NCBI GenBank assembly: GCA_021463195.1
Contig: JAJTXZ010000003.1
Span: 1 to 64,000 of the forward strand
Origin: Anaerolineae bacterium
GTDB lineage: Bacteria; Chloroflexota; Anaerolineae; UBA4142; SHND01
Direction of reading: 5' to 3'
DNA length: 64,000 bases
The position numbers and the translations under genes are program-made. This document shows, piece by piece, positions 1-64,000 of this stretch. The notes under the pieces were generated by a model. It did no database searches. It saw nothing but the letters and a program-made list of their open reading frames with translations, and had not been told where the DNA came from. The stretch's first letter is position 1; the number at the start of each line of letters is the position of its first letter.

Positions 1-226
1 CAGGACAGGGGCGAAACGGTGGGGTAAAAGCCCACCAGCGTCGGCAGCGATGACGACGGCTAGGTGAATGTCCAATCGGGAGCAAGGCAGGTGGGCTATT
101 GTCGCAAGGCAATGGTCCTGTCGCAGCAGAGTGATTCGGTTCGCAAGAATCGCATACACAACGCCGAAGCAGCGATGTTTCGAGACAGATGACGGAGTGA
201 AACAGAATCGGGGGTACGACCACTTG
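1..226 (+). ncRNA. rnpB: RNase P RNA, 3' part (5' end outside window)
   Basis: This is the catalytic RNA of ribonuclease P, which trims the 5' leaders of tRNA precursors. The window opens inside it. The bases at 9-34 (GAAACGGTGGGGTAAAAGCC followed by CACCAG) match the conserved core, which in E. coli reads GAAAGGGTGCGGTAAGAGCG. The conserved GGGAGCAAGGC block is at 79-89, and the AGATGAC...ACAGAATCGGGGG closing segment is at 185-216. The 3' boundary near 226 is estimated from where the conserved end should lie. The 5' half lies to the left of the window, so the A-type fold could not be checked in full. Confidence 0.85.
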
Positions 227-460
227 CCAAACTTGATTTATGTTTGTTGATTTTTGATTGTGGCGCGGCTTGCGCTGTTTTGAAATCAGAAATCGTGTGG
301 GGCGTGTGATAGGTGTCGAATCGAAAGCGACGGCAAAGGCGCTTGTAGATTCATCGGGTTCGATTCCCGACGCGTCCGGTCTGAATCGGCAAGGAGCAGT
401 ACGGGTCCTTGAGCCGCGCAATGTAGCGTGTGTGGGCAATACTCCTTCGGTTCGAACTGT
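227..460 (+). other. Spacer between rnpB and the first CDS, no confident gene
   Basis: About 230 bases without a convincing protein gene. The open frame crossing it has no ribosome binding site and no recognisable product. A T-arm-like string (GGGTTCGATTCCCGACGCGTCC) occurs at 356-377, but I cannot build a cloverleaf or a tmRNA around it. The stretch ends in a strong terminator, so it is probably transcribed, either as the rnpB 3' trailer or as a separate small RNA. Confidence 0.3.
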
Positions 461-499
461 GGCGCCTAACCAACGTTGTTTGGGAAAGCGCCTTTTTTT
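461..499 (+). terminator. Rho-independent terminator after rnpB/spacer RNA
   Basis: The arms GGCGC (461-465) and GCGCC (488-492) enclose an inner CCAA/TTGG pairing and are followed by seven T (493-499). The T run on the plus strand ends transcription coming from rnpB or the spacer. Confidence 0.7.
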
Positions 500-631
500 G
501 CGTATGGCATCTGGCTTAATATAAATGCCCGGCGCAAAAGCGATTTTATTGCGATGCGTTTTACGCGTCCTCTATTATTTTCATTCGACACGAGCGCCGC
601 GCTTTCGTCGAACGCTCGTAAAGGAGTAAAA

Positions 632-961
632 ATGCGCGCCGAGATTCTCTTTCCACACAAGAGCGTGTATGCGCTCGCCGGGTTGCGCGAACCCAAATGG
701 CGAGAACTTGCAAAACGTGTCTCCACATTGCCGGAAGACCATCCCGACAGTTTGGCGTTTTGCTTGATGATGATCCGACAATGTGGTTGTTTAGATTGCA
801 ATCCGGACCGCTACAAAGCGTTGATGGGCTGCGCCGCTTGCGCGAAGCGGAATGTTGCCGGCTATAAAGGGACGGACGACCAACTATTAAAAGCGTACAA
901 ACAGGCGCGCGGCGAAATTGTCAAGTTTCTTGAGGCGGAGGAGTTGGCGCAGGCGGCGTAA
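632..961 (+). CDS. Small cysteine-rich protein, function unknown
   Basis: A 109-residue protein that I cannot assign to a family. The start at 632 is chosen because AAGGAG lies at 621-626, six bases before this ATG; the longer open frame from 476 has no such site and reads through the terminator of the preceding RNA. The central part has clustered cysteines, with CGCLDC followed by CAAC, plus one earlier Cys. That spacing suggests a zinc or iron-sulfur site (inference). The C-terminal 40 residues are charged and probably helical. It lies 27 bases before an HNH endonuclease gene on the same strand, so the two are probably co-transcribed. Confidence 0.7.
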   Translation: MRAEILFPHKSVYALAGLREPKWRELAKRVSTLPEDHPDSLAFCLMMIRQCGCLDCNPDRYKALMGCAACAKRNVAGYKGTDDQLLKAYKQARGEIVKFLEAEELAQAA

Positions 962-988
962 TATACAAGCGCCGCAGGAGTGATTGCG

Positions 989-1489
989 GTGAATGGGGTA
1001 CTGGTTCTGAACGCTTCGTACGAACCGTTGAATATCGTTTCGGTGAGACGCGCGATCGTCTTGCTGCTCAAAGAAAAAGCGGAATTAATCGAAGCCGCTG
1101 AAGCGAAAATCCGCGCGGAACGCATGCAATTTGATGTGCCGCTGGTGATTCGGCTGGTTTCGTTTGTCCCCATCCCGCGTCGTTTGCCCCTGCCGCTCTC
1201 GCGGCGCACTGTGTTGGCGCGCGACTTGTACACATGTCAGTACTGTGGCACGCAGCCCGGACGCAATGAATTGACGCTCGACCATATATTGCCGCGCTCG
1301 CGCGGCGGCGCGACAAGTTGGGAAAATGTCGTGACCGCGTGCGGCCCGTGCAATCGGCGCAAGGGCAACCGTATGCCGGACGAGGCGAATATGAGACTGC
1401 TGTCCACGCCGGGGCGTCCGCGCTTTGTCGCGGTCGTGATGTTGGGCGAAGCCAGCGCGCACGATGTGTGGAATAAATATTTGATCTAG
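989..1489 (+). CDS. HNH endonuclease family protein
   Basis: A 166-residue HNH nuclease-fold protein. The N-terminus VLVLNASYEPLNIVS is the usual opening of this widespread bacterial family. The C-terminal half carries the HNH zinc finger: CQYCG, then LDHILPRSRGG with the catalytic-type DH, then W-N-V, and ACGPCNRRKG. The start is GTG at 989 because AGGAG (976-980) lies eight bases upstream; GTG at 980 would overlap that site. The role of this family is not settled, and no restriction or phage genes flank it here. It follows the Cys-rich gene and is closed by hairpins downstream. Confidence 0.88.
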   Translation: MNGVLVLNASYEPLNIVSVRRAIVLLLKEKAELIEAAEAKIRAERMQFDVPLVIRLVSFVPIPRRLPLPLSRRTVLARDLYTCQYCGTQPGRNELTLDHILPRSRGGATSWENVVTACGPCNRRKGNRMPDEANMRLLSTPGRPRFVAVVMLGEASAHDVWNKYLI

Positions 1490-1537
1490 ACCAGTTTCCG
1501 ATTTGATTTAGAGCCGATTCCACTTTGATTTGTGGAT

Positions 1538-1571
1538 AGACCTTTTGGGTTTCCGAAAACCCGAAAGGTCT
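1538..1571. repeat. Perfectly paired intergenic hairpin (A-like core)
   Basis: Inverted repeat AGACCTTT...AAAGGTCT around GGGTTTCCGAAAACCC. It resembles the core of the 92-bp element at 8325 and 37394. A second weaker hairpin of the same style (CCTTTGG...CCAAAGG) is at 1613-1638. Near-identical words flank them: CTAGACCA at 1486 and 1650, and GGAATTCG-C-CTAG at 1592 and 1661. So the 1490-1680 spacer looks like a duplicated unit. Either hairpin could also act as a transcription stop. Confidence 0.6.
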
Positions 1572-1705
1572 TGCCCCGCAAACGAATCAGGAATTCGCTC
1601 TAGGCGACAGTCCCTTTGGGTTTTCGGAAATCCAAAGGGGCTTTTACCCTAGACCAACTAGGAATTCGCGCTAGAGCAAAAAAGCAGCGAGTTGTAATTT
1701 GGCAA

Positions 1706-1732
1706 GCCGCGAGCGCGCTCGCGGCTTTTTTT
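1706..1732 (+). terminator. Rho-independent terminator after HNH gene
   Basis: The stem GCCGCGAGC / GCTCGCGGC (1706-1725) is followed by seven T (1726-1732) on the plus strand. It separates the plus-strand HNH unit from the converging oxidase operon. Confidence 0.85.
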
Positions 1733-1751
1733 GCGTGTCCGCGCGGGAAAA

Positions 1752-2666
1752 TTAGACGGGCAGCAGAATCGCGTCAATGACCATGAGCAAAAAGAGCAGC
1801 GCGAGATAGCCGTTGGAATAGTAATACAATTTCCGCGCGATGGGTTTGCCGGCGTCGCGCGCGAACCACAAGCGCGTCGCCAACCACAAAAAATAACCTC
1901 CCAAACTCAGCGCGCCAATAAAATAAAGCCAGCCGAGACCGTGAAATAAAAACGGCATCAATGTGACAATAAATAGCAGAATGGAATAGAGGATGATATG
2001 ACGCCGTGTTTCCACTTCGCCCCATACAACGGGTAGCATCGGAATCGCGGCTTTGCGATAATCTTTTTCGACCAGCAACATTAACGCCCACGTGTGCGGC
2101 GGCGTCCATAAAAATATAATCGCAAAGAGATATAACGGCAGGACCGACAATTCATTCGTTACGGCGACCCATCCGACGAGCGGCGGAATCGCGCCCGCGC
2201 CGCCGCCGATAACGATATTTTGCGGCGTCAAACGTTTTAGCAGCACGGTGTACGCATAGGCGTAATAGACAATGCCGATGGTTGAAAGCGTCGCGGCAAA
2301 CCAATTTACGCCGAATCCCAAAATAACTATCGAGAGCGCGCAAAGGGTCAGCGCGAAAATCAACGCGTTGCGCGGCGCAATACGTCCACTAGGCAGCGGA
2401 CGGCGCGCGGTGCGTCCCATGACTTTGTCGGTTTCGCGGTCCACATACGAATTCACCGCGTTCGCGCCGCCCGCCGCGCAGGCGCCGCCCAACAGCGTCA
2501 AAAACAAAATCGAAAGCGGCGGCAGACCGCGCGCGGCAATCAACATGCTGCACAGGGTCGTCATCAGCAGCAACCCCACAATCCACGGCTTGGTCAGTAA
2601 AAAATAATTCGAGAGAATGCCGCGCCAACTTGTTCGTCCGTCGGCGCTTGATGATTGTTGCGACAT
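1752..2666 (-). CDS. ctaB: Protoheme IX farnesyltransferase (heme O synthase)
   Basis: Converts heme B to heme O by adding a farnesyl group, in the cytoplasmic membrane; heme O or heme A then goes into the oxidase. The 304-residue length is normal for CtaB/CyoE. The UbiA-type motif NSYVDRETDK, with Asp76 and Asp80 that bind the prenyl diphosphate through Mg2+, is followed by GRTARRPLPSGR. Seven to nine hydrophobic segments fill the rest. It is the last gene of the coxB-coxA-coxC-coxIV-ctaG-ctaB operon, 34 bases after ctaG. No ctaA (heme A synthase) is in the window. Confidence 0.95.
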   Translation of the reverse strand: MSQQSSSADGRTSWRGILSNYFLLTKPWIVGLLLMTTLCSMLIAARGLPPLSILFLTLLGGACAAGGANAVNSYVDRETDKVMGRTARRPLPSGRIAPRNALIFALTLCALSIVILGFGVNWFAATLSTIGIVYYAYAYTVLLKRLTPQNIVIGGGAGAIPPLVGWVAVTNELSVLPLYLFAIIFLWTPPHTWALMLLVEKDYRKAAIPMLPVVWGEVETRRHIILYSILLFIVTLMPFLFHGLGWLYFIGALSLGGYFLWLATRLWFARDAGKPIARKLYYYSNGYLALLFLLMVIDAILLPV

Positions 2667-2700
2667 ACAAAATTCCTAAATCGCGTGAAACCGCCGCGCC

Positions 2701-3525
2701 TCAAATAAATTCGTGTTCGCCTTGAATCGGTCCTTTGGCGCCGAACCAATAGAAAAAAATTATCGTGAGCGCGAGCAAAAAGATGAGCGCCGTGCCAACC
2801 CACATGATGAGTCCGGCGACCATTTGGTCGTCAAGAACCGAGATGCCCCAAATGCGCGGCGCTTGATCGTAAAATAAATAAATTGGCTGCGGCGCAAGGG
2901 TAATGAGCGCGCCCAAGCCCGTATTCAGCACGCTGGCGAGAAAAATGTACAACGCTTGCAACGGCAGCGGCGCGCGCGGCAAAAGCGGCGTCGGACTGAG
3001 GATCGGCATCCACAATAAGAATCCCGCAAAGGTCATGGTGAAATGTTCCAACAAATGAACTGGCGCCGCGTACAACGCCAAATCGTACAGCGCCGGAATA
3101 TGCCACACGGCAAACGTAAAATTGAAAATCAAAAACGCCCAAAAAGGGCGCGTTAATTTGCGGGCAATGCGGAGCAGCGTCGGAAAACGAGTCAAGGGAT
3201 TAAAGACCCAACCGGGCAAACCCAATAACATTAGCGGTGGCGCAATCAAGGTCAACAACACATGCTGAAGCATGTGCGCGCTGAAAAGATATTGGTCCGC
3301 CAGCGTTGAGAGCGGCGTAATGAGCGCGAGAACGAGCGCCAAGATACCCGTCGTCCAATACATCAAGTGCGATGAACGAATGGGCTGACTATCCGGAAAT
3401 TTCGCGCGCAGCGGGCCCGTGATTAGCAGATAGGCGCCGTGCAAAAGGAGGATGCTGAACCAAATGCCCGGCTCAAAAGCCCAGTTGGTCCACCAAAAAT
3501 CAGCGGGCGGATTATAAATATTCAC
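2701..3525 (-). CDS. ctaG: CtaG-family (caa3_CtaG) cytochrome c oxidase assembly protein
   Basis: A 274-residue multi-span membrane protein of the caa3_CtaG family, needed for assembly of caa3 oxidase, probably by copper delivery to CuB. This family is unrelated in fold to the Cox11 type of CtaG. About seven hydrophobic segments are visible. The histidine-bearing segment FSAHMLQHVLL (His84, His88) is typical of the family, followed by LIAPPLMLLGLP. It lies between the subunit IV fusion and ctaB in the same operon. Confidence 0.9.
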   Translation of the reverse strand: MNIYNPPADFWWTNWAFEPGIWFSILLLHGAYLLITGPLRAKFPDSQPIRSSHLMYWTTGILALVLALITPLSTLADQYLFSAHMLQHVLLTLIAPPLMLLGLPGWVFNPLTRFPTLLRIARKLTRPFWAFLIFNFTFAVWHIPALYDLALYAAPVHLLEHFTMTFAGFLLWMPILSPTPLLPRAPLPLQALYIFLASVLNTGLGALITLAPQPIYLFYDQAPRIWGISVLDDQMVAGLIMWVGTALIFLLALTIIFFYWFGAKGPIQGEHEFI

Positions 3526-3619
3526 ATTCAGAAAAAAATTGCGCGCCGAGCGATAACGCGCTCAACGCGCAGCGGGTACGGTATCGCGCGTGCGCTGCAT
3601 GCGCGGCGGTTCGCGCGTT

Positions 3620-4366
3620 TTACTTGATAACTACTGTGCCGTGCATGCCCAATTCAGCGTGTCCGGGAATGCTGCAGAAAAAGACGTATTCGCCCGGCGC
3701 CGGCGCTGTAAAATTGCCTTTGCCCGTCGAGCCCGCGAGCGCGTGCGCGACCACTTCCGCGGCAATGTTGGGGTCTTTCCACGGTTCGGCGGATTTATCT
3801 TTGGTGACGCCCGACAAAGTAAAATTATGTTCGACGCTGCCGCTATTGTTAATTGTGAGGCGGACGATTTGTCCCGAATTGGAATCGAATGCGTCCGGCT
3901 TGAAAAAATAATCGCCCGCTTCCATATTCAATGCCAACGGCGGACCCGCGTTCGGATTGCGCGTCGGGCGCGCGGCGGCTTCGCCACCGTGCGCGCCGGG
4001 CATCGCCTCGCGGACCGGAACGAGTTGTATCGGCGCCAAAAGCGCGACCATTGACAGCACGTAGGGCAGGGCAAAGACAAACACGCCGATGCCAAAAAAA
4101 CCCGCGTACAATTTGCTGTCAAATTTCAAGTGCATATAGTACAGGACGACGAGCAGCGCTTTTGCTACTGTCAATGCCAACAAGATTGGCACGCGTCCAA
4201 TCGTATTCTCAAAGAGCGTAGTCAGACCGATTTCAATCGCGGTCAAAATCCCCAGTATCACAAAAACCCCGATGTAATTGGGGTTGGCTTTTTTAATGCG
4301 CGCTTCTTCGGCGACCAAGTCGCTGGGATCGGTATGCGCGGAAGCCGTTACGTGTCCGTGTTCCAT
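3620..4366 (-). CDS. Cytochrome c oxidase subunit IV fused to a blue-copper cupredoxin domain
   Basis: A 248-residue fusion. Residues 31-110 hold three membrane spans with the look of prokaryotic oxidase subunit IV (NPNYIGVFVILGILTAIEIG, then the VLYYMHLKF stretch). A proline/glycine linker (115-145) leads to an outward-facing cupredoxin of about 100 residues. Its type-1 copper ligands are in place: His180 in VEHNFTL, Cys231 and His236 in FFCSIPGH, and Met241 in ELGM (C-x4-H-x4-M). The position between coxC and ctaG fits an oxidase subunit. The copper domain would sit at the outer face, where it could pass electrons to CuA or to the cytochrome c domain of CoxB (inference). Subunit IV is normally about 100 residues without this domain. 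Confidence 0.88.
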   Translation of the reverse strand: MEHGHVTASAHTDPSDLVAEEARIKKANPNYIGVFVILGILTAIEIGLTTLFENTIGRVPILLALTVAKALLVVLYYMHLKFDSKLYAGFFGIGVFVFALPYVLSMVALLAPIQLVPVREAMPGAHGGEAAARPTRNPNAGPPLALNMEAGDYFFKPDAFDSNSGQIVRLTINNSGSVEHNFTLSGVTKDKSAEPWKDPNIAAEVVAHALAGSTGKGNFTAPAPGEYVFFCSIPGHAELGMHGTVVIK

Positions 4367-4423
4367 TTTTGACTGAACCTGACCGCTTGGGGCTGGCTGG
4401 CAGCCGAAAGCGGTTGTTTGAAC

Positions 4424-5059
4424 TCAAATGAGATAAATAATGGTAAACAGCACGACCCACACGAGGTCAACAAAGTGCCAGTACAAGCCGCCCAATTCGA
4501 CGGCAAGATGATTGTGTTCACTGATGCCGCCGCGCAGCGCGCGAATAATCAACATCACAATCCAAATGATGCCGATCAAAACATGCGTTCCGTGAAAGCC
4601 GGTCAGGGCAAAAAAGGACGAGCTCCAGACATTCGTGTCGAACGTAATGCCATTGTTAATGAGCTCTATATATTCGAACGCTTGCCCGCCCAAAAACACA
4701 AGCCCCCAGAATGCGGTCGCAACCAAGAGGAAAATCATGCGCCCTTTTTTGGCGCGCTCGATCGCTTGCAGCGCCAACACCATTGTCAGACTGCTGAATA
4801 ACAGGATAAAGGTGTTGAACGAAGCGACGGCAAGGTCGAGATGTCCCGGCCCCTCTTCGAGCGAGACTTTGTCGCGATTGACCAAATAAGTCGCCATCAA
4901 CGCCGCAAAGAAAATAGATTCGGAGGCGATAAAGACCCACATGACCATTTTGCGATGGTCGAGTCCGGTGGAGGTCTCTACGTGCTCTGGAATCAATACG
5001 CCTTTGAGTGGCTCATCCGCGCGGCGCGCGCCCTGTTCCAATTTATCAACTGCTGCCAT
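4424..5059 (-). CDS. coxC: Cytochrome c oxidase subunit III
   Basis: A 211-residue heme-copper oxidase subunit III. It begins with a soluble stretch, then GLDHRKMVMWVFIASE, the usual first span with its conserved Glu, and later GFHGTHVLIG with the family histidines. About five spans are visible, the normal short bacterial form. It starts ten bases after the coxA stop, so the two are translated from one message. Confidence 0.95.
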   Translation of the reverse strand: MAAVDKLEQGARRADEPLKGVLIPEHVETSTGLDHRKMVMWVFIASESIFFAALMATYLVNRDKVSLEEGPGHLDLAVASFNTFILLFSSLTMVLALQAIERAKKGRMIFLLVATAFWGLVFLGGQAFEYIELINNGITFDTNVWSSSFFALTGFHGTHVLIGIIWIVMLIIRALRGGISEHNHLAVELGGLYWHFVDLVWVVLFTIIYLI

Positions 5060-5069
5060 GCTTCACCCC

Positions 5070-6959
5070 TTAGGAGGCGGGTTGAGAAACCCATCCAATG
5101 AGACCGATGAAAAAGACGACAATGCCAGTTACAAGTCCGATTGGCAATGACTGGAGCGCCATGCCCATACCGGAAATATCCAAAGCGAGCGGTCCGCCGT
5201 CAAAACCAAAAATGATGCCGATTGCGATGATGGATAAACCAATTGTCAAGACGAGCGGCCAAATGCTCGGACTCGGCAAATGCACCGTAGCTGTACCGCC
5301 GCCGGACAGGTCAACCGTTTTTGGATTGGACGCGAATTCGCCATGCGGACCGTATTTCGCGTCCCACAACGGGCGCGGGCTGTTCACCGGCAGCATCGAA
5401 GCAAAATTGTATGCTGGCGGCGGCGAAGAGGTCGCCCATTCCAAAGTTTGACCATCCCACGGGTCGTTGGTCGCGGTCGCCTTGTGGCGCAGACTTGTAA
5501 TGATGTTAATGACGAAAAACAGAACGCCAAACGCCACGAGATACGCGCCGATTGTTTCGATAAAGTTCCATACTTCCCAGCCCTGCGCGGCGCCGTAAGT
5601 ATAAATGCGGCGCGGCATCCCCAGCACACCCACATAGTGCATGATTAAAAATACGAGCGTCATGCCCACCATCGTGAACCAGAAATGCAGCTGTCCCAAT
5701 CTTTCATTCAAGAACCTGCCCGTCATTTTGGGGAACCAATAATAGGTGCCAGCGAATAACGCGAGAACCGCGCCCGCAAAGAGCGTGTAATGAAAGTGTC
5801 CGATGACGAAATAGGTGTCGGTCACTTGCCAATCCACCGGGACGGCGGCAAGAATTACGCCGCTGAGACCGCCGATCGTAAATTGACCGATAAAACCGGC
5901 GGCAAACAAGAATGCCGAGTTGATGCGCAGCGAACCGCGCCAAATGGTGGCGAGCCAATTAAAAATCTTGATGCCGGTCGGCACTGCGACGACAAAACTC
6001 ATTCCCGCGAAAACCGCGTCGGCGGCGGGCGACATGCCAACCGCGAACATGTGGTGCGCCCACACGGTGAAACTCACAAACGAGATGCCGGCGAACGCGA
6101 ACGCCATTGCCGCGTAACCGAAAATAGGTTTACGCGAATTCGTCGCTAGAATTTCAGAGATGATGCCGAATGGCGGCATGATCATGATATACACTTCGGG
6201 ATGTCCGAAAAACCAAAAGAGATGCTGCCACAACAAGGGGTCGCCGCCGTTATTCGGCAAATAAAAGGATGTCGAAAAAACGCGATCGAATAACAAGAGA
6301 AACATCGCGACGGAAACGCTGGGCAGCGCGAAAATGACGAGCAGCGAAGTGACGAGCGTGCCCCACACCAACAGCGGCAAGCGATTGATGGTCATGCCCG
6401 GCGCGCGCATATTAATAATCGTGACAATGAAATTTAAACTGCCGACGATGGATGAAATGCCCAAGAGTTGGAGCGAAAGAATCCAAAAATCAACGCCATG
6501 CGTCGGACTGTACGCTCGCTCGCTTAACGGCGCATAGCCAAACCAACCGGCATCCGGCGCGCCGCCGACGAGAAAACTTGAATACAATAACAATCCGCCG
6601 AATAGAAATAACCAATACCCCAGCGCGTTCAAACGCGGAAATGCCATATCGCGCGCGCCAATCATCAGCGGCACCAAATAGTTGCCAAAACCGCTATTCA
6701 AGGGCATGACGGCTAGGAAAATCATGGTGGTCCCGTGCATGGTGAAAAGCTCATTATAGAGATTCGGACCGACCAGCGTATTGCTTGCGGCGGCGAGCTG
6801 CGTGCGAATAATCAACGCTTCAATGCCGCCGACGATAAAAAAGATAACCGCAGTGATGAGGTACAAGATGCCGATGCGTTTGTGATCAACCGTCGTAATC
6901 CAGCTCATTAGACCTGTTGGCTGCGACGCACGCGGCAGCGCGAGAACATTGGTTGCCAT
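5070..6959 (-). CDS. coxA: Cytochrome c oxidase subunit I (A-type heme-copper oxidase)
   Basis: Catalytic subunit that reduces oxygen and pumps protons. The 629 residues start at the ATG at 6959, which follows GGAGAAGG; an upstream in-frame start at 6992 has no such site. Visible ligands and channel residues include MHGTTMIFL (low-spin heme His), GHPEVYIMIMP (CuB His, cross-linked Tyr and the D-channel Glu of the A family), AHHMFAVGM (CuB His pair) and GHFHYTLF (heme His pair). The C-terminus extends about 70 residues beyond the 12-span core and adds two hydrophobic segments, as in caa3-type subunit I. It follows coxB in the operon. Confidence 0.97.
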   Translation of the reverse strand: MATNVLALPRASQPTGLMSWITTVDHKRIGILYLITAVIFFIVGGIEALIIRTQLAAASNTLVGPNLYNELFTMHGTTMIFLAVMPLNSGFGNYLVPLMIGARDMAFPRLNALGYWLFLFGGLLLYSSFLVGGAPDAGWFGYAPLSERAYSPTHGVDFWILSLQLLGISSIVGSLNFIVTIINMRAPGMTINRLPLLVWGTLVTSLLVIFALPSVSVAMFLLLFDRVFSTSFYLPNNGGDPLLWQHLFWFFGHPEVYIMIMPPFGIISEILATNSRKPIFGYAAMAFAFAGISFVSFTVWAHHMFAVGMSPAADAVFAGMSFVVAVPTGIKIFNWLATIWRGSLRINSAFLFAAGFIGQFTIGGLSGVILAAVPVDWQVTDTYFVIGHFHYTLFAGAVLALFAGTYYWFPKMTGRFLNERLGQLHFWFTMVGMTLVFLIMHYVGVLGMPRRIYTYGAAQGWEVWNFIETIGAYLVAFGVLFFVINIITSLRHKATATNDPWDGQTLEWATSSPPPAYNFASMLPVNSPRPLWDAKYGPHGEFASNPKTVDLSGGGTATVHLPSPSIWPLVLTIGLSIIAIGIIFGFDGGPLALDISGMGMALQSLPIGLVTGIVVFFIGLIGWVSQPAS

Positions 6960-7034
6960 ACCTTCTCCTGAATGACGTTTCCCGACACACAACAGATAGC
7001 GGTTCGCGCGCTATCTGTTGCTGCAACATTTCTA

Positions 7035-8063
7035 TTATTTCAATGATTCCAAATACGCGACGAGCGCGTTCACTTCGTCCGGTGTCAGCTGCGGAATTTT
7101 CATAATGGTGCCTGGTTTAACCGCTTGAGGATTGCTCAGCCATTTGACCAAATTAGCGTGATCGAATTCGAGCAAACAACCGGCGATGCAGGTGCGCGAA
7201 GCGACATGCGTCAAATCGGGCCCAGTGACGCCTACCGCCGTTGTGCCTTGAATGGCATGACAGCCGATGCATGTAGTCTTGGGATTCAAAAAGATTTCTT
7301 TGCCGCGCGCCGCTTCACTGTTGGGCGCTGGCTCTGCCGCGGGCGTTTGAACATTATTGAGCCATGCTTCAAAATCGGCGGGACTCTGCACGATTACGCG
7401 AAAGAGCATATTGGCGTGCTGCGCGCCGCAGAATTCAGCGCACTGTCCGCTGTAGCTGCCCACCTTGTCCGTATAAAGCCAGGTCGTATTGGTGTATCCG
7501 GGCACCACATCCGTCTTGCCCATCAAACTGGGAATCCAAAAACTATGGATCACGTTATCCGATTTAAGCTCGACGTGTACCACTTGGCCGGCGGGAATAT
7601 GGATATCCGTCGCGTATTTCACCTTGCCGTCATTGTATTGGACTTCCCACCACCATTGATGTCCAACGACGCGGATGGGGATTCCTTGCCCGGGCGGAAA
7701 TTGCGGACCCACCTGACCCATCACATGGATCGTGAGACCAAAGACGCCGAGCAAAAGCAATGCCGGAATCGCGGTCCAGGTGATTTCTAATTTAGTGTTA
7801 CCGTGATTCTGTTCGGGATATTCGTCCGCTCTGCGCCGCTGATAGCGGAACACAAAAAAGATGAGCATCCCTTCGACAAAAATAAAAATTACGACGGAAA
7901 TCCAAAAGACCAGATGAAAGAGATCCGCCGTTAACTGCGCCGCCGGTGAAAACGGCGAAAGAATATCTTGGGGAGTCGCTGCGCAGCCCGCCAAGCCGAA
8001 TAGCGCCAAGGAGGCGCTGAGCGCCGCACCCAGCCGACTCCATTTGTTCCATAACAAACGCAT
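7035..8063 (-). CDS. coxB: Cytochrome c oxidase subunit II with C-terminal cytochrome c (caa3 type)
   Basis: Entry point for electrons into the oxidase. The 342 residues start at 8063 after GGGAGG. A lipoprotein signal ends in LAGC (Cys27), followed by two membrane spans (about 47-73 and 96-116). The outer cupredoxin domain holds the binuclear CuA site: His173, then C-A-E-F-C-G-A-Q-H-A-N-M (Cys208, Glu210, Cys212, His216, Met219). A cytochrome c domain follows with CIGCH (265-269) and a candidate axial Met321. An extra Cys pair (292, 296) lies inside the heme domain. It is the first gene of the operon. Confidence 0.96.
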   Translation of the reverse strand: MRLLWNKWSRLGAALSASLALFGLAGCAATPQDILSPFSPAAQLTADLFHLVFWISVVIFIFVEGMLIFFVFRYQRRRADEYPEQNHGNTKLEITWTAIPALLLLGVFGLTIHVMGQVGPQFPPGQGIPIRVVGHQWWWEVQYNDGKVKYATDIHIPAGQVVHVELKSDNVIHSFWIPSLMGKTDVVPGYTNTTWLYTDKVGSYSGQCAEFCGAQHANMLFRVIVQSPADFEAWLNNVQTPAAEPAPNSEAARGKEIFLNPKTTCIGCHAIQGTTAVGVTGPDLTHVASRTCIAGCLLEFDHANLVKWLSNPQAVKPGTIMKIPQLTPDEVNALVAYLESLK

Positions 8064-8290
8064 TCATCCTCCCAAAGAAATGGCGACAGGAATTGCCGCC
8101 ATGTTTTGCAGGGTCAGTCGTACGACAGTTTTTGTTTTACGCGCGCGCATGCGACGCGAGCGAGGACACACGGCATTGTGCGCAATCAAATATCGAATGT
8201 GGGGGAATTACGATTGGCTTGGCGCGCGTCGCAAGCGATGACGACCAGCCGTGCGATTAATGAGCGTGATGCTTTTAACAATCGCAGGCA
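8064..8290 (-). other. Long 5' leader of the cox operon
   Basis: About 220 bases lie between the predicted transcription start near 8284 and the coxB start codon. I found no ORF and no riboswitch class that I recognise. The only clear signal is the strong GGGAGG ribosome binding site just before coxB. Confidence 0.5.
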
Positions 8291-8318
8291 ATTATATACA
8301 ATTCTATTTACAATGCAA
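8291..8318 (-). promoter_or_regulatory. Sigma-70-type promoter of the cox operon
   Basis: On the minus strand TTGCAT (8313-8318) is separated by 16 bases from TATAAT (8291-8296). It directs transcription into coxB, with a start near 8284. Confidence 0.7.
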
Positions 8319-8324
8319 ACGACC

Positions 8325-8416
8325 TGGTGATTACCCACATCTCGAAAACGCAGCGGATTTCCAGATCCCAAGAGTTTTCGAAAACTTTTAGGATCTGAAA
8401 ATCCGGATAATCACCA
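8325..8416 (-). repeat. 92-bp palindromic element, copy 1 (inverted orientation)
   Basis: The terminal arms TGGTGATTA (8325-8333) and TAATCACCA (8408-8416) enclose a long inner hairpin, GGATTTCCAGATCC...GGATCTGAAAATCC, centred on GTTTTCGAAAAC. Its reverse complement aligns end to end, without gaps, with 37394-37485. It carries no ORF. It lies directly upstream of the cox promoter and could behave as a REP or MITE-like unit. Confidence 0.85.
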
Positions 8417-8461
8417 GAAACAACGGGTTCGCTCTGCGGCAAAGCGTTATTATGATTCGCG

Positions 8462-8519
8462 CTTGCGTCCGATGCAGCTTATTGGCGCTGCGAAAGATTG
8501 GGTCGCGCAACGCAATGAC
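8462..8519. repeat. Degenerate copy of a TTGCGTCCGATGCAG intergenic repeat
   Basis: CTTGCGTCCGATGCAG at 8463-8478 followed by TTATTGGCGC recurs, reverse-complemented, in 36125-36200. The rest of the copy read on the minus strand (GTCATTGCG...CAATCTTTCGC) resembles GTCATTGCGAG...GCAATCTC repeats found between genes in many bacteria. It sits just downstream of the CitE-like gene. Confidence 0.55.
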
Positions 8520-8522
8520 GCT

Positions 8523-9416
8523 CTACGTCTCATTGCCAAGTTTACGCGAGTTTGTCCGCCGCGCGCGCGCCAACACGCGTTCTGCCGCTTTGATGATGGG
8601 CATGTCCACCATTTTATTGTCCAACGCGAATGCGCCGTGTCCTGCATTCAAATGTTCGCGCGCCGCTTCCACAATACGCCGCGCGTTCGCAATCGCGTCT
8701 GCGCTTGGCGTAAATGCCTCTTGCACGATTTCTACTTGATTCGGATGAATCGCTTGCATTCCCGCGTAACCGAGCTGCGCGCCGCGCGTTGCCTCTGTCC
8801 GCAAACCTTCCGGGTCGCGAAAATCCAAATACAGCAAATCAATCGCTTGAATGCCGGACGCCGCGCACGCGGCGACAATGGCGCTGCGCGCGTACAGCAC
8901 TTCCAAACCCTCGCGCGTGCGTGTCGCGCCTACATCCGCCGCGTAATCTTCCGCGCCAAAGATTAACGCCTGCAAACGCGCGTCCGCGCTCGCGATTTCG
9001 CGCACATTCATCAAACCGCGCGCATTCTCAATCATCCCAATCAACACGATAGGCGAGTCTCCAGTCTCCAGTCTTTGAATTGTTTCGCTCACCCATTTGA
9101 TTTGTTCTGCGTCACTCACTTTTGGAATCACAATCGCGTCGGGGCGCGCGGGGACAACCGCTTCCAAATCCGCGCGCTCCATGCCCGAACCAATGGCATT
9201 GATGCGCGCCAATTTTTCGCTCACGCCAAAATTCAATTCGCGCAGCGCGCGCGCGACGAGCGGACGCGCGTTTTCCTTTTGATTCCACGCGACTCCGTCT
9301 TCCAAATCAAAACAAACGCAGTCCGCGCCGAGCGTCGCCGCCTTTTCCATTTTGCGCGTATCACTGCCCGGCACATACAAAATACATCGCCGCGCGCGCG
9401 TTTCCCCTGTTTCCAT
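8523..9416 (-). CDS. HpcH/HpaI (CitE-like) beta-hydroxyacyl-CoA lyase
   Basis: A 297-residue CitE-like TIM-barrel lyase of the group that cleaves citramalyl-CoA or hydroxymethylglutaryl-type CoA esters with Mg2+. Visible motifs are RCILYVPGSDTRKMEKA, CFDLEDGVA (Asp/Glu that bind Mg2+), LIGMIENARGL and IFGAEDYAADVGA. It ends an operon-like run with a MaoC hydratase and a biotin-dependent carboxylase, an order also seen in the mycobacterial Rv2498c-Rv2502c leucine/itaconate locus. Three heptamer units at 9056-9076 encode part of the RLETGDSP segment in place. The start at 9416 follows no clear ribosome site; GGAAACA words surround it. Confidence 0.85.
   Translation of the reverse strand: METGETRARRCILYVPGSDTRKMEKAATLGADCVCFDLEDGVAWNQKENARPLVARALRELNFGVSEKLARINAIGSGMERADLEAVVPARPDAIVIPKVSDAEQIKWVSETIQRLETGDSPIVLIGMIENARGLMNVREIASADARLQALIFGAEDYAADVGATRTREGLEVLYARSAIVAACAASGIQAIDLLYLDFRDPEGLRTEATRGAQLGYAGMQAIHPNQVEIVQEAFTPSADAIANARRIVEAAREHLNAGHGAFALDNKMVDMPIIKAAERVLARARRTNSRKLGNET
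9056..9076. repeat. Three heptamer units inside the CitE-like gene
   Basis: AGTCTCC, AGTCTCC and AGTCTTT in tandem, 21 bases or seven codons, so the reading frame is kept. They belong to the same word family as the arrays at 10616, 11006, 19186 and 19935. Confidence 0.7.
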
Positions 9417-9440
9417 GTTTTCCTGTTTCCCTTTTTTGCT

Positions 9441-9899
9441 TTATCCCCCAACCGGTTTTTTGAAAATCAACGCGCTGCGTTCTACTTCCACCACGACTTG
9501 ACCATGTTGGTTTTTGCCCCAATGCTTGAAACGCACAATGCCGCGGTCCGGTTTGGATTTCGATTCGCGTTTTTCCAACACTTGGGTCTCGACGTAAATC
9601 GTATCGCCGTGAAAAGTCGGGCGCGGATGGACAACATGGTCATAACTGAGATTCGCCACCAAGGTGCTGTCGGTCAAATCGTTCACCGTCAAACCGACGA
9701 CGAGACCCATTGTGAAAATACCGTTCATAATGCGCGTGCCAAATTGCGTTTGCGACGAAAAATCTTCGTTCACATGCAGCGGCTGCGCGTTCAGCGTCAT
9801 GCCGCAGAACAATAAATTATCCGCCTCCGACACTGTGCGCCCTTGTTGATGTTGGAATTTCATGCCCACTTCGAGTTCCTCGAAATATTTACCCGCCAC
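9441..9899 (-). CDS. MaoC family (R)-hydratase, mesaconyl/itaconyl-CoA hydratase-like
   Basis: A 152-residue hot-dog-fold protein that probably adds water to an enoyl-CoA. The N-terminus KYFEELEVGMKFQHQQGRTV and the catalytic-type segment NAQPLHVNED, with Asp/His-type residues, are those of MaoC dehydratases. VVHPRPTFHGDTIYVETQVL closes the fold. The start at 9899 overlaps the end of the biotin-carrier gene by 11 bases, so the two are translationally coupled. Together with the CitE-like lyase it suggests handling of a branched C5 or C6 acyl-CoA, such as in leucine or itaconate catabolism (inference from neighbours). Confidence 0.87.
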   Translation of the reverse strand: MAGKYFEELEVGMKFQHQQGRTVSEADNLLFCGMTLNAQPLHVNEDFSSQTQFGTRIMNGIFTMGLVVGLTVNDLTDSTLVANLSYDHVVHPRPTFHGDTIYVETQVLEKRESKSKPDRGIVRFKHWGKNQHGQVVVEVERSALIFKKPVGG

Positions 9900-10413
9900 G
9901 TTTCGTAACCTCCGTTAAAATTTGTTCGCGCTCGACGCTTTGCCCTTGCGTCACATAAATTTTCGACACAATACCATCGTGCGGCGCGCTTACTTTTAAT
10001 TCCATCTTCATCGCTTCCAAAAGCGCCAGCGGTTGCCCCGCCGTCACCGCGTCGCCTTCTTGGACCAACACTGCGCGCACCTGCCCCGGCATCGGCGCGA
10101 TGACAATGCCCGAACCCGTGCCTTCGCGCGCGCCGTGCGTTTGCGCGCGCGCGGTGTTCGGCTCGGCGCGTTCCAACACAAGCGTCGCGCCGTCCATGTG
10201 AATCCAACGTTTTTGTCCGTCGCTCGCCACGCGCGCAGTGACGATTTTTCCATTATACAAAAATGCGAGGCGCGGCGGCGCGAATGAAATCACTTGGACG
10301 CGCGCGTGTTCGCCATTAACCGTAATTTCAAATTCATCGCCCGCGCGTGTCACATCGAGCGTATGCGTCTGCGCGTTGTGCGAATAGACGAGTTTCATAG
10401 TTATTGTTGGCAT
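9889..10413 (-). CDS. Biotin carboxyl carrier subunit of an acyl-CoA carboxylase
   Basis: A 174-residue carrier. The C-terminal 75 residues form a biotinyl domain: IAPMPGQVRAVLVQEGDAV, then LLEAMKMELK with Lys136 as the biotin attachment site, then SAPHDGIV. The N-terminal 90 residues form a separate beta-rich part seen before the biotin domain in many acyl-CoA carboxylase alpha chains. Here carrier and carboxylase are separate genes, with the carboxylase upstream and a 43-base spacer. Such a split is common in actinobacteria-like and Chloroflexota clusters. Confidence 0.92.
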   Translation of the reverse strand: MPTITMKLVYSHNAQTHTLDVTRAGDEFEITVNGEHARVQVISFAPPRLAFLYNGKIVTARVASDGQKRWIHMDGATLVLERAEPNTARAQTHGAREGTGSGIVIAPMPGQVRAVLVQEGDAVTAGQPLALLEAMKMELKVSAPHDGIVSKIYVTQGQSVEREQILTEVTKRGG

Positions 10414-10490
10414 GTTGCCAACGGATTGGGAAAACCGATGAACGGATGAACGTGAGCTATCCGTTTATCCGTTCATCATCCGTTGGCAAC
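10414..10490. repeat. Inverted octamer-word repeat at the 3' end of the biotin carboxylase gene
   Basis: GTTGCCAACGGAT (10414-10426) is exactly inverted at 10478-10490, with ATGAACGG and ATCCGTTN octamer words in between. The right half overlaps the coding end of the carboxylase and encodes its last residues, PTDDERING, before the stop at 10457. Confidence 0.65.
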
Positions 10491-12019
10491 TCTCCGCCCA
10501 CGTGAAATGCCCCATTCGTTCGCCAAGGACTATATGGGTCATTCTCACCTGCAACCTCCACACTCGCCACCTTTTTTTCCAACATCTCCACCAACGCCGC
10601 CGCCATCAACGCCTGCTCCAATCTCCAATCTTCAGTCTCCAAGCTCCAATCTCCAATCTCCTCCAAAAACCGCGTCGTCGCGTCCCCCGCGCGAAACGTC
10701 GGATGCGCCAACACCGCTTGCAAAAATTCCACATTCGTCGTCACACCCAACAAACAAAATTCGCGCAGCGCGCTGTGCATTTTCGCAAGCGCCGCATCGC
10801 GCGTTTCCGCGTGCGCGACGAGTTTCACCAACAGCGGGTCATAGAACGCGCTTATTTCGTCACCCGTCGCAATTCCTGAATCCGCCCGAACGCCCGGCAT
10901 ATTCGGCAACTGCAAATCCAACACGCGTCCCGTTGACGGCAAAAAGTTATTCGACGGGTCTTCGGCGTACACGCGGCATTCAAGCGCGTGCCCGCGTTGA
11001 TAAATAGAGACTGGAGACTGGAGACTCGAAACTGATGACTGCTCACTGCTCACTGATAACTTTTCTCCACTTGCAATCCGTATCTGCCACTGCGCCAAAT
11101 CCAACCCCGTCGTCATTTCCGTAATCGGATGTTCCACCTGCAGCCGCGTATTCATTTCCAAAAAATAAAAGTCGCGTGTATCAGGGTCAACGATAAATTC
11201 AATCGTTCCCGCGTTTTCATAATTCACCGCGCGCGCGGCGGCGACTGCCGCGTTCCCCATTTTTTCGCGCAATGCCTCATCGAGCAAGGGCGACGGCGTC
11301 TCTTCAATAATTTTCTGATGCCGTCGTTGAATCGAACACTCGCGCTCGAACAAATGAATCGTGTTGCCGAATTTGTCCGCGAGAATTTGAAACTCGATGT
11401 GTCGCGCGTTCGACACGTACTTTTCCAAAATGACGCGCGCATCGCCGAACGCGTTCAACGCCTCGCGCCGCGCCGCGTTCAGCTCTTCCAAAAAAGCGCG
11501 CGCGTCATTCACCACGCGCATCGCTTTGCCGCCGCCGCCCGCCGCCGCCTTGATCAAAACCGGATAGCCGATTTCGCGCGCGGCATTTTCCAACGACGCG
11601 TCATCGTCCGCATCTTGAAACCCCGGCGCCACAGGAACGCGGCTCGCGATCATTCGTTCGCGCGCGTGCGCTTTGTCACCCATCGCGCGAATCGAAAACG
11701 GCGACGGTCCGATAAACACAACCCCCGCGTCATTCACCGCTTGCGCGAACTCGGCGTTCTCGGCGAGAAAGCCGTACCCCGGATGAATCGCGTCGGCGTT
11801 TGTTGCCCGCGCCGCGTCAATAATTTTTTCAATATTCAAATACGATTCGCGCGGCGGCGACGCGCCAATATGCGTCGCTTCATCCGCGACGCGCGTGTGC
11901 AATGCCGCGCGGTCTGCGTCCGAATACACCGCGACGGTTGCGATATTCAACTCGCGGCACGCGCGCATGATGCGTACCGCGATCTCGCCGCGATTGGCGA
12001 TGAGAATTTTTTTGAACAT
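10457..12019 (-). CDS. Biotin carboxylase subunit of acyl-CoA (methylcrotonyl-type) carboxylase
   Basis: A 520-residue ATP-grasp enzyme that carboxylates the biotin carrier with ATP and bicarbonate. It has FKKILIANRGEIAVRIMRAC at the start, AGGGGKAM (glycine-rich loop), HIEFQILAD and FLEMNTRLQVEHPITEMT (Mg2+ and bicarbonate site), and GHALECRVYAEDP. Two stretches look foreign. Between EKL and QRGHALE is a serine-rich insert encoded by seven heptamers (11006-11054). Near the C-terminus, GDWSLETEDWRLE is encoded by six heptamers (10616-10657). Both lie in surface regions between conserved blocks. It is 1 base from the AAA/TPR gene upstream and pairs with the carrier gene downstream. Confidence 0.94.
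   Translation of the reverse strand: MFKKILIANRGEIAVRIMRACRELNIATVAVYSDADRAALHTRVADEATHIGASPPRESYLNIEKIIDAARATNADAIHPGYGFLAENAEFAQAVNDAGVVFIGPSPFSIRAMGDKAHARERMIASRVPVAPGFQDADDDASLENAAREIGYPVLIKAAAGGGGKAMRVVNDARAFLEELNAARREALNAFGDARVILEKYVSNARHIEFQILADKFGNTIHLFERECSIQRRHQKIIEETPSPLLDEALREKMGNAAVAAARAVNYENAGTIEFIVDPDTRDFYFLEMNTRLQVEHPITEMTTGLDLAQWQIRIASGEKLSVSSEQSSVSSLQSPVSIYQRGHALECRVYAEDPSNNFLPSTGRVLDLQLPNMPGVRADSGIATGDEISAFYDPLLVKLVAHAETRDAALAKMHSALREFCLLGVTTNVEFLQAVLAHPTFRAGDATTRFLEEIGDWSLETEDWRLEQALMAAALVEMLEKKVASVEVAGENDPYSPWRTNGAFHVGGELPTDDERING
10616..10657. repeat. Six heptamer units in the biotin carboxylase gene
   Basis: CTCCAAT, CTCCAAT, CTTCAGT, CTCCAAG, CTCCAAT, CTCCAAT: 42 bases, exactly 14 codons, so the frame is unchanged. 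On the coding strand the unit reads GATTGGA-like. Confidence 0.75.
11006..11054. repeat. Seven heptamer units in the biotin carboxylase gene
   Basis: Seven contiguous 7-bp units in register, AGAGACT, GGAGACT, GGAGACT, CGAAACT, GATGACT, GCTCACT, GCTCACT. Every unit starts with AGT on the coding strand. They encode the S/Q-rich segment between conserved blocks of the enzyme. Confidence 0.8.
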
Positions 12020-12020
12020 T

Positions 12021-15000
12021 TTATATGTCTAGCCCAAGCTCTTTGCGCAGCGCGTCCGCGCGTGTTGCATCGCCGCGCGCGCGTTCGTTTTCATTGCGCG
12101 CGCGCCAATAGCGCGCGCGTCGTTCGAGCGCGCGCGCCAAGTCTATGCGACTGCCGAGTTTGTCAAAAATAGCGATGGCTTGAGCAAACGCGTGTTCCGC
12201 CTCCGCCCATTTTTCTTGCGTGGTGAAAATTTGGCCCCGCACAGCTTGCGCGAGCGCGATGTTTTGCGGCGTGGGCCAACGTTCCGCGAGTTCTAATGCT
12301 TGCTGCGCGAGGGCGGCTGCGCGTTCGACGCGTCCCGCGTCAAAGAATGCTTGCGCGGCAAAAGATAGAATTGATTTGAGTCCGAGCAGATTTTCGCTGT
12401 CTTGCAAAACATCCAGCCCTTGCTGATAAATTTCCGCGGCGCGTTCAAATTCGCCGCGCCGCCAATGAAAAAATCCCAGTACATGCAGCGTCCATACGTT
12501 CAAAATCACTTGCCCCAAAGCGTGACTACGCGCGACGCCTGCTTCCGCCTGACTCTTTGCTTCTTCCGCGCCCCATTCTGCCAATACGCGCGCCAACTGC
12601 GCCTGATGCCAAATCGCCAAGCGCGTCTCGCCTAACTGTTCGGCAATCTCTAAACCCTCACGGCTTGCGCGTTCCGCCGCGCGCAATTCGCCTTTGCCAA
12701 GCAGCGCCGCCGCCAGCGCAAAATTCGCCCAACTCACGCGCGCGCGCGAACCGATTTTCAATCCAATGTCGCGGTTTTGCGCGGCAAAGCGAATCGCGTC
12801 ATCCCACTCGCCGCGATTAAACGCGTTCTCGCTGAGAAATTCATAGCCCATGGCAATCGCTTCGGGAATATTTTTGCGCTCGCCTAACGCGATGCTGCGC
12901 CGCGCCCACGCGTTGCTAATATCGTATTCGAGCGTATGCTCATAACTGCCCGCTAAAAACGCGTAAATGGATTGCAGCGCCTGCGCGTTATCGAGCGGTT
13001 CCGCGATTGCGCGCGCCCGTTCAAAAAATTCAACCGCTTCTTTATGGCGCGCCTGATAATGATGATGTCGCCCGATGAGCGCCAGCGCGGACGCGTATTC
13101 GGCGGGCTGCGTTTGCGGACTCAATTCTTGCAGCGCGTCTTGCAACGCCTCGATTCCTCGCGCGTCGTCCGCGGGCGAATACGCTAAACCGATTTTTACA
13201 TTTAGCAGCGCGCGCGCCAGCGGCGACGCGAGACGCGTTTGCGCGCGCTGGTAACTTGCGACGGCGGGCGCGATATCGCCGCGCAAGCGATGAATATCTC
13301 CGATATATTCATCAATTTGCGCGAGCGCGTCCGCGCGCCGCAATGTTTCCGCCGCCTCGCGCGCTTGTTGATAAAATTTCAACGCATCGTCGTGGGCAAA
13401 AACGCGCGTGGCGCTCTCCGCCGCGCCGAGCGAATAGGTCAAACTGTTTTCCATATCGCCGCTTTGCGTAAAATGATATGCCAGGTCCGCGGCATGTCCA
13501 TCAAGCGTCGGATACAATTTTTTCAAACTGTCGCCAATGTGTTGGTGCAAACGGCGTCGCCGAATTGGATTTAATTCTTCGTACAATACTTCGCGGATTT
13601 TGTCATGCGTGAACGCAAAGGTGTCATTGGCGTCCATACGCAAGAGCTGCGCCGCGCTCGCTTCGTCCAATGCGTCGAGCAGTTGGTCTTCGCTCGTCGT
13701 CGCCACCGCGCGCAATTCCACAAACGGAAAAATTTTGCCGAGCGCGGCGGCGACGCGCAACGCGTCAATACAATTCTCGGTCAAACGATTGAGTCGTCGC
13801 CCAATCGCTTCTTTGACGCTCTGTGGAATCGCGAGCTCGGTGATTTGTTTGTGTTGCCACGCGTTGTTTGCGCGATAAATTTGGCCTTGCTCAATGAGCG
13901 ACTTGACGACTTCTTCAATAAAAAATGGATTGCCTTCCGTCTCGCGAAACAGCACTTGGACAAATTCTTTGGAAATATTTGTTTGCCCAAACAGCGCGGC
14001 GACTAACGCGCCTGTATCCGCGCGCGATAAACGCGCCAATGAAACGCGCGTGGCGAGTCGTTCGCGATTCCAATCAACCAACGCGTTCGCGAGCGGATGC
14101 GCGCGGTCCAATTCCACTTCGCGATACGCGCCGAGCAGCAGCACGCGCTCATTTCGCAAATGGCGCAAAAGATAATGCAAGAGATTGATCGTGCCTTGGT
14201 CTGCCCAATGCAAATCGTCGAGAAAAATCAACAGCCCGCGCGGCGCGGCGAGATTTTGAAATACGCGCGCAATGCTGTCGAATAACCGCAAGCGCTCTTC
14301 GTTTAGCGACAGAACGGGATTGGGCGGCAGCGCGCCGAGTTTGGTTTCAATCTCTGGCGCGAGTTTTGCGATTTCGGATGCCGTGTCGCCAAGCGTCGCG
14401 CGCAATGTTTCCACGCTCGACGCATGCGCCCAATCGCGCAGCGCTTCGACGAACGGCAAGTACGGCGTCGTCGCTTCGTACTCGTAACAGCCGCCGCGCA
14501 AAATCGGCGCGCCCGCGCTTTGCGCGTACGCAATCAATTCATTCGCAAGTCGCGTTTTGCCGACGCCCGGCTCGCCCGAAAGTAAAATCAAGTGGGCGCG
14601 CGTATTTTGAATCGAATCCCATTGTTGTTGCAACTGCGCCAATTCGTTGTCGCGCCCGACTATTTTCCCGCGCACGAGTTGTTCGAGCGGCGTGAGCTCT
14701 TCTTGCGCGCGCGTCATTTCCACTGCGCGCAGCGCGGCAAAATCGGTTGGCAAATCGGGCGCGAAAATTTGATACAGTGGCTCGGGCTGCTGCAAGCCGC
14801 GCAATTTGAATTGCCCAAGTTCGCGCAGCGTTACGTTTGGAGGCAAAGAAGTTTGAACGAGTTCGGCGGTTGCGGATGAAAGCAGCGTTTGTCCGCCGTG
14901 CCCAGCCGACATGACGCGCTGCGCGCGTACCAACGTAAGCGAACTGACATAGTTGTCGTCGCGCGCGTCGGCGTTTCCCGTATGCAAACCCATTCGCACG

Positions 15001-15287
15001 CGTAAGGAACCGAGCTCGCGCCAATTTTCCGCGCGCAGCGCGCGCTGCGCGTCCAACGCCGCGCGGCACGCATCCGGCGCGTTTTCAAACGCCGCGCAAA
15101 ACGCGTCGCCAATAATATTGAACACGACGCCGCTATGCGCGCGAATCGCGCCTTGCAAAATTTCGTGATGGCGCGTCATGGCGCGCGGCATCGCCTCGGG
15201 GAAATTTTGATACAGCGGTGTGCTGCCTTCGATGTCAGTGAAAAGAAAGGTGACGGCGCCGGAGGGTAGGGGGCGGTGATCCATCAT
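12021..15287 (-). CDS. Class III cyclase-like domain, AAA/NACHT-type ATPase and TPR protein
   Basis: A 1088-residue signalling protein. Residues 10-180 form a class III nucleotide cyclase domain with the two metal-binding aspartates (FTDIEGST, Asp18; NIIGDAF, Asp61). The catalytic VNxAAR stretch is here LVRAQR, so the transition-state Asn is Val and the domain is probably inactive. Residues about 205-480 form an AAA-type ATPase with P-loop GEPGVGKT (238-245) and Walker B LLIFLDDLHWAD. From about 620 to the end are TPR-like helical repeats. Such proteins are common regulators in Chloroflexota. It sits inside the carboxylase locus, 1 base from the carboxylase gene and overlapping the acetyltransferase gene by 4 bases. 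Confidence 0.88.
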   Translation of the reverse strand: MMDHRPLPSGAVTFLFTDIEGSTPLYQNFPEAMPRAMTRHHEILQGAIRAHSGVVFNIIGDAFCAAFENAPDACRAALDAQRALRAENWRELGSLRVRMGLHTGNADARDDNYVSSLTLVRAQRVMSAGHGGQTLLSSATAELVQTSLPPNVTLRELGQFKLRGLQQPEPLYQIFAPDLPTDFAALRAVEMTRAQEELTPLEQLVRGKIVGRDNELAQLQQQWDSIQNTRAHLILLSGEPGVGKTRLANELIAYAQSAGAPILRGGCYEYEATTPYLPFVEALRDWAHASSVETLRATLGDTASEIAKLAPEIETKLGALPPNPVLSLNEERLRLFDSIARVFQNLAAPRGLLIFLDDLHWADQGTINLLHYLLRHLRNERVLLLGAYREVELDRAHPLANALVDWNRERLATRVSLARLSRADTGALVAALFGQTNISKEFVQVLFRETEGNPFFIEEVVKSLIEQGQIYRANNAWQHKQITELAIPQSVKEAIGRRLNRLTENCIDALRVAAALGKIFPFVELRAVATTSEDQLLDALDEASAAQLLRMDANDTFAFTHDKIREVLYEELNPIRRRRLHQHIGDSLKKLYPTLDGHAADLAYHFTQSGDMENSLTYSLGAAESATRVFAHDDALKFYQQAREAAETLRRADALAQIDEYIGDIHRLRGDIAPAVASYQRAQTRLASPLARALLNVKIGLAYSPADDARGIEALQDALQELSPQTQPAEYASALALIGRHHHYQARHKEAVEFFERARAIAEPLDNAQALQSIYAFLAGSYEHTLEYDISNAWARRSIALGERKNIPEAIAMGYEFLSENAFNRGEWDDAIRFAAQNRDIGLKIGSRARVSWANFALAAALLGKGELRAAERASREGLEIAEQLGETRLAIWHQAQLARVLAEWGAEEAKSQAEAGVARSHALGQVILNVWTLHVLGFFHWRRGEFERAAEIYQQGLDVLQDSENLLGLKSILSFAAQAFFDAGRVERAAALAQQALELAERWPTPQNIALAQAVRGQIFTTQEKWAEAEHAFAQAIAIFDKLGSRIDLARALERRARYWRARNENERARGDATRADALRKELGLDI

Positions 15288-15799
15288 CGTAATTCTCGCT
15301 CTATCGCATAGACTAGAAACGGTCCATATTCATCGCGCGATGCTTTGTCAAAAGACAGGCCTATTTTTTCTGCTACGCGTTGCGACGCGATATTTTCCGA
15401 ATCAATCAAACAAATCAAGCGCGTAAGGTTCAGTTTGACGAACCCATAATCGCGAATCGCGTGCGCCGCTTCGGTGGCGAGCCCTTGCCCCCAATACGCG
15501 CGCGCAATCGTGTAGGCGATCTCGATTTCATTCGCGCCGTCAATCGTCCACGGTAAAAGCCCACAGCGTCCGATAAATTTGTTCGTCGCTTTGTGAATCG
15601 TCGCCCACAATCCCAACTGCGGATTTTTTGGATGACCGTGCATGTGCCATTCCAATTCTGCTTGCGCCTCTTGGCGAGTGCGCGGCGCATCGGGGATGAA
15701 TTTTGTAATTTCGGGGTCAGTATACAATGCCCACAAATCATCCAAATCCGATGGCATCAGATGACGCAAAATGAGACGTTCGGTTTCCAGAATGATCAT
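15284..15799 (-). CDS. GNAT family acetyltransferase (RimJ/RimL type)
   Basis: A 171-residue GNAT protein, likely an N-terminal or small-molecule acetyltransferase that uses acetyl-CoA. The start ETERLILRHLMPSDLDDLW is typical of the RimJ/RimL subfamily, followed by EIAYTIARAYWGQGLATEAA, which holds the pyrophosphate-binding Q/R-x-x-G-x-A loop, and the NIASQRVAEKIGL ending. It overlaps the AAA/TPR gene by ATGA and lies 6 bases after the carboxyltransferase gene, so the run is one operon. The substrate is unknown. Confidence 0.88.
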   Translation of the reverse strand: MIILETERLILRHLMPSDLDDLWALYTDPEITKFIPDAPRTRQEAQAELEWHMHGHPKNPQLGLWATIHKATNKFIGRCGLLPWTIDGANEIEIAYTIARAYWGQGLATEAAHAIRDYGFVKLNLTRLICLIDSENIASQRVAEKIGLSFDKASRDEYGPFLVYAIERELR

Positions 15800-15805
15800 A
15801 AGCTC

Positions 15806-17416
15806 TTACATTCGGAACACGCCAAAATTTCCCTTGACTTCCGGCGCGTTCAACACCACCGACAACGCGAGCGCCAACACAGTACGCGTTTCCGCCGGGT
15901 CAATCACGCCGTCGTCCCACAAACGCGCGGTGGAATAATATGGACTGCCCTCGTATTCGTATTTCTCCAATGTCGGGCGCATAAATTCTTGCTGCTCTTC
16001 CGCGTTCAACAGCGGTTTGCCTTCGCGTTCCAGTTGTTCCTGTTTAATCGTCAATAAAACATTCGCGGCTTGTTCGCCACCCATGACGCTGATGCGCGCG
16101 TTCGGATACATCCACAAAAAGCGCGGCTGATACGCGCGCCCCGCCATCCCGTAATTGCCCGCGCCGAACGAGCCGCCGACGATGATGGTCAATTTTGGCA
16201 CCGACGCGTTGCTCACCGCGTTCACCAATTTCGCGCCGTCTTTGGCGATGCCGCCCGCTTCGTACTGTTTGCCCACCATGAAACCCGTAATGTTTTGCAA
16301 AAATAAAAGTGGAATCCCGCGCTGCGAACACAATTCGATAAAATGCGTCCCTTTCAACGCGCTTTCGCTAAACAAAATTCCATTGTTCGCAATGATTCCA
16401 ATGGGATAACCGTGAATCCGCGCGAATCCGCACACGAGCGTCGTGCCATAGCGCGCTTTGAATTCACGAAAACGCGAACCATCCACCACGCGCGCAATCA
16501 ATTCGCGCACATCATACGCTTCGCGAAAAGTGCGCGGCAAAATTCCATAAATTTCTTGCGCGTCGTACAACGGTTCTTGAGGCGGCTCAACCGTCACCGC
16601 TAATTTTGTTTGACGGTTCAGCGTTTCCACAATCCCGCGCGCGAGTTCCAACGCGTCCTCGTCATCCTCCGCGAAATGGTCGGCGACGCCGCTTTTGCGC
16701 GTATGCACATCCGCGCCGCCCAATTCGTCGGCGGTGACAACTTCACCCGTCGCGGCTTTGACCAATGGCGGACCGCCGAGAAAAATTGTGCCGGTGCCGC
16801 GCACGATGATTGCTTCGTCACTCATCGCGGGAACGTACGCGCCGCCCGCGGTACACGAACCCATCACCGCCGCGATTTGCGGAATCCCCAACGCGCTCAT
16901 GCGCGCTTGATTGTAAAAAATTCTGCCAAAATGGTCGGCGTCGGGAAACACTTGGTCTTGCAAGGGCAAAAACGCGCCGCCCGAATCCACGAGATAAATG
17001 CACGGCAAAAAATTTTCCTGCGCGATTTCTTGCGCGCGCAAATGTTTTTTCACCGTGAGCGGCAGATACGAACCGCCTTTCACCGTCGCGTCATTCGCAA
17101 TAATCATCACCTCTTGCCCACTCACGCGTCCGATGCCGGTGACGATGCCCGCGCTCGGCGCTTCGCTGTCGTACAGCTCGAACGCGGCGAGCGGCGACAA
17201 TTCCAAAAATGGCGAACCGTCGTCGAGCAAGCGGTTAATGCGTTCGCGCACAAAAATTTTGCCTTGCGCTTCATGCCGCGCGCGGTATTTTTCGCCGCCA
17301 CCTTGACGCGCGGTGTTGATGCGTTCGCGTAATTCTTGCGCGAGCGCGCGGTGAAATTCGGCGTTGGCTTGAAATTCGGGACTAGTTGGATTGAGATGAG
17401 AATGGAGGATATTCAT
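15806..17416 (-). CDS. Acyl-CoA carboxylase carboxyltransferase subunit (methylcrotonyl-CoA carboxylase beta-like)
   Basis: A 536-residue crotonase-fold enzyme that moves the carboxyl group from biotin to an acyl-CoA. Motifs include the [21 protein letters not shown]-terminal block, [53 protein letters not shown], and [20 protein letters not shown], which is typical of the methylcrotonyl type. The start at 17416 was chosen because the family begins near NPTSPEF; the upstream extension has a phenylalanine run and no ribosome site. With the biotin carboxylase and carrier it would make a complete enzyme. Confidence 0.93.
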
Positions 17417-17493
17417 GATAAGTTTGCCGCGAGAATTGTAGCACAAGAAAAAAAAGAAAAACCTCTGCATCATTCGCAGAGGTTCAGAAGCGT

Positions 17494-18069
17494 TTATTCC
17501 AAAATATCCGCGACGCGAATTTTGAATCCTTTGAGTAATGCGGAACGCGCCAGCTGTGTTTTGCCAAAGCGCCCGAATAATTGAAAAGCGTCATCTTTGA
17601 GTGTCAACACTTCCACCGTCGCCGCTTCGGGGTCAACAATCCAGTATTCTTGCACGCCGAACTGCTCATACAACGCGCGTTTATCAATCGTATCGCGCCG
17701 CCAACTGCCCGTCGAAATTATTTCGACGGCGAGGTCGGGGACGCCGCGAATTACCTTGCCAAGAATTTTCTTTTTTTCGTTTGAGACAAAAACGACATCG
17801 GGTTGAACGACGCGCGTTTGGGAAAGCACCACGTCAATTGGTGAATGATAGACCTTTCCCAAATTTCGCGCTTTGGCAAAATCATGCAAGCGAAAAACAA
17901 TCTGTCCTACAGTTGTTTGATGGCTGGGTGGGGGTGCGTGGTAAATGCAGAGTTCACCGTCCCAGAGTTCAATCGGTTGATTGGTTTCTGGCAACTTTGC
18001 TGCCATTTCATCGTACGTCCACAAACGCACGCGGCGCGGTTTCAATTTTTTACGAATAGTCGTAGCCAT
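17494..18069 (-). CDS. Uma2 family (DUF820) PD-(D/E)xK nuclease-like protein
   Basis: A 191-residue Uma2/DUF820 protein. The nuclease-fold residues are visible as [17 protein letters not shown] and [18 protein letters not shown]. The family is abundant in Cyanobacteria and Chloroflexota, usually orphaned, and its cellular role is unknown. The basic N-terminus [11 protein letters not shown] is typical. It is followed 45 bases upstream by an MDR oxidoreductase on the same strand, without an obvious link. Confidence 0.9.
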
Positions 18070-18114
18070 CGCGTTTTGTGTTTAATCTAGCGCGCAAAAT
18101 TGTACACCCTTTTG

Positions 18115-19149
18115 CTACTCTGGCACAACAACCACTTTTCCAAACTGTTTGCGCTCAATCAAATGCTTTTGCGCCTCTTTTAATTCGGATAACGGAAAGG
18201 TGCGATCAATCACCGCGCGAAATTTTCCTTGCGCGTACAAGTCGAGGATTTGATCAAACTCGCGATGCGTGCAGCCGTTCGACCCCATCAAAGTCAACTG
18301 CTGCCAGAACATGCCCCAAATATCCGTTTCGCCCCAACGTCCCGATGAACCGCCGCACGTCACCAGACGCCCGGTGGGACGCATTGACGCGATAGACGCT
18401 TTCCATGTGGTTTGTCCGACATGTTCAAACACCACGTCCACCATCCGCCCGTTTGTGATGCGCCGCACTTCATGTTGAAAATTTGGCTGTTTGCTGTAAT
18501 TAATCACCGCGTCCGCGCCCCAACTTTTCGCCATTTCCAATTTATCATCCGAACTCGATGTCGCAATCACGCGCGCGCCCAACGCTTTGGCGACTTGGAC
18601 TGCCGCGCTGCCGACGCCCGAGCCGACCGCCAAAACCAGAACCCATTCGCCGCGCTGTGTTTTGGCGCGGAAATTCAGCATGTGCCACGCCGTTCCAAAC
18701 GCGGCGGGAATCGCCGAGGCTTCAACGAATGAAACATTTTCGGGCAAGCGAATACACGCGCTCGCGGGCGCTTTGACATACTCGGCGAAACCGCCGTCCA
18801 CTTGCACGCCGATAATTTGGCGATTCACGCACAAATTGTCGTGTCCCGCCAAACACAACTCGCACGTTCCATCCGATGTGAACGCGCCAATCAACACGCG
18901 TTCGCCAATCTTCCAATCGTACACGCCAGCGCCCAGCGCCGCGACTTCGCCCGACGGTTCCAAGCCGCCAATGTGGGGCAGCGGCGCTTTGACGCCGTGA
19001 GAACCTTCGCGCGTGTAAATGTCCAAATGGTTGATGCCGCACGCGCGCACGCGCACCAAAATTTCGCCCGCGTTTAATTTCGGCGCCTCAACATCCGTGT
19101 ATTGCAATACATCCAAATCGCCGCGTTTGTAGAAAATATTCGCTTTCAT
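18115..19149 (-). CDS. Medium-chain dehydrogenase/reductase (alcohol dehydrogenase/quinone reductase type)
   Basis: A 344-residue NAD(P)-dependent MDR enzyme. The start is taken at 19149 (MKANIFYKRGDLDVLQY), the usual family opening, rather than 33 bases upstream. The sequence has CGINHLDIYTREG, a structural-zinc-like cluster CELCLAGHDNLC, and the dinucleotide loop AVGSGVGSAAVQVAKALGA. The GHE motif that normally gives a catalytic zinc ligand reads GLE, so the catalytic zinc may be absent and the enzyme may be a quinone or enone reductase. The substrate is not predictable. Confidence 0.88.
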   Translation of the reverse strand: MKANIFYKRGDLDVLQYTDVEAPKLNAGEILVRVRACGINHLDIYTREGSHGVKAPLPHIGGLEPSGEVAALGAGVYDWKIGERVLIGAFTSDGTCELCLAGHDNLCVNRQIIGVQVDGGFAEYVKAPASACIRLPENVSFVEASAIPAAFGTAWHMLNFRAKTQRGEWVLVLAVGSGVGSAAVQVAKALGARVIATSSSDDKLEMAKSWGADAVINYSKQPNFQHEVRRITNGRMVDVVFEHVGQTTWKASIASMRPTGRLVTCGGSSGRWGETDIWGMFWQQLTLMGSNGCTHREFDQILDLYAQGKFRAVIDRTFPLSELKEAQKHLIERKQFGKVVVVPE

Positions 19150-19185
19150 CGCATATCGCAAATGACGAGTCGCATCGCGCAAATT

Positions 19186-19234
19186 ACCAATCGCCAGTCG
19201 CCAATCTCCAATCTCCAGTCTCTAATTTCCAATT
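19186..19234. repeat. Seven-unit heptamer array covering the 3' end of the acetyltransferase gene
   Basis: Seven 7-bp units in register: ACCAATC, GCCAGTC, GCCAATC, TCCAATC, TCCAGTC, TCTAATT, TCCAATT. The unit at 19221-19227 supplies the TAG stop of the acetyltransferase gene on the minus strand. Confidence 0.8.
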
Positions 19235-19812
19235 CCTTGCTTTTCCAACCATTCGCTCCGAATCATCGAATATACGCGCGTATTGCGCAATGTGCCGTCC
19301 GTCGCGCGCGCGTCATGCCGTAAAATTCCTTCCAGCGTAAAGCCCGCGCGCTCGGCGACGCGCCAACTGCGCGTATTCTTGTCGTCCATGCGGATTTCGA
19401 CGCGTTCCGCGAACAATTTTTCAAATGTGAAATGTGTAATGCCAATAACCGCTTCGGTGATATAACCCTGCCCCTCGAATTTTTTCCGCGCCCAATAACC
19501 GATTTCAAAACGCGGCACATCCCAATCGAACCGATGCAAGCCGCTGCCGCCGACGAATTCGTTCGTATCTTTTTTAAAGAGACGTAATGGCAAATCTTGG
19601 CGCGCCAAAAAATCCGCGTGCATACGCCGCGAGATGCCTTCCGCTGTTTCGGGAGACATCTCTTGATGCGCCCACGGCATCCACACCTTTAATTGTTCCA
19701 ATGATTCCATCACGGCTTCATAAATTATTTTGCCCTCACCCGGGCGCGGCGCGCGAATCAACAAACGTTCGGTTTCAAAATGATCGGGAAAATCTTTGAG
19801 GATAGGATTCAT
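19222..19812 (-). CDS. GNAT family acetyltransferase (RimJ/RimL type)
   Basis: A 196-residue GNAT protein related to the one at 15284. It has HFETERLLIRAPRPGEG, EIGYWARKKFEGQGYITEA (acetyl-CoA loop) and RSWRVAERAGFTLEGILRHDA. The start at 19812 (NPILKDFPDHFETERLL) fits the family; the longer frame from 19860 begins inside the heptamer array and is not credible. The stop codon and last residues are contributed by the 19186 array. Substrate unknown. Confidence 0.87.
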   Translation of the reverse strand: MNPILKDFPDHFETERLLIRAPRPGEGKIIYEAVMESLEQLKVWMPWAHQEMSPETAEGISRRMHADFLARQDLPLRLFKKDTNEFVGGSGLHRFDWDVPRFEIGYWARKKFEGQGYITEAVIGITHFTFEKLFAERVEIRMDDKNTRSWRVAERAGFTLEGILRHDARATDGTLRNTRVYSMIRSEWLEKQGIGN

Positions 19813-19844
19813 GGGAAAGGATGAAGCATAAAGAATGAGGGATG

Positions 19845-19983
19845 AAAAATCAAAAATCAAAAATCAAAAATCAAAAATCAAAAATCAAAAATCAAAAATC
19901 AAAAATCAAAAATCAAAAATCAAAAATCAAAAATTCCAATCTCCAGTCTCCCATCTCCAATCTCTAATCTCTAATCTCTAATC
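19845..19983. repeat. Twenty-unit heptamer array (AAAAATC then TCCAATC/TCTAATC)
   Basis: Twelve perfect AAAAATC units and one variant (19845-19935) run in the same 7-bp phase into seven TCCAATC/TCTAATC-type units (19935-19983). The last unit carries the TAG stop of the kinase-like gene on the minus strand. The array fills nearly all of the space between the acetyltransferase and the kinase-like gene. Homogeneous A-rich units at one end and diverged units at the other suggest recent growth by slippage. Confidence 0.9.
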
Positions 19984-21087
19984 CCGCTCTTGAATCGGCA
20001 GCGTAAATTTTACCAATGTCCCGCTGCGCGTGTCGCTGGTCAGGGTAATCGCGCCGCCGTGCGCTTGAATCAAAAGTTTTGAAATGGCTAACCCGAGTCC
20101 GCTGTCCGTGGACGCGTCCGGCGCGGGATTGTTTTGATAAAAACGGTCGAAATAGCCCGCCAACAATTCCGGCGCAATCACCGCCGCGCGGTACGCGACC
20201 TCGACCTGCGCCAACGGCGGCGCGTGGGGCGGCGCGAGTTTTGTTACTTCGACGCGCAAATCGCTTTTGAGATTGCTCCGCAGCGCGTCCTCTAGCAAAT
20301 TGCCTAATGCTTGCTGCACGCGCGCCGGGTCGGCATTGATGAGGTACGCTTCTTCCGGCAAAATCGCGTGCAAACTGATATTGCGTTTGGACGCGTCGCG
20401 GTGATACAGCTCCACTGTTTCGCGTACCAACGCATTCAAGTCTGTCGGCTCGCGTTGCAAAATTAAACCGCCGCTTTCCGCGAGCGCGAGCATCCGCATT
20501 TCTTTGACCAGATTAGCGAGCCGAATAGTTTCGCCGAGAATTAAATTTAGATGCGCGTCGTCGCGCGCAAAATTGCCGTCGAGCAGCCCTTCGATATTTT
20601 CTTGGAGCATCGTGAGCGGCGTTCGCAGTTCGTTGGCGATATTGGCGATGAGCGCGCGCCGCGCGTTTTCGTTCTCGCCCAACTGTTCCGCCATGCGATT
20701 AAACGAACGCGCAAGCGAACGCAATTCGCGTGGGCCCCGTTCCTGCGCGCGCGCGGAATAATCGCCCTGCGCGATGCGTTCCGCGCTCGTCATCATTTCG
20801 CTGATGGGCAGCGTCACGCGGCGCAGCGCGCCGACGATAAAAAAGATGCCCGCCGCGCTCAACGCCAGCGCCACCAAGCCGACCGCGCGAATTAAAAATA
20901 ATTCTTGCGCGCCGATATTGAACGCGCCCGTCGCGCTCGCCAAAATCCAAAACGTCAGCGTACAGCTGCCGATGGCAAGCGCAAATAACGTGCTCCAATA
21001 CAAACCGAGACGCACAAGCAGCCCGCGCGTCACAGGCGCGGGACGCGCGGGCGGAGCGACGGGGGAGGTAGAACGCGAACGACTCAA
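19978..21087 (-). CDS. Degenerate sensor histidine kinase (pseudokinase)
   Basis: A 369-residue membrane protein with histidine-kinase layout: two membrane spans (about 30-52 and 64-88), HAMP (89-140), a dimerisation helix pair (141-205) and an ATPase-like domain (215-366). Key residues are missing. The H-box reads ANIANELRTPLT, with Asn152 where the phosphorylated His belongs. The N-box reads NLLEDALRS, with Asp267 for the Mg-chelating Asn. The DxGxG G1 box is absent (VAYRAAVIAPELL), while the later GLGLAISK box remains. Autophosphorylation is therefore not expected. No response regulator adjoins it; a small gene ends 3 bases upstream. The stop lies in the heptamer array. Confidence 0.85.
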   Translation of the reverse strand: MSRSRSTSPVAPPARPAPVTRGLLVRLGLYWSTLFALAIGSCTLTFWILASATGAFNIGAQELFLIRAVGLVALALSAAGIFFIVGALRRVTLPISEMMTSAERIAQGDYSARAQERGPRELRSLARSFNRMAEQLGENENARRALIANIANELRTPLTMLQENIEGLLDGNFARDDAHLNLILGETIRLANLVKEMRMLALAESGGLILQREPTDLNALVRETVELYHRDASKRNISLHAILPEEAYLINADPARVQQALGNLLEDALRSNLKSDLRVEVTKLAPPHAPPLAQVEVAYRAAVIAPELLAGYFDRFYQNNPAPDASTDSGLGLAISKLLIQAHGGAITLTSDTRSGTLVKFTLPIQERD

Positions 21088-21090
21088 GCG

Positions 21091-21399
21091 TTAGCCCTGA
21101 CTTTCGCGCGCGCGCTCTGGCGCGGGAATTAAACGCGTATCCACCAAATCCGTCGTCGCTTCCATCACGACAATGAGCTCGCTGCCGTCTTCCAATTCGA
21201 GCGTGAGCTGCATAAAATCGTCCATATTTTCTTTACGCAGCACCTCATTATCCGGCATTGTGTTCGGCACGCGCAATTCAAGTTTGCCGCGTTTAATCTG
21301 AATAATAACCTGATCGGGCCCGCGTTCGCCGGTTGTGGTTTCATCATGCGCCGCGCCGGCTTCGCCATGAAATGCTTGACGCAACGAGACACGTTCCAT
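21091..21399 (-). CDS. Hypothetical protein upstream of the kinase-like gene
   Basis: A 102-residue protein I do not recognise. The start at 21399 is set by GGAGG five bases before the ATG; the open frame continues upstream to 21525 but without a ribosome site and into the next gene. The first 35 residues are polar and glycine-rich. The rest alternates beta-type stretches (VIIQIKRGKLELRVP, MQLTLELEDGSELIVVME) and looks like a small beta domain. It is soluble, with no signal. With a 3-base gap to the degenerate kinase gene, the two are surely co-translated and may act together. Confidence 0.7.
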   Translation of the reverse strand: MERVSLRQAFHGEAGAAHDETTTGERGPDQVIIQIKRGKLELRVPNTMPDNEVLRKENMDDFMQLTLELEDGSELIVVMEATTDLVDTRLIPAPERARESQG

Positions 21400-21445
21400 A
21401 ATTCCTCCAATCAAATCCAATGCGCGCGGCGTATTTTCACTTTGG

Positions 21446-23032
21446 CTAGCCAGCGTAAACCACCGCGCCGCCGCTGATGGTATATGCCACTGTCGTGTCC
21501 AAAATCGCGCGCGGCGGAATTTCAAAAATATTTTCGTTCAATACGACAATATCGCCGCGCTTGCCGACGGCGAGCGAACCGGCGCGCGCGGCATCGCCGA
21601 CCGCTTCCGCCGCGCCGAGCGTGTACGCGCGCACCGCTTCCAAGACCGAAATTTTTTGCGCGGGATGCCAACCGTCGGCGGGCGCGTGCTGCGCGTTCTG
21701 ACGCGTCACCGCGGCGTGAATGCCGAGCAGCGGGTCGAGTTTTTCAACGGGCGCATCGGAACCAAACGCGAGCGTCGCGTTGGCATCCAACAAATTACGA
21801 AAGGCGTACGTCCACGCCGCGCGCGCGGCGCCCAACGCCGCATCTACCACCCGCATATCGCTCGGCTGATGCAGCGGCTGCATCGAAGCCACAACGTTTA
21901 ACGCGCGAAACCGCGTCACATCGGACGGACGCAAATGTTGAACGTGTTCGATGCGAAAGCGCGCGTCGTGAAAACCTTCGGCGCGTAATTGCGCGAATAT
22001 ATCCAACACGCGCGTAATCGCGCGGTCGCCGATGGCGTGAACCCACACATCCCAATTCGCCTGCGCCGCGCGTCGCGCCGCATCGAGCAGCGCGGGCGAT
22101 TCAGTGACCGCGACGCCGCGTTGCGCGGGCGCGTCCGCATAAGGTTCGTGCATCTCGGCGGTGCGCGAACCGAGCGAACCGTCGCTAAAAATTTTTACCG
22201 CTTGCAGGCGCAACCATTCGTCGCCCAAGCCACGCTGCAAACCAAGTTCGATGGCGAGCGATAATTTATCAATCGGCAGGGCGTGAACGACGCGCAGCGT
22301 TAGTTTATTTTCCGCGCGCAAAGTTTGAAACGCGCGCAGCGCGTTAGCGTCTTCGATATTGTGGATGGCGGCGAGACCGCGCGAGTGCGCGTATCGCAGC
22401 GCGCGTTCAAGTGTGGCGGACTGAAGCGCGTCGCTGAATGCGCCGATGCCGCCGCCGAGCAATGCGAGTGCGTTTTCGCGCAAGATGCCGCTCGGTTCGC
22501 CGTCCGCGTCGCGGTCAATGACGCCGCCCTGCGGCGCGACGGTTGCGCGTGTAATCTGCGCGCGTTCAAGCGCGCGCGAATTGAGCCAGATGCTGTGGCC
22601 GTCTTTGCGCGTGAGCATGACGGGATGCGCGGGCGCGACGGCATCGAGCGCGCGTTTGTCGGGGAACGCGGGATTGTCCCATTCGGCATTGTTCCAACCG
22701 CCGCCCCAAATCAGTTGTCCGGGCGCTGTTTGCGCGGCGCGCGCGCGTACGCGTTCCACCGCTTGGGCGAGCGAACGGCAGCCGCCGAGATCCACATTTT
22801 CCAGCGTTTGCGCGAATCCTGTAAAGTGAATGTGCGCGTCGGTGAACGCGGGCAGCGTCAGTTTATTTCGCAAATCAATCACGACGCTATCACGTTGTTG
22901 AAACGCGCGCGCTGTCGTATCGTCGCCGACGTAAATGATTTCGTCGCCGCGCAATACGAGCGCGGTGGCGCGCGGTTGCGTCGCGTCGAGCGTGACGATG
23001 TTGCCATTGAGTAGAATCGTATGCTGCCTCAT
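21446..23032 (-). CDS. Amidohydrolase family protein (YtcJ-like)
   Basis: A 528-residue metal-dependent hydrolase of the YtcJ branch of the amidohydrolase superfamily. The HxH metal site is in FTDAHIHFTGF, with KDGHSIWLNS, HAIGDRAI and GSDAPVEKLDP (final Asp) in the expected order. Composite beta-sandwich ends bracket the barrel. These enzymes hydrolyse amides or cyclic ureas; the exact substrate cannot be told. It has its own promoter (23042-23070) with the -10 box nine bases before the start codon and no ribosome binding site, so the mRNA is probably leaderless. Confidence 0.92.
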   Translation of the reverse strand: MRQHTILLNGNIVTLDATQPRATALVLRGDEIIYVGDDTTARAFQQRDSVVIDLRNKLTLPAFTDAHIHFTGFAQTLENVDLGGCRSLAQAVERVRARAAQTAPGQLIWGGGWNNAEWDNPAFPDKRALDAVAPAHPVMLTRKDGHSIWLNSRALERAQITRATVAPQGGVIDRDADGEPSGILRENALALLGGGIGAFSDALQSATLERALRYAHSRGLAAIHNIEDANALRAFQTLRAENKLTLRVVHALPIDKLSLAIELGLQRGLGDEWLRLQAVKIFSDGSLGSRTAEMHEPYADAPAQRGVAVTESPALLDAARRAAQANWDVWVHAIGDRAITRVLDIFAQLRAEGFHDARFRIEHVQHLRPSDVTRFRALNVVASMQPLHQPSDMRVVDAALGAARAAWTYAFRNLLDANATLAFGSDAPVEKLDPLLGIHAAVTRQNAQHAPADGWHPAQKISVLEAVRAYTLGAAEAVGDAARAGSLAVGKRGDIVVLNENIFEIPPRAILDTTVAYTISGGAVVYAG

Positions 23033-23041
23033 CGCGGCGCG

Positions 23042-23070
23042 ATTCTAGCATATTCAAATGGGAATGACAA
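23042..23070 (-). promoter_or_regulatory. Promoter of the amidohydrolase gene, leaderless type
   Basis: TTGTCA (23065-23070), 17 bases, TAGAAT (23042-23047) on the minus strand. The ATG at 23032 starts nine bases after the -10 box, about where transcription should begin. Confidence 0.65.
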
Positions 23071-23104
23071 TCCGAATTGAGCGATTGAACGTTTGAACGC
23101 GCGG

Positions 23105-24163
23105 CTATTCCGCGAGCCATTCCATCCAGCGTCCGAGATGGTCGCAGATGGCGAGTGGTTGCGCGATGATGCTGCCGTTTTCGTATTTTGTCAGTGTCAT
23201 GGGCGCGGGCCAATCGCTGGGCTCGAGCGCAAGGTCATACAAGCGACGCCCTTGGCTCATTTCTTGCAGAATGGCAAAATATTGCGCGCGGTCGTGGTCG
23301 GTGAATTGATTCAACACGAAACTGTGAAAGAGTAAAACGGGCGTAGCGGGGGAAATAGCATTCAACACGCGCGGCAATAAGTCTAACGCGTTGCCGGATT
23401 GCACGAGCGGCGGATGTTGACGCGCAAGCGCAATGGCTTGTTCGAGCCGCCGCGCGCGTTCAATTTGTTCGGGATAAATTAGCGCGCGCAGCCACAACAT
23501 CGCGTCGTTGTCGGTCACGTCTTTGGGATCGAGATCAATGCCCATGCGCAAAATGGGACGCGGTGGCGTGTCAAGCGGCGGGCGCAAATCGCCGCGCAGT
23601 TCACACGTCAAAATAATATTCGACGCGCGTTGACCGTGCAAGATATCGTCGCCATAGTCATACGCGTATTGGTCCCAAAAGAGATTGAGTCCCGCGCTCG
23701 CGCCCACTTCGACGAGGATGAACGGCGCATTGTCCAGTTGTTTGGCAACAACTTGAAACGCGGGCAAGAAATAGGCGCAGCGCCCGATTTCGTTGACCTG
23801 CACGCTGCGCGTCCGCAAGAGTTTTGCCATTTCTTGATAATGGCTGAGACAAAATCTGCGAAAGATAGGGTAAGGGTCGTCCACCGTATTGAGCGCGCGC
23901 GTCAGGTCGGGGAAAAATTCGCGTAGAGGATGATTTTCGTTTTCGGGTTTGAGCAGCAAATAATGCACAGCGGAAAAAAATAGATTGGGCGCGGGCTGAT
24001 TGGGTGGAATGTTCGAGGCGAGGACGAGCAGTTTGCCGTCGCCAATCAATTCGCGGGACAGCCGAAAATAGAGCGATGTTTCATCGCCATACACATTGCG
24101 CGCGTTCCATTCGATGCGCGGAATGAGCTGATGTTTGTCGGGCGCTTGCAAGGGATTGCTCAT
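23105..24163 (-). CDS. DUF2332 family protein
   Basis: A 352-residue protein matching the DUF2332 family in layout: an N-terminal helical part (SLYFRLSRELIGDGKLLVLA), NLFFSAVHYLLL, DPYPIFRRFC, then EVGASAGLNLFWDQYAYDYG, a glycine-rich nucleotide- or SAM-like loop, and VLLFHSFVLNQF near the end. Its function is unknown. The start at 24163 fits the family and lies 12 bases after a TACAAT -10 box, so the upstream in-frame ATG at 24235 is rejected. Confidence 0.88.
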   Translation of the reverse strand: MSNPLQAPDKHQLIPRIEWNARNVYGDETSLYFRLSRELIGDGKLLVLASNIPPNQPAPNLFFSAVHYLLLKPENENHPLREFFPDLTRALNTVDDPYPIFRRFCLSHYQEMAKLLRTRSVQVNEIGRCAYFLPAFQVVAKQLDNAPFILVEVGASAGLNLFWDQYAYDYGDDILHGQRASNIILTCELRGDLRPPLDTPPRPILRMGIDLDPKDVTDNDAMLWLRALIYPEQIERARRLEQAIALARQHPPLVQSGNALDLLPRVLNAISPATPVLLFHSFVLNQFTDHDRAQYFAILQEMSQGRRLYDLALEPSDWPAPMTLTKYENGSIIAQPLAICDHLGRWMEWLAE

Positions 24164-24175
24164 GGATGCGGCGCG

Positions 24176-24204
24176 ATTGTAACACAAGCGCAACGGCGAT
24201 TCAA
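24176..24204 (-). promoter_or_regulatory. Promoter of the DUF2332 gene, near-leaderless
   Basis: TTGAAT (24199-24204), 17 bases, TACAAT (24176-24181) on the minus strand. The start codon at 24163 follows 12 bases after the -10 box. Confidence 0.65.
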
Positions 24205-24386
24205 TGGAATTGGCGGATGAAACGCGATTCTTCATCGAATTGAAATGTGGCGGACCGCAAAACCGCGTTTTGCCGTCCGCGCTGCGCCGCTTGGCGTTAT
24301 GGTTCGTCTTGACGCTTGATAAAGCGTAGCAGCTGCCGCGACTTGTGGGCGCGTGTGAAAAATTCCGAATTCTGACGCCTCCATGC

Positions 24387-24392
24387 TATAAT
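24387..24392 (+). promoter_or_regulatory. -10 box of the solute-binding protein gene, leaderless type
   Basis: TATAAT at 24387-24392, with the ATG at 24401 only eight bases later and no ribosome binding site between. I see no convincing -35 hexamer. The rest of the 24164-24386 spacer shows nothing besides the divergent promoter. Confidence 0.6.
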
Positions 24393-24400
24393 CGCGCATA

Positions 24401-25708
24401 ATGCGTGTGTGGGACGTTTTCGCGCTGATGGGATTGGTTCTAATAACGGCTGCATGCGGCGCTACCACTCCTCCGACGCCATTGCCGGCAACTTCCGCGC
24501 CAGCCACTGCTGTCATGCCCGCCGTTATATCCGCGACAATCGCGCCTGTGCACCCGACAGCTACGCAAGTGGTCACACCACAAACCGCGCAGCCCTTGAC
24601 ATTGACGCTGTGGGTGCCCGAATCTTTTGCGCCCGGCGCTGAACGCGGCGGCGATATTTTGGGAGCGCGTCTATCGGCATTTGAAGCTGATCATCCCGGC
24701 GTCAAGATAGATTATGCGCTCAAAGCGCCGTATGGCAAAGGCGGTATCACCGATTGGCTGATCCAGCTGCGCGAATTGATGCCCGAGCGTTTGCCTGATG
24801 CCGCGATTGTGGATTCACGCGATCTCGATGCGTTGGCGAAATTGGGCTTGTTGCAGCCCTTGCAGCGCGCGCTGCCGTCGGGCGCGTATTGGGAACTCTT
24901 GCCGCCCGCGCAATCTATCGCGCGGCAAGGCGGTGTGTGGTCCAATCAACCGTTGGCGCTGGATTTGGAGCATTTGGTCTATGACACGCGCCGCATAAAT
25001 TCACCGCCAGTGTCATGGCAAGATGTTTTGACGACGACGACATCGTTTGCGTTTGCCGCCGATGATTCGGACACCTTTTTGCTGCACTATTTGCATGATG
25101 GCGGCTCATTGAATCCGCGCGAACACCCCGCGTTGGATTCGAGTGTGATGCAAAATATTTTGGAATATTATCAACGCGCGCGCGCCAATGGCAATTTAAG
25201 CGAAGCCACTGTGGGAATGCAATCCGCGCGTGAAGTCATGCCGCTGTTTGTGGCGGGGCAGGCGCCGTTGGCGCAAGTATGGGCGCGCGATTTTTTGATT
25301 GAACGCGCGCGCTTGCCCAATGCCGCGGCAGCGGCCATTCCCACCCGCGATGGGCAACCTGCCGCGGTGGTGTCGGGTTGGACGTACGTAATTTTGACAT
25401 CCGACCCCGCGCGACAGCGCGTCGCCGCGGATTATTTGATGTGGTTGAGTGAACCCGCTTTTTTGGCAAAGTGGACGCGCGCCGCGCAATGGATTCCCGC
25501 GAGTTCGAGCGCGTTCACGCAAGCGATGACGCCCGCCGCGTACGTGGATACGCTGCGCGTTTTAATGGAACATGCCATCATCGCCCCGAGTTTTGACGCG
25601 CAAAGACCGTATGCGGACGCATGGCGTCAAGCGGCGCAAGCCGTGTTGAACGGACAGCTGACGCCCGCTGACGCGGCTTATCGCGCGTTGACGGGCATTC
25701 TTCAATAA
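24401..25708 (+). CDS. ABC-type extracellular solute-binding lipoprotein
   Basis: A 435-residue periplasmic/outer-face binding protein of the MalE-like family 1 group. A lipoprotein signal ends in LITAAC (Cys19), followed by a long Thr/Pro/Ala linker (20-68). The mature domain starts at LTLTLWVPESF and includes GILQ at the end and IPTRDGQPAAVVSGWTYVI, the usual hinge region of these proteins. No permease or ATPase gene lies nearby, so its transporter must be elsewhere. It precedes a glycosyltransferase by 7 bases, which suggests one mRNA. Confidence 0.85.
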   Translation: MRVWDVFALMGLVLITAACGATTPPTPLPATSAPATAVMPAVISATIAPVHPTATQVVTPQTAQPLTLTLWVPESFAPGAERGGDILGARLSAFEADHPGVKIDYALKAPYGKGGITDWLIQLRELMPERLPDAAIVDSRDLDALAKLGLLQPLQRALPSGAYWELLPPAQSIARQGGVWSNQPLALDLEHLVYDTRRINSPPVSWQDVLTTTTSFAFAADDSDTFLLHYLHDGGSLNPREHPALDSSVMQNILEYYQRARANGNLSEATVGMQSAREVMPLFVAGQAPLAQVWARDFLIERARLPNAAAAAIPTRDGQPAAVVSGWTYVILTSDPARQRVAADYLMWLSEPAFLAKWTRAAQWIPASSSAFTQAMTPAAYVDTLRVLMEHAIIAPSFDAQRPYADAWRQAAQAVLNGQLTPADAAYRALTGILQ

Positions 25709-25715
25709 TTTTGTC

Positions 25716-26981
25716 ATGTTAGAGACTCCGTTTCGAGTGGATGCGCAACGCCGCCTTGCTGAAATCGGCAGCGCGGAAATTGTCGTCGGCATTCCGACGT
25801 ACAAAAACGCGCGCACGATTGCGCCTGTGATGCGCGCGATTTCCGAAGGTCTGGCGCGCGATTTTCGCGGATTTAAAATCGCGCTGACCATAGTGGATGG
25901 TGGCTCGCCCGATGATACGGTGGCGGTGGCGAATCAGTTACAACTGCCGCCGTCGGTGAAACGTTTGGTGGTGCCGTATCAAGGCGTGTTGGGCAAGGGT
26001 AGCGCGGTGCGCGCGGTCTTTGAAATGGCGCGCGTCATGCGCGCGCGCGTGGTCCTCATTCTCGAAGCCGATTTGCAATCCATCGCGCCGGATTGGGGCG
26101 CGCGTTTGGCGCGTCCGATTTTAGAAAACGCGTATCAGATTGCGATTCCATATTATTTGCGTCCGCTGCCGGATGGCGCCATGACCGATTTGTTGGCTTA
26201 TCCGCTGACGCGACTCTTGTACGGCGCTGATGTGCGGCAGCCGATGGGTGGCGAATACGCGCTCTCGGCTGATTTTGCGTACAAACTCGCGCTGCGCGAT
26301 GTGTGGGAAACGGATGTGGCGCGGCACGGCGTGGATATTTGGATTACCACCGTCGCGTTGGTCGAAAATGTGAAAATGTGCCAGGTGCGTTTGGGCGTGA
26401 AACTCGACGATAGCCGCGAATTATCGTTGGCGTTCGATCCAACTTTTGTGCAGGCGATTGGCACACTCTTTCGTTTGGTGGACATTAACAAACGGCGCTG
26501 GATAGAGGGGATATCGCCGCGCGCTACGCCGTTTTATGGCAATGGCGTTGCCGCCGAGCCGCCGCGCGCATGGATGCCCGGCGTGACTGCCGCCGCTTTG
26601 AACGATGCGTTTGTCGCGGGCGTACGGCGTTATCAACGTTTATGGCGCACCGCGTTGACGCCTTCGACGCGCATGGCGGTCAAAGAATTGAGCGAACAGC
26701 CCGACGGGGCGACGCGCTATGACGCGCAGTTGTGGGCGCGCACGGTGTATGATTTTATGACCGTGTATAATCAAGGGGAAGGCGACCCGGACAAGATTGT
26801 CGCCGCGCTGCTGCCCTTGTATTACGCGCGCTGCGCTACGATTATGCGTGAAACGAATCTCCAGCCCGATGCGGTGGAACAAGCGGTGCAAGCGCAAGCC
26901 AAAGCGTTCGCGACCGAGAAACCGTACCTGGTTAATTTGTGGAATGCCTATGTGCCGTGGTTGTGGGAAGGCGTACGGTGA
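25716..26981 (+). CDS. Family 2-like (GT-A) glycosyltransferase
   Basis: A 421-residue GT-A enzyme. The N-terminal nucleotide-sugar part reads EIVVGIPTYKNARTI, IVDGGSPDDTV, and GVLGKGSAVRAVFEM, with a DxD-like EADLQS near residue 115. The arrangement with GKGSAV resembles glucosyl-3-phosphoglycerate or mannosylglycerate synthases (GT81/GT78), but I cannot separate these by eye. The last 150 residues are helical. The gene starts 7 bases after the lipoprotein stop. Confidence 0.75.
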   Translation: MLETPFRVDAQRRLAEIGSAEIVVGIPTYKNARTIAPVMRAISEGLARDFRGFKIALTIVDGGSPDDTVAVANQLQLPPSVKRLVVPYQGVLGKGSAVRAVFEMARVMRARVVLILEADLQSIAPDWGARLARPILENAYQIAIPYYLRPLPDGAMTDLLAYPLTRLLYGADVRQPMGGEYALSADFAYKLALRDVWETDVARHGVDIWITTVALVENVKMCQVRLGVKLDDSRELSLAFDPTFVQAIGTLFRLVDINKRRWIEGISPRATPFYGNGVAAEPPRAWMPGVTAAALNDAFVAGVRRYQRLWRTALTPSTRMAVKELSEQPDGATRYDAQLWARTVYDFMTVYNQGEGDPDKIVAALLPLYYARCATIMRETNLQPDAVEQAVQAQAKAFATEKPYLVNLWNAYVPWLWEGVR

Positions 26982-27042
26982 TTGCGGATTTGGGATTGCG
27001 ATACACGGGGGGCGATGCGACGCTAATCGTTAAAATGTTCTG

Positions 27043-27543
27043 ATGAATAAAACGTATCTGATTGCGTTGGGGATTTTTTTAGGCGTAGGCGCGCTGATTT
27101 TTTTCACGTTGACTGTTTTGGTTGTGCCTAATGCCACGCACGGCGTAAATTTGTACGGCGATTTGGACGCGCAAACGCTCCAAGTTTCCAAAGGTTTGTA
27201 TTGTCCGGTTTGTCCCGGCACGCCGCTGGACGCATGTGAGACGCAGGCCTGTCAACAATGGCGCGCGCTCATCAAAGAAAAATTGAGTCAGGGCGAGACG
27301 CCCGCGCAAATCGAGGCGTACTTTATTGCCCAATATGGCGAGCGTGTGTTGGGCGCGCCGCGCGCGCAAGGATTGAATTTGGTCGTCTATGCGTTACCCG
27401 CATTCGCGGTCTCGACCGGCGCCGCGCTGTTGTACCTCTTTGCCGCGCGCCGCGTGAAAAACGCGCCGCCGCCCGCCGTCGCGGTCGCCGCTTCTAATGA
27501 ATATCGCTCCCGCATTGAAACCGAGTTGAAACAAGATGAGTGA
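27043..27543 (+). CDS. ccmH: Cytochrome c maturation protein CcmH/CcdL-like
   Basis: A 166-residue CcmH-family protein that helps reduce apocytochrome cysteines before heme attachment outside the membrane. One N-terminal span (5-27), the family motif GLYCPVCPG (Cys54, Cys57), a three-helix bundle, and a second span near 118-136 are visible. After the motif two further cysteines (65, 70) replace the usual Q-N-Q-S-I-A-D-S. Its start is 62 bases after the glycosyltransferase. Its last eight bases overlap the thioredoxin gene, so the pair is coupled. It would serve the CoxB heme domain. Confidence 0.88.
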   Translation: MNKTYLIALGIFLGVGALIFFTLTVLVVPNATHGVNLYGDLDAQTLQVSKGLYCPVCPGTPLDACETQACQQWRALIKEKLSQGETPAQIEAYFIAQYGERVLGAPRAQGLNLVVYALPAFAVSTGAALLYLFAARRVKNAPPPAVAVAASNEYRSRIETELKQDE

Positions 27544-28117
27544 AATAACTGCTGGCGCGCCGCGTTCGCGCCGCGGCGCCTTGCTGATCTTTGGCGCGAT
27601 TGTCGCGATTCTGCTAGTGTTGTTGGGCGTTCTCGCCATTGCGGTTCGCCAACGCGGCGCAGGTCCGCTCGCGTCGGGTTCCGCGCCTGATTTTACATTG
27701 ACGACTTTTGACGGCGAGACTTATACCTTGTCCGAACTGCGCGGCAAACCGGTGATCGTGAATTTTTGGGCGTCATGGTGCATTCCGTGTCGTGACGAAG
27801 CGCCCGCCTTGCAGCGCGCGTGGGAAAAATATAAAGACCGCGATGTGATAATTCTTGGCGTGGATTATGTGGATACTGACGCTGACGCGAAAAAATTCAT
27901 CGCGGCATTTCAACAAACCTATCCGAACGGTCCTGATCTCGGCACAAAGATTTCCCAGTCGTACAAGATTTCCGGTGTGCCAGAAACTTATTTTATTGAC
28001 AAAACCGGCAAACTGCTGTCGGGTATTGACGAAAATGGTCGCGTCAAAGGCAACTGGATTGGACCGCTGCCCGAAGAGACGCTCATCGCGCGCATTGAAG
28101 AAATGTTGGCGCAATAA
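27536..28117 (+). CDS. TlpA/ResA-like membrane-anchored thioredoxin
   Basis: A 193-residue thiol-disulfide oxidoreductase with one membrane anchor (14-37), then an outward thioredoxin domain beginning at APDFTLTTFDGET. The active site is WASWCIPCRDE (Cys82, Cys85), and the cis-proline loop reads SGVPETYFID. This matches ResA/CcmG proteins that keep the CxxCH motif reduced for heme ligation. The 8-base overlap with ccmH supports that role. A terminator follows directly. Confidence 0.92.
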   Translation: MSEITAGAPRSRRGALLIFGAIVAILLVLLGVLAIAVRQRGAGPLASGSAPDFTLTTFDGETYTLSELRGKPVIVNFWASWCIPCRDEAPALQRAWEKYKDRDVIILGVDYVDTDADAKKFIAAFQQTYPNGPDLGTKISQSYKISGVPETYFIDKTGKLLSGIDENGRVKGNWIGPLPEETLIARIEEMLAQ

Positions 28118-28118
28118 C

Positions 28119-28149
28119 AAAAAACTCGCGAATCATTCGCGAGTTTTTT
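28119..28149. terminator. Bidirectional Rho-independent terminator
   Basis: AAAAAACTCGCGAA / TTCGCGAGTTTTTT, a 14-bp stem with a 3-base loop and T runs on both strands. It ends the plus-strand ccmH-thioredoxin unit and the converging minus-strand YfhO gene, whose stop codon lies within it. Confidence 0.92.
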
Positions 28150-30478
28150 GTTCACCGTGTTGTCGCCAAATCCATACGCTCGCGCCAACAAGGGCGAGCA
28201 ATGTTAACCCGCTGAGGATCGCGCCTGCGCGAAACGATTGCGGTTCATACACCACGCGCACTTGATGTTGGCCTGCCGTGAGCGGAACCGCGCGGAATAA
28301 TTCATTTGCCCGTTCGATTTCGGTCGCGCGCCCATCCACCTCCGCGCGCCATCCCGGCGCAAACACTTCGCTCAAAATCAAATAACCGTCTGTCGGCGCG
28401 TTCGCTTGCGCGGTGATTTCATTGGGCCCGTAACCCGTGATGACGACAGCTTGCGCGTCGAATGGCAATTTCGCCACGTCAAGCTCTGCCGCGCGACGCG
28501 GCGGATTCGTCACGAACCAAGCGCGCGGCGCGGCAGTTTTATTTTCCCACACAGTAATGCCGCCGCTGCCTTCAAACGCTTTGATAAAATTTTCAGGCAT
28601 TGGCGTGCCGCGCCGCGCCAAAACATACTTGACGTTGAGTAATTGATACGCCGCGCTATCGCGTCCGCCGAGCGCGTCCCAATACGCGTTGAACGAATTT
28701 AACACGAGCGGATTATCGCCGTACACATCTTGCAAACCGTGCAGCAAGCCGGTGTCGGGGCGCCATAATCCTTCCACATCCGTACGCGAATCTAGCCGCG
28801 CCAAGCCGAGCTTTTCTTGCAAAAAGGTCACAATATCCGCGCGCCGATAACCGAGCGTCGGGTCGCTGCCGCCAACATCCACATACGCGCCGAGCGAAAA
28901 CAGATCGAACACAATCAACGCAATCACCAACCATCCCCACGCGCGCGCCGATAACCAATTTCGCGTCCACACGAATAACAGCGCAAGCGAGAACGCGAGC
29001 AGCAAAATGAAAAACGCTAACGCGTTTGCCGCGTTCGCGATGCGTTGAAACAGCGCCGGGTCTTGATTCTGACCAAGAATTAAAATGCCTAATGCCAGCG
29101 CGCCGCTGCCCGTCGCCACGACCAAGACCGCCCACACGGCGTAACCAAGCGCGCCGCGCATTTTTTGACGCAGCGCGTCATCGCCGCGCCAGAGCGCGTC
29201 CAAGCCAATGGCAGCCAGCGCGGCGAGACCAAAATCAAACAAAAACACAAAACGCGCGGGCGCGCGCAGTTGTCCAAAGCCCGGCGCAAATTGAAAGAGC
29301 CAGCCGTGCAGGATCGCATAGCCGCCGAGCGCGAGCAGTAAACCGACGACGGCAAGCAGCGCGAAAAAAATTGTTTTGCGCGTGCGGCGCAACCACAACG
29401 CCAACAACGCCAGAAATAACGGGAACACGCCGAGATAACCGACCTCGACGCGCGCCCACGGGCCCCACGCGTTTTGCGGTCCGCGACCGAAAAAACCCGG
29501 CGCGAAAATTCCGACGAGTTCCAATGGCGGCAAAGAATATTGCGCCGCGTCCGCGTACGTGTACGCGCCCCGAACGGACAAGCGCGCCAATTCCAACGCG
29601 GGCAAAAACGTCACCGCGTTCAAGCCGAGCGCAACGGCGATGGTGATAATACATAGCGCGACGGCGCGCTGCCATTGCGCGCGCTGCGTCGCCAGCGTAA
29701 ATACGGTATATAGCCCAAGCGCCAAGAGACTGAACAGATACGGTTGGATATGCCCCGCGAAAAACGCGAGCGCGAGAAAAATCCCGCTTAGCATCGCGTC
29801 GCGCAGCGCGGCAGGTTCGGAAAAAATTTGGCGAACCGAGAACGGCGGCGCGTCATCGCGCCGTTCGAGCGCGCGCATAAAAAATAAAAAAATCAACGGC
29901 AGCCACGCGGCAGCCGCGATCAAGTTAAGATTGCCGAAATGCGTGATGAATAAATCGGAGAATGCAAACGCCAGCGCGCCGGCGAGCGCGGCGAGGCGAT
30001 GCAAGCCGCGCCCGTCCGCGCGCAGCGGCGCATAACGCAAGAACGCGTACATGCCCGCGCCCGCGATGTAGAAATGCAGCACCGCGAGCAGTTCAAGGTC
30101 GCGATACGCGAGCGGATTCGAGAGGAAATAAACAAAAAGATTTGGCGGATAAAAGAGCGCGGATTGAATATCACCGACAAAAGGCATGCCGCCAAAAATA
30201 TATGGATTCCACAGAGGCAAAACGCCGCGCCCGAGCCAACTTTGCGCGAACGCATAGGTGGGATACAAAAAGCCCGCGAGATCACCGCCGCCCGCGGGCA
30301 TCCACACATTGGGGGCGAATAACAACTGCCAAAAAAATCCGGCGGTGAGCGCGCCGAGCAGACCGAACGCGAGCAAATCGTATTGCGCCTCGCGCCGCAT
30401 CGCGGCGCTCCAACGCGGCGCAACGCTTACAAACCCCAACGCCAAGAGCCAAAGCAGCGCGGCGATGAAAAGAATCAT
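28133..30478 (-). CDS. YfhO family multi-span membrane protein
   Basis: A 781-residue integral membrane protein of the YfhO type, a GT-C-like fold with about 12-14 spans and an outward C-terminal beta domain. Visible signs are LLPLWNPYIFGGMPFVGDIQ in the first loop, QPYLFSLLALGLY, and near the C-terminus YGPNEITAQANAP and LILSEVFAPGWRAEVDG. The latter is the typical YfhO ending that packs on the membrane part. Such proteins are linked to cell-envelope glycosylation, but their donors are undefined. It begins a minus-strand run of envelope genes. Confidence 0.85.
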   Translation of the reverse strand: MILFIAALLWLLALGFVSVAPRWSAAMRREAQYDLLAFGLLGALTAGFFWQLLFAPNVWMPAGGGDLAGFLYPTYAFAQSWLGRGVLPLWNPYIFGGMPFVGDIQSALFYPPNLFVYFLSNPLAYRDLELLAVLHFYIAGAGMYAFLRYAPLRADGRGLHRLAALAGALAFAFSDLFITHFGNLNLIAAAAWLPLIFLFFMRALERRDDAPPFSVRQIFSEPAALRDAMLSGIFLALAFFAGHIQPYLFSLLALGLYTVFTLATQRAQWQRAVALCIITIAVALGLNAVTFLPALELARLSVRGAYTYADAAQYSLPPLELVGIFAPGFFGRGPQNAWGPWARVEVGYLGVFPLFLALLALWLRRTRKTIFFALLAVVGLLLALGGYAILHGWLFQFAPGFGQLRAPARFVFLFDFGLAALAAIGLDALWRGDDALRQKMRGALGYAVWAVLVVATGSGALALGILILGQNQDPALFQRIANAANALAFFILLLAFSLALLFVWTRNWLSARAWGWLVIALIVFDLFSLGAYVDVGGSDPTLGYRRADIVTFLQEKLGLARLDSRTDVEGLWRPDTGLLHGLQDVYGDNPLVLNSFNAYWDALGGRDSAAYQLLNVKYVLARRGTPMPENFIKAFEGSGGITVWENKTAAPRAWFVTNPPRRAAELDVAKLPFDAQAVVITGYGPNEITAQANAPTDGYLILSEVFAPGWRAEVDGRATEIERANELFRAVPLTAGQHQVRVVYEPQSFRAGAILSGLTLLALVGASVWIWRQHGEQKTRE

Positions 30479-30495
30479 GGCTTGAGTTTGCGCTG

Positions 30496-31149
30496 TTAAC
30501 GCGCCAGTTGATAGATTCGCGTTTTACCGTCCGATGTCGTCCAAGCTAGCTGGACCACCGGCACATCGCTGTACACAAAAAATAATATATCGCCTTTGGC
30601 GGTCTTGCCCGGCGCGAGTTCGCCCGCTTTTAAATCATCGCCAGTTGTAATGCCGCCAATGTTGACCGTGTATCGTTCGCCTTCGGGAGTCACCAACGCG
30701 AAATCTTCCGGGCTAAACTTGATGGGCGCGCCGCTCGCGCGTGTATTTTCGATTCGCACTGTGACCAACACCAACTCTTGGCCGCCCGGAATTTCGACGC
30801 CTTCGGTTGGTAGCGGGCGTTGATATGCCGTCACCGTTACGCGCAAGCCATTATCGCTCTTGACGCTTTTGCCGTACGGCACAGGCGTCGCCGTGCCTTT
30901 GGCGGATGCGCGTGGCGTCGCGGTCGCTTGCGCAAACAGATTGCCATCGCCCAGGTCAATCGTTATAACCGGATTATGTCCCGTCACGGCAGTCAACAAG
31001 AAAATTCCGATACACGCGCACACGCACAGCAAGGCGATGCCGCCGAGCGCAAATAGCGCGGTGCGATTCGCGCTGCGTCGTTGTTCCATTCGCACTTCAC
31101 GCCCCATTTCCGCTTCACGAGGCACGCGATAACTTCCCAAATCGTTCAT
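30496..31149 (-). CDS. DUF4352 domain membrane-anchored protein
   Basis: A 217-residue protein with a short cytoplasmic part, one membrane span (about 30-53), a Thr/Ala/Pro linker (75-92) and an outward DUF4352-like immunoglobulin-type domain: LRVTVTAYQRP, ELVLVTVRIENT, FSPEDFALVTPEGERY, and GKTAKGDILFFVY. The function of DUF4352 is not settled; it is often found in lipoproteins and membrane anchored forms. GGAGG precedes the start by 4 bases. Its neighbours are GT-C-like membrane proteins. Confidence 0.8.
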   Translation of the reverse strand: MNDLGSYRVPREAEMGREVRMEQRRSANRTALFALGGIALLCVCACIGIFLLTAVTGHNPVITIDLGDGNLFAQATATPRASAKGTATPVPYGKSVKSDNGLRVTVTAYQRPLPTEGVEIPGGQELVLVTVRIENTRASGAPIKFSPEDFALVTPEGERYTVNIGGITTGDDLKAGELAPGKTAKGDILFFVYSDVPVVQLAWTTSDGKTRIYQLAR

Positions 31150-31194
31150 TCATCCTCCAAATTAATTCTACTTGGCATTCGCTCATTACGACGG

Positions 31195-33228
31195 TCAAGG
31201 CAGGGTCAAATTTTGCAATATGACGGCGTCGTTCAGCGCGCGCATATTCTTTTCAAACAGTGGCACGCGCGCGCCCGCGGCCAAGGCGTACAGACCAGTC
31301 TCGATACGATATGCGCCCGGCGCGGCTTCGGGCGGAATTTTGAAAATATATTCTTCCACCAGCGTTTCGCCTTTTTGCCAACGCGTAGTGGGATAGGTTC
31401 CGCCGCCCGGCTGTTTATCGTCCTGCGCCCACACGGCTGAATTCGTCGCCGGATTGAGCGGCCCAACAAGATGCACGAACGCGGTGTAATTTTGGTCCGC
31501 GGGCTTGCGCGCATCCCAATACAAACGCACGCGCACCGTCTCGCCGCGCGCCAACGCGTTCGCTTCAATATCAAAACCGCGCAGTGACGCAAAATCACCC
31601 GCGTCCACTGCGCGCGGGTGTTGGGGCGAAATAGCGAGCCGCGTATGGGCGGGAAAGCGCAGCGCTGTCGCATAGGTCTCGCCCGCGGCGTCGAGAAATT
31701 GATGCGGCAAATCCGAGCCGGCAAAGGCGCGCGCCAACGCGTCGCGCGTCACTGTGTCTTCGTGCGTGATGATACCATAACTCGCCGCGTGGTCTGAATC
31801 CGCCAAGACCAAAATGCGTCGTCCGTCGAATGAAGCTATCGGACGCCCGTCAAACGCCCATTTGACGGTATAGTGCGCGCTGTAATCGGGCGAGAAATAA
31901 ATCTGTTCTTGACGCGGACGCGCGGCGAGATAATTCGCCAACTGCAGCAAACCCGCGTCGAATGAATAATACAAACCGGGATTATTCGCCCATTCGACAA
32001 AATAGGCGCGTCCGCTCCATAACGCGCTTGCGCCGAGCAGCGCCAGGAGTAACGCGATCGCGCCATATTTCAATTTGCGCTTTGTGATTCTCAAAGCGCG
32101 CGTTATAAATTCCAAGTTTTGAATGCGCGTTCGCGCAAATTCAAAGCCGCTCGCGCACAATAAAATCACGGCGGGTAGCGCGCCAATCGCGCGGCGAAAA
32201 TTGGGCGCGAATTCGGTGAGCGCGGAAGGCAGCGTCATGATGACGAACCAAATGAGCAGCAGCGCGTAAAATGGTTTGCGCCAACGCGCGAGCGCGGCAA
32301 GCAAGCCGATGGAAAAAAAGAGCGCCAATATCGGGTCCAACGCCGCGCGCCCCGGCAGATTGTCGCGTGGGTCCATATCGCCGCTGAAAAAAAACATGCC
32401 TGCGGTGCGCAGCAGATTGCCGCCAAAAGTCGCAGGCGTAAAGACATCGCCTGAACGTCCGGTCAGCGCGAGCGGATTTTGTAGAAAAAAGAGCGCTAAC
32501 GGAGCGAGCGTCAATGCCGCGACTAGCGCCAGGGTCAACCATTTTGCGAAATGTTGGCGCGTCGCGGCGCGATGAAATAGCGTCAGATATACGAACCACA
32601 AAAAAACGGTTGGCAGCCAGAGGCGCGACGCAAGATAAGTGTACACTACCGCGCCGAGCAACAGTCCCGCGCCAATAACCCATCGCCAACTCCAGCGCCG
32701 ATACGCGAAACCTAAACTCGCCGCGCTCAAAGTCAAGATGCTCGGCAAGGTCGTCGTCTCGATGCCGATGCGCGCGAACATAAGCGACCACAAGAGCGTC
32801 GCGGCGAGAAACGCGGCGACGAGCGCGAGAACATCGGCGCGCGGAAAAAACGCGCGGGCGCACGCGTACACTGCCGCGACAAAGAGGACGCCAAAGAGCG
32901 CAGAGGTGAGGCGAATGCTCCACGGCGATTCGCCGACCAGCGCAAATACCGCGGCTTCGGCGTACATGTGCAGCGGCTCTTCGCCGAAATTATCCGTGAA
33001 AAAGATGGGCCGCTGCACGCCGCGCAACACCTCGCGCGCCATGACTCCGTTAAATGCTTCGTCGTAATGCAGTCCGGGCGGCAGCGTATCCAACTGCCAG
33101 ACGCGTAAAAACAGCGCAAGCCATAGGATCGCAATCAGGATGCCCCAACGCGCGGAACGCGGCAAAACCGACGCGGGTGACGCGTCGGTTTGCGCGGGCG
33201 GAGCGCTTGAATTAACAGCAGTCGTCAA
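31195..33228 (-). CDS. Family 39-like (GT-C/ArnT type) glycosyltransferase
   Basis: A 677-residue GT-C membrane enzyme. The first outer loop reads LPPGLHYDEAFNG, with the catalytic-type Asp-Glu of PMT/ArnT enzymes. Ten to twelve spans follow, with SPWSIRLTSALFG and ARIGIETTTLPSI typical of the family. The last 250 residues are an outer soluble part with beta-type strands. It probably transfers a sugar from a polyprenyl-phosphate donor to a protein or glycan. It lies 6 bases from the GH-like gene upstream, so these are likely co-transcribed. Confidence 0.86.
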   Translation of the reverse strand: MTTAVNSSAPPAQTDASPASVLPRSARWGILIAILWLALFLRVWQLDTLPPGLHYDEAFNGVMAREVLRGVQRPIFFTDNFGEEPLHMYAEAAVFALVGESPWSIRLTSALFGVLFVAAVYACARAFFPRADVLALVAAFLAATLLWSLMFARIGIETTTLPSILTLSAASLGFAYRRWSWRWVIGAGLLLGAVVYTYLASRLWLPTVFLWFVYLTLFHRAATRQHFAKWLTLALVAALTLAPLALFFLQNPLALTGRSGDVFTPATFGGNLLRTAGMFFFSGDMDPRDNLPGRAALDPILALFFSIGLLAALARWRKPFYALLLIWFVIMTLPSALTEFAPNFRRAIGALPAVILLCASGFEFARTRIQNLEFITRALRITKRKLKYGAIALLLALLGASALWSGRAYFVEWANNPGLYYSFDAGLLQLANYLAARPRQEQIYFSPDYSAHYTVKWAFDGRPIASFDGRRILVLADSDHAASYGIITHEDTVTRDALARAFAGSDLPHQFLDAAGETYATALRFPAHTRLAISPQHPRAVDAGDFASLRGFDIEANALARGETVRVRLYWDARKPADQNYTAFVHLVGPLNPATNSAVWAQDDKQPGGGTYPTTRWQKGETLVEEYIFKIPPEAAPGAYRIETGLYALAAGARVPLFEKNMRALNDAVILQNLTLP

Positions 33229-33234
33229 GAGAAT

Positions 33235-34602
33235 TTATTTCGATTTGGGTTTGGGCGCGGCGCGTTTTGTTTTCGCGGTTGTTTTCTTTTTGGGCGCGCG
33301 CTTGGATTTGGCTGCGGCGGTTTTTGATTTGGCGCGCGGCTGGGCTGGATATTCGACCGAGAGTATGCCGAGCGCGTGCGGTCCGGACGAGGCGAGCCAC
33401 GTAATGACGTGTGTATCTAATAGCTTTGCCGCGGCGTCCGACGCGCCTGCTTCGATTTGACGCGTCGCTTCTTCGGCGTACCAGCGCGCGGCGGTGTGCG
33501 CTTGCGCGTTCGCCAAATCGCTCGAGTGTTGCGGCGCGGACGCGTAAAACCACGGGATGATTTTTTCTTGAAGCAGCGCGCGCGCGCCAGCGTTGTCGTT
33601 GGCGGCGAGTTTTGCGCGCGCTTGCTGCGTCCACGCGAGCGCCTCGGCGAGCCGCGCGAGGCCCGGCGCGGGTTGCATCGCGCTCGGCGATGTTTCCACT
33701 AGCGGATTATCAAACGGCGGTGTCGGCGTGTTTTGAATGTAATCGCGCAGCGCTTTGGCAAAATCGCCGCCAATGTCGTACGTTTTCCATTGCGGCGCGT
33801 TGATGCCGTAACAATAAATGGTTGCGCCGATGACATACGCATCCTTGATTAATTCCGCGTCATATTGTCCCAGCATGGATAAATATTTTGCCGCGCCAAT
33901 TTTGCCTTTGAATCCTTGCTGCCCCAAATAATCCACGCCGCATTCGGTGATGAGAATTGGTTTACGCGCGTCTTGGGACAAGCGCGCCATGATTTGACGA
34001 TAGCGATTGCACATGCTGAAATTAAATTCGCTGAACGCTTCGTTGGGCGCGATATATTCATGCAGCGCGAGAAAATCGCTTGCGCGCAAACCGTCTTGGA
34101 GCAAATCCCATAATTCCACATGCACGGGATTGCCCGTGCTGAACGAATACGCCGCGTATTTTAGTCCGTCCTCGCGCATCAAGCGCGCCATTTCGACTGT
34201 GAACGCGTTATAGTTGCGCGCTTTTTGAAATTCGCGTTCGGTGAGCGGCGCATCCGTGTCAATTGGAATTTCGTTATATCCTTCCCATATCGTCACCAAC
34301 CCGCGCGTTTTTTCAATAATGCCGCGCATTTGAGCGAACGCGTGACGCGCGTCCGCGATGGCGTCATAATGAAACACTGTGTCGAGCGGCGTTTTTTCAT
34401 CGCGTTCGATGCCCTGTTCGGGAAAATACATTCGTCCGACAAACACGCTCGTGGGCGAATGCGTTTTCGCTTCTCGAATTTTGGCGTCGTCCAAACCCGC
34501 ATCGCCGAAAACTTTGATGAGCGGCGGACGCGTGCGCGCAATAAATTCGTACGTCAATTCGGGATTCAACCAGTCGCTGATGTGCAGTGAGAGTTTGCTC
34601 AT
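33235..34602 (-). CDS. GH-A-like TIM-barrel protein with Lys/Ala-rich tail
   Basis: A 455-residue protein without a signal peptide. Residues 1-300 look like a clan GH-A glycosidase barrel: WEGYNEIP (Asn110-Glu111, acid/base position), LALHEYIAPNEAF and ILITECGVDYLG (Glu220, nucleophile position). The middle (320-415) is a helical, Ala-rich part with repeated QARAKLAANDNAGAR-type stretches. The last 35 residues are Lys/Ala/Thr-rich and strongly basic, like a histone H1-type tail. Without export signals it may act in the cytoplasm. The start at 34602 is chosen over 34620 because it matches the barrel onset. Confidence 0.7.
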   Translation of the reverse strand: MSKLSLHISDWLNPELTYEFIARTRPPLIKVFGDAGLDDAKIREAKTHSPTSVFVGRMYFPEQGIERDEKTPLDTVFHYDAIADARHAFAQMRGIIEKTRGLVTIWEGYNEIPIDTDAPLTEREFQKARNYNAFTVEMARLMREDGLKYAAYSFSTGNPVHVELWDLLQDGLRASDFLALHEYIAPNEAFSEFNFSMCNRYRQIMARLSQDARKPILITECGVDYLGQQGFKGKIGAAKYLSMLGQYDAELIKDAYVIGATIYCYGINAPQWKTYDIGGDFAKALRDYIQNTPTPPFDNPLVETSPSAMQPAPGLARLAEALAWTQQARAKLAANDNAGARALLQEKIIPWFYASAPQHSSDLANAQAHTAARWYAEEATRQIEAGASDAAAKLLDTHVITWLASSGPHALGILSVEYPAQPRAKSKTAAAKSKRAPKKKTTAKTKRAAPKPKSK

Positions 34603-34616
34603 GGCGGAAATGTTGG

Positions 34617-34660
34617 ACAAACTATTTTCTAACGCGCGAACGCGTTTGAAAATAGTTTGT
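34617..34660. terminator. Hairpin between GH-like and beta-sandwich genes
   Basis: ACAAACTATTTTC (34617-34629) is inverted as GAAAATAGTTTGT (34648-34660) around a GC-rich loop. It lies 9 bases after the end of the beta-sandwich gene and can end its transcript. T runs after the stem are weak. Confidence 0.55.
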
Positions 34661-34668
34661 CTTGCGGT

Positions 34669-36069
34669 TTATGCGGGAAACGGCGAACCTGACGCGAGCA
34701 ACTGTTGGAAGAGATTTTCCATTGCGTAACTATCGGCGGCTTGCAAACGCGTAACGATGCTGCCGCTATCACGCAGCCGCTGTTCATCTTGCGCGCTCAC
34801 CGCGTTTGTTCCGCCGATAATGGTGACGCGCTCGGCATTCATGGCTTCGTCAATCGAAAATCCGACGGCGGGCGCAAAATGGACAATGTAATCAAGCGCG
34901 AGAATTAAATTCGTCATAACGCCGGGCTGCGTGCCAGGCCCAAACAGCAAATAATGTTTCAAGACTTTTTTCGCGGACGCAGGCGTCGCGGGTGGATAAT
35001 CAAATACCGTCGCTTGATTGGCGGTTACGTTTAATGCCGGATTGATTACGCCGACGCCCGCGAGCTCTAGAACGTACGCGCCGACAGGCACATTCGTGAA
35101 ACTGTACAAGCCATCGGATGCCACTAGCGCATCGAGTGTGCGCGCGGACGATTTCAAGACGAGCCGCGCGCCGGCTGCCGCATTGCCGATGCTGCCGCGC
35201 ACGCTGCCGCGCGGTTGTGACGGAGGCAGGGGCGCGGTTGCCGATGCGCTCGCGCGGCGCCACGTCAAAATATATTGCACATGCCGTCGCAGCGGCAACC
35301 CCATGCCGTTTACATCATCGCTCGGCAGGCCTTGAACAAAAACGGCGAGCGGTCCACGTTCCGCGCGGTCGGGCGCAAAACTGGAACCGGCGCCCATCGG
35401 ATGGTCGCAGTGACCGCGTTCGTCAGTGATTTGCGTGGCGGTATCGCCCGCGGAAGTGCGTAGAGTGACGCGTTGTCCGGGCATTGGATTGCCGTTTTCG
35501 TCTTGGACAAAGCAGACAATGTTGACGCCGCCGTTCGCTTCATCGGGATTTTGATATTGCGCTGAAATCAATTTCCAATATTTTGTTCCCGCGGTTGGCG
35601 TGAGCGCGTTCACCGCGACGCGTAATTCTTGCGCGAGGCGCGGGTCAATCACCGCATCGGGAATGGATGGCGTCACGGGCGGCGCGCCGCTATCATCATT
35701 TGGCGTGGACGCGCTTTCCGCGCCCAGCGTCACGGTTACCCAGTGCGCTTGGCCGGCGGGAAACGGAAAATGAATTGGCGCGCTCGCGGGCGCGCCGTCA
35801 TTGTCTAGCACGCGAATAAAAAAATCGAGACGTTGCGCGGGCGCGCCATTCGCGACAATGAATTGAAATTTGCCGCTCGCGTCGGTGCGCCGATTTGGAT
35901 TGTTCGGGTCGTCGTCCACAAAATAGGGCGGTTCACCGGTGGGCGGCGGTCCGGCGTAAATTTTTATTTTCTTGTTAGACAGAGCTACGCCGTCCGCGTC
36001 TTGTAAATATACATACAAGATGCTCTCGTCATGCGGCGTGACATTGCGATTTTTTTCGATAAAGTTCAT
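34669..36069 (-). CDS. Multi-domain beta-sandwich protein, function unknown
   Basis: A 466-residue protein made of Ig-like and carboxypeptidase-regulatory-type domains. An N-terminal strand-rich part (ESILYVYLQDADGVALSNKK), a second (VNIVCFVQDENGNPMPGQRVTL, an invasin-like or big-domain pattern), and a third (SVRGSIGNAAAGARLVL, DGLYSFTNVPVGAYVLELAG, CarboxypepD_reg type) are visible. The last 100 residues form a different unit with YLLFGPGTQPG and FAPAVGFSIDEAMNAERVTIIGG. No signal peptide is seen, so it may not be exported by Sec, or the start may lie elsewhere. GGAGC precedes the ATG at 36069. Confidence 0.7.
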   Translation of the reverse strand: MNFIEKNRNVTPHDESILYVYLQDADGVALSNKKIKIYAGPPPTGEPPYFVDDDPNNPNRRTDASGKFQFIVANGAPAQRLDFFIRVLDNDGAPASAPIHFPFPAGQAHWVTVTLGAESASTPNDDSGAPPVTPSIPDAVIDPRLAQELRVAVNALTPTAGTKYWKLISAQYQNPDEANGGVNIVCFVQDENGNPMPGQRVTLRTSAGDTATQITDERGHCDHPMGAGSSFAPDRAERGPLAVFVQGLPSDDVNGMGLPLRRHVQYILTWRRASASATAPLPPSQPRGSVRGSIGNAAAGARLVLKSSARTLDALVASDGLYSFTNVPVGAYVLELAGVGVINPALNVTANQATVFDYPPATPASAKKVLKHYLLFGPGTQPGVMTNLILALDYIVHFAPAVGFSIDEAMNAERVTIIGGTNAVSAQDEQRLRDSGSIVTRLQAADSYAMENLFQQLLASGSPFPA

Positions 36070-36124
36070 TTGCGCTCCAAAGAATTGCAGGCGAAAGATT
36101 ATGGGTCCGTAAATTTACAACTTT

Positions 36125-36200
36125 CTGAACTCGCGCGTAGGAGATTGCGCCGATGAACTGCATCGGACGCAAGGACGGCTCGCAACGACAAGCGGAAAGT
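36125..36200. repeat. GTCATTGCGAG-type intergenic repeat with internal hairpin
   Basis: Read on the minus strand it begins CTTGTCGTTGCGAG, continues TTGCGTCCGATGCAGTTCATCGGCGCAA (a hairpin with one bulged T) and ends AATCTCC. The 16-base core recurs in the opposite strand at 8463. It fills the 36070-36243 spacer, which otherwise shows only a TATAAT box on the minus strand at 36232-36237. Confidence 0.6.
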
Positions 36201-36243
36201 TATATTTTTATGAACTCTATGTCGGGGGTGATTATAACACGCG

Positions 36244-37188
36244 TTATTTGGCTTGCCTTGCCAACGCCAACAATCCCAATATTTCATAGCCCACTCGCGC
36301 GGCGAGCAAGGCGGTGATGCCAGCGTTATCGTACGCGGGCGCTACTTCGACAATATCCGCGCCGATAAAGTTCAAGCCGCGCAGGCGATGCAGCAGCGCC
36401 ATCATTTGCTGCGAAGTGAAGCCGCCGATTTCGGGCGTGCCGGTGCCGGGCGTGAACGCGGGATCCAAGCCGTCTACATCGAACGTGAGAAAAACGGGCG
36501 CGTCGCCGACGCGCGCGTGAATCGTCGCCGCGATTTGTTCAACCGTGAAATCCACAATCGCATCCATCGGCAAAATCTCAATCCCCAACGCGCGCACATC
36601 GTCCATATCGCGTTCCGAGAACAATGGCCCGCGAATGCCGACTTGGAGCGTGTGCGCCGCATCCACCAGCCCTTCTTCAATCGCGCGACGCATGAAACTG
36701 CCGTGTGTATATTTGTTGCCAAAGTATGTATCCCAAGTATCAAGGTGCGCGTCCACTTGCAGCACGGCGACGGGCCCGCCGCGCGCTTGCGTGATACCGC
36801 GCAGCTCGCCCAACGCGACGAGATGGTCGCCGCCAAACGAAAGTGGCAGGACGCCCGCGTGGACAATATTGCGATAATACGTCGTCATCAAGTCGAGCGA
36901 TTCGAGCGTGTTGAATGGATTGACCGGACAATCGCCCACATCCGCGCAATTTAGAACTTGGTACGGGTCAATGTCCAACACGCGATTGTAGGGTCGCAAG
37001 AGCGAACTCATTTCGCGCACTGCGCGCGCGCCAAAGCGCGCGCCGGGCCGAAACGATGCGGCATTGTCAAACGGGATGCCTTGAATCGCGACATCGAGTC
37101 CGTCCAAATTATTTTGTTGCGGCAAACGATAAAAGGTAGGGCTGCCCGCGAAACGCGGCGTAATTTGCGCGTCCAAAGGATAATTCAT
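36244..37188 (-). CDS. speB: Agmatinase/arginase family ureohydrolase
   Basis: A 314-residue Mn2+-dependent ureohydrolase. Metal ligands are visible in SFGGDHLVALGEL, QVDAHLDTWD and TFDVDGLDPAFTPGTGTPE, and the substrate-side PGGFT-like loop reads EIGGFTSQQ. The length and order fit agmatinase (agmatine to putrescine and urea), but guanidinobutyrase or related guanidino-hydrolases share these motifs. No other polyamine gene is nearby. GAGGTGAT lies just before the ATG. Confidence 0.85.
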   Translation of the reverse strand: MNYPLDAQITPRFAGSPTFYRLPQQNNLDGLDVAIQGIPFDNAASFRPGARFGARAVREMSSLLRPYNRVLDIDPYQVLNCADVGDCPVNPFNTLESLDLMTTYYRNIVHAGVLPLSFGGDHLVALGELRGITQARGGPVAVLQVDAHLDTWDTYFGNKYTHGSFMRRAIEEGLVDAAHTLQVGIRGPLFSERDMDDVRALGIEILPMDAIVDFTVEQIAATIHARVGDAPVFLTFDVDGLDPAFTPGTGTPEIGGFTSQQMMALLHRLRGLNFIGADIVEVAPAYDNAGITALLAARVGYEILGLLALARQAK

Positions 37189-37269
37189 ATATCACCTCAT
37201 TCTGCGTTAACTGATGGGCTATACGATATGTCAATGCGCGGCGCGTGTCAACCGCGCGAGTTTTGGAGC

Positions 37270-37322
37270 GAATCCAATTCGCGCCAACAAAAACACGAAA
37301 CGTCCCTGCGGACGTTTCCGCG
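37270..37322 (+). repeat. 53-bp intergenic repeat, copy 1
   Basis: Begins GAATCCAATTCGCGCCAACA and carries the hairpin GAAACGTCC-CTGC-GGACGTTTC. It matches 51169-51221 at about 46 of 53 positions by eye, in the same orientation. Confidence 0.75.
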
Positions 37323-37393
37323 CGCGGACGCTTGATTTGTAAAATCGCGAAACCGTCTGCGTAAAACTGTATTTGGCGTCAAAAAAATCTATT

Positions 37394-37485
37394 TGGTGAT
37401 TGCCCGGATTTCCAGACCCTAAGGGTTTTCGAAAACCCTTAGGGTCTGGAAATCCGTTGCGTTTTCGGGATATAGGCAATCATCA
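37394..37485 (+). repeat. 92-bp palindromic element, copy 2
   Basis: Arms TGGTGATTGCC (37394-37404) and GGCAATCATCA (37475-37485) enclose the near-perfect hairpin CGGATTTCCAGACCCTAAGG with its complement, centred on GTTTTCGAAAAC at about 37425-37436. To its right, GCGTTTTCGGGATATA corresponds to GCGTTTTCGAGATGTG in the reverse complement of copy 1. The element has the same length, 92 bases, in both places. Confidence 0.85.
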
Positions 37486-37513
37486 GAATCTATTCGCCGG
37501 CACGCGCGCATGA

Positions 37514-37519
37514 TATAAT
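37514..37519 (+). promoter_or_regulatory. -10 box of nadK, leaderless type
   Basis: TATAAT, with the ATG at 37527 seven bases later and no ribosome binding site. The -35 region is weak. Confidence 0.6.
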
Positions 37520-37526
37520 TCGCGCT

Positions 37527-38372
37527 ATGAATCGAATTGCGCTGTTGTTTCATCCGCACAAAGACCGCGCGCGCGAATTGGCGTCCGTATGGCAGCGCGA
37601 AATTTTGGCGCGCGGCGCGCCCGAACCGATTGTATCGTCGGCGTGGGACGAAGACCAAGTAGAGCAGCTGTGTCATCGTGTGGATTTGATTCTCACGCTT
37701 GGCGGCGATGGCACATTGCTGCGCGCGGCGCGTGTGGGCGCGCCGTACGGCGTGGTCGCGATTGGGGCGAAACTGGGGCATGTCGGTTTCTTGTCCGGTT
37801 TGCGCCCGGAAGCGTTTTCGCAAAATATTGACCGTTTGCTTAACGGCGAATATTGGATTGAAGAGCGCACGATGATTCGCGCGCGCTGGCAACGCGGCGA
37901 CCAAGCGCTCCAAACGTACGACGCGATTAATGATATCGTCGTCAGCCGCGGCAAACTGGCGCGCGTCATTCGACTTGAAGCGTCCATTGATGGACAGGTC
38001 TTGCAACAATTCGCTTTGGATGGCGCCATCGTCGCGACGGCTACAGGTTCGACGGCATATTCGTTGGCGGCGGGCGGGCCGATTCTCGCGCCATCGGTGC
38101 GGACAATGCTGCTCACTTTGATTTCGCCGTATCTTTCGCCGGTGCGTTCCCTCGTTTTGCCTGAAGGCGCGCAGGTGCGTTTGCAAGTGGATTCGCCGCA
38201 TACTCCAATCTTGACGATTGACGGTCAGAATGATTACGAACTCGAAGACGGCGACAGCGTAGAATGCGAAACCTCTCCGCATCGCGCGCGCTTTGCGCGG
38301 CTCGAAGCCAAAACCTATTTTTATCGCACGCTAGTCAATCGTTTGCGCGAACGCGATGATGGTTTGGAATAA
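37527..38372 (+). CDS. nadK: NAD kinase
   Basis: Phosphorylates NAD to NADP with ATP or polyphosphate in the cytoplasm. The 281 residues contain the signature LTLGGDGTLLRAAR with GGDGT, then GHVGFLSG, INDIVVSRG (the NE/D loop) and GAIVATATGSTAYSLAAGGPI, which are all catalytic or nucleotide-binding blocks of the family. The usual length is 270-300. It starts directly after a -10 box. The next gene is a small membrane protein on the same strand. Confidence 0.96.
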   Translation: MNRIALLFHPHKDRARELASVWQREILARGAPEPIVSSAWDEDQVEQLCHRVDLILTLGGDGTLLRAARVGAPYGVVAIGAKLGHVGFLSGLRPEAFSQNIDRLLNGEYWIEERTMIRARWQRGDQALQTYDAINDIVVSRGKLARVIRLEASIDGQVLQQFALDGAIVATATGSTAYSLAAGGPILAPSVRTMLLTLISPYLSPVRSLVLPEGAQVRLQVDSPHTPILTIDGQNDYELEDGDSVECETSPHRARFARLEAKTYFYRTLVNRLRERDDGLE

Positions 38373-38446
38373 AAAATGGGCGCCGCGCGAGCCATCAAAA
38401 TTCGCCAGCGTCTGTCAAGGATGCGTCAGTGAATCGAGGAACCGAT

Positions 38447-38788
38447 ATGACGTTTGACCCGAAACTTGTGGGCGTGGGCGCGGCGATTTTGGCGACGGTA
38501 TTGGTGGTGTACATGCCCGTCCAACGGCGCCGCGTCAATCAAACTATCGTCGCGCTGGTTATCACCTGCTTGATTTTTGTCGCGGCGTTCGCGTTCTGGA
38601 ATGCCGAGCTCGCGCTGCCCATTGGGGCGGGGGTGGCGTTAGCGGTGATTGTGACGCGCTTGCTGTGGGGCGGTCTGCAAAGTTTCGTATATCGCAATTT
38701 CACGCGTTATACGCGACGCGACTTTTGGCAGCGACGGATTGGGCAAAGTGTATTGGGCGGCAGTCGGCGGCGCAAGCGCAATGATTAA
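38447..38788 (+). CDS. Small membrane protein, function unknown
   Basis: A 113-residue protein with three hydrophobic stretches (about 8-24, 35-51 and 55-74) and a basic C-terminus ending SRRRKRND. The start at 38447 follows GAGGA by six bases; an in-frame GTG at 38429 has a poorer site. I do not recognise a family. It follows nadK by 74 bases and ends 23 bases before the converging coaBC stop. Confidence 0.6.
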   Translation: MTFDPKLVGVGAAILATVLVVYMPVQRRRVNQTIVALVITCLIFVAAFAFWNAELALPIGAGVALAVIVTRLLWGGLQSFVYRNFTRYTRRDFWQRRIGQSVLGGSRRRKRND

Positions 38789-38811
38789 CTCTACAAATAG
38801 CGGCGCGTGAT

Positions 38812-40014
38812 TTATGTCGTGAGGCGGTCGAAAATTACGCGCGCCAATTCCTCTTTTGGCAGCGGGGCTAAATCCAATTCCGTCCCATCGCGTTTCAACA
38901 ACGTCGCTTTGACGTTAGCGCTGCCAAAAGTTTGCGGCACCGGATTCGCCACAATCCAATCTAAATTTTTGCGCGCCAATTTACCGCGCGCGTTTTGAAG
39001 TAAATCATTCGTCTCGGCGGCAAAGCCGACGACAAGACGCGGCGCGTCGGCGGGCGTTTCCGCGCGCACGCGCGCGACCTCGCCCAAAATGTCAGGATTG
39101 CGGACGAGCGCGAGCGTCAATTCAGCGCGATCCTCTTTTTTGATTTTCTGGTCCGCGCTTGCCGCGGGCCGAAAATCGGCGGGCGCGGCTGCCATAATCA
39201 AAATTTCCGCGCCGCGCATTTCGCGCAATACTGCTTGCAACAAATCGCGCGCTGAAACCACGCGCGTAATCTCGGCGCCGAATGGATTTGGTAAATCTTC
39301 CACGCTCGTAAGCAGCGAAACTTGCGCGCCGCGCGACAGGGCTTCCGCCGCAAGCGCGTAACCCATTTTGCCCGACGAATGATTGGCAATCACGCGCACG
39401 GGGTCAAGCGCTTCGCGCGTGCCGCCTGCCGTAATCACGACGCGTTTGCCCGCGAGCGGACCGCCGCGCGCGAGCAGTTGATGCGCCTGCGCGATAATTT
39501 CATTCGGTTCCGCCATGCGCCCTGTGCCTTGCGCGCCCGACGCGAGATTCCCCGAACCCGGTTCAATCACAAACACGCCGCGTTGTTTCAACGTCGCTAT
39601 ATTTTGCCGCGTCGCGGGATGTTCCCACATGCCCGTCTCCATCGCGGGCGCGAGCAAAATCGGCGCGCGCGTGTCGAGCGCGAGCGCGCTGATAACATCA
39701 TTGGCGAACCCATGCGCGAGTTTCGCGATAGTGTTGGCGGTCGCGGGCGCGATAATGATCAGCCGCGCGCGTTTAGCCAGCGTCACGTGTTCGATTTCAG
39801 ATTCGGCGGTCAACGCCAAAACATCGCGCAATGTCGGATTGTGCGTGAGCGCCTCGAATGTCAATGGCCCGATGAACTGCGCGGCGGCGTCCGTCAACGC
39901 CACATGCACTTGCGCGCCGAGTTGATGCAATCGGCTAGCAATGATGGCGCTTTTGTACGCCGCGATGCTGCCGGTGACGCCGAGAACGATAGGGGTGTGT
40001 TCAAATAAATTCAT
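38812..40014 (-). CDS. coaBC: Bifunctional phosphopantothenoylcysteine decarboxylase / phosphopantothenate-cysteine ligase
   Basis: Two consecutive steps of coenzyme A synthesis. Residues 1-185 are the FMN-dependent decarboxylase: GVTGSIAAYKSA at the start, EIEHVTLAKRA with the active His, and PAMETGMW, where the family's PXMNXXMW has Asn changed to Glu. Residues 190-400 are the CTP-dependent ligase, with VVITAGGTREALDPVRVIAN, SSGKMGYALAAEA and the C-terminal DWIVANPV and KKEDRAEL-type Lys. The 400-residue length is normal. It probably shares a unit with coaX through the HAD gene, 41 bases away. Confidence 0.95.
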   Translation of the reverse strand: MNLFEHTPIVLGVTGSIAAYKSAIIASRLHQLGAQVHVALTDAAAQFIGPLTFEALTHNPTLRDVLALTAESEIEHVTLAKRARLIIIAPATANTIAKLAHGFANDVISALALDTRAPILLAPAMETGMWEHPATRQNIATLKQRGVFVIEPGSGNLASGAQGTGRMAEPNEIIAQAHQLLARGGPLAGKRVVITAGGTREALDPVRVIANHSSGKMGYALAAEALSRGAQVSLLTSVEDLPNPFGAEITRVVSARDLLQAVLREMRGAEILIMAAAPADFRPAASADQKIKKEDRAELTLALVRNPDILGEVARVRAETPADAPRLVVGFAAETNDLLQNARGKLARKNLDWIVANPVPQTFGSANVKATLLKRDGTELDLAPLPKEELARVIFDRLTT

Positions 40015-40055
40015 AGTGTAAAGCGCGCAGCGCGCCGCGAGCGAACCTTTGCCAT

Positions 40056-40667
40056 TTATTCGCTCAAGGCGACGAGGCGGGTCAATTCGCGTGTGACAAT
40101 CTCTGGCGTTGGCACATGAAGCGCTTGCATGCCGACCGCTTGCGCGCCGTGAATATTTTCCAAACGATCGTCGAGAAACAACGCGCGCGGCGCCGCGATG
40201 CCCGAACGCGCCAACGCGATTTCAAAAATGCGCGGGTCGGGTTTGCGAATGCCCAACGCCGGCGAATAAAACCGTTCGCGAAATATTTTTAACCATGGAA
40301 AGGTCTGTTCGACATATTCCATGTGCCATGGATTGGTGTTGGAAATGACATATAACGGATAGCGCGCGGCGAGTTTTTGCGCCAATGCCACGTTCGCCGC
40401 AAGCGGTTCGAAAATTTCATTCCAGAAGGTTTTGAATTCGTCGCGCGTGCCTTGAAAACCGGTGGCGCTTTTGCCGCGCTGAAAAAATTCCGCTGCGCTC
40501 ACGGCGTTGCGCTCAAATTCGTCGTGCATTGGGTCGGCGAGAAATTGAACTATGCGAGCGTGCGTCGCGCCGCGCGCGCTCCAGCGCGGGATAGCCAGCT
40601 GCCAATCGAATGTGACCAAGACCATGCCGAGGTCAAAAAAAATCGCGTCGTAAAGCGGTTGACTCAT
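40056..40667 (-). CDS. HAD family phosphatase (YihX-like)
   Basis: A 203-residue HAD hydrolase. The nucleophile motif is FFDLGMVLVTFDW, the FDxGxVL form found in YihX-type sugar phosphatases in which the second Asp is Gly. VISNTNPWHMEY is motif II, and RKPDPRIFEIAL with ALFLDDRLENIHGA gives motifs III and IV. A helical cap lies between. It starts 2 bases after the coaX stop, so they are one unit, but a role in coenzyme A synthesis is not shown. Confidence 0.88.
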   Translation of the reverse strand: MSQPLYDAIFFDLGMVLVTFDWQLAIPRWSARGATHARIVQFLADPMHDEFERNAVSAAEFFQRGKSATGFQGTRDEFKTFWNEIFEPLAANVALAQKLAARYPLYVISNTNPWHMEYVEQTFPWLKIFRERFYSPALGIRKPDPRIFEIALARSGIAAPRALFLDDRLENIHGAQAVGMQALHVPTPEIVTRELTRLVALSE

Positions 40668-40669
40668 CT

Positions 40670-41467
40670 TTATTTTCCGACATTCATTTCATGCACCCGG
40701 CATAATCCGTCCAACGCGAGGTCCATATCCACAAGCTCAATCGCGCGGCAATGCGGCGCGAGCGTTTGCGCCATGCCGCCAGTGGCAATGACGCGCGCGT
40801 TGGGTTCTTGCATCTCTTGCTTCAGGCGCGCGACCATGCCCTCCACCAAGCCGACATAGCCGAGAAAAATTCCTGAACGCATCGCCGCGCGCGTATTGGC
40901 GCCGAGCGCGCGTTCGGGCGCGACAATTTCGATGCGCGGCAATTTTGCCGTGAATTGATGTAACGCTTCGGCGGACATGTTCAAGCCGGGCGCGATCGCG
41001 CCGCCGATAAAATCGCCGCGCGCGTCCAACGCGTTGAACGTGGTTGCGGTGCCAAAATCAATAACGAGACACGGCGCGCCGTATTTGGCGCGTGCGGCGA
41101 CGAGGACGACTAGACGGTCCGCGCCCAACGCGCGCGCGTCGTCATAATGAATCCGAATGCCGCTTTGGATGCCTGCCGCGACAATGAACGGCTCGAGGCG
41201 CAGCGTCTTGCGACACAATTCGCGCATTGTATCGGTTAATGGCGGAACGACGGAGACGAGCGCGGCATGTCGGATCGCGGCGGCGTCTAGCCGCGCGTTT
41301 TCAAAACAGGTCAATAGAAACGCCGCGTATTCGTCCGCCGTTTTTTCGACGCGCGTTTCCGCGCGCCACGCGTGCTGGAGCTGTCCGTTTGCATGCGCGC
41401 CAAAGCCCAAGTTTGTATTGCCAATTTTGATGGTCAGCAGCCAAGTCGCCGCGCGCGTCGGGTTCAT
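40670..41467 (-). CDS. coaX: Type III pantothenate kinase, with altered first phosphate motif
   Basis: First step from pantothenate to coenzyme A. The 265 residues start at 41467, overlapping the upstream gene by ATGA. ASKHA-fold blocks are visible: GADRLVVLVAA with the catalytic-type Asp, LVIDFGTATTFNA, GGAIAPGLNMS, GIFLGYVGLVEGMV and VIATGGMAQ. The N-terminal DxGNT motif reads TIKIGNTNLGF, with Lys where the Mg/ATP-binding Asp should be, and the later TTFD is TTFN. All other blocks are intact. The extension upstream to 41584 is not used. Confidence 0.88.
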   Translation of the reverse strand: MNPTRAATWLLTIKIGNTNLGFGAHANGQLQHAWRAETRVEKTADEYAAFLLTCFENARLDAAAIRHAALVSVVPPLTDTMRELCRKTLRLEPFIVAAGIQSGIRIHYDDARALGADRLVVLVAARAKYGAPCLVIDFGTATTFNALDARGDFIGGAIAPGLNMSAEALHQFTAKLPRIEIVAPERALGANTRAAMRSGIFLGYVGLVEGMVARLKQEMQEPNARVIATGGMAQTLAPHCRAIELVDMDLALDGLCRVHEMNVGK

Positions 41468-42291
41468 GGTTGTTTGATATCCGCGTAAATGTCGAATTGC
41501 GTAAAGCGCGCCGCCGCACCGGATTGTCCCATCGTCAACGCAATCAAGCCCACGCGGCCATCCCAATCGCGTCGCAGCCGCCATTCGCTGATAATTTTCG
41601 CGTCCGTGTCAATGACCAACGCGTCATTCACATACGCGAGCAGCCGTCGCGGATGAACATCCACGCGCAATTCGTTTAGGGTGCCGTCAATTTCAATCGC
41701 GCTGGAGGTGGCGCTGGAAATAATTTCAGTGATTTGAATCGCGTTTGTCATTGTGTCGGTGGCGGTTATCGGTTCAAACGCGAGCAGCCGAAATTCGGAT
41801 TGGGTGTTGATGGTGAACGTTAAAAAACGTTCGCGCCCCTGTTCGTCTTCGCCGTGCCAAAAGAGGACGCCGTATTCAACCTCGGGCGAAGCGAGCGCAG
41901 GCGCCGCGCGCGCGCTCAATGAAAGATTCAAATATTCGCGTTCGGTAAAAGTTTGATTCAACGCGCGCGCAAAACCTGGGTCGAGCGGCGGCTCGATGAT
42001 ATACGCGCCGTCGGCGTAACCGTACGGCAATTTGACGCCGTGCGCTTCGGGAAAATTATTTGGCGCGCGCAAGGTGTCGCTCAAGACGAGCGCGGGCGTT
42101 GGCGGATACGCGACGGGCGTAATGGTCGGCGGCGGGCGCCGCGTGGGCGTGCGCGTCGGACGCAGCTGCGCGAGGTCGCGCGGCGGCGTGTATAAATTCA
42201 ACGCGAGGATGGCGAAACAAGCAGCCAGAAATCCTGCGGCAAGAATTCCCAACCATCGCGCCGCGCGATAATTTAACGCGTTTTGTATCAT
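41464..42291 (-). CDS. Membrane-anchored beta-sandwich protein, function unknown
   Basis: A 275-residue protein with one N-terminal membrane span (about 13-33), a Thr/Pro-rich linker (43-66: TPTRRPPPTITPV) and an outward domain of about 190 residues. The pattern EYGVLFWHGEDEQGRERFLTF, NTQSEFRLLAFEP, NELRVDVHPRRLLAYVND and DGRVGLIALTM is that of a concanavalin-like or DUF1080-type jelly roll. It precedes coaX with a 4-base overlap. A TATAAT box on the minus strand (42306-42311) lies 14 bases before the start. Confidence 0.72.
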   Translation of the reverse strand: MIQNALNYRAARWLGILAAGFLAACFAILALNLYTPPRDLAQLRPTRTPTRRPPPTITPVAYPPTPALVLSDTLRAPNNFPEAHGVKLPYGYADGAYIIEPPLDPGFARALNQTFTEREYLNLSLSARAAPALASPEVEYGVLFWHGEDEQGRERFLTFTINTQSEFRLLAFEPITATDTMTNAIQITEIISSATSSAIEIDGTLNELRVDVHPRRLLAYVNDALVIDTDAKIISEWRLRRDWDGRVGLIALTMGQSGAAARFTQFDIYADIKQP

Positions 42292-42438
42292 ACCCGTTCC
42301 GCGCGATTATAACATACGATGCGGCGTCGCGCTTTTGCCCCGCGTTCGTTCATCCGTTATAATATTTAATGGTTGATTTTCTTCCATTATCCGGCGCGCT
42401 TGCATTTGCGGCGCGCGGTAATATTTTTGCCGTCTCGC

Positions 42439-43458
42439 ATGATTCCCACCATTCCTGTTCTGGTAACGATGCCGTTTGGCGATTATTTATTGGACGACCT
42501 GCGCGCCGTTTCGCCGCGTCTCGAAATTCGCCAACAGGCCGTCACGCACGATCGCGAAGATATTTCGCTGCTGCTGCAAGGCGATGAAGAAATAATTTAT
42601 TGCATGACTCCGCCGCGTGACTTGGCGCGCGCGCCAAAACTGAAATGGGCGCAGCTGCATTCCGCCGGCGTGGACCATTTGCGCGGCCATCCGATTTGGG
42701 ATACGGAGATTGTCGTAACGACGGCAAGCGGCATTCATGCCGTTCCGATTGGCGAATTTACGTTCGCGATGCTTTTGGCGTTGGCGCGCAAAATACCCAA
42801 GATGGTGCGCTTGCAGGAACGCCAAGAATGGCTGCGCAATCGTTGGGAAGTTTTGAGCGGTTTAGAACTGCGCGGCAAAACGATTGGCATTGTCGGATAC
42901 GGCAGTATCGGACGTGAAATCGGACGCATCGCGAAATACGGTTTTCATATGCGCGTTGTGGCGATGCGGCGCACAATGCAAACGCCGCGTCGGCACTACA
43001 GCGAACCCGGCGTTGGCGATCCCGAAGGTCGCATTCCCGAACGTTGGTTTGCGCCGGAAGAAATCACCGAGATGGCGCGACAATGTGATGTGCTGGCGCT
43101 GGCGGCGCCTGCGACAGCCGAGACGCGCAATTTGATTGGCGAGACGCAGCTGCGCGCGATGAAGCCGCACGCGCTGCTCATCAATATCGCGCGCGGCGAA
43201 TTGGTGGACGACCGCGCGCTGGCGTTGGCGCTCAAGGAAGGTTGGATCGCGGGCGCGGGCATGGACGCGTTCGCCATCGAGCCGCTGCCGCGCGGGCATC
43301 CCTTTTGGCATTTGGATAATGTGATTGTGTCGCCGCATGTCGCGGGCGCGACCGGAAAATATAATGACCGCGCTGCCGCGTTGTTTGCGGAAAATTTGCG
43401 CCGACAGCTTACGGGCTTGCCGCTGCTCAATGTCGTGCCGCACGATTTGCAATATTGA
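42439..43458 (+). CDS. D-isomer-specific 2-hydroxyacid dehydrogenase
   Basis: A 339-residue NAD(P)-dependent enzyme. It has the Rossmann loop GKTIGIVGYGSIGREIGRI and the catalytic Arg in NIARGELVDD, Glu in GMDAFAIEPLP and His in IVSPHVAGAT. The substrate pocket SAGVDHL is typical of glyoxylate/hydroxypyruvate-like members. The start is uncertain: no ribosome site precedes 42439, a TTG at 42373 is also in frame, and a TATAAT box lies at 42358-42363. I choose 42439 because the family usually begins with a strand such as IPVLVTMPF. Confidence 0.87.
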   Translation: MIPTIPVLVTMPFGDYLLDDLRAVSPRLEIRQQAVTHDREDISLLLQGDEEIIYCMTPPRDLARAPKLKWAQLHSAGVDHLRGHPIWDTEIVVTTASGIHAVPIGEFTFAMLLALARKIPKMVRLQERQEWLRNRWEVLSGLELRGKTIGIVGYGSIGREIGRIAKYGFHMRVVAMRRTMQTPRRHYSEPGVGDPEGRIPERWFAPEEITEMARQCDVLALAAPATAETRNLIGETQLRAMKPHALLINIARGELVDDRALALALKEGWIAGAGMDAFAIEPLPRGHPFWHLDNVIVSPHVAGATGKYNDRAAALFAENLRRQLTGLPLLNVVPHDLQY

Positions 43459-43517
43459 ATTGCCGCTGAGCGGAGCGCGGTGGTTCATTCAACAATAAAA
43501 GCAAGAGGAATCGCCGT

Positions 43518-46500
43518 ATGGTTAATTCAGGCCAGTTGAAAATTTTGATATTGTCATCCGAAGTTTCGCCGTTTGTAAAAACGGGCGGCATCGCGGATGT
43601 CGTTAGCGAGTTGGCGCGCGCGCTGAAAAAATTGGGACACGACGTGCGCGTCGCGCTGCCGCGTTATCGCGTCATCGCGCCGCAAAATATGACGCGTGTG
43701 GTGGATGCGCTGCCGGTGCGCTTGGACGGTTTTAGCGAAACGGTGAGCATTTTGCAAGGCGCGTTGGCGGACGTGCCGGTCTATTTTGTCGAGAACGCGC
43801 GTTTGTACGACCGTGACGGAATTTATATGTACGCGGACGATGCCGAGCGTTTTTTGACTTTTTCGCGCGCGGCGTTGGAAATGTTGGCGCCGCTGCAATG
43901 GCAGCCCGATATTATTCATGTGAACGATTGGCAAACGGCGATTGTGCCGAATTGGCTCAAGACGCTGTACGCCAGTAATCCATTTTTTCAAAATATCGCG
44001 TCGGTGTACACGATTCATAATCTCGCGTATTTTGGCACCTTTGGCGAGCGCATTCTGGAAATTTCGGGTTTGGCGCAATTTGGCTTTATCGTGCATCCCG
44101 CGTTGTCGAGCCAAGTTAATCGCGAACTGAATTTTATGGCGCGCGGAATTTTGTTTGCCGATGCCATCAATACTGTCAGCCCGACCTACGCGCACGAAGT
44201 GCAAACGCCCGAGTTTGGCGAAGGTCTGGATCCGCTTTTTCGGATGCGCGCGGCGCGCGTGCGCGGCATTATGAACGGTTTGGATTACGCGCAGGCGAAT
44301 CCCGCGACGGACGCGGCGCTCGCCAAACCGTTTGACGCGGCGCAGCTTGCCGCGCGCGCCGACAATAAACGCGCCTTGCAAAAGGCGTCCGATTTACGCG
44401 CGAGCGACGCGCCTCTGTTTGCCATCATTTCGCGCCTGACCGATGTCAAGGGCATTGATTTGGTTTTGCAGCTCATTGAACCGCTGCTCGGCGGCGGCGC
44501 GCAGTTGATTGTGATGGGCGTGGGCGAAGCGCAATATCATGCCGCGCTCAAAACGCTCCAAGACAAATATGCGGGGCGCGTGCGCTTTTATCCGTCTTTT
44601 GACGAACATTTGCGGCATCAAATCGTCGCGGGCGCGGATATTTTATTCATGCCCTCGCGGGTAGAGCCGGGCGGCACGACTCAGCTGTTGGCAATGCATT
44701 ATGGTTGTGTGCCGATTGTGCATCGCGTTGGCGGGCTCGCGGATTCGGTCGAGGATTATGACGTGGCGGGGCAAACGGGCACCGGTTTTGTCTTTGACCG
44801 CGCGGATTTGGTGAGTTTGTATAGCGCGGTTGTCCGCGCTTTGGTGACATATACGCAGCCGACGGAATGGCGCGCGCTGCAAACGCGCGGGATGCGCGCC
44901 GATTTTTCGTGGACGCATTCCGCGCAAGAGTACGTGACGATGTATGAATTCGCGCGCGCGGAAAATAACAAGGTGGTGGAGCGCGAAGCGGCGTTGGCGC
45001 GTGAAATCGAACGCACCGCCAAAATTATGCGCGAGCTGCCCGCGCGTATTCACGAGTTGGGCGATTTGGTCTATAACTTGTGGTGGTCGTGGAATCCTGA
45101 CGCCACCGCGTTATTGCAGCGGATTGACCCGACGTTGTGGCAAGAGAGCGGACACAATCCGATTAAACTTGCGCGCGCGGTGGCGCCGGAACGTTTGACC
45201 GCGCTCGCCGCCGACGCCGATTTTCTGGCGCAGTACGACCGCGTGCTGGCGGCGTTCAAAGAATATTTACGCGGCGAAAGCACGTGGTTCGAAGCGACGT
45301 ATCCGTATGCGAGCGACAATTCCATCGCGTATTTTTCCGCCGAGTTTGGGATTCACGAATCGCTGCCGATTTATTCGGGCGGGCTTGGCATTTTGTCGGG
45401 CGATCATGTTAAAGAAGCGAGCGACATGGATATTCCGCTCATCGGCATCGGCTTTTTGTATCCGCAAGGATATTTTCGCCAAGAGCTTGACGCGCAGGGC
45501 AATCAGATTGCCAAATATGACAAGCTTGATTTTTCCGCCGCGCCCGCGTTGGCCGCCAAGGACGCGCAGGGCAATGATGTGATTATCGGAGTTGAATTGC
45601 CGGGGCGCACGGTGTATGCCAAAGTGTGGTTGATTCAGGTGGGGCGCGTTTCATTGTATTTGATGGACACCGATATTGAACGCAACGCCGAGAATGACCG
45701 AGTGCTGGCGGCGCGTTTGTATGGCGGCGACCATGAGCTGCGCATCATGCAGGAAATTGTATTGGGCATCGGCGGTGTGCGCGTGCTGCGCGCGATGGGT
45801 TTGCAGCCCACCGCGTTTCACATGAACGAAGGTCATTCCGCGTTTTTGACGCTTGAATTGGCGCGCGAATATGTGACGCAGGGCGTCAAGTTTGAACAAG
45901 CGGCGCGCCAAGTCGCGGCGCATTCAATTTTCACCACGCATACGCCGGTGCCGGCGGGCAATGACGCGTTTCAGCTGGATTTGATGGACAAGTATTTCGG
46001 CGCATTCTATCCACAGTTGGGTTTGACGCGTAATCAATTTATGGCGTTGGGGCTAGACGATAATAAATTCAGCATGACCGTGTTGGGCTTGAAATTGTCC
46101 GCGCATCGCAATGGCGTCAGCAAATTGCACGGCGAGGTCGCGCGCAAGATGTGGATGCACGTTTTTCAAACGACTGTGGATGAAACGCCGATCGGCTATA
46201 TCACTAATGGCGTGCATACGGCGACGTGGCTGGCGCCCGCGCGGCAAACTTTTTACGGCGAGACGTTGGGCAAGGATTGGTACGCGCGTTTGGACGATCT
46301 GAAAATGTGGGACGGTTTCAAGAACGCGTCGCCGGAACGGTTGTGGCAACTTCAAAATGATTGCAGAGCCGCGCTGGTGGATTTCACGCGCGAGGTCTGG
46401 ACGCGCCAGCTGCGGCGTTTGGGCGCGGATGCGAACGCGTTGCAGCGCGCGCAGCGCGCGCTCGATCCGCACGCGCTGACTATCGGTTTTGCGCGGCGTT

Positions 46501-47168
46501 TTGCCACGTATAAACGCGCGACGTTATTTTTGCATGACCCGGCGCGGTTGAAAAAGATTTTGAATGACGCCGCGCGGCCGGTCCAAATTCTTTTTGCGGG
46601 TAAAGCGCATCCCGCCGATATTCCTGGACAAGCGTTTATTCGCGCCGTATATCAGGCGACGCTCGATCCGGATTTGGCGGGCAAAATCGTTTTTCTTGAA
46701 GATTACGGGATTGACGACGCGCGCTATTTGACGCAAGGCGTGGATGTGTGGCTGAATAATCCGCGCCGTCCGTTGGAGGCGAGCGGCACGAGCGGTGAAA
46801 AGGCGGCGGCGAACGGCGTCTTGAATTTTAGCATTCTCGATGGCTGGTGGGCGGAAGGTTATAACGGCAATAACGGTTGGGCGATCGGCGATCCGAACAA
46901 GCAATTTGCCACTGAAGCGGAACAGGATGCGTATGACGCGAATTCATTGTATGAAATTTTAGAAAATGAAATTGTGCCATTGTATTATGGACGCGGCCAA
47001 GATGGATTGCCGCGCGGTTGGCTGGAGCGCTGCAAAGCGAGCATCATGACATTAACGCCGATGTATTCAACGCGGCGAATGTTGCGCGAGTATTGTCAAT
47101 ATTATGTTCAAGCCATGACCGCCGACGTAATGTCCGTTGAAGCGGCGGTCGCGCAGGCAAAGGAATAA
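43518..47168 (+). CDS. Glycogen synthase fused to alpha-glucan phosphorylase
   Basis: A 1216-residue two-enzyme chain. Residues 1-480 are GT5 glycogen synthase: LKILILSSEVSPFVKTGGIADV with the ADP-glucose loop KTGG, NDWQT, RLTDVKGIDLVLQLI and PSRVEPGGTTQLLAMHYG with the catalytic-type Glu. Residues about 500-1216 are the short GT35 phosphorylase: ELGDLVYNLWWSWNPDA, YFSAEFGIHESLPIYSGGLG, HMNEGHSAFLTLEL, GYITNGVHTATW, GFARRFATYKRA and EASGTSGEKAAANGV with the pyridoxal-phosphate Lys. AGAGGAA precedes the start. The two activities make and break the same glucan. No glgB or glgC is in the window. Confidence 0.93.
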   Translation: MVNSGQLKILILSSEVSPFVKTGGIADVVSELARALKKLGHDVRVALPRYRVIAPQNMTRVVDALPVRLDGFSETVSILQGALADVPVYFVENARLYDRDGIYMYADDAERFLTFSRAALEMLAPLQWQPDIIHVNDWQTAIVPNWLKTLYASNPFFQNIASVYTIHNLAYFGTFGERILEISGLAQFGFIVHPALSSQVNRELNFMARGILFADAINTVSPTYAHEVQTPEFGEGLDPLFRMRAARVRGIMNGLDYAQANPATDAALAKPFDAAQLAARADNKRALQKASDLRASDAPLFAIISRLTDVKGIDLVLQLIEPLLGGGAQLIVMGVGEAQYHAALKTLQDKYAGRVRFYPSFDEHLRHQIVAGADILFMPSRVEPGGTTQLLAMHYGCVPIVHRVGGLADSVEDYDVAGQTGTGFVFDRADLVSLYSAVVRALVTYTQPTEWRALQTRGMRADFSWTHSAQEYVTMYEFARAENNKVVEREAALAREIERTAKIMRELPARIHELGDLVYNLWWSWNPDATALLQRIDPTLWQESGHNPIKLARAVAPERLTALAADADFLAQYDRVLAAFKEYLRGESTWFEATYPYASDNSIAYFSAEFGIHESLPIYSGGLGILSGDHVKEASDMDIPLIGIGFLYPQGYFRQELDAQGNQIAKYDKLDFSAAPALAAKDAQGNDVIIGVELPGRTVYAKVWLIQVGRVSLYLMDTDIERNAENDRVLAARLYGGDHELRIMQEIVLGIGGVRVLRAMGLQPTAFHMNEGHSAFLTLELAREYVTQGVKFEQAARQVAAHSIFTTHTPVPAGNDAFQLDLMDKYFGAFYPQLGLTRNQFMALGLDDNKFSMTVLGLKLSAHRNGVSKLHGEVARKMWMHVFQTTVDETPIGYITNGVHTATWLAPARQTFYGETLGKDWYARLDDLKMWDGFKNASPERLWQLQNDCRAALVDFTREVWTRQLRRLGADANALQRAQRALDPHALTIGFARRFATYKRATLFLHDPARLKKILNDAARPVQILFAGKAHPADIPGQAFIRAVYQATLDPDLAGKIVFLEDYGIDDARYLTQGVDVWLNNPRRPLEASGTSGEKAAANGVLNFSILDGWWAEGYNGNNGWAIGDPNKQFATEAEQDAYDANSLYEILENEIVPLYYGRGQDGLPRGWLERCKASIMTLTPMYSTRRMLREYCQYYVQAMTADVMSVEAAVAQAKE

Positions 47169-47174
47169 ACGCAA

Positions 47175-47594
47175 ATGCAAAAACGCACGGTTGTCATTCG
47201 CCGTTTTACTTTGGCGCCGCTCGCGCAGTGGGGTTTTATCGCGGGCGCGCTGGCCGCCTGTTTTCCGGCGCTCGTATGCAGTTGGCTCTTTTTTACGCTG
47301 GCGCGTAATCTGCGCGCGTTATTAATGAGCTGGCGCGATGTCGGTTTTGAAATTCTCGGACAGCGCCTTAGTTTCAATCTGCTCGAGATGTTGAAACTGG
47401 AAAGTATTATGCAAACACTGACGGGCGTCGCGGGTTTGGGTTTATTGGGAATTGTTTTGCTTGCGCTCGTGTTTGCGCTGGGTTTGGGCGTGTTTAGCGC
47501 GTTGGTCATGTTGTTGCTCGGCGCGTTTTATAATACGACCGGCCGTTTGCAGGTCGAAGTGGAACCTGTCGAAGATAATGCGTCAATGCTTTGA
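47175..47594 (+). CDS. DUF3566-like two-span membrane protein
   Basis: A 139-residue membrane protein with hydrophobic segments at about 17-38 and 82-112. The pattern RFTLAPLAQWGFI and later ALVMLLLGAFYNTTGRLQVEVE resembles DUF3566 transmembrane proteins. Function unknown. It starts 6 bases after the glucan enzyme and overlaps the YihY gene by 17 bases, so all three form one operon. Confidence 0.7.
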   Translation: MQKRTVVIRRFTLAPLAQWGFIAGALAACFPALVCSWLFFTLARNLRALLMSWRDVGFEILGQRLSFNLLEMLKLESIMQTLTGVAGLGLLGIVLLALVFALGLGVFSALVMLLLGAFYNTTGRLQVEVEPVEDNASML

Positions 47595-48456
47595 GCGCCG
47601 CGCGGCGCAATTCGACGCAATCGCCGCGCGCGGCGTGGCTTGGCTGCGCCGATATTATTTCTGTCGCGTGCTGTTGGACGCCTTGGATGGGTTCAACCAA
47701 AATCAAATGTCGCTGCTCGCGGCGGCGTTATCGTACTATACGTTGCTCGCGTTGTTTCCGCTCTTGTTGATGTTGGTTGGCGCGGCGTCGTTTTTTATTG
47801 ATCCCAATCACGCGCTGCAAATGGTGGCGCGCTATGCGGGGCAATATCTGCCCGGCGTCGAAAGCCAAGTGCGAGTTATTCTCAAACAGGTGGTGGAGCT
47901 GCGCGGGACGGCGACTTTGATTGGGTTCGTGACGTTATTGTGGTCGGCGTCGGGCGTATTTGATGTGTTGCAGCACGCGCTCAATCGCGCGTGGCGCGCT
48001 CCTGTGCCGCGCGCGTTCTGGTTGCAGCGGTTGTTTTCGCTAGCGGTGATTTTATTTTTGGGCATGTTTTTTTTGTTTAGTGTGCTGTTATCATCAGCCA
48101 CGTTTGATTTGTTGCGCAATCTGTTCGGCGCTCTGTTCGATATCGCGCAGTGGCAGCGTGAAATAGTGAATGTCGCGGGGGCGCTGACGAGCGCGGCGGC
48201 GATTGTGTTGGTGTATAAAATTTTTCCGCACGCGCAAGTGACCTGGCGCGCGGCGTTGATAGGCGGCGTGGCAGCGGCGCTCGCGTGGCATATCGCTAAA
48301 TTCGGTTATGCGCTGTATCTGGGTTATTTCTCGCGCCTGAATTTTGTGTACGGTTCGCTCGCCGCTCTCATCGGTTTAATGTTGTGGGGTTATTTGTCCG
48401 CCGCGATTATTTTATTTGGCGCCGAATTGACGGCGCGACTCGGACGCGCGGCTTGA
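47578..48456 (+). CDS. YihY/BrkB family inner-membrane protein
   Basis: A 292-residue membrane protein with the YihY/virulence-factor BrkB signature: MSLLAAALSYYTLLALFPLLLMLVG, then GTATLIGFVTLLWSASGVFDVLQHALNRAW and, near the end, FGYALYLGYFSRLNFVYGSLA. About six spans are visible. The function of the family is unproven, despite the old RNase BN name. The start at 47578 lies inside the end of the DUF3566-like gene. Confidence 0.9.
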   Translation: MRQCFERRAAQFDAIAARGVAWLRRYYFCRVLLDALDGFNQNQMSLLAAALSYYTLLALFPLLLMLVGAASFFIDPNHALQMVARYAGQYLPGVESQVRVILKQVVELRGTATLIGFVTLLWSASGVFDVLQHALNRAWRAPVPRAFWLQRLFSLAVILFLGMFFLFSVLLSSATFDLLRNLFGALFDIAQWQREIVNVAGALTSAAAIVLVYKIFPHAQVTWRAALIGGVAAALAWHIAKFGYALYLGYFSRLNFVYGSLAALIGLMLWGYLSAAIILFGAELTARLGRAA

Positions 48457-48577
48457 TCACGCGCGCTTGGTCATATTCCCATTCGCATTCCCTCATGCTG
48501 CGGGATAAACTCTGGAGTAAATCGAAAAATGCCGTTGCAACCTTGCTACCGGTGGATGGCAAGTTTGACTGACGCGC

Positions 48578-49036
48578 TCAATCGCGCTTTTTCAATTCAT
48601 CCGTATCTAGAAAAATCGTCACGGGACCATCATTCCAAATTTCAACGAGCATCTTGGCTTGAAATTGTCCGCGCGCAACGTACAAACCCATGCTTTCCAA
48701 ATGCCGCGTGAAATGTTCCACCAACGGCGCGGCGTGTTCGGGGCGCGCGGCGGCAATGAAATCGGGACGGCGTCCGCGTCTTGCATCGGCATACAAAGTG
48801 AATTGCGAAATGACGAGCAGTTCTGCCTTTACATCGAGCGCGGCCAAGTTGAACTTGCCCGCGTCATCTTCAAAGATGCGGAGGTTTGCGATTTTTGCCG
48901 CGAGATATTGCGCGATGGCTTTATCGTCCTGATGCGTGGCGCCGACGAGGACGACCAGCCCGCGTGAAATCGCGCCGACAGTTTCATTTTCCACCGTGAC
49001 CGCGCCGCGCGTGACGCGTTGAATGAGCGCTCGCAT
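48578..49036 (-). CDS. dtd: D-aminoacyl-tRNA deacylase
   Basis: Removes D-amino acids wrongly attached to tRNA in the cytoplasm. The 152 residues start at 49036 (MRALIQRVTRGAVTVENE), the canonical DTD opening; an upstream frame to 49102 lacks support. The family block SQFTLYADARRGRRPDF and the C-terminal NDGPVTIFLDT (the Gly-cisPro region in variant form) are present. It points away from the next small gene, and the two starts are 113 bases apart. Confidence 0.94.
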   Translation of the reverse strand: MRALIQRVTRGAVTVENETVGAISRGLVVLVGATHQDDKAIAQYLAAKIANLRIFEDDAGKFNLAALDVKAELLVISQFTLYADARRGRRPDFIAAARPEHAAPLVEHFTRHLESMGLYVARGQFQAKMLVEIWNDGPVTIFLDTDELKKRD

Positions 49037-49148
49037 GGGTTTGCCAAAAGCCCTTTCCTTTGCTATGATTTTTTGGGCGGAGAAATATGTGCGGACTTGC
49101 AAACTGGAAATTTATTTTGCACGCCCGAAATTGAACGGGATAGAGTGT

Positions 49149-49448
49149 ATGATTAAACTTTTAATGTCGTGGGATATTCGGCAGGGCAAAGAGTCAGAAT
49201 ATTTTGAATATGTGGTGCAGGAATTCGCGCCCAAGCTGATGCGGCTAGGAGTTCAACCCACAGAAGCATGGTACACCGTGTATGGCAATGGTCCGCAGAT
49301 TCTGACCGGGGGCATTGTCGAAGATCGCGCGACACTGGATAAAATTTTGGCGAGCGAAGAATGGGGCCGCCTAAAAAAGAAATTGTTTACGTACGTGACA
49401 AACTTTACGTATAAAATCGTGCAGCATACCGGCAATTTCCAAATGTAA
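49149..49448 (+). CDS. Small ferredoxin-like-fold protein, function unknown
   Basis: A 99-residue protein whose strand/helix order (KLLMSWDIRQGKESEYFEYV, AWYTVYGNGPQILTGGIVE, KLFTYVTNFTYKIVQHTG) looks like the dimeric alpha-beta barrel of the antibiotic-monooxygenase/EthD type. I cannot assign a family. The start at 49149 follows GGGA, and the protein begins directly at the first strand. A strong terminator follows within 10 bases. Confidence 0.7.
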   Translation: MIKLLMSWDIRQGKESEYFEYVVQEFAPKLMRLGVQPTEAWYTVYGNGPQILTGGIVEDRATLDKILASEEWGRLKKKLFTYVTNFTYKIVQHTGNFQM

Positions 49449-49457
49449 CGCAACGCG

Positions 49458-49496
49458 ACGGCGGCAGGTGATTTACCTGCCGCCGTTTTTTATTTT
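49458..49496. terminator. Rho-independent terminator, serves converging genes
   Basis: ACGGCGGCAGGT / ACCTGCCGCCGT with a 4-base loop and T6ATTTT on the plus strand. It ends the small plus-strand gene; the converging zinc-ribbon gene stops inside it. Confidence 0.9.
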
Positions 49497-49825
49497 GTTT
49501 TGGGACCTTCGGAATTGTTCTTGCTCTCGCTGCTGGCAGTCTTGGCCGCGTCCGCTTTGGGCTTGCTTTCGCTGCTTGCGGTTTTGGTCTCGCCGCCGTT
49601 TTCGCTCTTGGTTTCGGATGCGTTTGCGGTTTTGTCGGCTGATGCAGCGGCATTGCGGCTGTCGGTTTTGTACCAACCGGAACCTTTGAAAATAATGCCG
49701 GCGGGATGATAAATTTTACGCACCGGCGCGCCGCATTCGGGGCATTCGGTCAGCGCGTCATCTTTGATAGATTGCCATTTTTCAAAACGATGTTGATTCT
49801 CGCATTCATAATCATAAATTGGCAT
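49490..49825 (-). CDS. FmdB-like zinc ribbon protein with low-complexity tail
   Basis: A 111-residue protein. Residues 1-60 are the FmdB-type zinc ribbon: PIYDYECENQHRFEKWQS, then CPECGAPVRKIYHPAGIIFKGSGWY. The first knuckle normally reads CxxCG but here is CENQH, so one Cys is lost and His12 may take its place. The remaining 50 residues are Ser/Lys/Glu/Ala-rich with repeated SESK words and are probably disordered. The start at 49825 is the usual MPIYDY. Role unproven; such proteins are named after an amidase regulator. Confidence 0.85.
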   Translation of the reverse strand: MPIYDYECENQHRFEKWQSIKDDALTECPECGAPVRKIYHPAGIIFKGSGWYKTDSRNAAASADKTANASETKSENGGETKTASSESKPKADAAKTASSESKNNSEGPKTK

Positions 49826-49951
49826 GCCAATACCTCCACACAAAAAATACGCGCTGTAATTCTAGCGCGATACGCGTGTTCGTCAATCTGCTTGGCGAGT
49901 ACGCTGAAAATCAAAAACGCGTCTCTGCGGCAAACGTCCGCCGCGGCATTC

Positions 49952-50923
49952 TCAATGTTGACGGCGGTCAAAGACTACCTGACTGCCGGGCAGAGTTTTA
50001 AGGTAGCGTTTTACCTCTGCCGCGATTTGCGCCACTTGGACGGCATGTTCGAGCCGTCGGTGTTCATTGGTGACAATCGCCGCGCCCAAACTGATAAAGG
50101 GCACGCGGCGCACTTGGCCTTGACGGTCGGTGGATTCAATGTATCCGCGCAGACGATCGGCGGCGGCATAATATTCGAGAATTTGTTGGTCAAACTGCTG
50201 AATCGCCGCGCGCGCAATCTGCTCTGCGCTTTCCGGGCGCGTGACAATCACAAAATCGTCGCCTCCGATATGCCCCACAAACGCCTCGCGGTCCGGCCCC
50301 GTCAGCGTCGCCTGCACAATGATATGTCCCAACTTTTGAATCACTCGGTCGCCCGCCAACCAACCATACGTGTCGTTATAGGTCTTGAAATTAGCAAGAT
50401 CAAAATAAATGACCGCGAACGGTTCGCGGCTTTCGAGGCGTGTGGTGATAACCTGATGAATCGCATGATTGCCGGGCAAGCTGGTCAGCGGACTGCTCTG
50501 CATGTAATGTTCGCTGCGCTTGAGATGCGTTTGCACGCGCGCGCGTAGTTCGCGCGGGTCGAACGGTTTGGTCATGTAATCATCCGCGCCCAACTGCATT
50601 CCGTACACCTTTTCAGTCATCTCGCCGAGCGCAGTCAAAAGAATGATTGGCACGTTTTGGGTCAGCGGATGTTCGCGCAACCGGCGAATCACTTCAAAGC
50701 CATCCATCTCGGGCATCATCACGTCGAGCAAAATAAGGTCAGGCGGTTGTTCGATTGCGGTATGCACGCCCGCAAGCCCCGATTCCGCTTCTGAAATATC
50801 ATACGCGGCGCGATCCAGACTTTGCGCCACAATGCGCCGCATCAAAGGGTCATCGTCCACAATCAAGATTCTTGGTTTTGCGCCGGACGGTTCGGCTGAA
50901 AAAAGAGATGAATTTTGCGACAT
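49952..50923 (-). CDS. Response regulator with GGDEF-like domain
   Basis: A 323-residue REC-GGDEF protein. The receiver has the acidic pair in IVDDDPLM, phosphoacceptor Asp67 in LLDVMMPEMDG, and Lys119 in MTKPFD. The GGDEF domain has YFDLANFKTYNDTYGWLAGD, and the signature reads GGDDF, with Asp for Glu. That change may weaken but need not abolish cyclic di-GMP synthesis; some GGDDF proteins are non-enzymatic. No EAL or PilZ gene is near. The degenerate kinase at 19978 is too far away to be called a partner. Confidence 0.9.
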   Translation of the reverse strand: MSQNSSLFSAEPSGAKPRILIVDDDPLMRRIVAQSLDRAAYDISEAESGLAGVHTAIEQPPDLILLDVMMPEMDGFEVIRRLREHPLTQNVPIILLTALGEMTEKVYGMQLGADDYMTKPFDPRELRARVQTHLKRSEHYMQSSPLTSLPGNHAIHQVITTRLESREPFAVIYFDLANFKTYNDTYGWLAGDRVIQKLGHIIVQATLTGPDREAFVGHIGGDDFVIVTRPESAEQIARAAIQQFDQQILEYYAAADRLRGYIESTDRQGQVRRVPFISLGAAIVTNEHRRLEHAVQVAQIAAEVKRYLKTLPGSQVVFDRRQH

Positions 50924-51243
50924 GATTTATCTAGTATCTTGGCAATGAAATCCTTGCGCAAAAAGCAAGGATTTTTGAACGCGGATTTTTTATCCGCGTA
51001 AATCTGCGTGAATCCGCGTCCAATAATGATTTTTTGTTTCGGCTTGTCCGAGTTAGGGTATTGCGCAGCATAAATGATTTAGCGCAATGGATTTTACATC
51101 GGTTTTGAATGTCAATCAATGAATCGCGCAGAGCGGCGCAGTTCGCATTTTGGGAGCAGTTTGCGGGTGAATCTAATTCGCGCCAGCAAAGATACGAAAC
51201 ATCCCTGCGGACGTTCTCGCGTGCCAATCTGCAATCGCATTTT
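50924..51243. other. Repeat-rich spacer between the GGDEF gene and rsmA
   Basis: No gene is supported. It holds a hairpin AAATCCTTGC / GCAAGGATTT with T5 (50947-50976), a palindrome AACGCGGAT / ATCCGCGTT-like at 50976-50999, decamer words CCGCGTAAAT, CTGCGTGAAT, CCGCGTCC (50993-51019), and the second copy of the 53-bp repeat (51169-51221). Confidence 0.65.
51169..51221 (+). repeat. 53-bp intergenic repeat, copy 2
   Basis: Begins GAATCTAATTCGCGCCAGCA and matches 37270-37322 in the same orientation at about 46 of 53 positions by eye. The hairpin CATCC-CTGC-GGACG is less perfect here. Confidence 0.75.
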
Positions 51244-52089
51244 TCAAACGAGACGCCGCGTTTGAAACTGCTGCGCCAGACGCTCCCATTCGGCGATGCT
51301 CAATGTTTCGGCGCGGCGAGTTGGCGCAATCTCTGCGCGGCGCAGCCATTCCGCGGTTTCCGCGCGCGACAAACTTGAACCATTCGCCAGCGCGTTATGA
51401 ATTTGTTTGCGTTTGGCGCTAAAACCGGCGCGGACGACGCGAAAAAATCGCTCAACCTCGACGGACGCGTTGCGCGGTTGAACATCCAGGCGCACAATCG
51501 CGGAAGCGACTTGGGGGGGGGGACGAAACGCGCCCGCCGGCACAATTTCCACAATGCGCGGCGCGGCGTAATATTGCACGCTAACCGCGAGCAAGTTTGA
51601 ATGCGGCGGACGCGCGGTCATTTGCTGCGCCACTTCGCGCTGCGTCATTACGACAATGCGCGTCGGCGGAGTTGACGCTTCTAAAAGATAACGGAGAATC
51701 GCGGAGGTAATATAGTACGGCAAATTGGCGACGACGAGATAGGGCGGTTGGCAATGCGCTTGCGCGAGCCAAGCTTCCGGCGTTTGGCGCAGCACATCGC
51801 CTTCGAGAATGGTCGTGTTCGTGTTGGAAAATTCCGCGCGCAAGCGCGCCGTTAAATCACGGTCCACTTCGACGGCGACAACGCGCGCGGCTGCCGCGCT
51901 GAGCGCGCGCGTGAGATCGCCCAAGCCCGGACCGATTTCCAAAACAGTGTCCGTTGGTTGAATTTCCGCCGCGCGCGTGATTTTTCGCAAAATGTTTTGG
52001 TCAGTCAAAAAATGTTGACCAAAGCGTTTGCGCGGAATATGCGGGGCGTCGTCGGCTTGACGCTGCCGAGAATTGGATGTGCGCGTCAT
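51244..52089 (-). CDS. rsmA: 16S rRNA (adenine 1518/1519-N6) dimethyltransferase
   Basis: Dimethylates two adjacent adenines near the 3' end of 16S rRNA, a late step in small-subunit assembly. The 281 residues start at 52089; the longer frame adds an unlikely hydrophobic stretch. The SAM site VLEIGPGLGDLT, an acidic EVD after it, the catalytic NLPYYITSAI and the FRPPPQVASAIVRL block are all normal. The FRPPPQ codons contain a run of ten C (ten G on the plus strand at 51513-51522), an unusual homopolymer in a housekeeping gene. It lies 45 bases after the 3D-domain gene, as in the yabE-ksgA neighbourhood of Gram-positive bacteria. Confidence 0.95.
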   Translation of the reverse strand: MTRTSNSRQRQADDAPHIPRKRFGQHFLTDQNILRKITRAAEIQPTDTVLEIGPGLGDLTRALSAAAARVVAVEVDRDLTARLRAEFSNTNTTILEGDVLRQTPEAWLAQAHCQPPYLVVANLPYYITSAILRYLLEASTPPTRIVVMTQREVAQQMTARPPHSNLLAVSVQYYAAPRIVEIVPAGAFRPPPQVASAIVRLDVQPRNASVEVERFFRVVRAGFSAKRKQIHNALANGSSLSRAETAEWLRRAEIAPTRRAETLSIAEWERLAQQFQTRRLV

Positions 52090-52134
52090 AATTTGGCGCA
52101 AGAAAAAACTGACAGCCATTCTCTGTCAGTTTTG

Positions 52135-53811
52135 TTAGCGTGAACTTTTGCGCTCGGTGGGATAATCGGGCAAATTGACATTCAACTGGTTTCTAGGCGG
52201 AACCGGCGTTAACAAATAGACATCCACCCAACGATACCAACCTTCCATCGCGTCTTCCGGATAACCGAGGTCAATGCGTTTACCTTTGATGCCGCCGCCA
52301 GTGTCGCCCGCTAAAGCGACGCCGTAGCCCGGCACGTAAACGTTAGAGCCGAGATTGACGACGCGCGGGTCAACGGCGACGATGCCTTTGCCTGCCGCCA
52401 ACCCCAAGCGAGTGCGCCCATATTGCGGATGCGATTTATCTTTGCCCGAAGTGGCGGCGGAATACGCGGTCGCCAACATGCGGATTTTGCGCCAATATTG
52501 CGCTACCGAACCATCGGGCAGTTGCAAATCGTGCAGCACAATTTTGGTGCCATAGTTGATGATATAGTCTTGCGGCGGATGATCAATCCACTCGCGTTCC
52601 AAGCCAGTCGAAATCAATTTGCCGTTTTCGTAAACGGACTTGAACAAACGATGCTTGATCCCTTTGACGCCGTTTTGCGCCACCACACTCTGGTCGAGCT
52701 CTAATTCATTGCTGGCTTCCCATTGAATTTGAAAGGGCAGCTGTTCTGTTTCGGTGATAAATTCTTCGCGTACGCGCGTAATGTTTACTGCCAAATAATC
52801 AATTAGCGGCGTATTGGGAGCTGGCACGGCATAATCTTTACCTTCCAACTCGACGCCTTCTTGCGACAATAACGCGTCCACATTTTCGGCGCGCGTGCGC
52901 GTCTCAATCGTGCGTCCGTCAACTTGAATGGTCGCGGGTCGCGAGCGTCGAATAAAGACCGAAGCGCCTGTCGTCACCGGGGTCGTCAAATCGGGCGAAA
53001 CCGCGTCGCCGAGATAAACGGCGACGCCCGCGTGCGCCAATGCTGTGCCTAACGTATTTTCGGTGGTATAGAGCGTCGAAATGATGCCATTGTCATTCAC
53101 CGTGATTGGCAGCGCGCGCGTGACCGTAATGTGCGTCGTGCCGCTATTAAGCGCCAAGAGCGCCGGTTCGCCGTTTTGGACCGATGCGGGCAAAAGCAAA
53201 GTATCAACGCTCACCAAGCGTCCATCGAGAAAAACTTGGTCTTGCGGTTTGAGGTCAATTTGATTTTCCGCTAAAACTTGGCTCACTGTCGCGGATTGGG
53301 TGCGTCGTTTTAACGTATTGCCGTCGGCAGACAAGACAATCGGGGTCGCAAGCCGAATCGAAATTTTGCCATTGGAAGGGAGCGGCGCGTCCGGCGCCGG
53401 GCGCACAATATCTTCGGGATTCCATTGAATCCCCGCTTCCGTCAGCGCGGCGCCGACTGTTTGTTGGCGAGTCCAGAGTGTGGTCTCGCGATTATTGATG
53501 CGAACATCCAGCCGAATCATGCCGCCTAGAAAAAAATATGCCATTGACGGCAAGACGATAGCGACAATCGCGATGAGAATCCAATTTACGTCAAACGCAT
53601 ACGGCAGCAAGCGCGGCATAACGCGCGGACGCGTCAGCGTCGGCGCGGGCGCAAGATAACGACGTTGCGGACGCGCCGGCGACGGGGGGAGCGTTGTCTC
53701 TGGTGGCGCAAGCCGAGTCGCCGCAAGAGGACGGGTAGGTGGAGATGGCGCAACCTTGCGGTGCGCGGTCCCTGTGGGCGATAAAGCGGAATCTGACTTC
53801 ATGGAGGACAT
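52135..53811 (-). CDS. Cell-wall protein with DUF348, G5 and 3D domains (YabE/RpfB-like)
   Basis: About 558 residues. A Pro/Ala-rich cytoplasmic stretch precedes one membrane span (about 80-100). Then come ubiquitin-like DUF348 units (IRLDVRINNRETTLWTRQQT, ITVTRALPITVNDNG, ATIQVDGRTIETRTRAEN), a G5-type domain (REEFITETEQLPFQI) and a C-terminal 3D domain with its aspartates: IVAVDPRVVNLGSNVYVPG, GDTGGGIKGKRIDLG. The 3D domain resembles the catalytic part of MltA-like lytic enzymes, so a wall-remodelling role is likely. The exact start is uncertain (53838, 53811 or 53802); none has a clear ribosome site. Confidence 0.9.
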   Translation of the reverse strand: MSSMKSDSALSPTGTAHRKVAPSPPTRPLAATRLAPPETTLPPSPARPQRRYLAPAPTLTRPRVMPRLLPYAFDVNWILIAIVAIVLPSMAYFFLGGMIRLDVRINNRETTLWTRQQTVGAALTEAGIQWNPEDIVRPAPDAPLPSNGKISIRLATPIVLSADGNTLKRRTQSATVSQVLAENQIDLKPQDQVFLDGRLVSVDTLLLPASVQNGEPALLALNSGTTHITVTRALPITVNDNGIISTLYTTENTLGTALAHAGVAVYLGDAVSPDLTTPVTTGASVFIRRSRPATIQVDGRTIETRTRAENVDALLSQEGVELEGKDYAVPAPNTPLIDYLAVNITRVREEFITETEQLPFQIQWEASNELELDQSVVAQNGVKGIKHRLFKSVYENGKLISTGLEREWIDHPPQDYIINYGTKIVLHDLQLPDGSVAQYWRKIRMLATAYSAATSGKDKSHPQYGRTRLGLAAGKGIVAVDPRVVNLGSNVYVPGYGVALAGDTGGGIKGKRIDLGYPEDAMEGWYRWVDVYLLTPVPPRNQLNVNLPDYPTERKSSR

Positions 53812-53929
53812 GGAATTCGCGTAGCGTGAGCAATCCAAACGCCAAACGAGAGCGCGAATACGCCGCGCGGATTCTAGATGTCTGGGCGAGTCATAAACAG
53901 ATTGTCATGCGCGAACCCGCTGGCTCCGC

Positions 53930-54040
<111 letters not shown>

Positions 54041-54058
54041 CGCGCACGACTGTCGGTT

Positions 54059-54086
54059 AGTTTACGAAATTGAGCGCTTTTGTCAA
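54059..54086 (-). promoter_or_regulatory. Promoter of the SRP RNA gene
   Basis: TTGACA (54081-54086), 16 bases, TAAACT (54059-54064) on the minus strand, placing the start a few bases before the predicted 5' end of the RNA. Confidence 0.7.
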
Positions 54087-54293
54087 GAGAATCGGCGCGC
54101 AAAACAAACCGCGTGTTACACAAGAAAGTGAATACAAAATGTTCGTATCGCGTAAAAAAACAGCGTTAGAGTTATTCTGCGTCACCTTGAAGGATTTGCA
54201 ACGGCGGGGCTATTTCTTGATTACAAGTGTTCGCGCGCGCTTTGGACAAGCTTGCGCCAACCAACTTGAGTAGCGTGGAGGGCATAATGCAAA
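54087..54293. other. Spacer upstream of ffs, nothing recognised
   Basis: About 200 bases with lower GC than their surroundings. The short open frame at 54070-54273 has no ribosome site and no recognisable product. Confidence 0.5.
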
Positions 54294-54333
54294 CGACTGA
54301 TGATACATTGCACATCATCAGCCGTTTATTTTA
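54294..54333. terminator. Hairpin just downstream of tRNA-Ser(GGA)
   Basis: AAACGACTGATGAT is inverted as ATCATCAGCCGTTT around a 9-base loop, with A/T-rich ends. It begins 3 bases after the tRNA 3' end on the minus strand and probably stops that transcript. Confidence 0.6.
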
Positions 54334-54335
54334 AG

Positions 54336-54424
54336 CGGAGAGGGGGGGATTTGAACCCCCGGTAATCTTGCGACTACACACGACTTCCAATCGTGCGCAC
54401 TAGACCGGACTATGCGACCTCTCC
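54336..54424 (-). tRNA. tRNA-Ser (anticodon GGA)
   Basis: Acceptor stem GGAGAGG / CCTCTCC, D-arm with TAGTCCGGTCTA, anticodon stem CACGA/TCGTG around TTGGAAG (anticodon GGA), a long class II variable arm and T-arm GGGGGTTCAAATCCCCC. CCA is not encoded. The discriminator base is G, as usual for serine tRNAs. Confidence 0.95.
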
Positions 54425-54511
54425 AAAGAGTGCGATAGTGATATAGTGCGTTAGTAGAATAGTCAAAGACAACTATCGCACTTTCCAACTACCGCACGAT
54501 TGCACTCTCAA
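54425..54511. repeat. Inverted octamer-word repeat between the two tRNA-Ser genes
   Basis: AGTGCGATAGT (54429-54439) is exactly inverted at 54472-54482, inside two opposed runs of 8-base words (AGTGCGAT, AGTGATAT, AGTGCGTT, AGTAGAAT on one side). The spacer holds nothing else. Confidence 0.75.
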
Positions 54512-54597
54512 CGGAGAGGGAGGGATTCGAACCCCCGGTGGCAGAACCACACGCGATTTCGAGTCGCGCGCACTAGACCGGACTATGCGACCTCTCC
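54512..54597 (-). tRNA. tRNA-Ser (anticodon CGA)
   Basis: The same acceptor and D-arm sequence as the GGA gene. Anticodon stem CGCGA/TCGCG around CTCGAAA (anticodon CGA), a class II variable arm, and a T-arm with GGTTCGAATCC. CCA is not encoded. The shared 5' half suggests that the pair arose by duplication. Confidence 0.95.
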
Positions 54598-54761
54598 AAA
54601 ACGATTTCAGATTCCAGCCGTCTGATTGTAGCGTAACACTGACGCGCGTGCGCCAGTTGAAATCCGCAATCGCTCGGCGATTATACCACATTCATCCTTG
54701 CGCCAAAATTTTTTTTACGAATTCCGCAACCGTCATTATAATTGTTCGCAGGAGGCGTACA

Positions 54762-55007
54762 ATGTCGTATTATATTCCCCACATGCAAGATATTCTTGAT
54801 GAAATCGGGATTCCGCCCGTGCGCGCGTTTCATATTCGGGTGGACGAATATGTGCAGCAGATTCTCGGCACGCAAGATTTAGATGCCGAAGAGGTATGGC
54901 GAATTTTGCATCCCAAGCTCCAAGACCCTGAATTCAAGAAACAATTTATCGAACAGCTGCGCGCCCGCTGGGAAGGGCGCGACTTTCGTCAAGAAGGATT
55001 GAGTTAA
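54762..55007 (+). CDS. Small helical protein coupled to an FAD oxidoreductase
   Basis: An 81-residue acidic, probably all-helical protein (ILDEIGIPPVRAFHIRVDEY, FKKQFIEQLRARWEGRDF). I recognise no family. AGGAGG lies six bases before the start at 54762, a strong site. The stop codon touches the ATG of the FAD enzyme, so translation is coupled and the protein may be a subunit or helper of that enzyme (inference). Confidence 0.7.
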   Translation: MSYYIPHMQDILDEIGIPPVRAFHIRVDEYVQQILGTQDLDAEEVWRILHPKLQDPEFKKQFIEQLRARWEGRDFRQEGLS

Positions 55008-56117
55008 ATGCGAACTACAGCGGATGTCGTTATTATTGGCGGCGGAATTCAAGGTTTGGCGTGCGCGTTTCATCTGGCTGCCAAAGGCGTCAAACAAGTA
55101 TCGCTCGTCGAATTGGAATTTTTGGGCAGCGGCTCGTCGGGGCGCAGCGCGGCGATGCTCGTTCATGCGATGTGGAGTCCGCAGACGATATTGCTCTCGC
55201 GTCTTTCGGCGCAAGAATATTTTGCCTTTGAGCAGGTGGTCGGCGAGAAATTCGAGTACAAACCTATCGGTCACATGAACGTGGCGACCGCCGCCGCCGA
55301 AGCCGCGCTGCGCGCCGAAGTCGCGATGCAGCAAAATATGGGGGTGCCGATTCAGATTCTCGCGCCTGATGACATTAAACGAGCTGTGCCGGCGCTGAAT
55401 GTTGAGGATCTAGTTCTTGGCGCGGTCTGTTGGAAAGATGGCGTGATTGACCCGCACGCGGTGATGCAAGCGTACGCGCGCGCGGCGCGGCAACGTGGCG
55501 CGGAAATCAATGAGATGGCGCGCGCGACAAACATTATCGTAGAAAACGGACGCGTGCGCGCGGTCGAAACCACGCAAGGAAAAATCGCGACGCCCATTGT
55601 GGTTAATGCGACGGGCGCGCGCGCCCGCGAGGTTGCCGCGTGGGTCGGTTTGAATCTGCCCATCGTCAACTATAAACGTCACATTTTCATCACAGACGAA
55701 TTTCCCGCGATACCGCGCGATTCGCCATTCGTCATGGATACGCAAGTCGAATGGTATTTTCGCAAAGAGGGTGAAAATGTTTTGATGGGGATGGGGCGCG
55801 AAGAATCTACCTCATTCGAGCCGCAGTTCGAGCCGGAGTTTCAAGCGCAAGTAATCGAACAGGCGGCGCATCGCGCCCCAATTTTGCTTGACGCGAAAAT
55901 CTTGCGCGGCTGGGCGGGTTTGCGCGCGTTGACGCCGGACGATTTGCCGATACTGGGCTTTGCGCCCGGCGTCCAAGGTTTTGCCAACTGTTGCGGTTGG
56001 GGCGGGCATGGCGTCATGCACGCGCCTGCAGGCGGCATTCTCACATCCGAAATTATTGTGAATGGCGCCGCATCGAGTTTGGATGTCACGCCGTTTCGAC
56101 TGGAACGCTTTCAATAA
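55008..56117 (+). CDS. FAD-dependent amine/amino-acid oxidoreductase (DAO family)
   Basis: A 369-residue flavoprotein of the D-amino-acid oxidase/sarcosine oxidase beta group. The FAD loop is VIIGGGIQGLACAFHLAAKG, followed by RSAAMLVHAMWSP. The middle has DGVIDPHAVMQAYARAA, the usual substrate-side helix, and the C-terminus reads RGWAGLRALTPDDLPILGFAP, then NCCGWGGHGVMHAPAGG. It would oxidise a secondary amine or amino acid. No tetrahydrofolate-binding or alpha-subunit gene accompanies it, but a small coupled protein does. Confidence 0.88.
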   Translation: MRTTADVVIIGGGIQGLACAFHLAAKGVKQVSLVELEFLGSGSSGRSAAMLVHAMWSPQTILLSRLSAQEYFAFEQVVGEKFEYKPIGHMNVATAAAEAALRAEVAMQQNMGVPIQILAPDDIKRAVPALNVEDLVLGAVCWKDGVIDPHAVMQAYARAARQRGAEINEMARATNIIVENGRVRAVETTQGKIATPIVVNATGARAREVAAWVGLNLPIVNYKRHIFITDEFPAIPRDSPFVMDTQVEWYFRKEGENVLMGMGREESTSFEPQFEPEFQAQVIEQAAHRAPILLDAKILRGWAGLRALTPDDLPILGFAPGVQGFANCCGWGGHGVMHAPAGGILTSEIIVNGAASSLDVTPFRLERFQ

Positions 56118-56162
56118 TTTTTGCGGCGAATTAAAAACTTGCCGCGCAATGCGCGTGTTCAA

Positions 56163-57317
56163 TCAGGGCGTTGGCGTGTAAACGTAACGATACAAAATAC
56201 CATCGCCAAAATCCAAAACATAAATGTTCTTGTCCGGACCCAAACGAAATTGCACCGGAAAAGTTATTGTGTCAAAAGCGAAAACATTGCGGACGCGATT
56301 TTGTTTGTCAAACTTTATTATTTTGACCCAGCCCTCCATGTCGCCAAAAAAATATGCGCCTTTGTATGGTTTCGGATACGGGCTGCCTTCGGCAAACGCG
56401 CCGCCGATGATGCTAGTGGGACTGCTGAGGGATGAATCGTAATAATATGTTGGCGGAATCGTCGCGCCAAAATCCGTTTTGGTCGGGTCGCAGTGCGTGT
56501 TTTTGGGACAAGGCCCTTCAAACATGGGCCAGCCGTAATTGCCGCGCGCTTTTAAAACGTCCAATTCTTCCCATTCGCCCCAACCGACATCCGCGACAAA
56601 ATAGGATAGAGTTTTAGCGCGCAGCGCGATACGGAAGGGATTGCGGAAACCGTATGCGAAAATTTCATGGCGCGCTGTTTTGTTGTGCGCGTACGGATTG
56701 TCGTTGGGAATGGTGCCGTCAGGATTGAGGCGCAAAACTTTGCCCAGCAAATTTCGTCGGACCTGCGCCGGCATTCCGCCGTTCTCATTGCCCTCGCCGA
56801 CGGTGATTAATAACTTGCCGTCGTAACCAAAAAGTAAATCTCCCCCGTTGTGCATTCCGCTCGGCGAAGGAATGTGGTCCAAAATAATTTCTTCATTCGT
56901 TCCGAAACCATTCACAGTGCGAAAACGCGAAACGCGATTTTCCGGCGCGCCGCTGTACGCCAACGCGCCCGGCGCGGTGGTGTAATACACATACACGTAC
57001 GGCTGCGTCGCGTATTTCGGATGCAGCGCAATGCCGACCAATCCGCGTTCGATTTCGGTGGAAACATTCAGCGTCGCGTACGGTTGCGCGCGCAAATTGC
57101 CATCGTTCTGTATGACCTGAATCGCGCCGCCCTTTTCGGTAACCAAAATACCGTCCGGACTGAACGCGAACGCGGTAGGGTTAGTCAAACCCTGCGCGAC
57201 GATTACGCGCGTAAAACCTGTGGGCAGGGCAGACGTTGCCGCGCGCGCGCTCGGCGCGCTGACCGCGCCCAATACAAAGAGCAAACCCAATAGCGGGAAG
57301 ATTTTACGGAATGTCAT
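56163..57317 (-). CDS. Exported PQQ-type sugar dehydrogenase (glucose/sorbosone dehydrogenase family)
   Basis: A 384-residue beta-propeller protein with a signal peptide (about 1-26, ending PSARA). FTRVIVAQGLTNPTAFAFSP is the usual first blade, followed by GLVGIALHPKY, NHNGGDL-like HNGGDLLFGYDGKLLITVGEG, and YAYGFRNPFRIALRA, which carry the catalytic His and Arg of the family, then GGWPMFEG-like YGWPMFEG. The cofactor is assumed to be PQQ from the family. It lies alone, converging on the FAD gene. Confidence 0.88.
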   Translation of the reverse strand: MTFRKIFPLLGLLFVLGAVSAPSARAATSALPTGFTRVIVAQGLTNPTAFAFSPDGILVTEKGGAIQVIQNDGNLRAQPYATLNVSTEIERGLVGIALHPKYATQPYVYVYYTTAPGALAYSGAPENRVSRFRTVNGFGTNEEIILDHIPSPSGMHNGGDLLFGYDGKLLITVGEGNENGGMPAQVRRNLLGKVLRLNPDGTIPNDNPYAHNKTARHEIFAYGFRNPFRIALRAKTLSYFVADVGWGEWEELDVLKARGNYGWPMFEGPCPKNTHCDPTKTDFGATIPPTYYYDSSLSSPTSIIGGAFAEGSPYPKPYKGAYFFGDMEGWVKIIKFDKQNRVRNVFAFDTITFPVQFRLGPDKNIYVLDFGDGILYRYVYTPTP

Positions 57318-57379
57318 ACACCACCTTTTGCCGCGCAGACTCTATGCGCCAAGAATTTAGGTTTAGATTAGAGCGCACT

Positions 57380-58225
57380 TTATTCGCGCAACAAAAAATT
57401 GTCAATCAAACGCGTTGCGCCGATGCGGACTGCCATAGACAACAGAACCTCGTCCTGCAGCGCATCCAATTCCGCAAGCGTGCGCGGGTCCGCCGCGCTG
57501 ACATACTCAACCTCTGCGCGTGGTTCTGTTTGCAGCGTCGCGCGCATTGCCGCGCGCAAGTTCGCGCCGTCGCGTTCGCCGCGCTGAAACGCGTCGCGCG
57601 CGGCGCACAACGCGCGATATAAAATTGGCGCGGCTTGGCGTTCTGCGGGCGCAAGATACACATTGCGCGAAGACAACGCCAAACCATCCGGCTCGCGTTG
57701 CGTTGCGCCGACGACAATTTCGACGGGCAGATTCAAATCGCGCGTCATTTGTTGAATCACCGCGACTTGCTGCGCGTCCTTTTGTCCAAAATACGCGCGG
57801 TCGGGTTGAAGAATATTGAACAATTTGGCGACGACAGTGGCGACGCCGCGAAAATGGCCGGGGCGCATCGCCCCTTCGAGCGGCTGCGCGATTTTCTCGA
57901 CATTCACATACGTCTGAAAATCGGGTGGATAAATTTCCGCGTTCGCAGGCGCAAAGACCAAATCAACCGCATACGGTTCGAGCAAGGCGAGGTCGCGCTC
58001 TAACGTGCGCGGATATTTATCCAAATCGCCGCCCGCCGCGAATTGAGCGGGGTTCACAAAAATAGTGACGGCGAGATGATCATTTTCCGCGCGCGCGCGC
58101 TCGACCAATGAGAGATGTCCCGCATGCAGCGCGCCCATCGTCGGAACAACGCCCCATGCGCCGTCAAGTTGTTTGCGCCGCGCGCGCGCTTGCGCAATCG
58201 TTGTGACGAGCCGCTGGTCAGCCAT
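57380..58225 (-). CDS. panC: Pantothenate synthetase (pantoate-beta-alanine ligase)
   Basis: Joins pantoate and beta-alanine with ATP in the cytoplasm. The start at 58225 overlaps the panE stop by 8 bases and gives 281 residues, normal for PanC. Motifs are VPTMGALHAGHLSLVERAR with the HIGH-type HAGH, FVNPAQFAAGGDLDKYPR, FGQKDAQQ and SSRNVYLAPAER (the KMSKS-like loop). It is the last gene of panB-panE-panC. No panD is in the window. Confidence 0.95.
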   Translation of the reverse strand: MADQRLVTTIAQARARRKQLDGAWGVVPTMGALHAGHLSLVERARAENDHLAVTIFVNPAQFAAGGDLDKYPRTLERDLALLEPYAVDLVFAPANAEIYPPDFQTYVNVEKIAQPLEGAMRPGHFRGVATVVAKLFNILQPDRAYFGQKDAQQVAVIQQMTRDLNLPVEIVVGATQREPDGLALSSRNVYLAPAERQAAPILYRALCAARDAFQRGERDGANLRAAMRATLQTEPRAEVEYVSAADPRTLAELDALQDEVLLSMAVRIGATRLIDNFLLRE

Positions 58226-59150
58226 AGCGCGCGGCAAGATTGCGCTGCGCCAAACGCGGATTGGAAATCACGCGCAGCAATTTTTCGTTGATGGGCGTCG
58301 GCACGCCGAGGCGCTTGCCTTCGCGCACTACCGCGCCGTTGATGCGGTCAAGCTCTGTTGGCGCGCCGCGCAAAACATCTTGCAGCGTTGAAGATTTATT
58401 CGCGGCGGTTGCGATGGCGACTTGGAGCGCGCGTTCTGCCGGATCGGCGTACGGCAAAATAACGCCGAGCGCGGTGGCGACGTTCGCGGTTTCTTGCGCC
58501 GCCGCGCGCATCAACGCGCGCGCTTCGGGATTTTCCGCGAGCCAGCCGTTCGGTTGGCGATAAATGGCGGTCAGCGCGTTAATGGCGCTGTTGACCACCA
58601 ACTTGCTCCACATCAAACTTGAAATGTCGCGCGTTAGCTGTGTCTCGATGCCGGCGGCGTTGAACAATGCGGCGATGCGTTCAACGGGACGCTGTGTGGA
58701 CATGGTGGTCGCGAGGGTAATGCTGCCGCGTCCGGCGTGGCGCACATGCGCGGGTCCAAGCAAGGTCGCGCCTTGCGTCGTCACGCCCATCGCGGCGCGG
58801 TCGCTGCGCACTTGCGCGGCGAGAATTTCAAAATTGCCGAGACCATTTTGCAAGGTGAGCGCGAGGCCGTGCGGTTTCAAAATTTGGCGCGCCCATTGCG
58901 CGGCGCGTTCTGATTGATGCGCTTTGACCGCGATGAGCGCGAGGTCAACGGGTGGAATGGCGCGCGGGTCGCTGGTCGCGCGCGCGCGTACATTTTCAGT
59001 CGCGCCTTCGCGTTCGACGCAAATGCCGCGCGCGTTTATCTTTTCCACTGCCTCGCGCCAAGTTCCCAAAACGACGACCTCCGTTTGCGGCGCGAGATAC
59101 GTCGCCAAGAGCGAACCCATTGCGCCCGTGCCGATAATTCCAATTTGCAT
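58218..59150 (-). CDS. panE: 2-dehydropantoate 2-reductase (ketopantoate reductase)
   Basis: NADPH-dependent reduction of ketopantoate to pantoate. The start at 59150 (MQIGIIGTGAMGSLLATYLA) has the Rossmann GxGxMG loop; the longer frame reaches into the intercistronic hairpin and is rejected. AVKAHQSERAAQ is the catalytic-Lys region in family style (VK), and SSLMWSKLVVNSAINALTAI has the substrate-binding Lys and Asn. The 310-residue length is normal. It sits between panB and panC. Confidence 0.93.
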   Translation of the reverse strand: MQIGIIGTGAMGSLLATYLAPQTEVVVLGTWREAVEKINARGICVEREGATENVRARATSDPRAIPPVDLALIAVKAHQSERAAQWARQILKPHGLALTLQNGLGNFEILAAQVRSDRAAMGVTTQGATLLGPAHVRHAGRGSITLATTMSTQRPVERIAALFNAAGIETQLTRDISSLMWSKLVVNSAINALTAIYRQPNGWLAENPEARALMRAAAQETANVATALGVILPYADPAERALQVAIATAANKSSTLQDVLRGAPTELDRINGAVVREGKRLGVPTPINEKLLRVISNPRLAQRNLAARYG

Positions 59151-59162
59151 GATTGATTCGAG

Positions 59163-59219
59163 GCCAAAGAGTTTTCGCTTGACGCGATTCGCATGGCGCG
59201 CGGTCGAAAACTCTCTGGC
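59163..59219 (-). promoter_or_regulatory. Intercistronic hairpin between panB and panE
   Basis: GCCAAAGAGTTTTCG (59163-59177) pairs with CGAAAACTCTCTGGC (59205-59219) at 14 of 15 positions. It lies 12 bases before the panE start codon. It could protect or process the mRNA, or act as a weak terminator. Confidence 0.6.
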
Positions 59220-59227
59220 TTGGGTTC

Positions 59228-60139
59228 TCAATAAACGCGCGCCGTGTCCGCGTGTTCGTCTATAAACACCTGCGGCACATCGGATGAATGCTCCGCCGCG
59301 GCTTGCAAAAATGTTTCCCATTCATTCTCTTTAATCGCAAAAGAATGCTGCGGCGTTGGGAACGCGTGATTTTCAACTTGGGATTTATATTCATTCAACG
59401 CTTGCGCAATGTTGTCGTGCAGCTGCGCGTACTGTTTGGCGAATTTTGGAACAAAGCGGTCAAACAGTCCGAGCAAATCGTGAATGACCAGCACTTGGCC
59501 GTCGGCGCCCGCGCCCGCGCCGATGCCGATGGTGGGAATACGCAAGCGTTGGGTGATGTAAGCGGCGACGCGGTCAGGAACTTTTTCCAAGACAAGCGCA
59601 AAACAACCCGCCGCTTGCAGCGCCAGCGCATCGTCTAACAATTCGCGCGCTGCGGCTGCGGTGGTGCCTTGCGTGCGATAACCGCCGAGTTGGCTGATGC
59701 TTTGCGGCGTGAGTCCGATGTGACCCATCACGGGAATGCCCGCGTGTGTTATCGCGCGTACGGCGTCAACCACCCGCCGCCCGCCTTCGAGTTTTACCGC
59801 GTCCATGTTGGCTTCTTTGATGAACCGCCCCGCGTTGCGCACCGCTTCCGCCGTGTCGGCTTGATACGACATGAACGGCATATCGCCAACGAGAAAACTG
59901 TAATGCGCGCCGCGCGCGACGGCGCGACATGCAATCAACATTTCTTCCATCGTCACCGGTACCGTGCTGTTATAGCCCAGCACGACCATGCCATACGAGT
60001 CGCCGACCAGAATCATGTCAATGCCCGCGTTATCCACCGCTTGCGCGAGCGGATAATCGTATGCCGTCAGCATGGTAATGGGAATGCGCTGCTCTTTTTT
60101 CTTTATTAAATCGAGCAGGGTCGTTTTTTTGCGTTCCAT
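59228..60139 (-). CDS. panB: Ketopantoate hydroxymethyltransferase
   Basis: Moves a hydroxymethyl group from methylene-tetrahydrofolate to 2-oxoisovalerate, the first step to pantothenate. The 303 residues start at 60139 with ERKKTTLLDLIKKKEQRIPI. The metal and substrate blocks are MLTAYDYPLAQAVDNAGIDM, VGDSYGMVVLG, VKLEGGRRVVDAVRAI and MGHIGLTPQS, all normal. A TTG-initiated longer frame from 60214 would start inside the leader terminator hairpin and is rejected. GAGGGAG precedes the start. Confidence 0.95.
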   Translation of the reverse strand: MERKKTTLLDLIKKKEQRIPITMLTAYDYPLAQAVDNAGIDMILVGDSYGMVVLGYNSTVPVTMEEMLIACRAVARGAHYSFLVGDMPFMSYQADTAEAVRNAGRFIKEANMDAVKLEGGRRVVDAVRAITHAGIPVMGHIGLTPQSISQLGGYRTQGTTAAAARELLDDALALQAAGCFALVLEKVPDRVAAYITQRLRIPTIGIGAGAGADGQVLVIHDLLGLFDRFVPKFAKQYAQLHDNIAQALNEYKSQVENHAFPTPQHSFAIKENEWETFLQAAAEHSSDVPQVFIDEHADTARVY

Positions 60140-60355
60140 CGGTTTGCTCCCTCGATTGCGCCAAACGCGGCGCGTAACAAAAAACGCGCTCGCCGAAAAA
60201 CGGTGAGCGCGCAAGCTGCGCGGTTATCCTCCGTCTCGGTCGCGCCCAATCGGGCGCCTGATCCAAGCGGTGCATTTGGTAAATCGAAATCGAATCATGG
60301 TTGATTCGATGAATCGCTGCTCGCTGCCATAACACAGTTGTTACGGTCACCGGCG
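60140..60355 (-). promoter_or_regulatory. Structured 5' leader of the pan operon
   Basis: About 215 bases between the predicted transcription start and panB. On the minus strand five hairpins follow each other: CCGTAACA/TGTTATGG, ATCGAATCA/TGATTCGAT, GCGCCC/GGGCGC, GCGCA/TGCGC, and a terminator-type hairpin. A last GCGCC/GGCGC hairpin precedes the ribosome site. No leader peptide is evident. This is the layout of a transcription attenuator. A known pan RNA motif occurs upstream of pan genes, including in Chloroflexota, but I could not match its consensus from memory. Confidence 0.6.
60179..60210 (-). terminator. Terminator-type hairpin in the pan leader (attenuator candidate)
   Basis: On the minus strand GCGCTCACCG-TTTTT-CGGCGAGCGC followed by GTTTTTT, 40 bases before the panB start. 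A Rho-independent terminator between promoter and first gene points to attenuation. Confidence 0.7.
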
Positions 60356-60361
60356 ATTTCT

Positions 60362-60389
60362 ATTATATGAGCGAATCCGAACTTGTCAA
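60362..60389 (-). promoter_or_regulatory. Consensus sigma-70 promoter of the pan operon
   Basis: TTGACA (60384-60389), 16 bases, TATAAT (60362-60367) on the minus strand, a full match to both consensus boxes. Transcription should start near 60355. Confidence 0.85.
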
Positions 60390-60492
60390 TTACTTTTTTG
60401 CAGGACTGTTGCAAAGTCGTGGAATATGTCGTCGCGCGCCGCCCTTGCGAAGCAATCCCGCGCGCGGTCTCTGCGCGCCATCGGAACTATCG

Positions 60493-60498
60493 TATAAT
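60493..60498 (+). promoter_or_regulatory. -10 box of the large membrane protein gene, leaderless type
   Basis: TATAAT with the ATG at 60507 eight bases later and no ribosome binding site; the -35 region is weak. Confidence 0.6.
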
Positions 60499-60506
60499 CG
60501 GTTGCG

Positions 60507-62891
60507 ATGAAATCCAAACATCTTACGGCGGCGTTAATTTTTCTCGTTCTCACCTTGATTCTGACGAATCCGCTCGCGCTGCATCTGTGGAACGCGGTCG
60601 AAGACAAGCAAGATGGTTTGTTGAATACGTGGATTATGGCGTGGGTCGGGCACGCGCTGACGACGGACCCGTTGAATTTATTCAACGCCAATATTTTTTA
60701 CCCGTATCCGAATACACTCGCCTTTTCAGAGATTTTAATTCCCCAAAGTTTATTTGCGCTGCCGTTCACTCTGGCGACGAACAATCCGATTTTTGGATAC
60801 AATCTCGCGCTGCTCGCGCTGCTATGGCTCGACGCGTTTGCCATGTATTTGTTTGTATATGATTTGACGCGGCGCGCGGAAGCGGCATGGCTCGCGGGCG
60901 TGATTTTCGCGTTTAATCCGTTCAATCTCGGCAATTTCGCGCAGCTGCAGTTGTTGACGTTGGGCTGGTTGCCATTGGCGTTGTTGGCGCTGCGAAAATT
61001 GTTGTTTGCGCGCGCAAGCGTCGCGCCGCGCGTTTCGCGTTGGGCGTTTTTGTTTGCGCTATTTTTTATCTTGCAGGCGTTGTCATCGTTCTATTACGCG
61101 CTGTTGGCGGGCTTGGCGGTGGCGTTGTATTTGGCGTGGTGGCTGTTCATACAGCGCGCGGCTTGGTGGGGCGCGCTGCGTCGCATAGGTGTTCCCTTCG
61201 GCGCAGCGTTCGTAATCATCGCGTTGGTCTTGACGCCGTTCCTGTTGCCGTATTTCGAGGTACAGCGCGAGTTGGGGTTTTCACGACGTGTCGCAGAGAG
61301 CGAGCCGTTCAGCGCGTCGTTGAAACAATTCACAGAGGTTGCGCCCGAAAATTTTTTATATGGAAGATTCCTCGCGCCGAACCCGGTCGTAAAAATCGGC
61401 GGCTATCCGCTCGACAATTTATTTCCCGGCATCATCGCGCTGGCGCTTGCCGCGTGTGGGTTGTTGTTTTACACACGCGCGCGCGAAAAATGGTTCTTGA
61501 TTTTATTGCTCGCCGTCGCGTTCATATTGTCGTTGGGCCCGCGTTTGTATGTGACGCACGCGCAAACGACGGACATTGTTTTGCCGTATCGCTGGTTGTA
61601 TGAAATTTTTTCGCCGCTGCGCGCGCTGCGCGCGCCGGCGCGTTTTGACGCGTTGATAAATTTCGCGCTAGCGGCGTTGGCGGGCATCGGCGCGGCGGCG
61701 CTGTGGGAAAAATTTGAAAACGCGCGCCGCGGCGTCGCGTCGCGGCGCGCGTTGATTGGCGCGGCGGCGTTGTGCGTCGGTTTGATTGCGCTGGAATATC
61801 TCTCGCTGCCCGCCGCGCGCATTGTCACGCTGCCCGTCGCGAATGAAATTCCCGAATTGTACAAGTGGCTCGCGCGTCAGCCGCGCGGCGTGATTTTGGA
61901 ACTGCCGATGATGGGCCCAAACGCGAATGGCGAACTGGATATTTCGCGTCAATATTTTTCAACGTATCACTGGAACACCACACCCGACGGTTACAGCGGA
62001 TTCGTGCCGCCGCGTCGCGGCGAGATTGCCTTCGAGATGCAAACGTTTCCTTCGCCGCGCAGTTTGGCGCTCGCGCGCGCGCTAGAGCTTGGAAAGATTA
62101 TTTCACCTGCGCTGGATTGTCCCCAACCATTTGGCGCGAGCGGCTGCGTGATGGAATTGACGCCGCAAGCGCCTGCCGCGCCAGTTTTGGACAAAGCGTT
62201 GTTTGCGCCATCAGAGGTCGCGGCAGGCGCGCCGTTTACGGCGTACCTTGTGTTGGTTAATCGCGGTCAAGCGCCCTATGCGGTGAAACCAACCGCGCGT
62301 GTGGCGGCGCAAGCGTATTGGAGCGATGGCCGCGTTGAAGCGCTGCGATTTACGCTGCCGTTGGTTACATCGTCCGCGTCGGTTGTGCCGCTTGAATTAG
62401 TCGCGCCCGCGCGCGCGGGGACATTTGACTTGCGTTTGCAAACGCGCGACGCGCTGTTGGGCGCGGCCCAAGTGGAGACGACGGTGCGCGTCGGAAAGGA
62501 ATCGGCGAACGAGATTGTTATTCCCGCGACAGTGAAATTGCGCGAGCCGCTCATCGCCAGCGTGCCGCGCGCGGATATTATTCCCGTCGCGTTGACGTGG
62601 CTGCCATTCAACAAAATCAACGCATATTATTCCGCGTCAGTGCGTTTGGTGGATGAAAACGGCAAAGTCGCGAATGTGGACCGTCAGCCCGCGCCGCCGA
62701 CAATGTTATGGCGCCCCGATGTCGCGGTGAATGACGATTTCGCGCTGTTGGTGCCCGACGATATTGCGCCGGGCGAATATCGCGTCGAATTGTTAATGTA
62801 TCAAGCCGAGACGGATACCGATGTGTTGTGGTTGGATGAAAAATTCGCGCCGACACGCGTGCTTGTGCTGGGAGCGGTTGAGGTGAAATAA
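60507..62891 (+). CDS. Large multi-span membrane protein (GT-C-like), function unknown
   Basis: A 794-residue membrane protein with about 12 hydrophobic segments in the first 430 residues and an outer beta-rich C-terminal part. The early outer loop EDKQDGLLNTWIMAWVGHAL carries an Asp in the place of the GT-C catalytic acid, followed by NIFYPYPNTLAFSE. LAGVIFAFNPFNLGNFAQLQ is typical of uncharacterised Chloroflexota membrane proteins related to YfhO and PMT types. The C-terminal 300 residues contain Ig-like strands (PFTAYLVLVNRGQAPYAVKP). It probably works in cell-envelope glycan or polymer synthesis. Confidence 0.75.
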   Translation: MKSKHLTAALIFLVLTLILTNPLALHLWNAVEDKQDGLLNTWIMAWVGHALTTDPLNLFNANIFYPYPNTLAFSEILIPQSLFALPFTLATNNPIFGYNLALLALLWLDAFAMYLFVYDLTRRAEAAWLAGVIFAFNPFNLGNFAQLQLLTLGWLPLALLALRKLLFARASVAPRVSRWAFLFALFFILQALSSFYYALLAGLAVALYLAWWLFIQRAAWWGALRRIGVPFGAAFVIIALVLTPFLLPYFEVQRELGFSRRVAESEPFSASLKQFTEVAPENFLYGRFLAPNPVVKIGGYPLDNLFPGIIALALAACGLLFYTRAREKWFLILLLAVAFILSLGPRLYVTHAQTTDIVLPYRWLYEIFSPLRALRAPARFDALINFALAALAGIGAAALWEKFENARRGVASRRALIGAAALCVGLIALEYLSLPAARIVTLPVANEIPELYKWLARQPRGVILELPMMGPNANGELDISRQYFSTYHWNTTPDGYSGFVPPRRGEIAFEMQTFPSPRSLALARALELGKIISPALDCPQPFGASGCVMELTPQAPAAPVLDKALFAPSEVAAGAPFTAYLVLVNRGQAPYAVKPTARVAAQAYWSDGRVEALRFTLPLVTSSASVVPLELVAPARAGTFDLRLQTRDALLGAAQVETTVRVGKESANEIVIPATVKLREPLIASVPRADIIPVALTWLPFNKINAYYSASVRLVDENGKVANVDRQPAPPTMLWRPDVAVNDDFALLVPDDIAPGEYRVELLMYQAETDTDVLWLDEKFAPTRVLVLGAVEVK

Positions 62892-62926
62892 AAAAAAGGC
62901 GGAGCATTGGCTGCTCCGCCTTTTTT
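62890..62926. terminator. Bidirectional Rho-independent terminator
   Basis: GGCGGAGC / GCTCCGCC with a 7-base loop, an A run before and a T run after, so it works on both strands for the membrane protein gene and for fabH, whose stop lies at its edge. Confidence 0.92.
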
Positions 62927-64000
62927 ATCCCGAATGTCCGCTGTGATTATTGTTTTCGATGCGATCGAGGATGTGCGTGACGCTTGAATCCACGCGGCGC
63001 AGGATGCGATGACTGAATGATTTGAAATTCGACCAGCGATAGCGCAAACGGCTTTGCGCCGCGCGCTGCGGCGTAATTTGTCGTTCACGCGTCGGCGTTG
63101 TCCATTCTACCGCGCAGCTGCCCCATGACAAACCACCGCCGAAACCAACCATCACCAGATGGTCGCCGGGCTGAACGCGTTGGGCTTGAATCGCCTCGAC
63201 CAGCGCGATGGGAATAGAGGCGGCGGAGGTGTTGCCATAACGCTCGACATTTTGAAATACTTTATCGGGCGGCAGATTCAGCGCCTTGGCGGCGTAATCA
63301 ATGATGCGCGAATTCGCCTGATGCGGAATCAGCAAGTCCAATTCAGCCAACGACAAGTTGGCTTTATCCAGCGCTTGTTTGGTCGCGTCCACCATCACGC
63401 GCGTCGCAAAGCGATACACTTCGCGTCCGTTCATTTTCACCGTGTGCAAATTGTTCATGACGCTTTCCAGTGACGCGGGATTTCTTGAGCCGCCTCCCGG
63501 CACTTGCAACAATTCGCCGCCCGAACCGTCCGAACCCAAGACCGTGGAAAGCACGCCGCCGGGCTGTTCGCTCGCGCGCAGCAATAACGCGCCCGCGCCG
63601 TCGCCAAAGAGGATGCACGTCGCGCGATCTTTCCAATTTACGATTTTGGAAAAAGTCTCTGCGCCAATGACCAGCACGGTATGGTGTTGGCCCGAGCGAA
63701 TCATGCCCGCGCCGACGGACAGGGCATAGACGAAACCGGAACACGCCGCGCTCAAATCAAACGCGCCCGCGCGTTCTGCGCCCAACTGGTCTTGGATGAC
63801 GCTGGCGGTCGCGGGAAAAATATATTCGGGCGTGGAGGTGGCGACGATGATGAGGTCCAATTCAACGGGGTCAATATCCGCGACTTGGAGCGCGTCTTGC
63901 GCGGCGCGCAGCGCCAGCGTCGCGGTGGTTTCTTTGGTCGCGATGCGGCGTTCGCCAATGCCGGTGCGCTCGCGAATCCACGCGTCGGTCGTGTCCACGC
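62925..64000 (-). CDS. fabH: Beta-ketoacyl-ACP synthase III, 5' end outside window
   Basis: Starts fatty-acid chains by condensing acetyl-CoA or a branched acyl-CoA with malonyl-ACP. About 357 residues are visible; the reading frame runs off the right edge, and the first visible residues VDTTDAWIRERTGIGERR correspond to about residue 25 of a normal FabH. The active-site residues are Cys in LSAACSGFVYAL, His in LIPHQANSRI and Asn in ERYGNTSAASIP. After the usual end, FGGGLSWGSCAVEW, there is an extra tail of about 55 residues that is basic at first and ends NNNHSGHSG. Confidence 0.93.
   Translation of the reverse strand, partial: VDTTDAWIRERTGIGERRIATKETTATLALRAAQDALQVADIDPVELDLIIVATSTPEYIFPATASVIQDQLGAERAGAFDLSAACSGFVYALSVGAGMIRSGQHHTVLVIGAETFSKIVNWKDRATCILFGDGAGALLLRASEQPGGVLSTVLGSDGSGGELLQVPGGGSRNPASLESVMNNLHTVKMNGREVYRFATRVMVDATKQALDKANLSLAELDLLIPHQANSRIIDYAAKALNLPPDKVFQNVERYGNTSAASIPIALVEAIQAQRVQPGDHLVMVGFGGGLSWGSCAVEWTTPTRERQITPQRAAQSRLRYRWSNFKSFSHRILRRVDSSVTHILDRIENNNHSGHSG

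Follow-up and report, generated by a model that had tools for sequence, protein, structure and literature searches.

Fusion of oxidase subunit IV to a type-1 cupredoxin domain in a caa3-type oxidase operon of uncultured Chloroflexota, and its putative role in electron entry

Introduction

Does a terminal oxidase that already carries a heme c on subunit II gain a further way in for electrons when a blue-copper domain is joined to its subunit IV? The question is raised by a gene at positions 3620-4366 on the minus strand of the window, which is the whole stretch of 64,000 nucleotides analyzed here (contig JAJTXZ010000003.1 of the Anaerolineae bacterium assembly GCA_021463195.1). We know of no A-type oxidase in which subunit IV has a redox role. 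In an enzyme already equipped with CuA and heme c, a conserved copper domain on this subunit would reveal a new route by which electrons enter a terminal oxidase, and a before-and-after comparison is available between a family with the fusion and a sister family without it. In addition, the locus provides a lead on how copper carriers function in members of the Chloroflexota in which a bc complex is present and alternative complex III (ACIII) is not detectable.

The Fused Gene and Its Operon

The fused gene is read from 4366 to 3620 as a single frame of 248 residues, from ATG to stop and with zero internal stops, and its assignment draws on the translation, Pfam matches and orthologues in five other genomes. 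Its subunit IV part (residues 29-112; 4031-4282, minus strand) has three hydrophobic spans by hydropathy, at about residues 29-53, 55-81 and 85-117, and scores above the cut-off of two profiles, COX4_pro of Pfam at residues 33-100 (44.2 bits against 28.9) and the caa3_sub_IV model of caa3-type subunit IV at residues 29-107 (40.0 bits against 37.25). A profile score above the curated cut-off, three spans and a gene encoded with those of subunits I-III all place this part in the COX4_pro family. A low-complexity linker of about 30 residues, delimited by the orthologue alignment (residues 113-143; 3938-4030, minus strand), leads to the cupredoxin domain (residues 144-248; 3623-3937, minus strand), which was delimited by a Copper-bind match in Pfam at residues 146-247 (31.1 bits, cut-off 21.2), by sequence and fold matches to auracyanins in the PDB and by the invariance of its ligands. 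The type-1 copper ligands are H180, C231, H236 and M241, with the spacing C-x4-H-x4-M, and this set of His, Cys, His and Met together with the profile score assigns the domain to the plastocyanin/azurin-type cupredoxins. Six assemblies agree on the fusion, which rules out an assembly or frame artefact, or chance, and the fusion of subunit IV to a cupredoxin is real.

The gene order in the window is coxB-coxA-coxC-IV/cupredoxin-ctaG-ctaB, all on the minus strand. Subunit II is encoded by coxB (7035-8063), which matches the COX2 and Cytochrom_C profiles and has an intact CuA motif, CAEFCGAQHANM, as well as a C-terminal cytochrome c whose CxxCH motif reads CIGCH. The coxA gene (5070-6992; COX1 and CtaD_CoxA) encodes subunit I with the A-type oxidase motifs GHPEV, WAHH and HFH, and its open reading frame as listed starts at a TTG codon, with the likely ATG further downstream. 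Subunit III is encoded by coxC (4424-5059; COX3), while ctaG (2701-3525; Caa3_CtaG) and ctaB (1752-2666; UbiA and heme o synthase equivalogs) encode a caa3-type oxidase assembly factor and a heme o synthase, respectively. The catalytic motifs of CoxA and the combination of CuA with a fused cytochrome c in CoxB identify the enzyme as a caa3-type member of the A family. The locus agrees with what the earlier note had described, namely three subunit IV-type spans running into a cupredoxin within one frame, the four ligands at exactly the positions given, a gene lying between coxC and ctaG on the same strand, and CuA with a fused cytochrome c on the CoxB of the same operon.

Fold of the Cupredoxin Domain

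The full-length model of the fused protein was of low confidence (pLDDT 56.5), and the cupredoxin domain modelled alone reached a moderate value (pLDDT 78.9). As modelled, the domain has an auracyanin-like fold. The first three Foldseek matches are three auracyanins, and the VIA-align comparisons gave Z 9.4 for auracyanin A (2aan; rmsd 2.6, 101 aligned) and Z 9.2 for the Roseiflexus auracyanin (6kol; rmsd 3.3, 106 aligned). Azurins and nitrite reductases of the three-domain type (NirK) lie within one Z unit of these matches. The best solved sequence relative found by phmmer is auracyanin B, tied with rusticyanin, so that auracyanins are nearest in both fold and sequence. Auracyanin and rusticyanin are electron carriers.

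Another role that has to be considered for a copper-binding domain at this place is the delivery or storage of copper for building CuA or CuB, instead of electron transfer. The gene adjoins ctaG, whose product is a proposed CuB factor, the copper of CuA is loaded on the same membrane side, and the domain gave a weak partial match, far below the cut-off, to the model of the copper-resistance cuproprotein CopI. However, its type-1 site is complete (Cys-His-His-Met) and has the CxxxxHxxxxM form typical of electron carriers, whereas PCuAC, a known CuA chaperone with a cupredoxin fold, has a Cys-free His/Met motif, H(M)x10Mx21HxM (PMC9145763). The invariant type-1 Cys, which the PCuAC motif lacks, and a SCO1 encoded elsewhere in the window's genome make a chaperone function less likely; besides, the same oxidase is encoded by relatives whose subunit IV is plain, and we consider a delivery or storage module quite improbable.

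Conservation of the Copper Site and the Linker

The four copper ligands are invariant across the aligned proteins (five orthologues), and the sixth fused protein likewise keeps an intact CxxxxHxxxxM motif. The identity of the cupredoxin domain among fused proteins is 48-77%, and this part of the protein changes more quickly than the subunit IV part. For the nearest pair, from which the ratios were taken, several other dS values being saturated, the dN/dS of the two halves was well below one (dN/dS values of 0.152/0.919 and 0.168/2.205). The faster change of the cupredoxin half would be expected if the domain had lost its function and were carried along as a passenger, but ligands that stay invariant in six species at such levels of domain identity, together with the low dN/dS, leave this explanation with hardly any credibility.

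The distal end of the linker, RPTxNPNAGPP (residues 133-143; window positions 3938-3970), is invariant among the orthologues, and the Gly/Ala stretch that precedes it varies in length. Such an invariant linker end is unusual for a flexible tether. The invariance of this motif next to a stretch of variable length hints that the cupredoxin domain may be docked rather than freely swinging.

A docked domain could also act as a local electron buffer, or as a structural or docking module that holds the donor complex as a supercomplex anchor, and not as a separate entry point for electrons. Supercomplexes of bc complexes and oxidases exist in bacteria (PMC9145763), the window's genome encodes a bc complex that includes a diheme cytochrome c, and a study of tethered copper nitrite reductase domains reports roles that go beyond simple partner fusion (PMC13324648). 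Nonetheless, the invariant copper ligands argue for redox chemistry that has been kept, and a buffer or docking module seems an unlikely role for the domain. The linker also bears on whether the gene might give two products, a subunit IV of the ordinary kind and a soluble cupredoxin set free by a post-translational cut. A low-complexity segment of about 30 residues would be a suitable place for such a cut, but no signal-peptidase-like site was seen by eye, the linker end is strictly conserved and stand-alone cupredoxins are already encoded in the same genomes, which makes cleavage very unlikely.

Distribution and Origin of the Fusion

The full-length fusion was found in 6/6 genomes of the window's family, which corresponds to one genus of uncultured Chloroflexota. 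The full-length orthologues of the five other assemblies lie in the same operon and show 56-76% identity, and a scan in which each species was represented by one genome retrieved full-length relatives at 53-76% in Chloroflexota metagenome-assembled genomes. All six fusion operons share the gene order, and each CoxB keeps CuA and the cytochrome c. The 14 further genomes examined from the order, which belong to a sister family, yielded no fusion, and in the sister operons that were inspected (L094-L097, L107 and L108) the corresponding place is taken by a plain subunit IV. None of these inspected sister operons has a cupredoxin gene beside the plain subunit IV, which speaks against an ancestral neighbouring cupredoxin gene as the source of the fusion.

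No further match spanning both parts was detected in a model search of 396 genomes from the class or among 400 genomes from the phylum, these being samples with a limited first look, so that rare independent fusions may occur elsewhere. The search for the domain pair in other genomes, which the earlier note had suggested, returned five further genomes of the window's genus and none elsewhere in the samples. Other subunit IV matches with long open frames were inspected and all lacked a cupredoxin, and the long cupredoxin frames considered as further fusions turned out to be lipoproteins. In another Chloroflexota genome, a frame of 511 aa (L033:1438-2970) has an auracyanin-like domain near its N-terminus and is possibly a fusion of the cupredoxin-nitrite reductase type.

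In a tree of 43 cupredoxin domains, whose deeper branching is weak, the six fused domains form one clade (support 99/98). This single clade, together with the restriction of the fusion to one genus in the samples, indicates that the copper domain was probably gained once, in this lineage. Most of the other cupredoxin domains in the tree follow a lipobox-like signal, according to a loose pattern test and reading of the sequences. Membrane lipoproteins make up most of the nearest stand-alone cupredoxins, and the fusion therefore looks like an anchor swap, in which a lipid-anchored (lipoprotein) cupredoxin was probably re-anchored on subunit IV. The window's genome encodes at least two stand-alone lipoprotein cupredoxins with lipobox-like signals (L139:5246-5770 and L140:3544-4113). 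For the cupredoxin at L140:3544-4113, each of the six genomes of the genus has a close orthologue, indicating that the fusion did not replace that pool, and it may serve as a mobile donor pool.

Respiratory Context and Electron Donors

The window's genome, which is 98% complete, encodes a bc-type complex in one cluster comprising a Rieske protein, a long cytochrome b and a diheme cytochrome c. In this cluster (L138:7350-11042; G000 contig 56), the cytochrome b has 672 aa with long N- and C-terminal extensions, and the diheme cytochrome c is membrane-anchored. A single COX1 over the cut-off and no bd oxidase were found in the window's genome, and therefore the fusion-bearing enzyme is probably its main terminal oxidase.

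The earlier note had proposed that two tethered carriers, one copper and one heme, would give the oxidase access to several donors, such as ACIII or a copper-protein pool. ActD, an ACIII-specific family, is absent from the window's genome and from five of the six fusion-bearing genomes overall. Besides, no ActB-type gene was found in the window's genome, and its sole NrfD protein, encoded outside any act cluster, follows a separate FeS protein of 307 aa that has a TAT-like start and is not ActB; the NrfD gene is near a contig end, and assembly gaps leave a small doubt on the absence of ACIII. With no ActD and with NrfD not beside ActB, ACIII is not supported as the donor, and a bc complex is present instead. 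As the genome gives no sign of the ACIII from which an auracyanin accepts electrons, the domain is named auracyanin-like and not auracyanin. The only fusion-bearing genome with an ActD/NrfD cluster is represented by L144 (G401 contig 58), with a second COX1 nearby.

The proposal of the earlier note consequently stands in part. A second tethered carrier is supported by inference from the combination of the CoxB heme c and the cupredoxin in six operons, the invariant ligands and the electron-carrier relatives of the domain. Among the donors suggested, a copper-protein pool is possible, given the lipoprotein cupredoxins encoded in the genome, and ACIII is not supported.

Proposed Mechanism

Altogether, we moderately favor a role of the domain as a tethered electron-entry copper domain on subunit IV of a caa3-type oxidase, which would act as a one-electron relay and would descend from a single gain of a lipoprotein cupredoxin. 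The auracyanin-like type-1 copper domain would be joined to the last transmembrane span of subunit IV, on the outer membrane face. The positive charges of the N-terminus and of loop 2 weakly favor a C-terminus outside, on the side of CuA, and this positive-inside signal, taken with the general topology of subunit IV, suggests that the C-terminus of the fused protein would face outward. The donor would be extracytoplasmic, being the diheme cytochrome c of the bc complex, a lipoprotein cupredoxin or another dehydrogenase, and the copper domain would pass electrons to the oxidase via the fused heme c or straight to CuA. The loading of the domain with copper, as well as the direction and the partners of electron transfer, we infer from the sequence.

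Since the oxidase already has a tethered heme c and its relatives work without the copper domain, the domain is not required for oxidase function generally. It is rather doubtful that the heme c on subunit II and the type-1 copper on subunit IV constitute two covalent electron-entry domains that would work as separate ports for different donors, and we put this forward tentatively.

Comparison With Known Systems

Blue-copper carriers fused to a small oxidase subunit are already known. Halocyanin serves a ba3 oxidase as redox partner, and some haloarchaea encode it as a fusion with subunit IIa, or CbaD (PMC3128077); this fusion protein of the Halobacterium and Haloarcula ba3 oxidases likewise puts a blue-copper carrier on a small accessory transmembrane subunit in an oxidase locus (PMC3128077; PMC8305020). 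However, that protein belongs to an archaeal B-type oxidase and has a one-helix subunit C-terminal to halocyanin, whereas the fusion described here belongs to an A-type oxidase, has the reverse order, with the three-span subunit IV followed by the cupredoxin, and occurs with a cytochrome c on CoxB as well. The CoxB of the window, with CuA and a fused cytochrome c, is one of those known from caa3 oxidases with a CoxB-cytochrome c fusion, and compared with these enzymes the extra carrier is copper, on subunit IV. Moreover, a study of Chloroflexi lists single frames in which COX IV occurs together with a C1-type cytochrome c (PKB63614.1 and PIQ26724.1; PMC8756737); these proteins, known here from the table entries, also have a redox carrier on subunit IV, but it is heme c and not type-1 copper.

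Auracyanins A and B of Chloroflexus are the closest solved proteins to the fused domain in fold and sequence. They are separate proteins linked to ACIII, whereas ACIII was not detectable in the window's genome. For AuraB, which is membrane-tethered, a role in respiration has been proposed (PMC3150298). No report of a cupredoxin fused to COX4 was found in the open-access papers searched. Compared with these systems, the novelty lies in the A-type oxidase, in subunit IV as the fusion partner and in the joint occurrence of heme c and type-1 copper on one enzyme.
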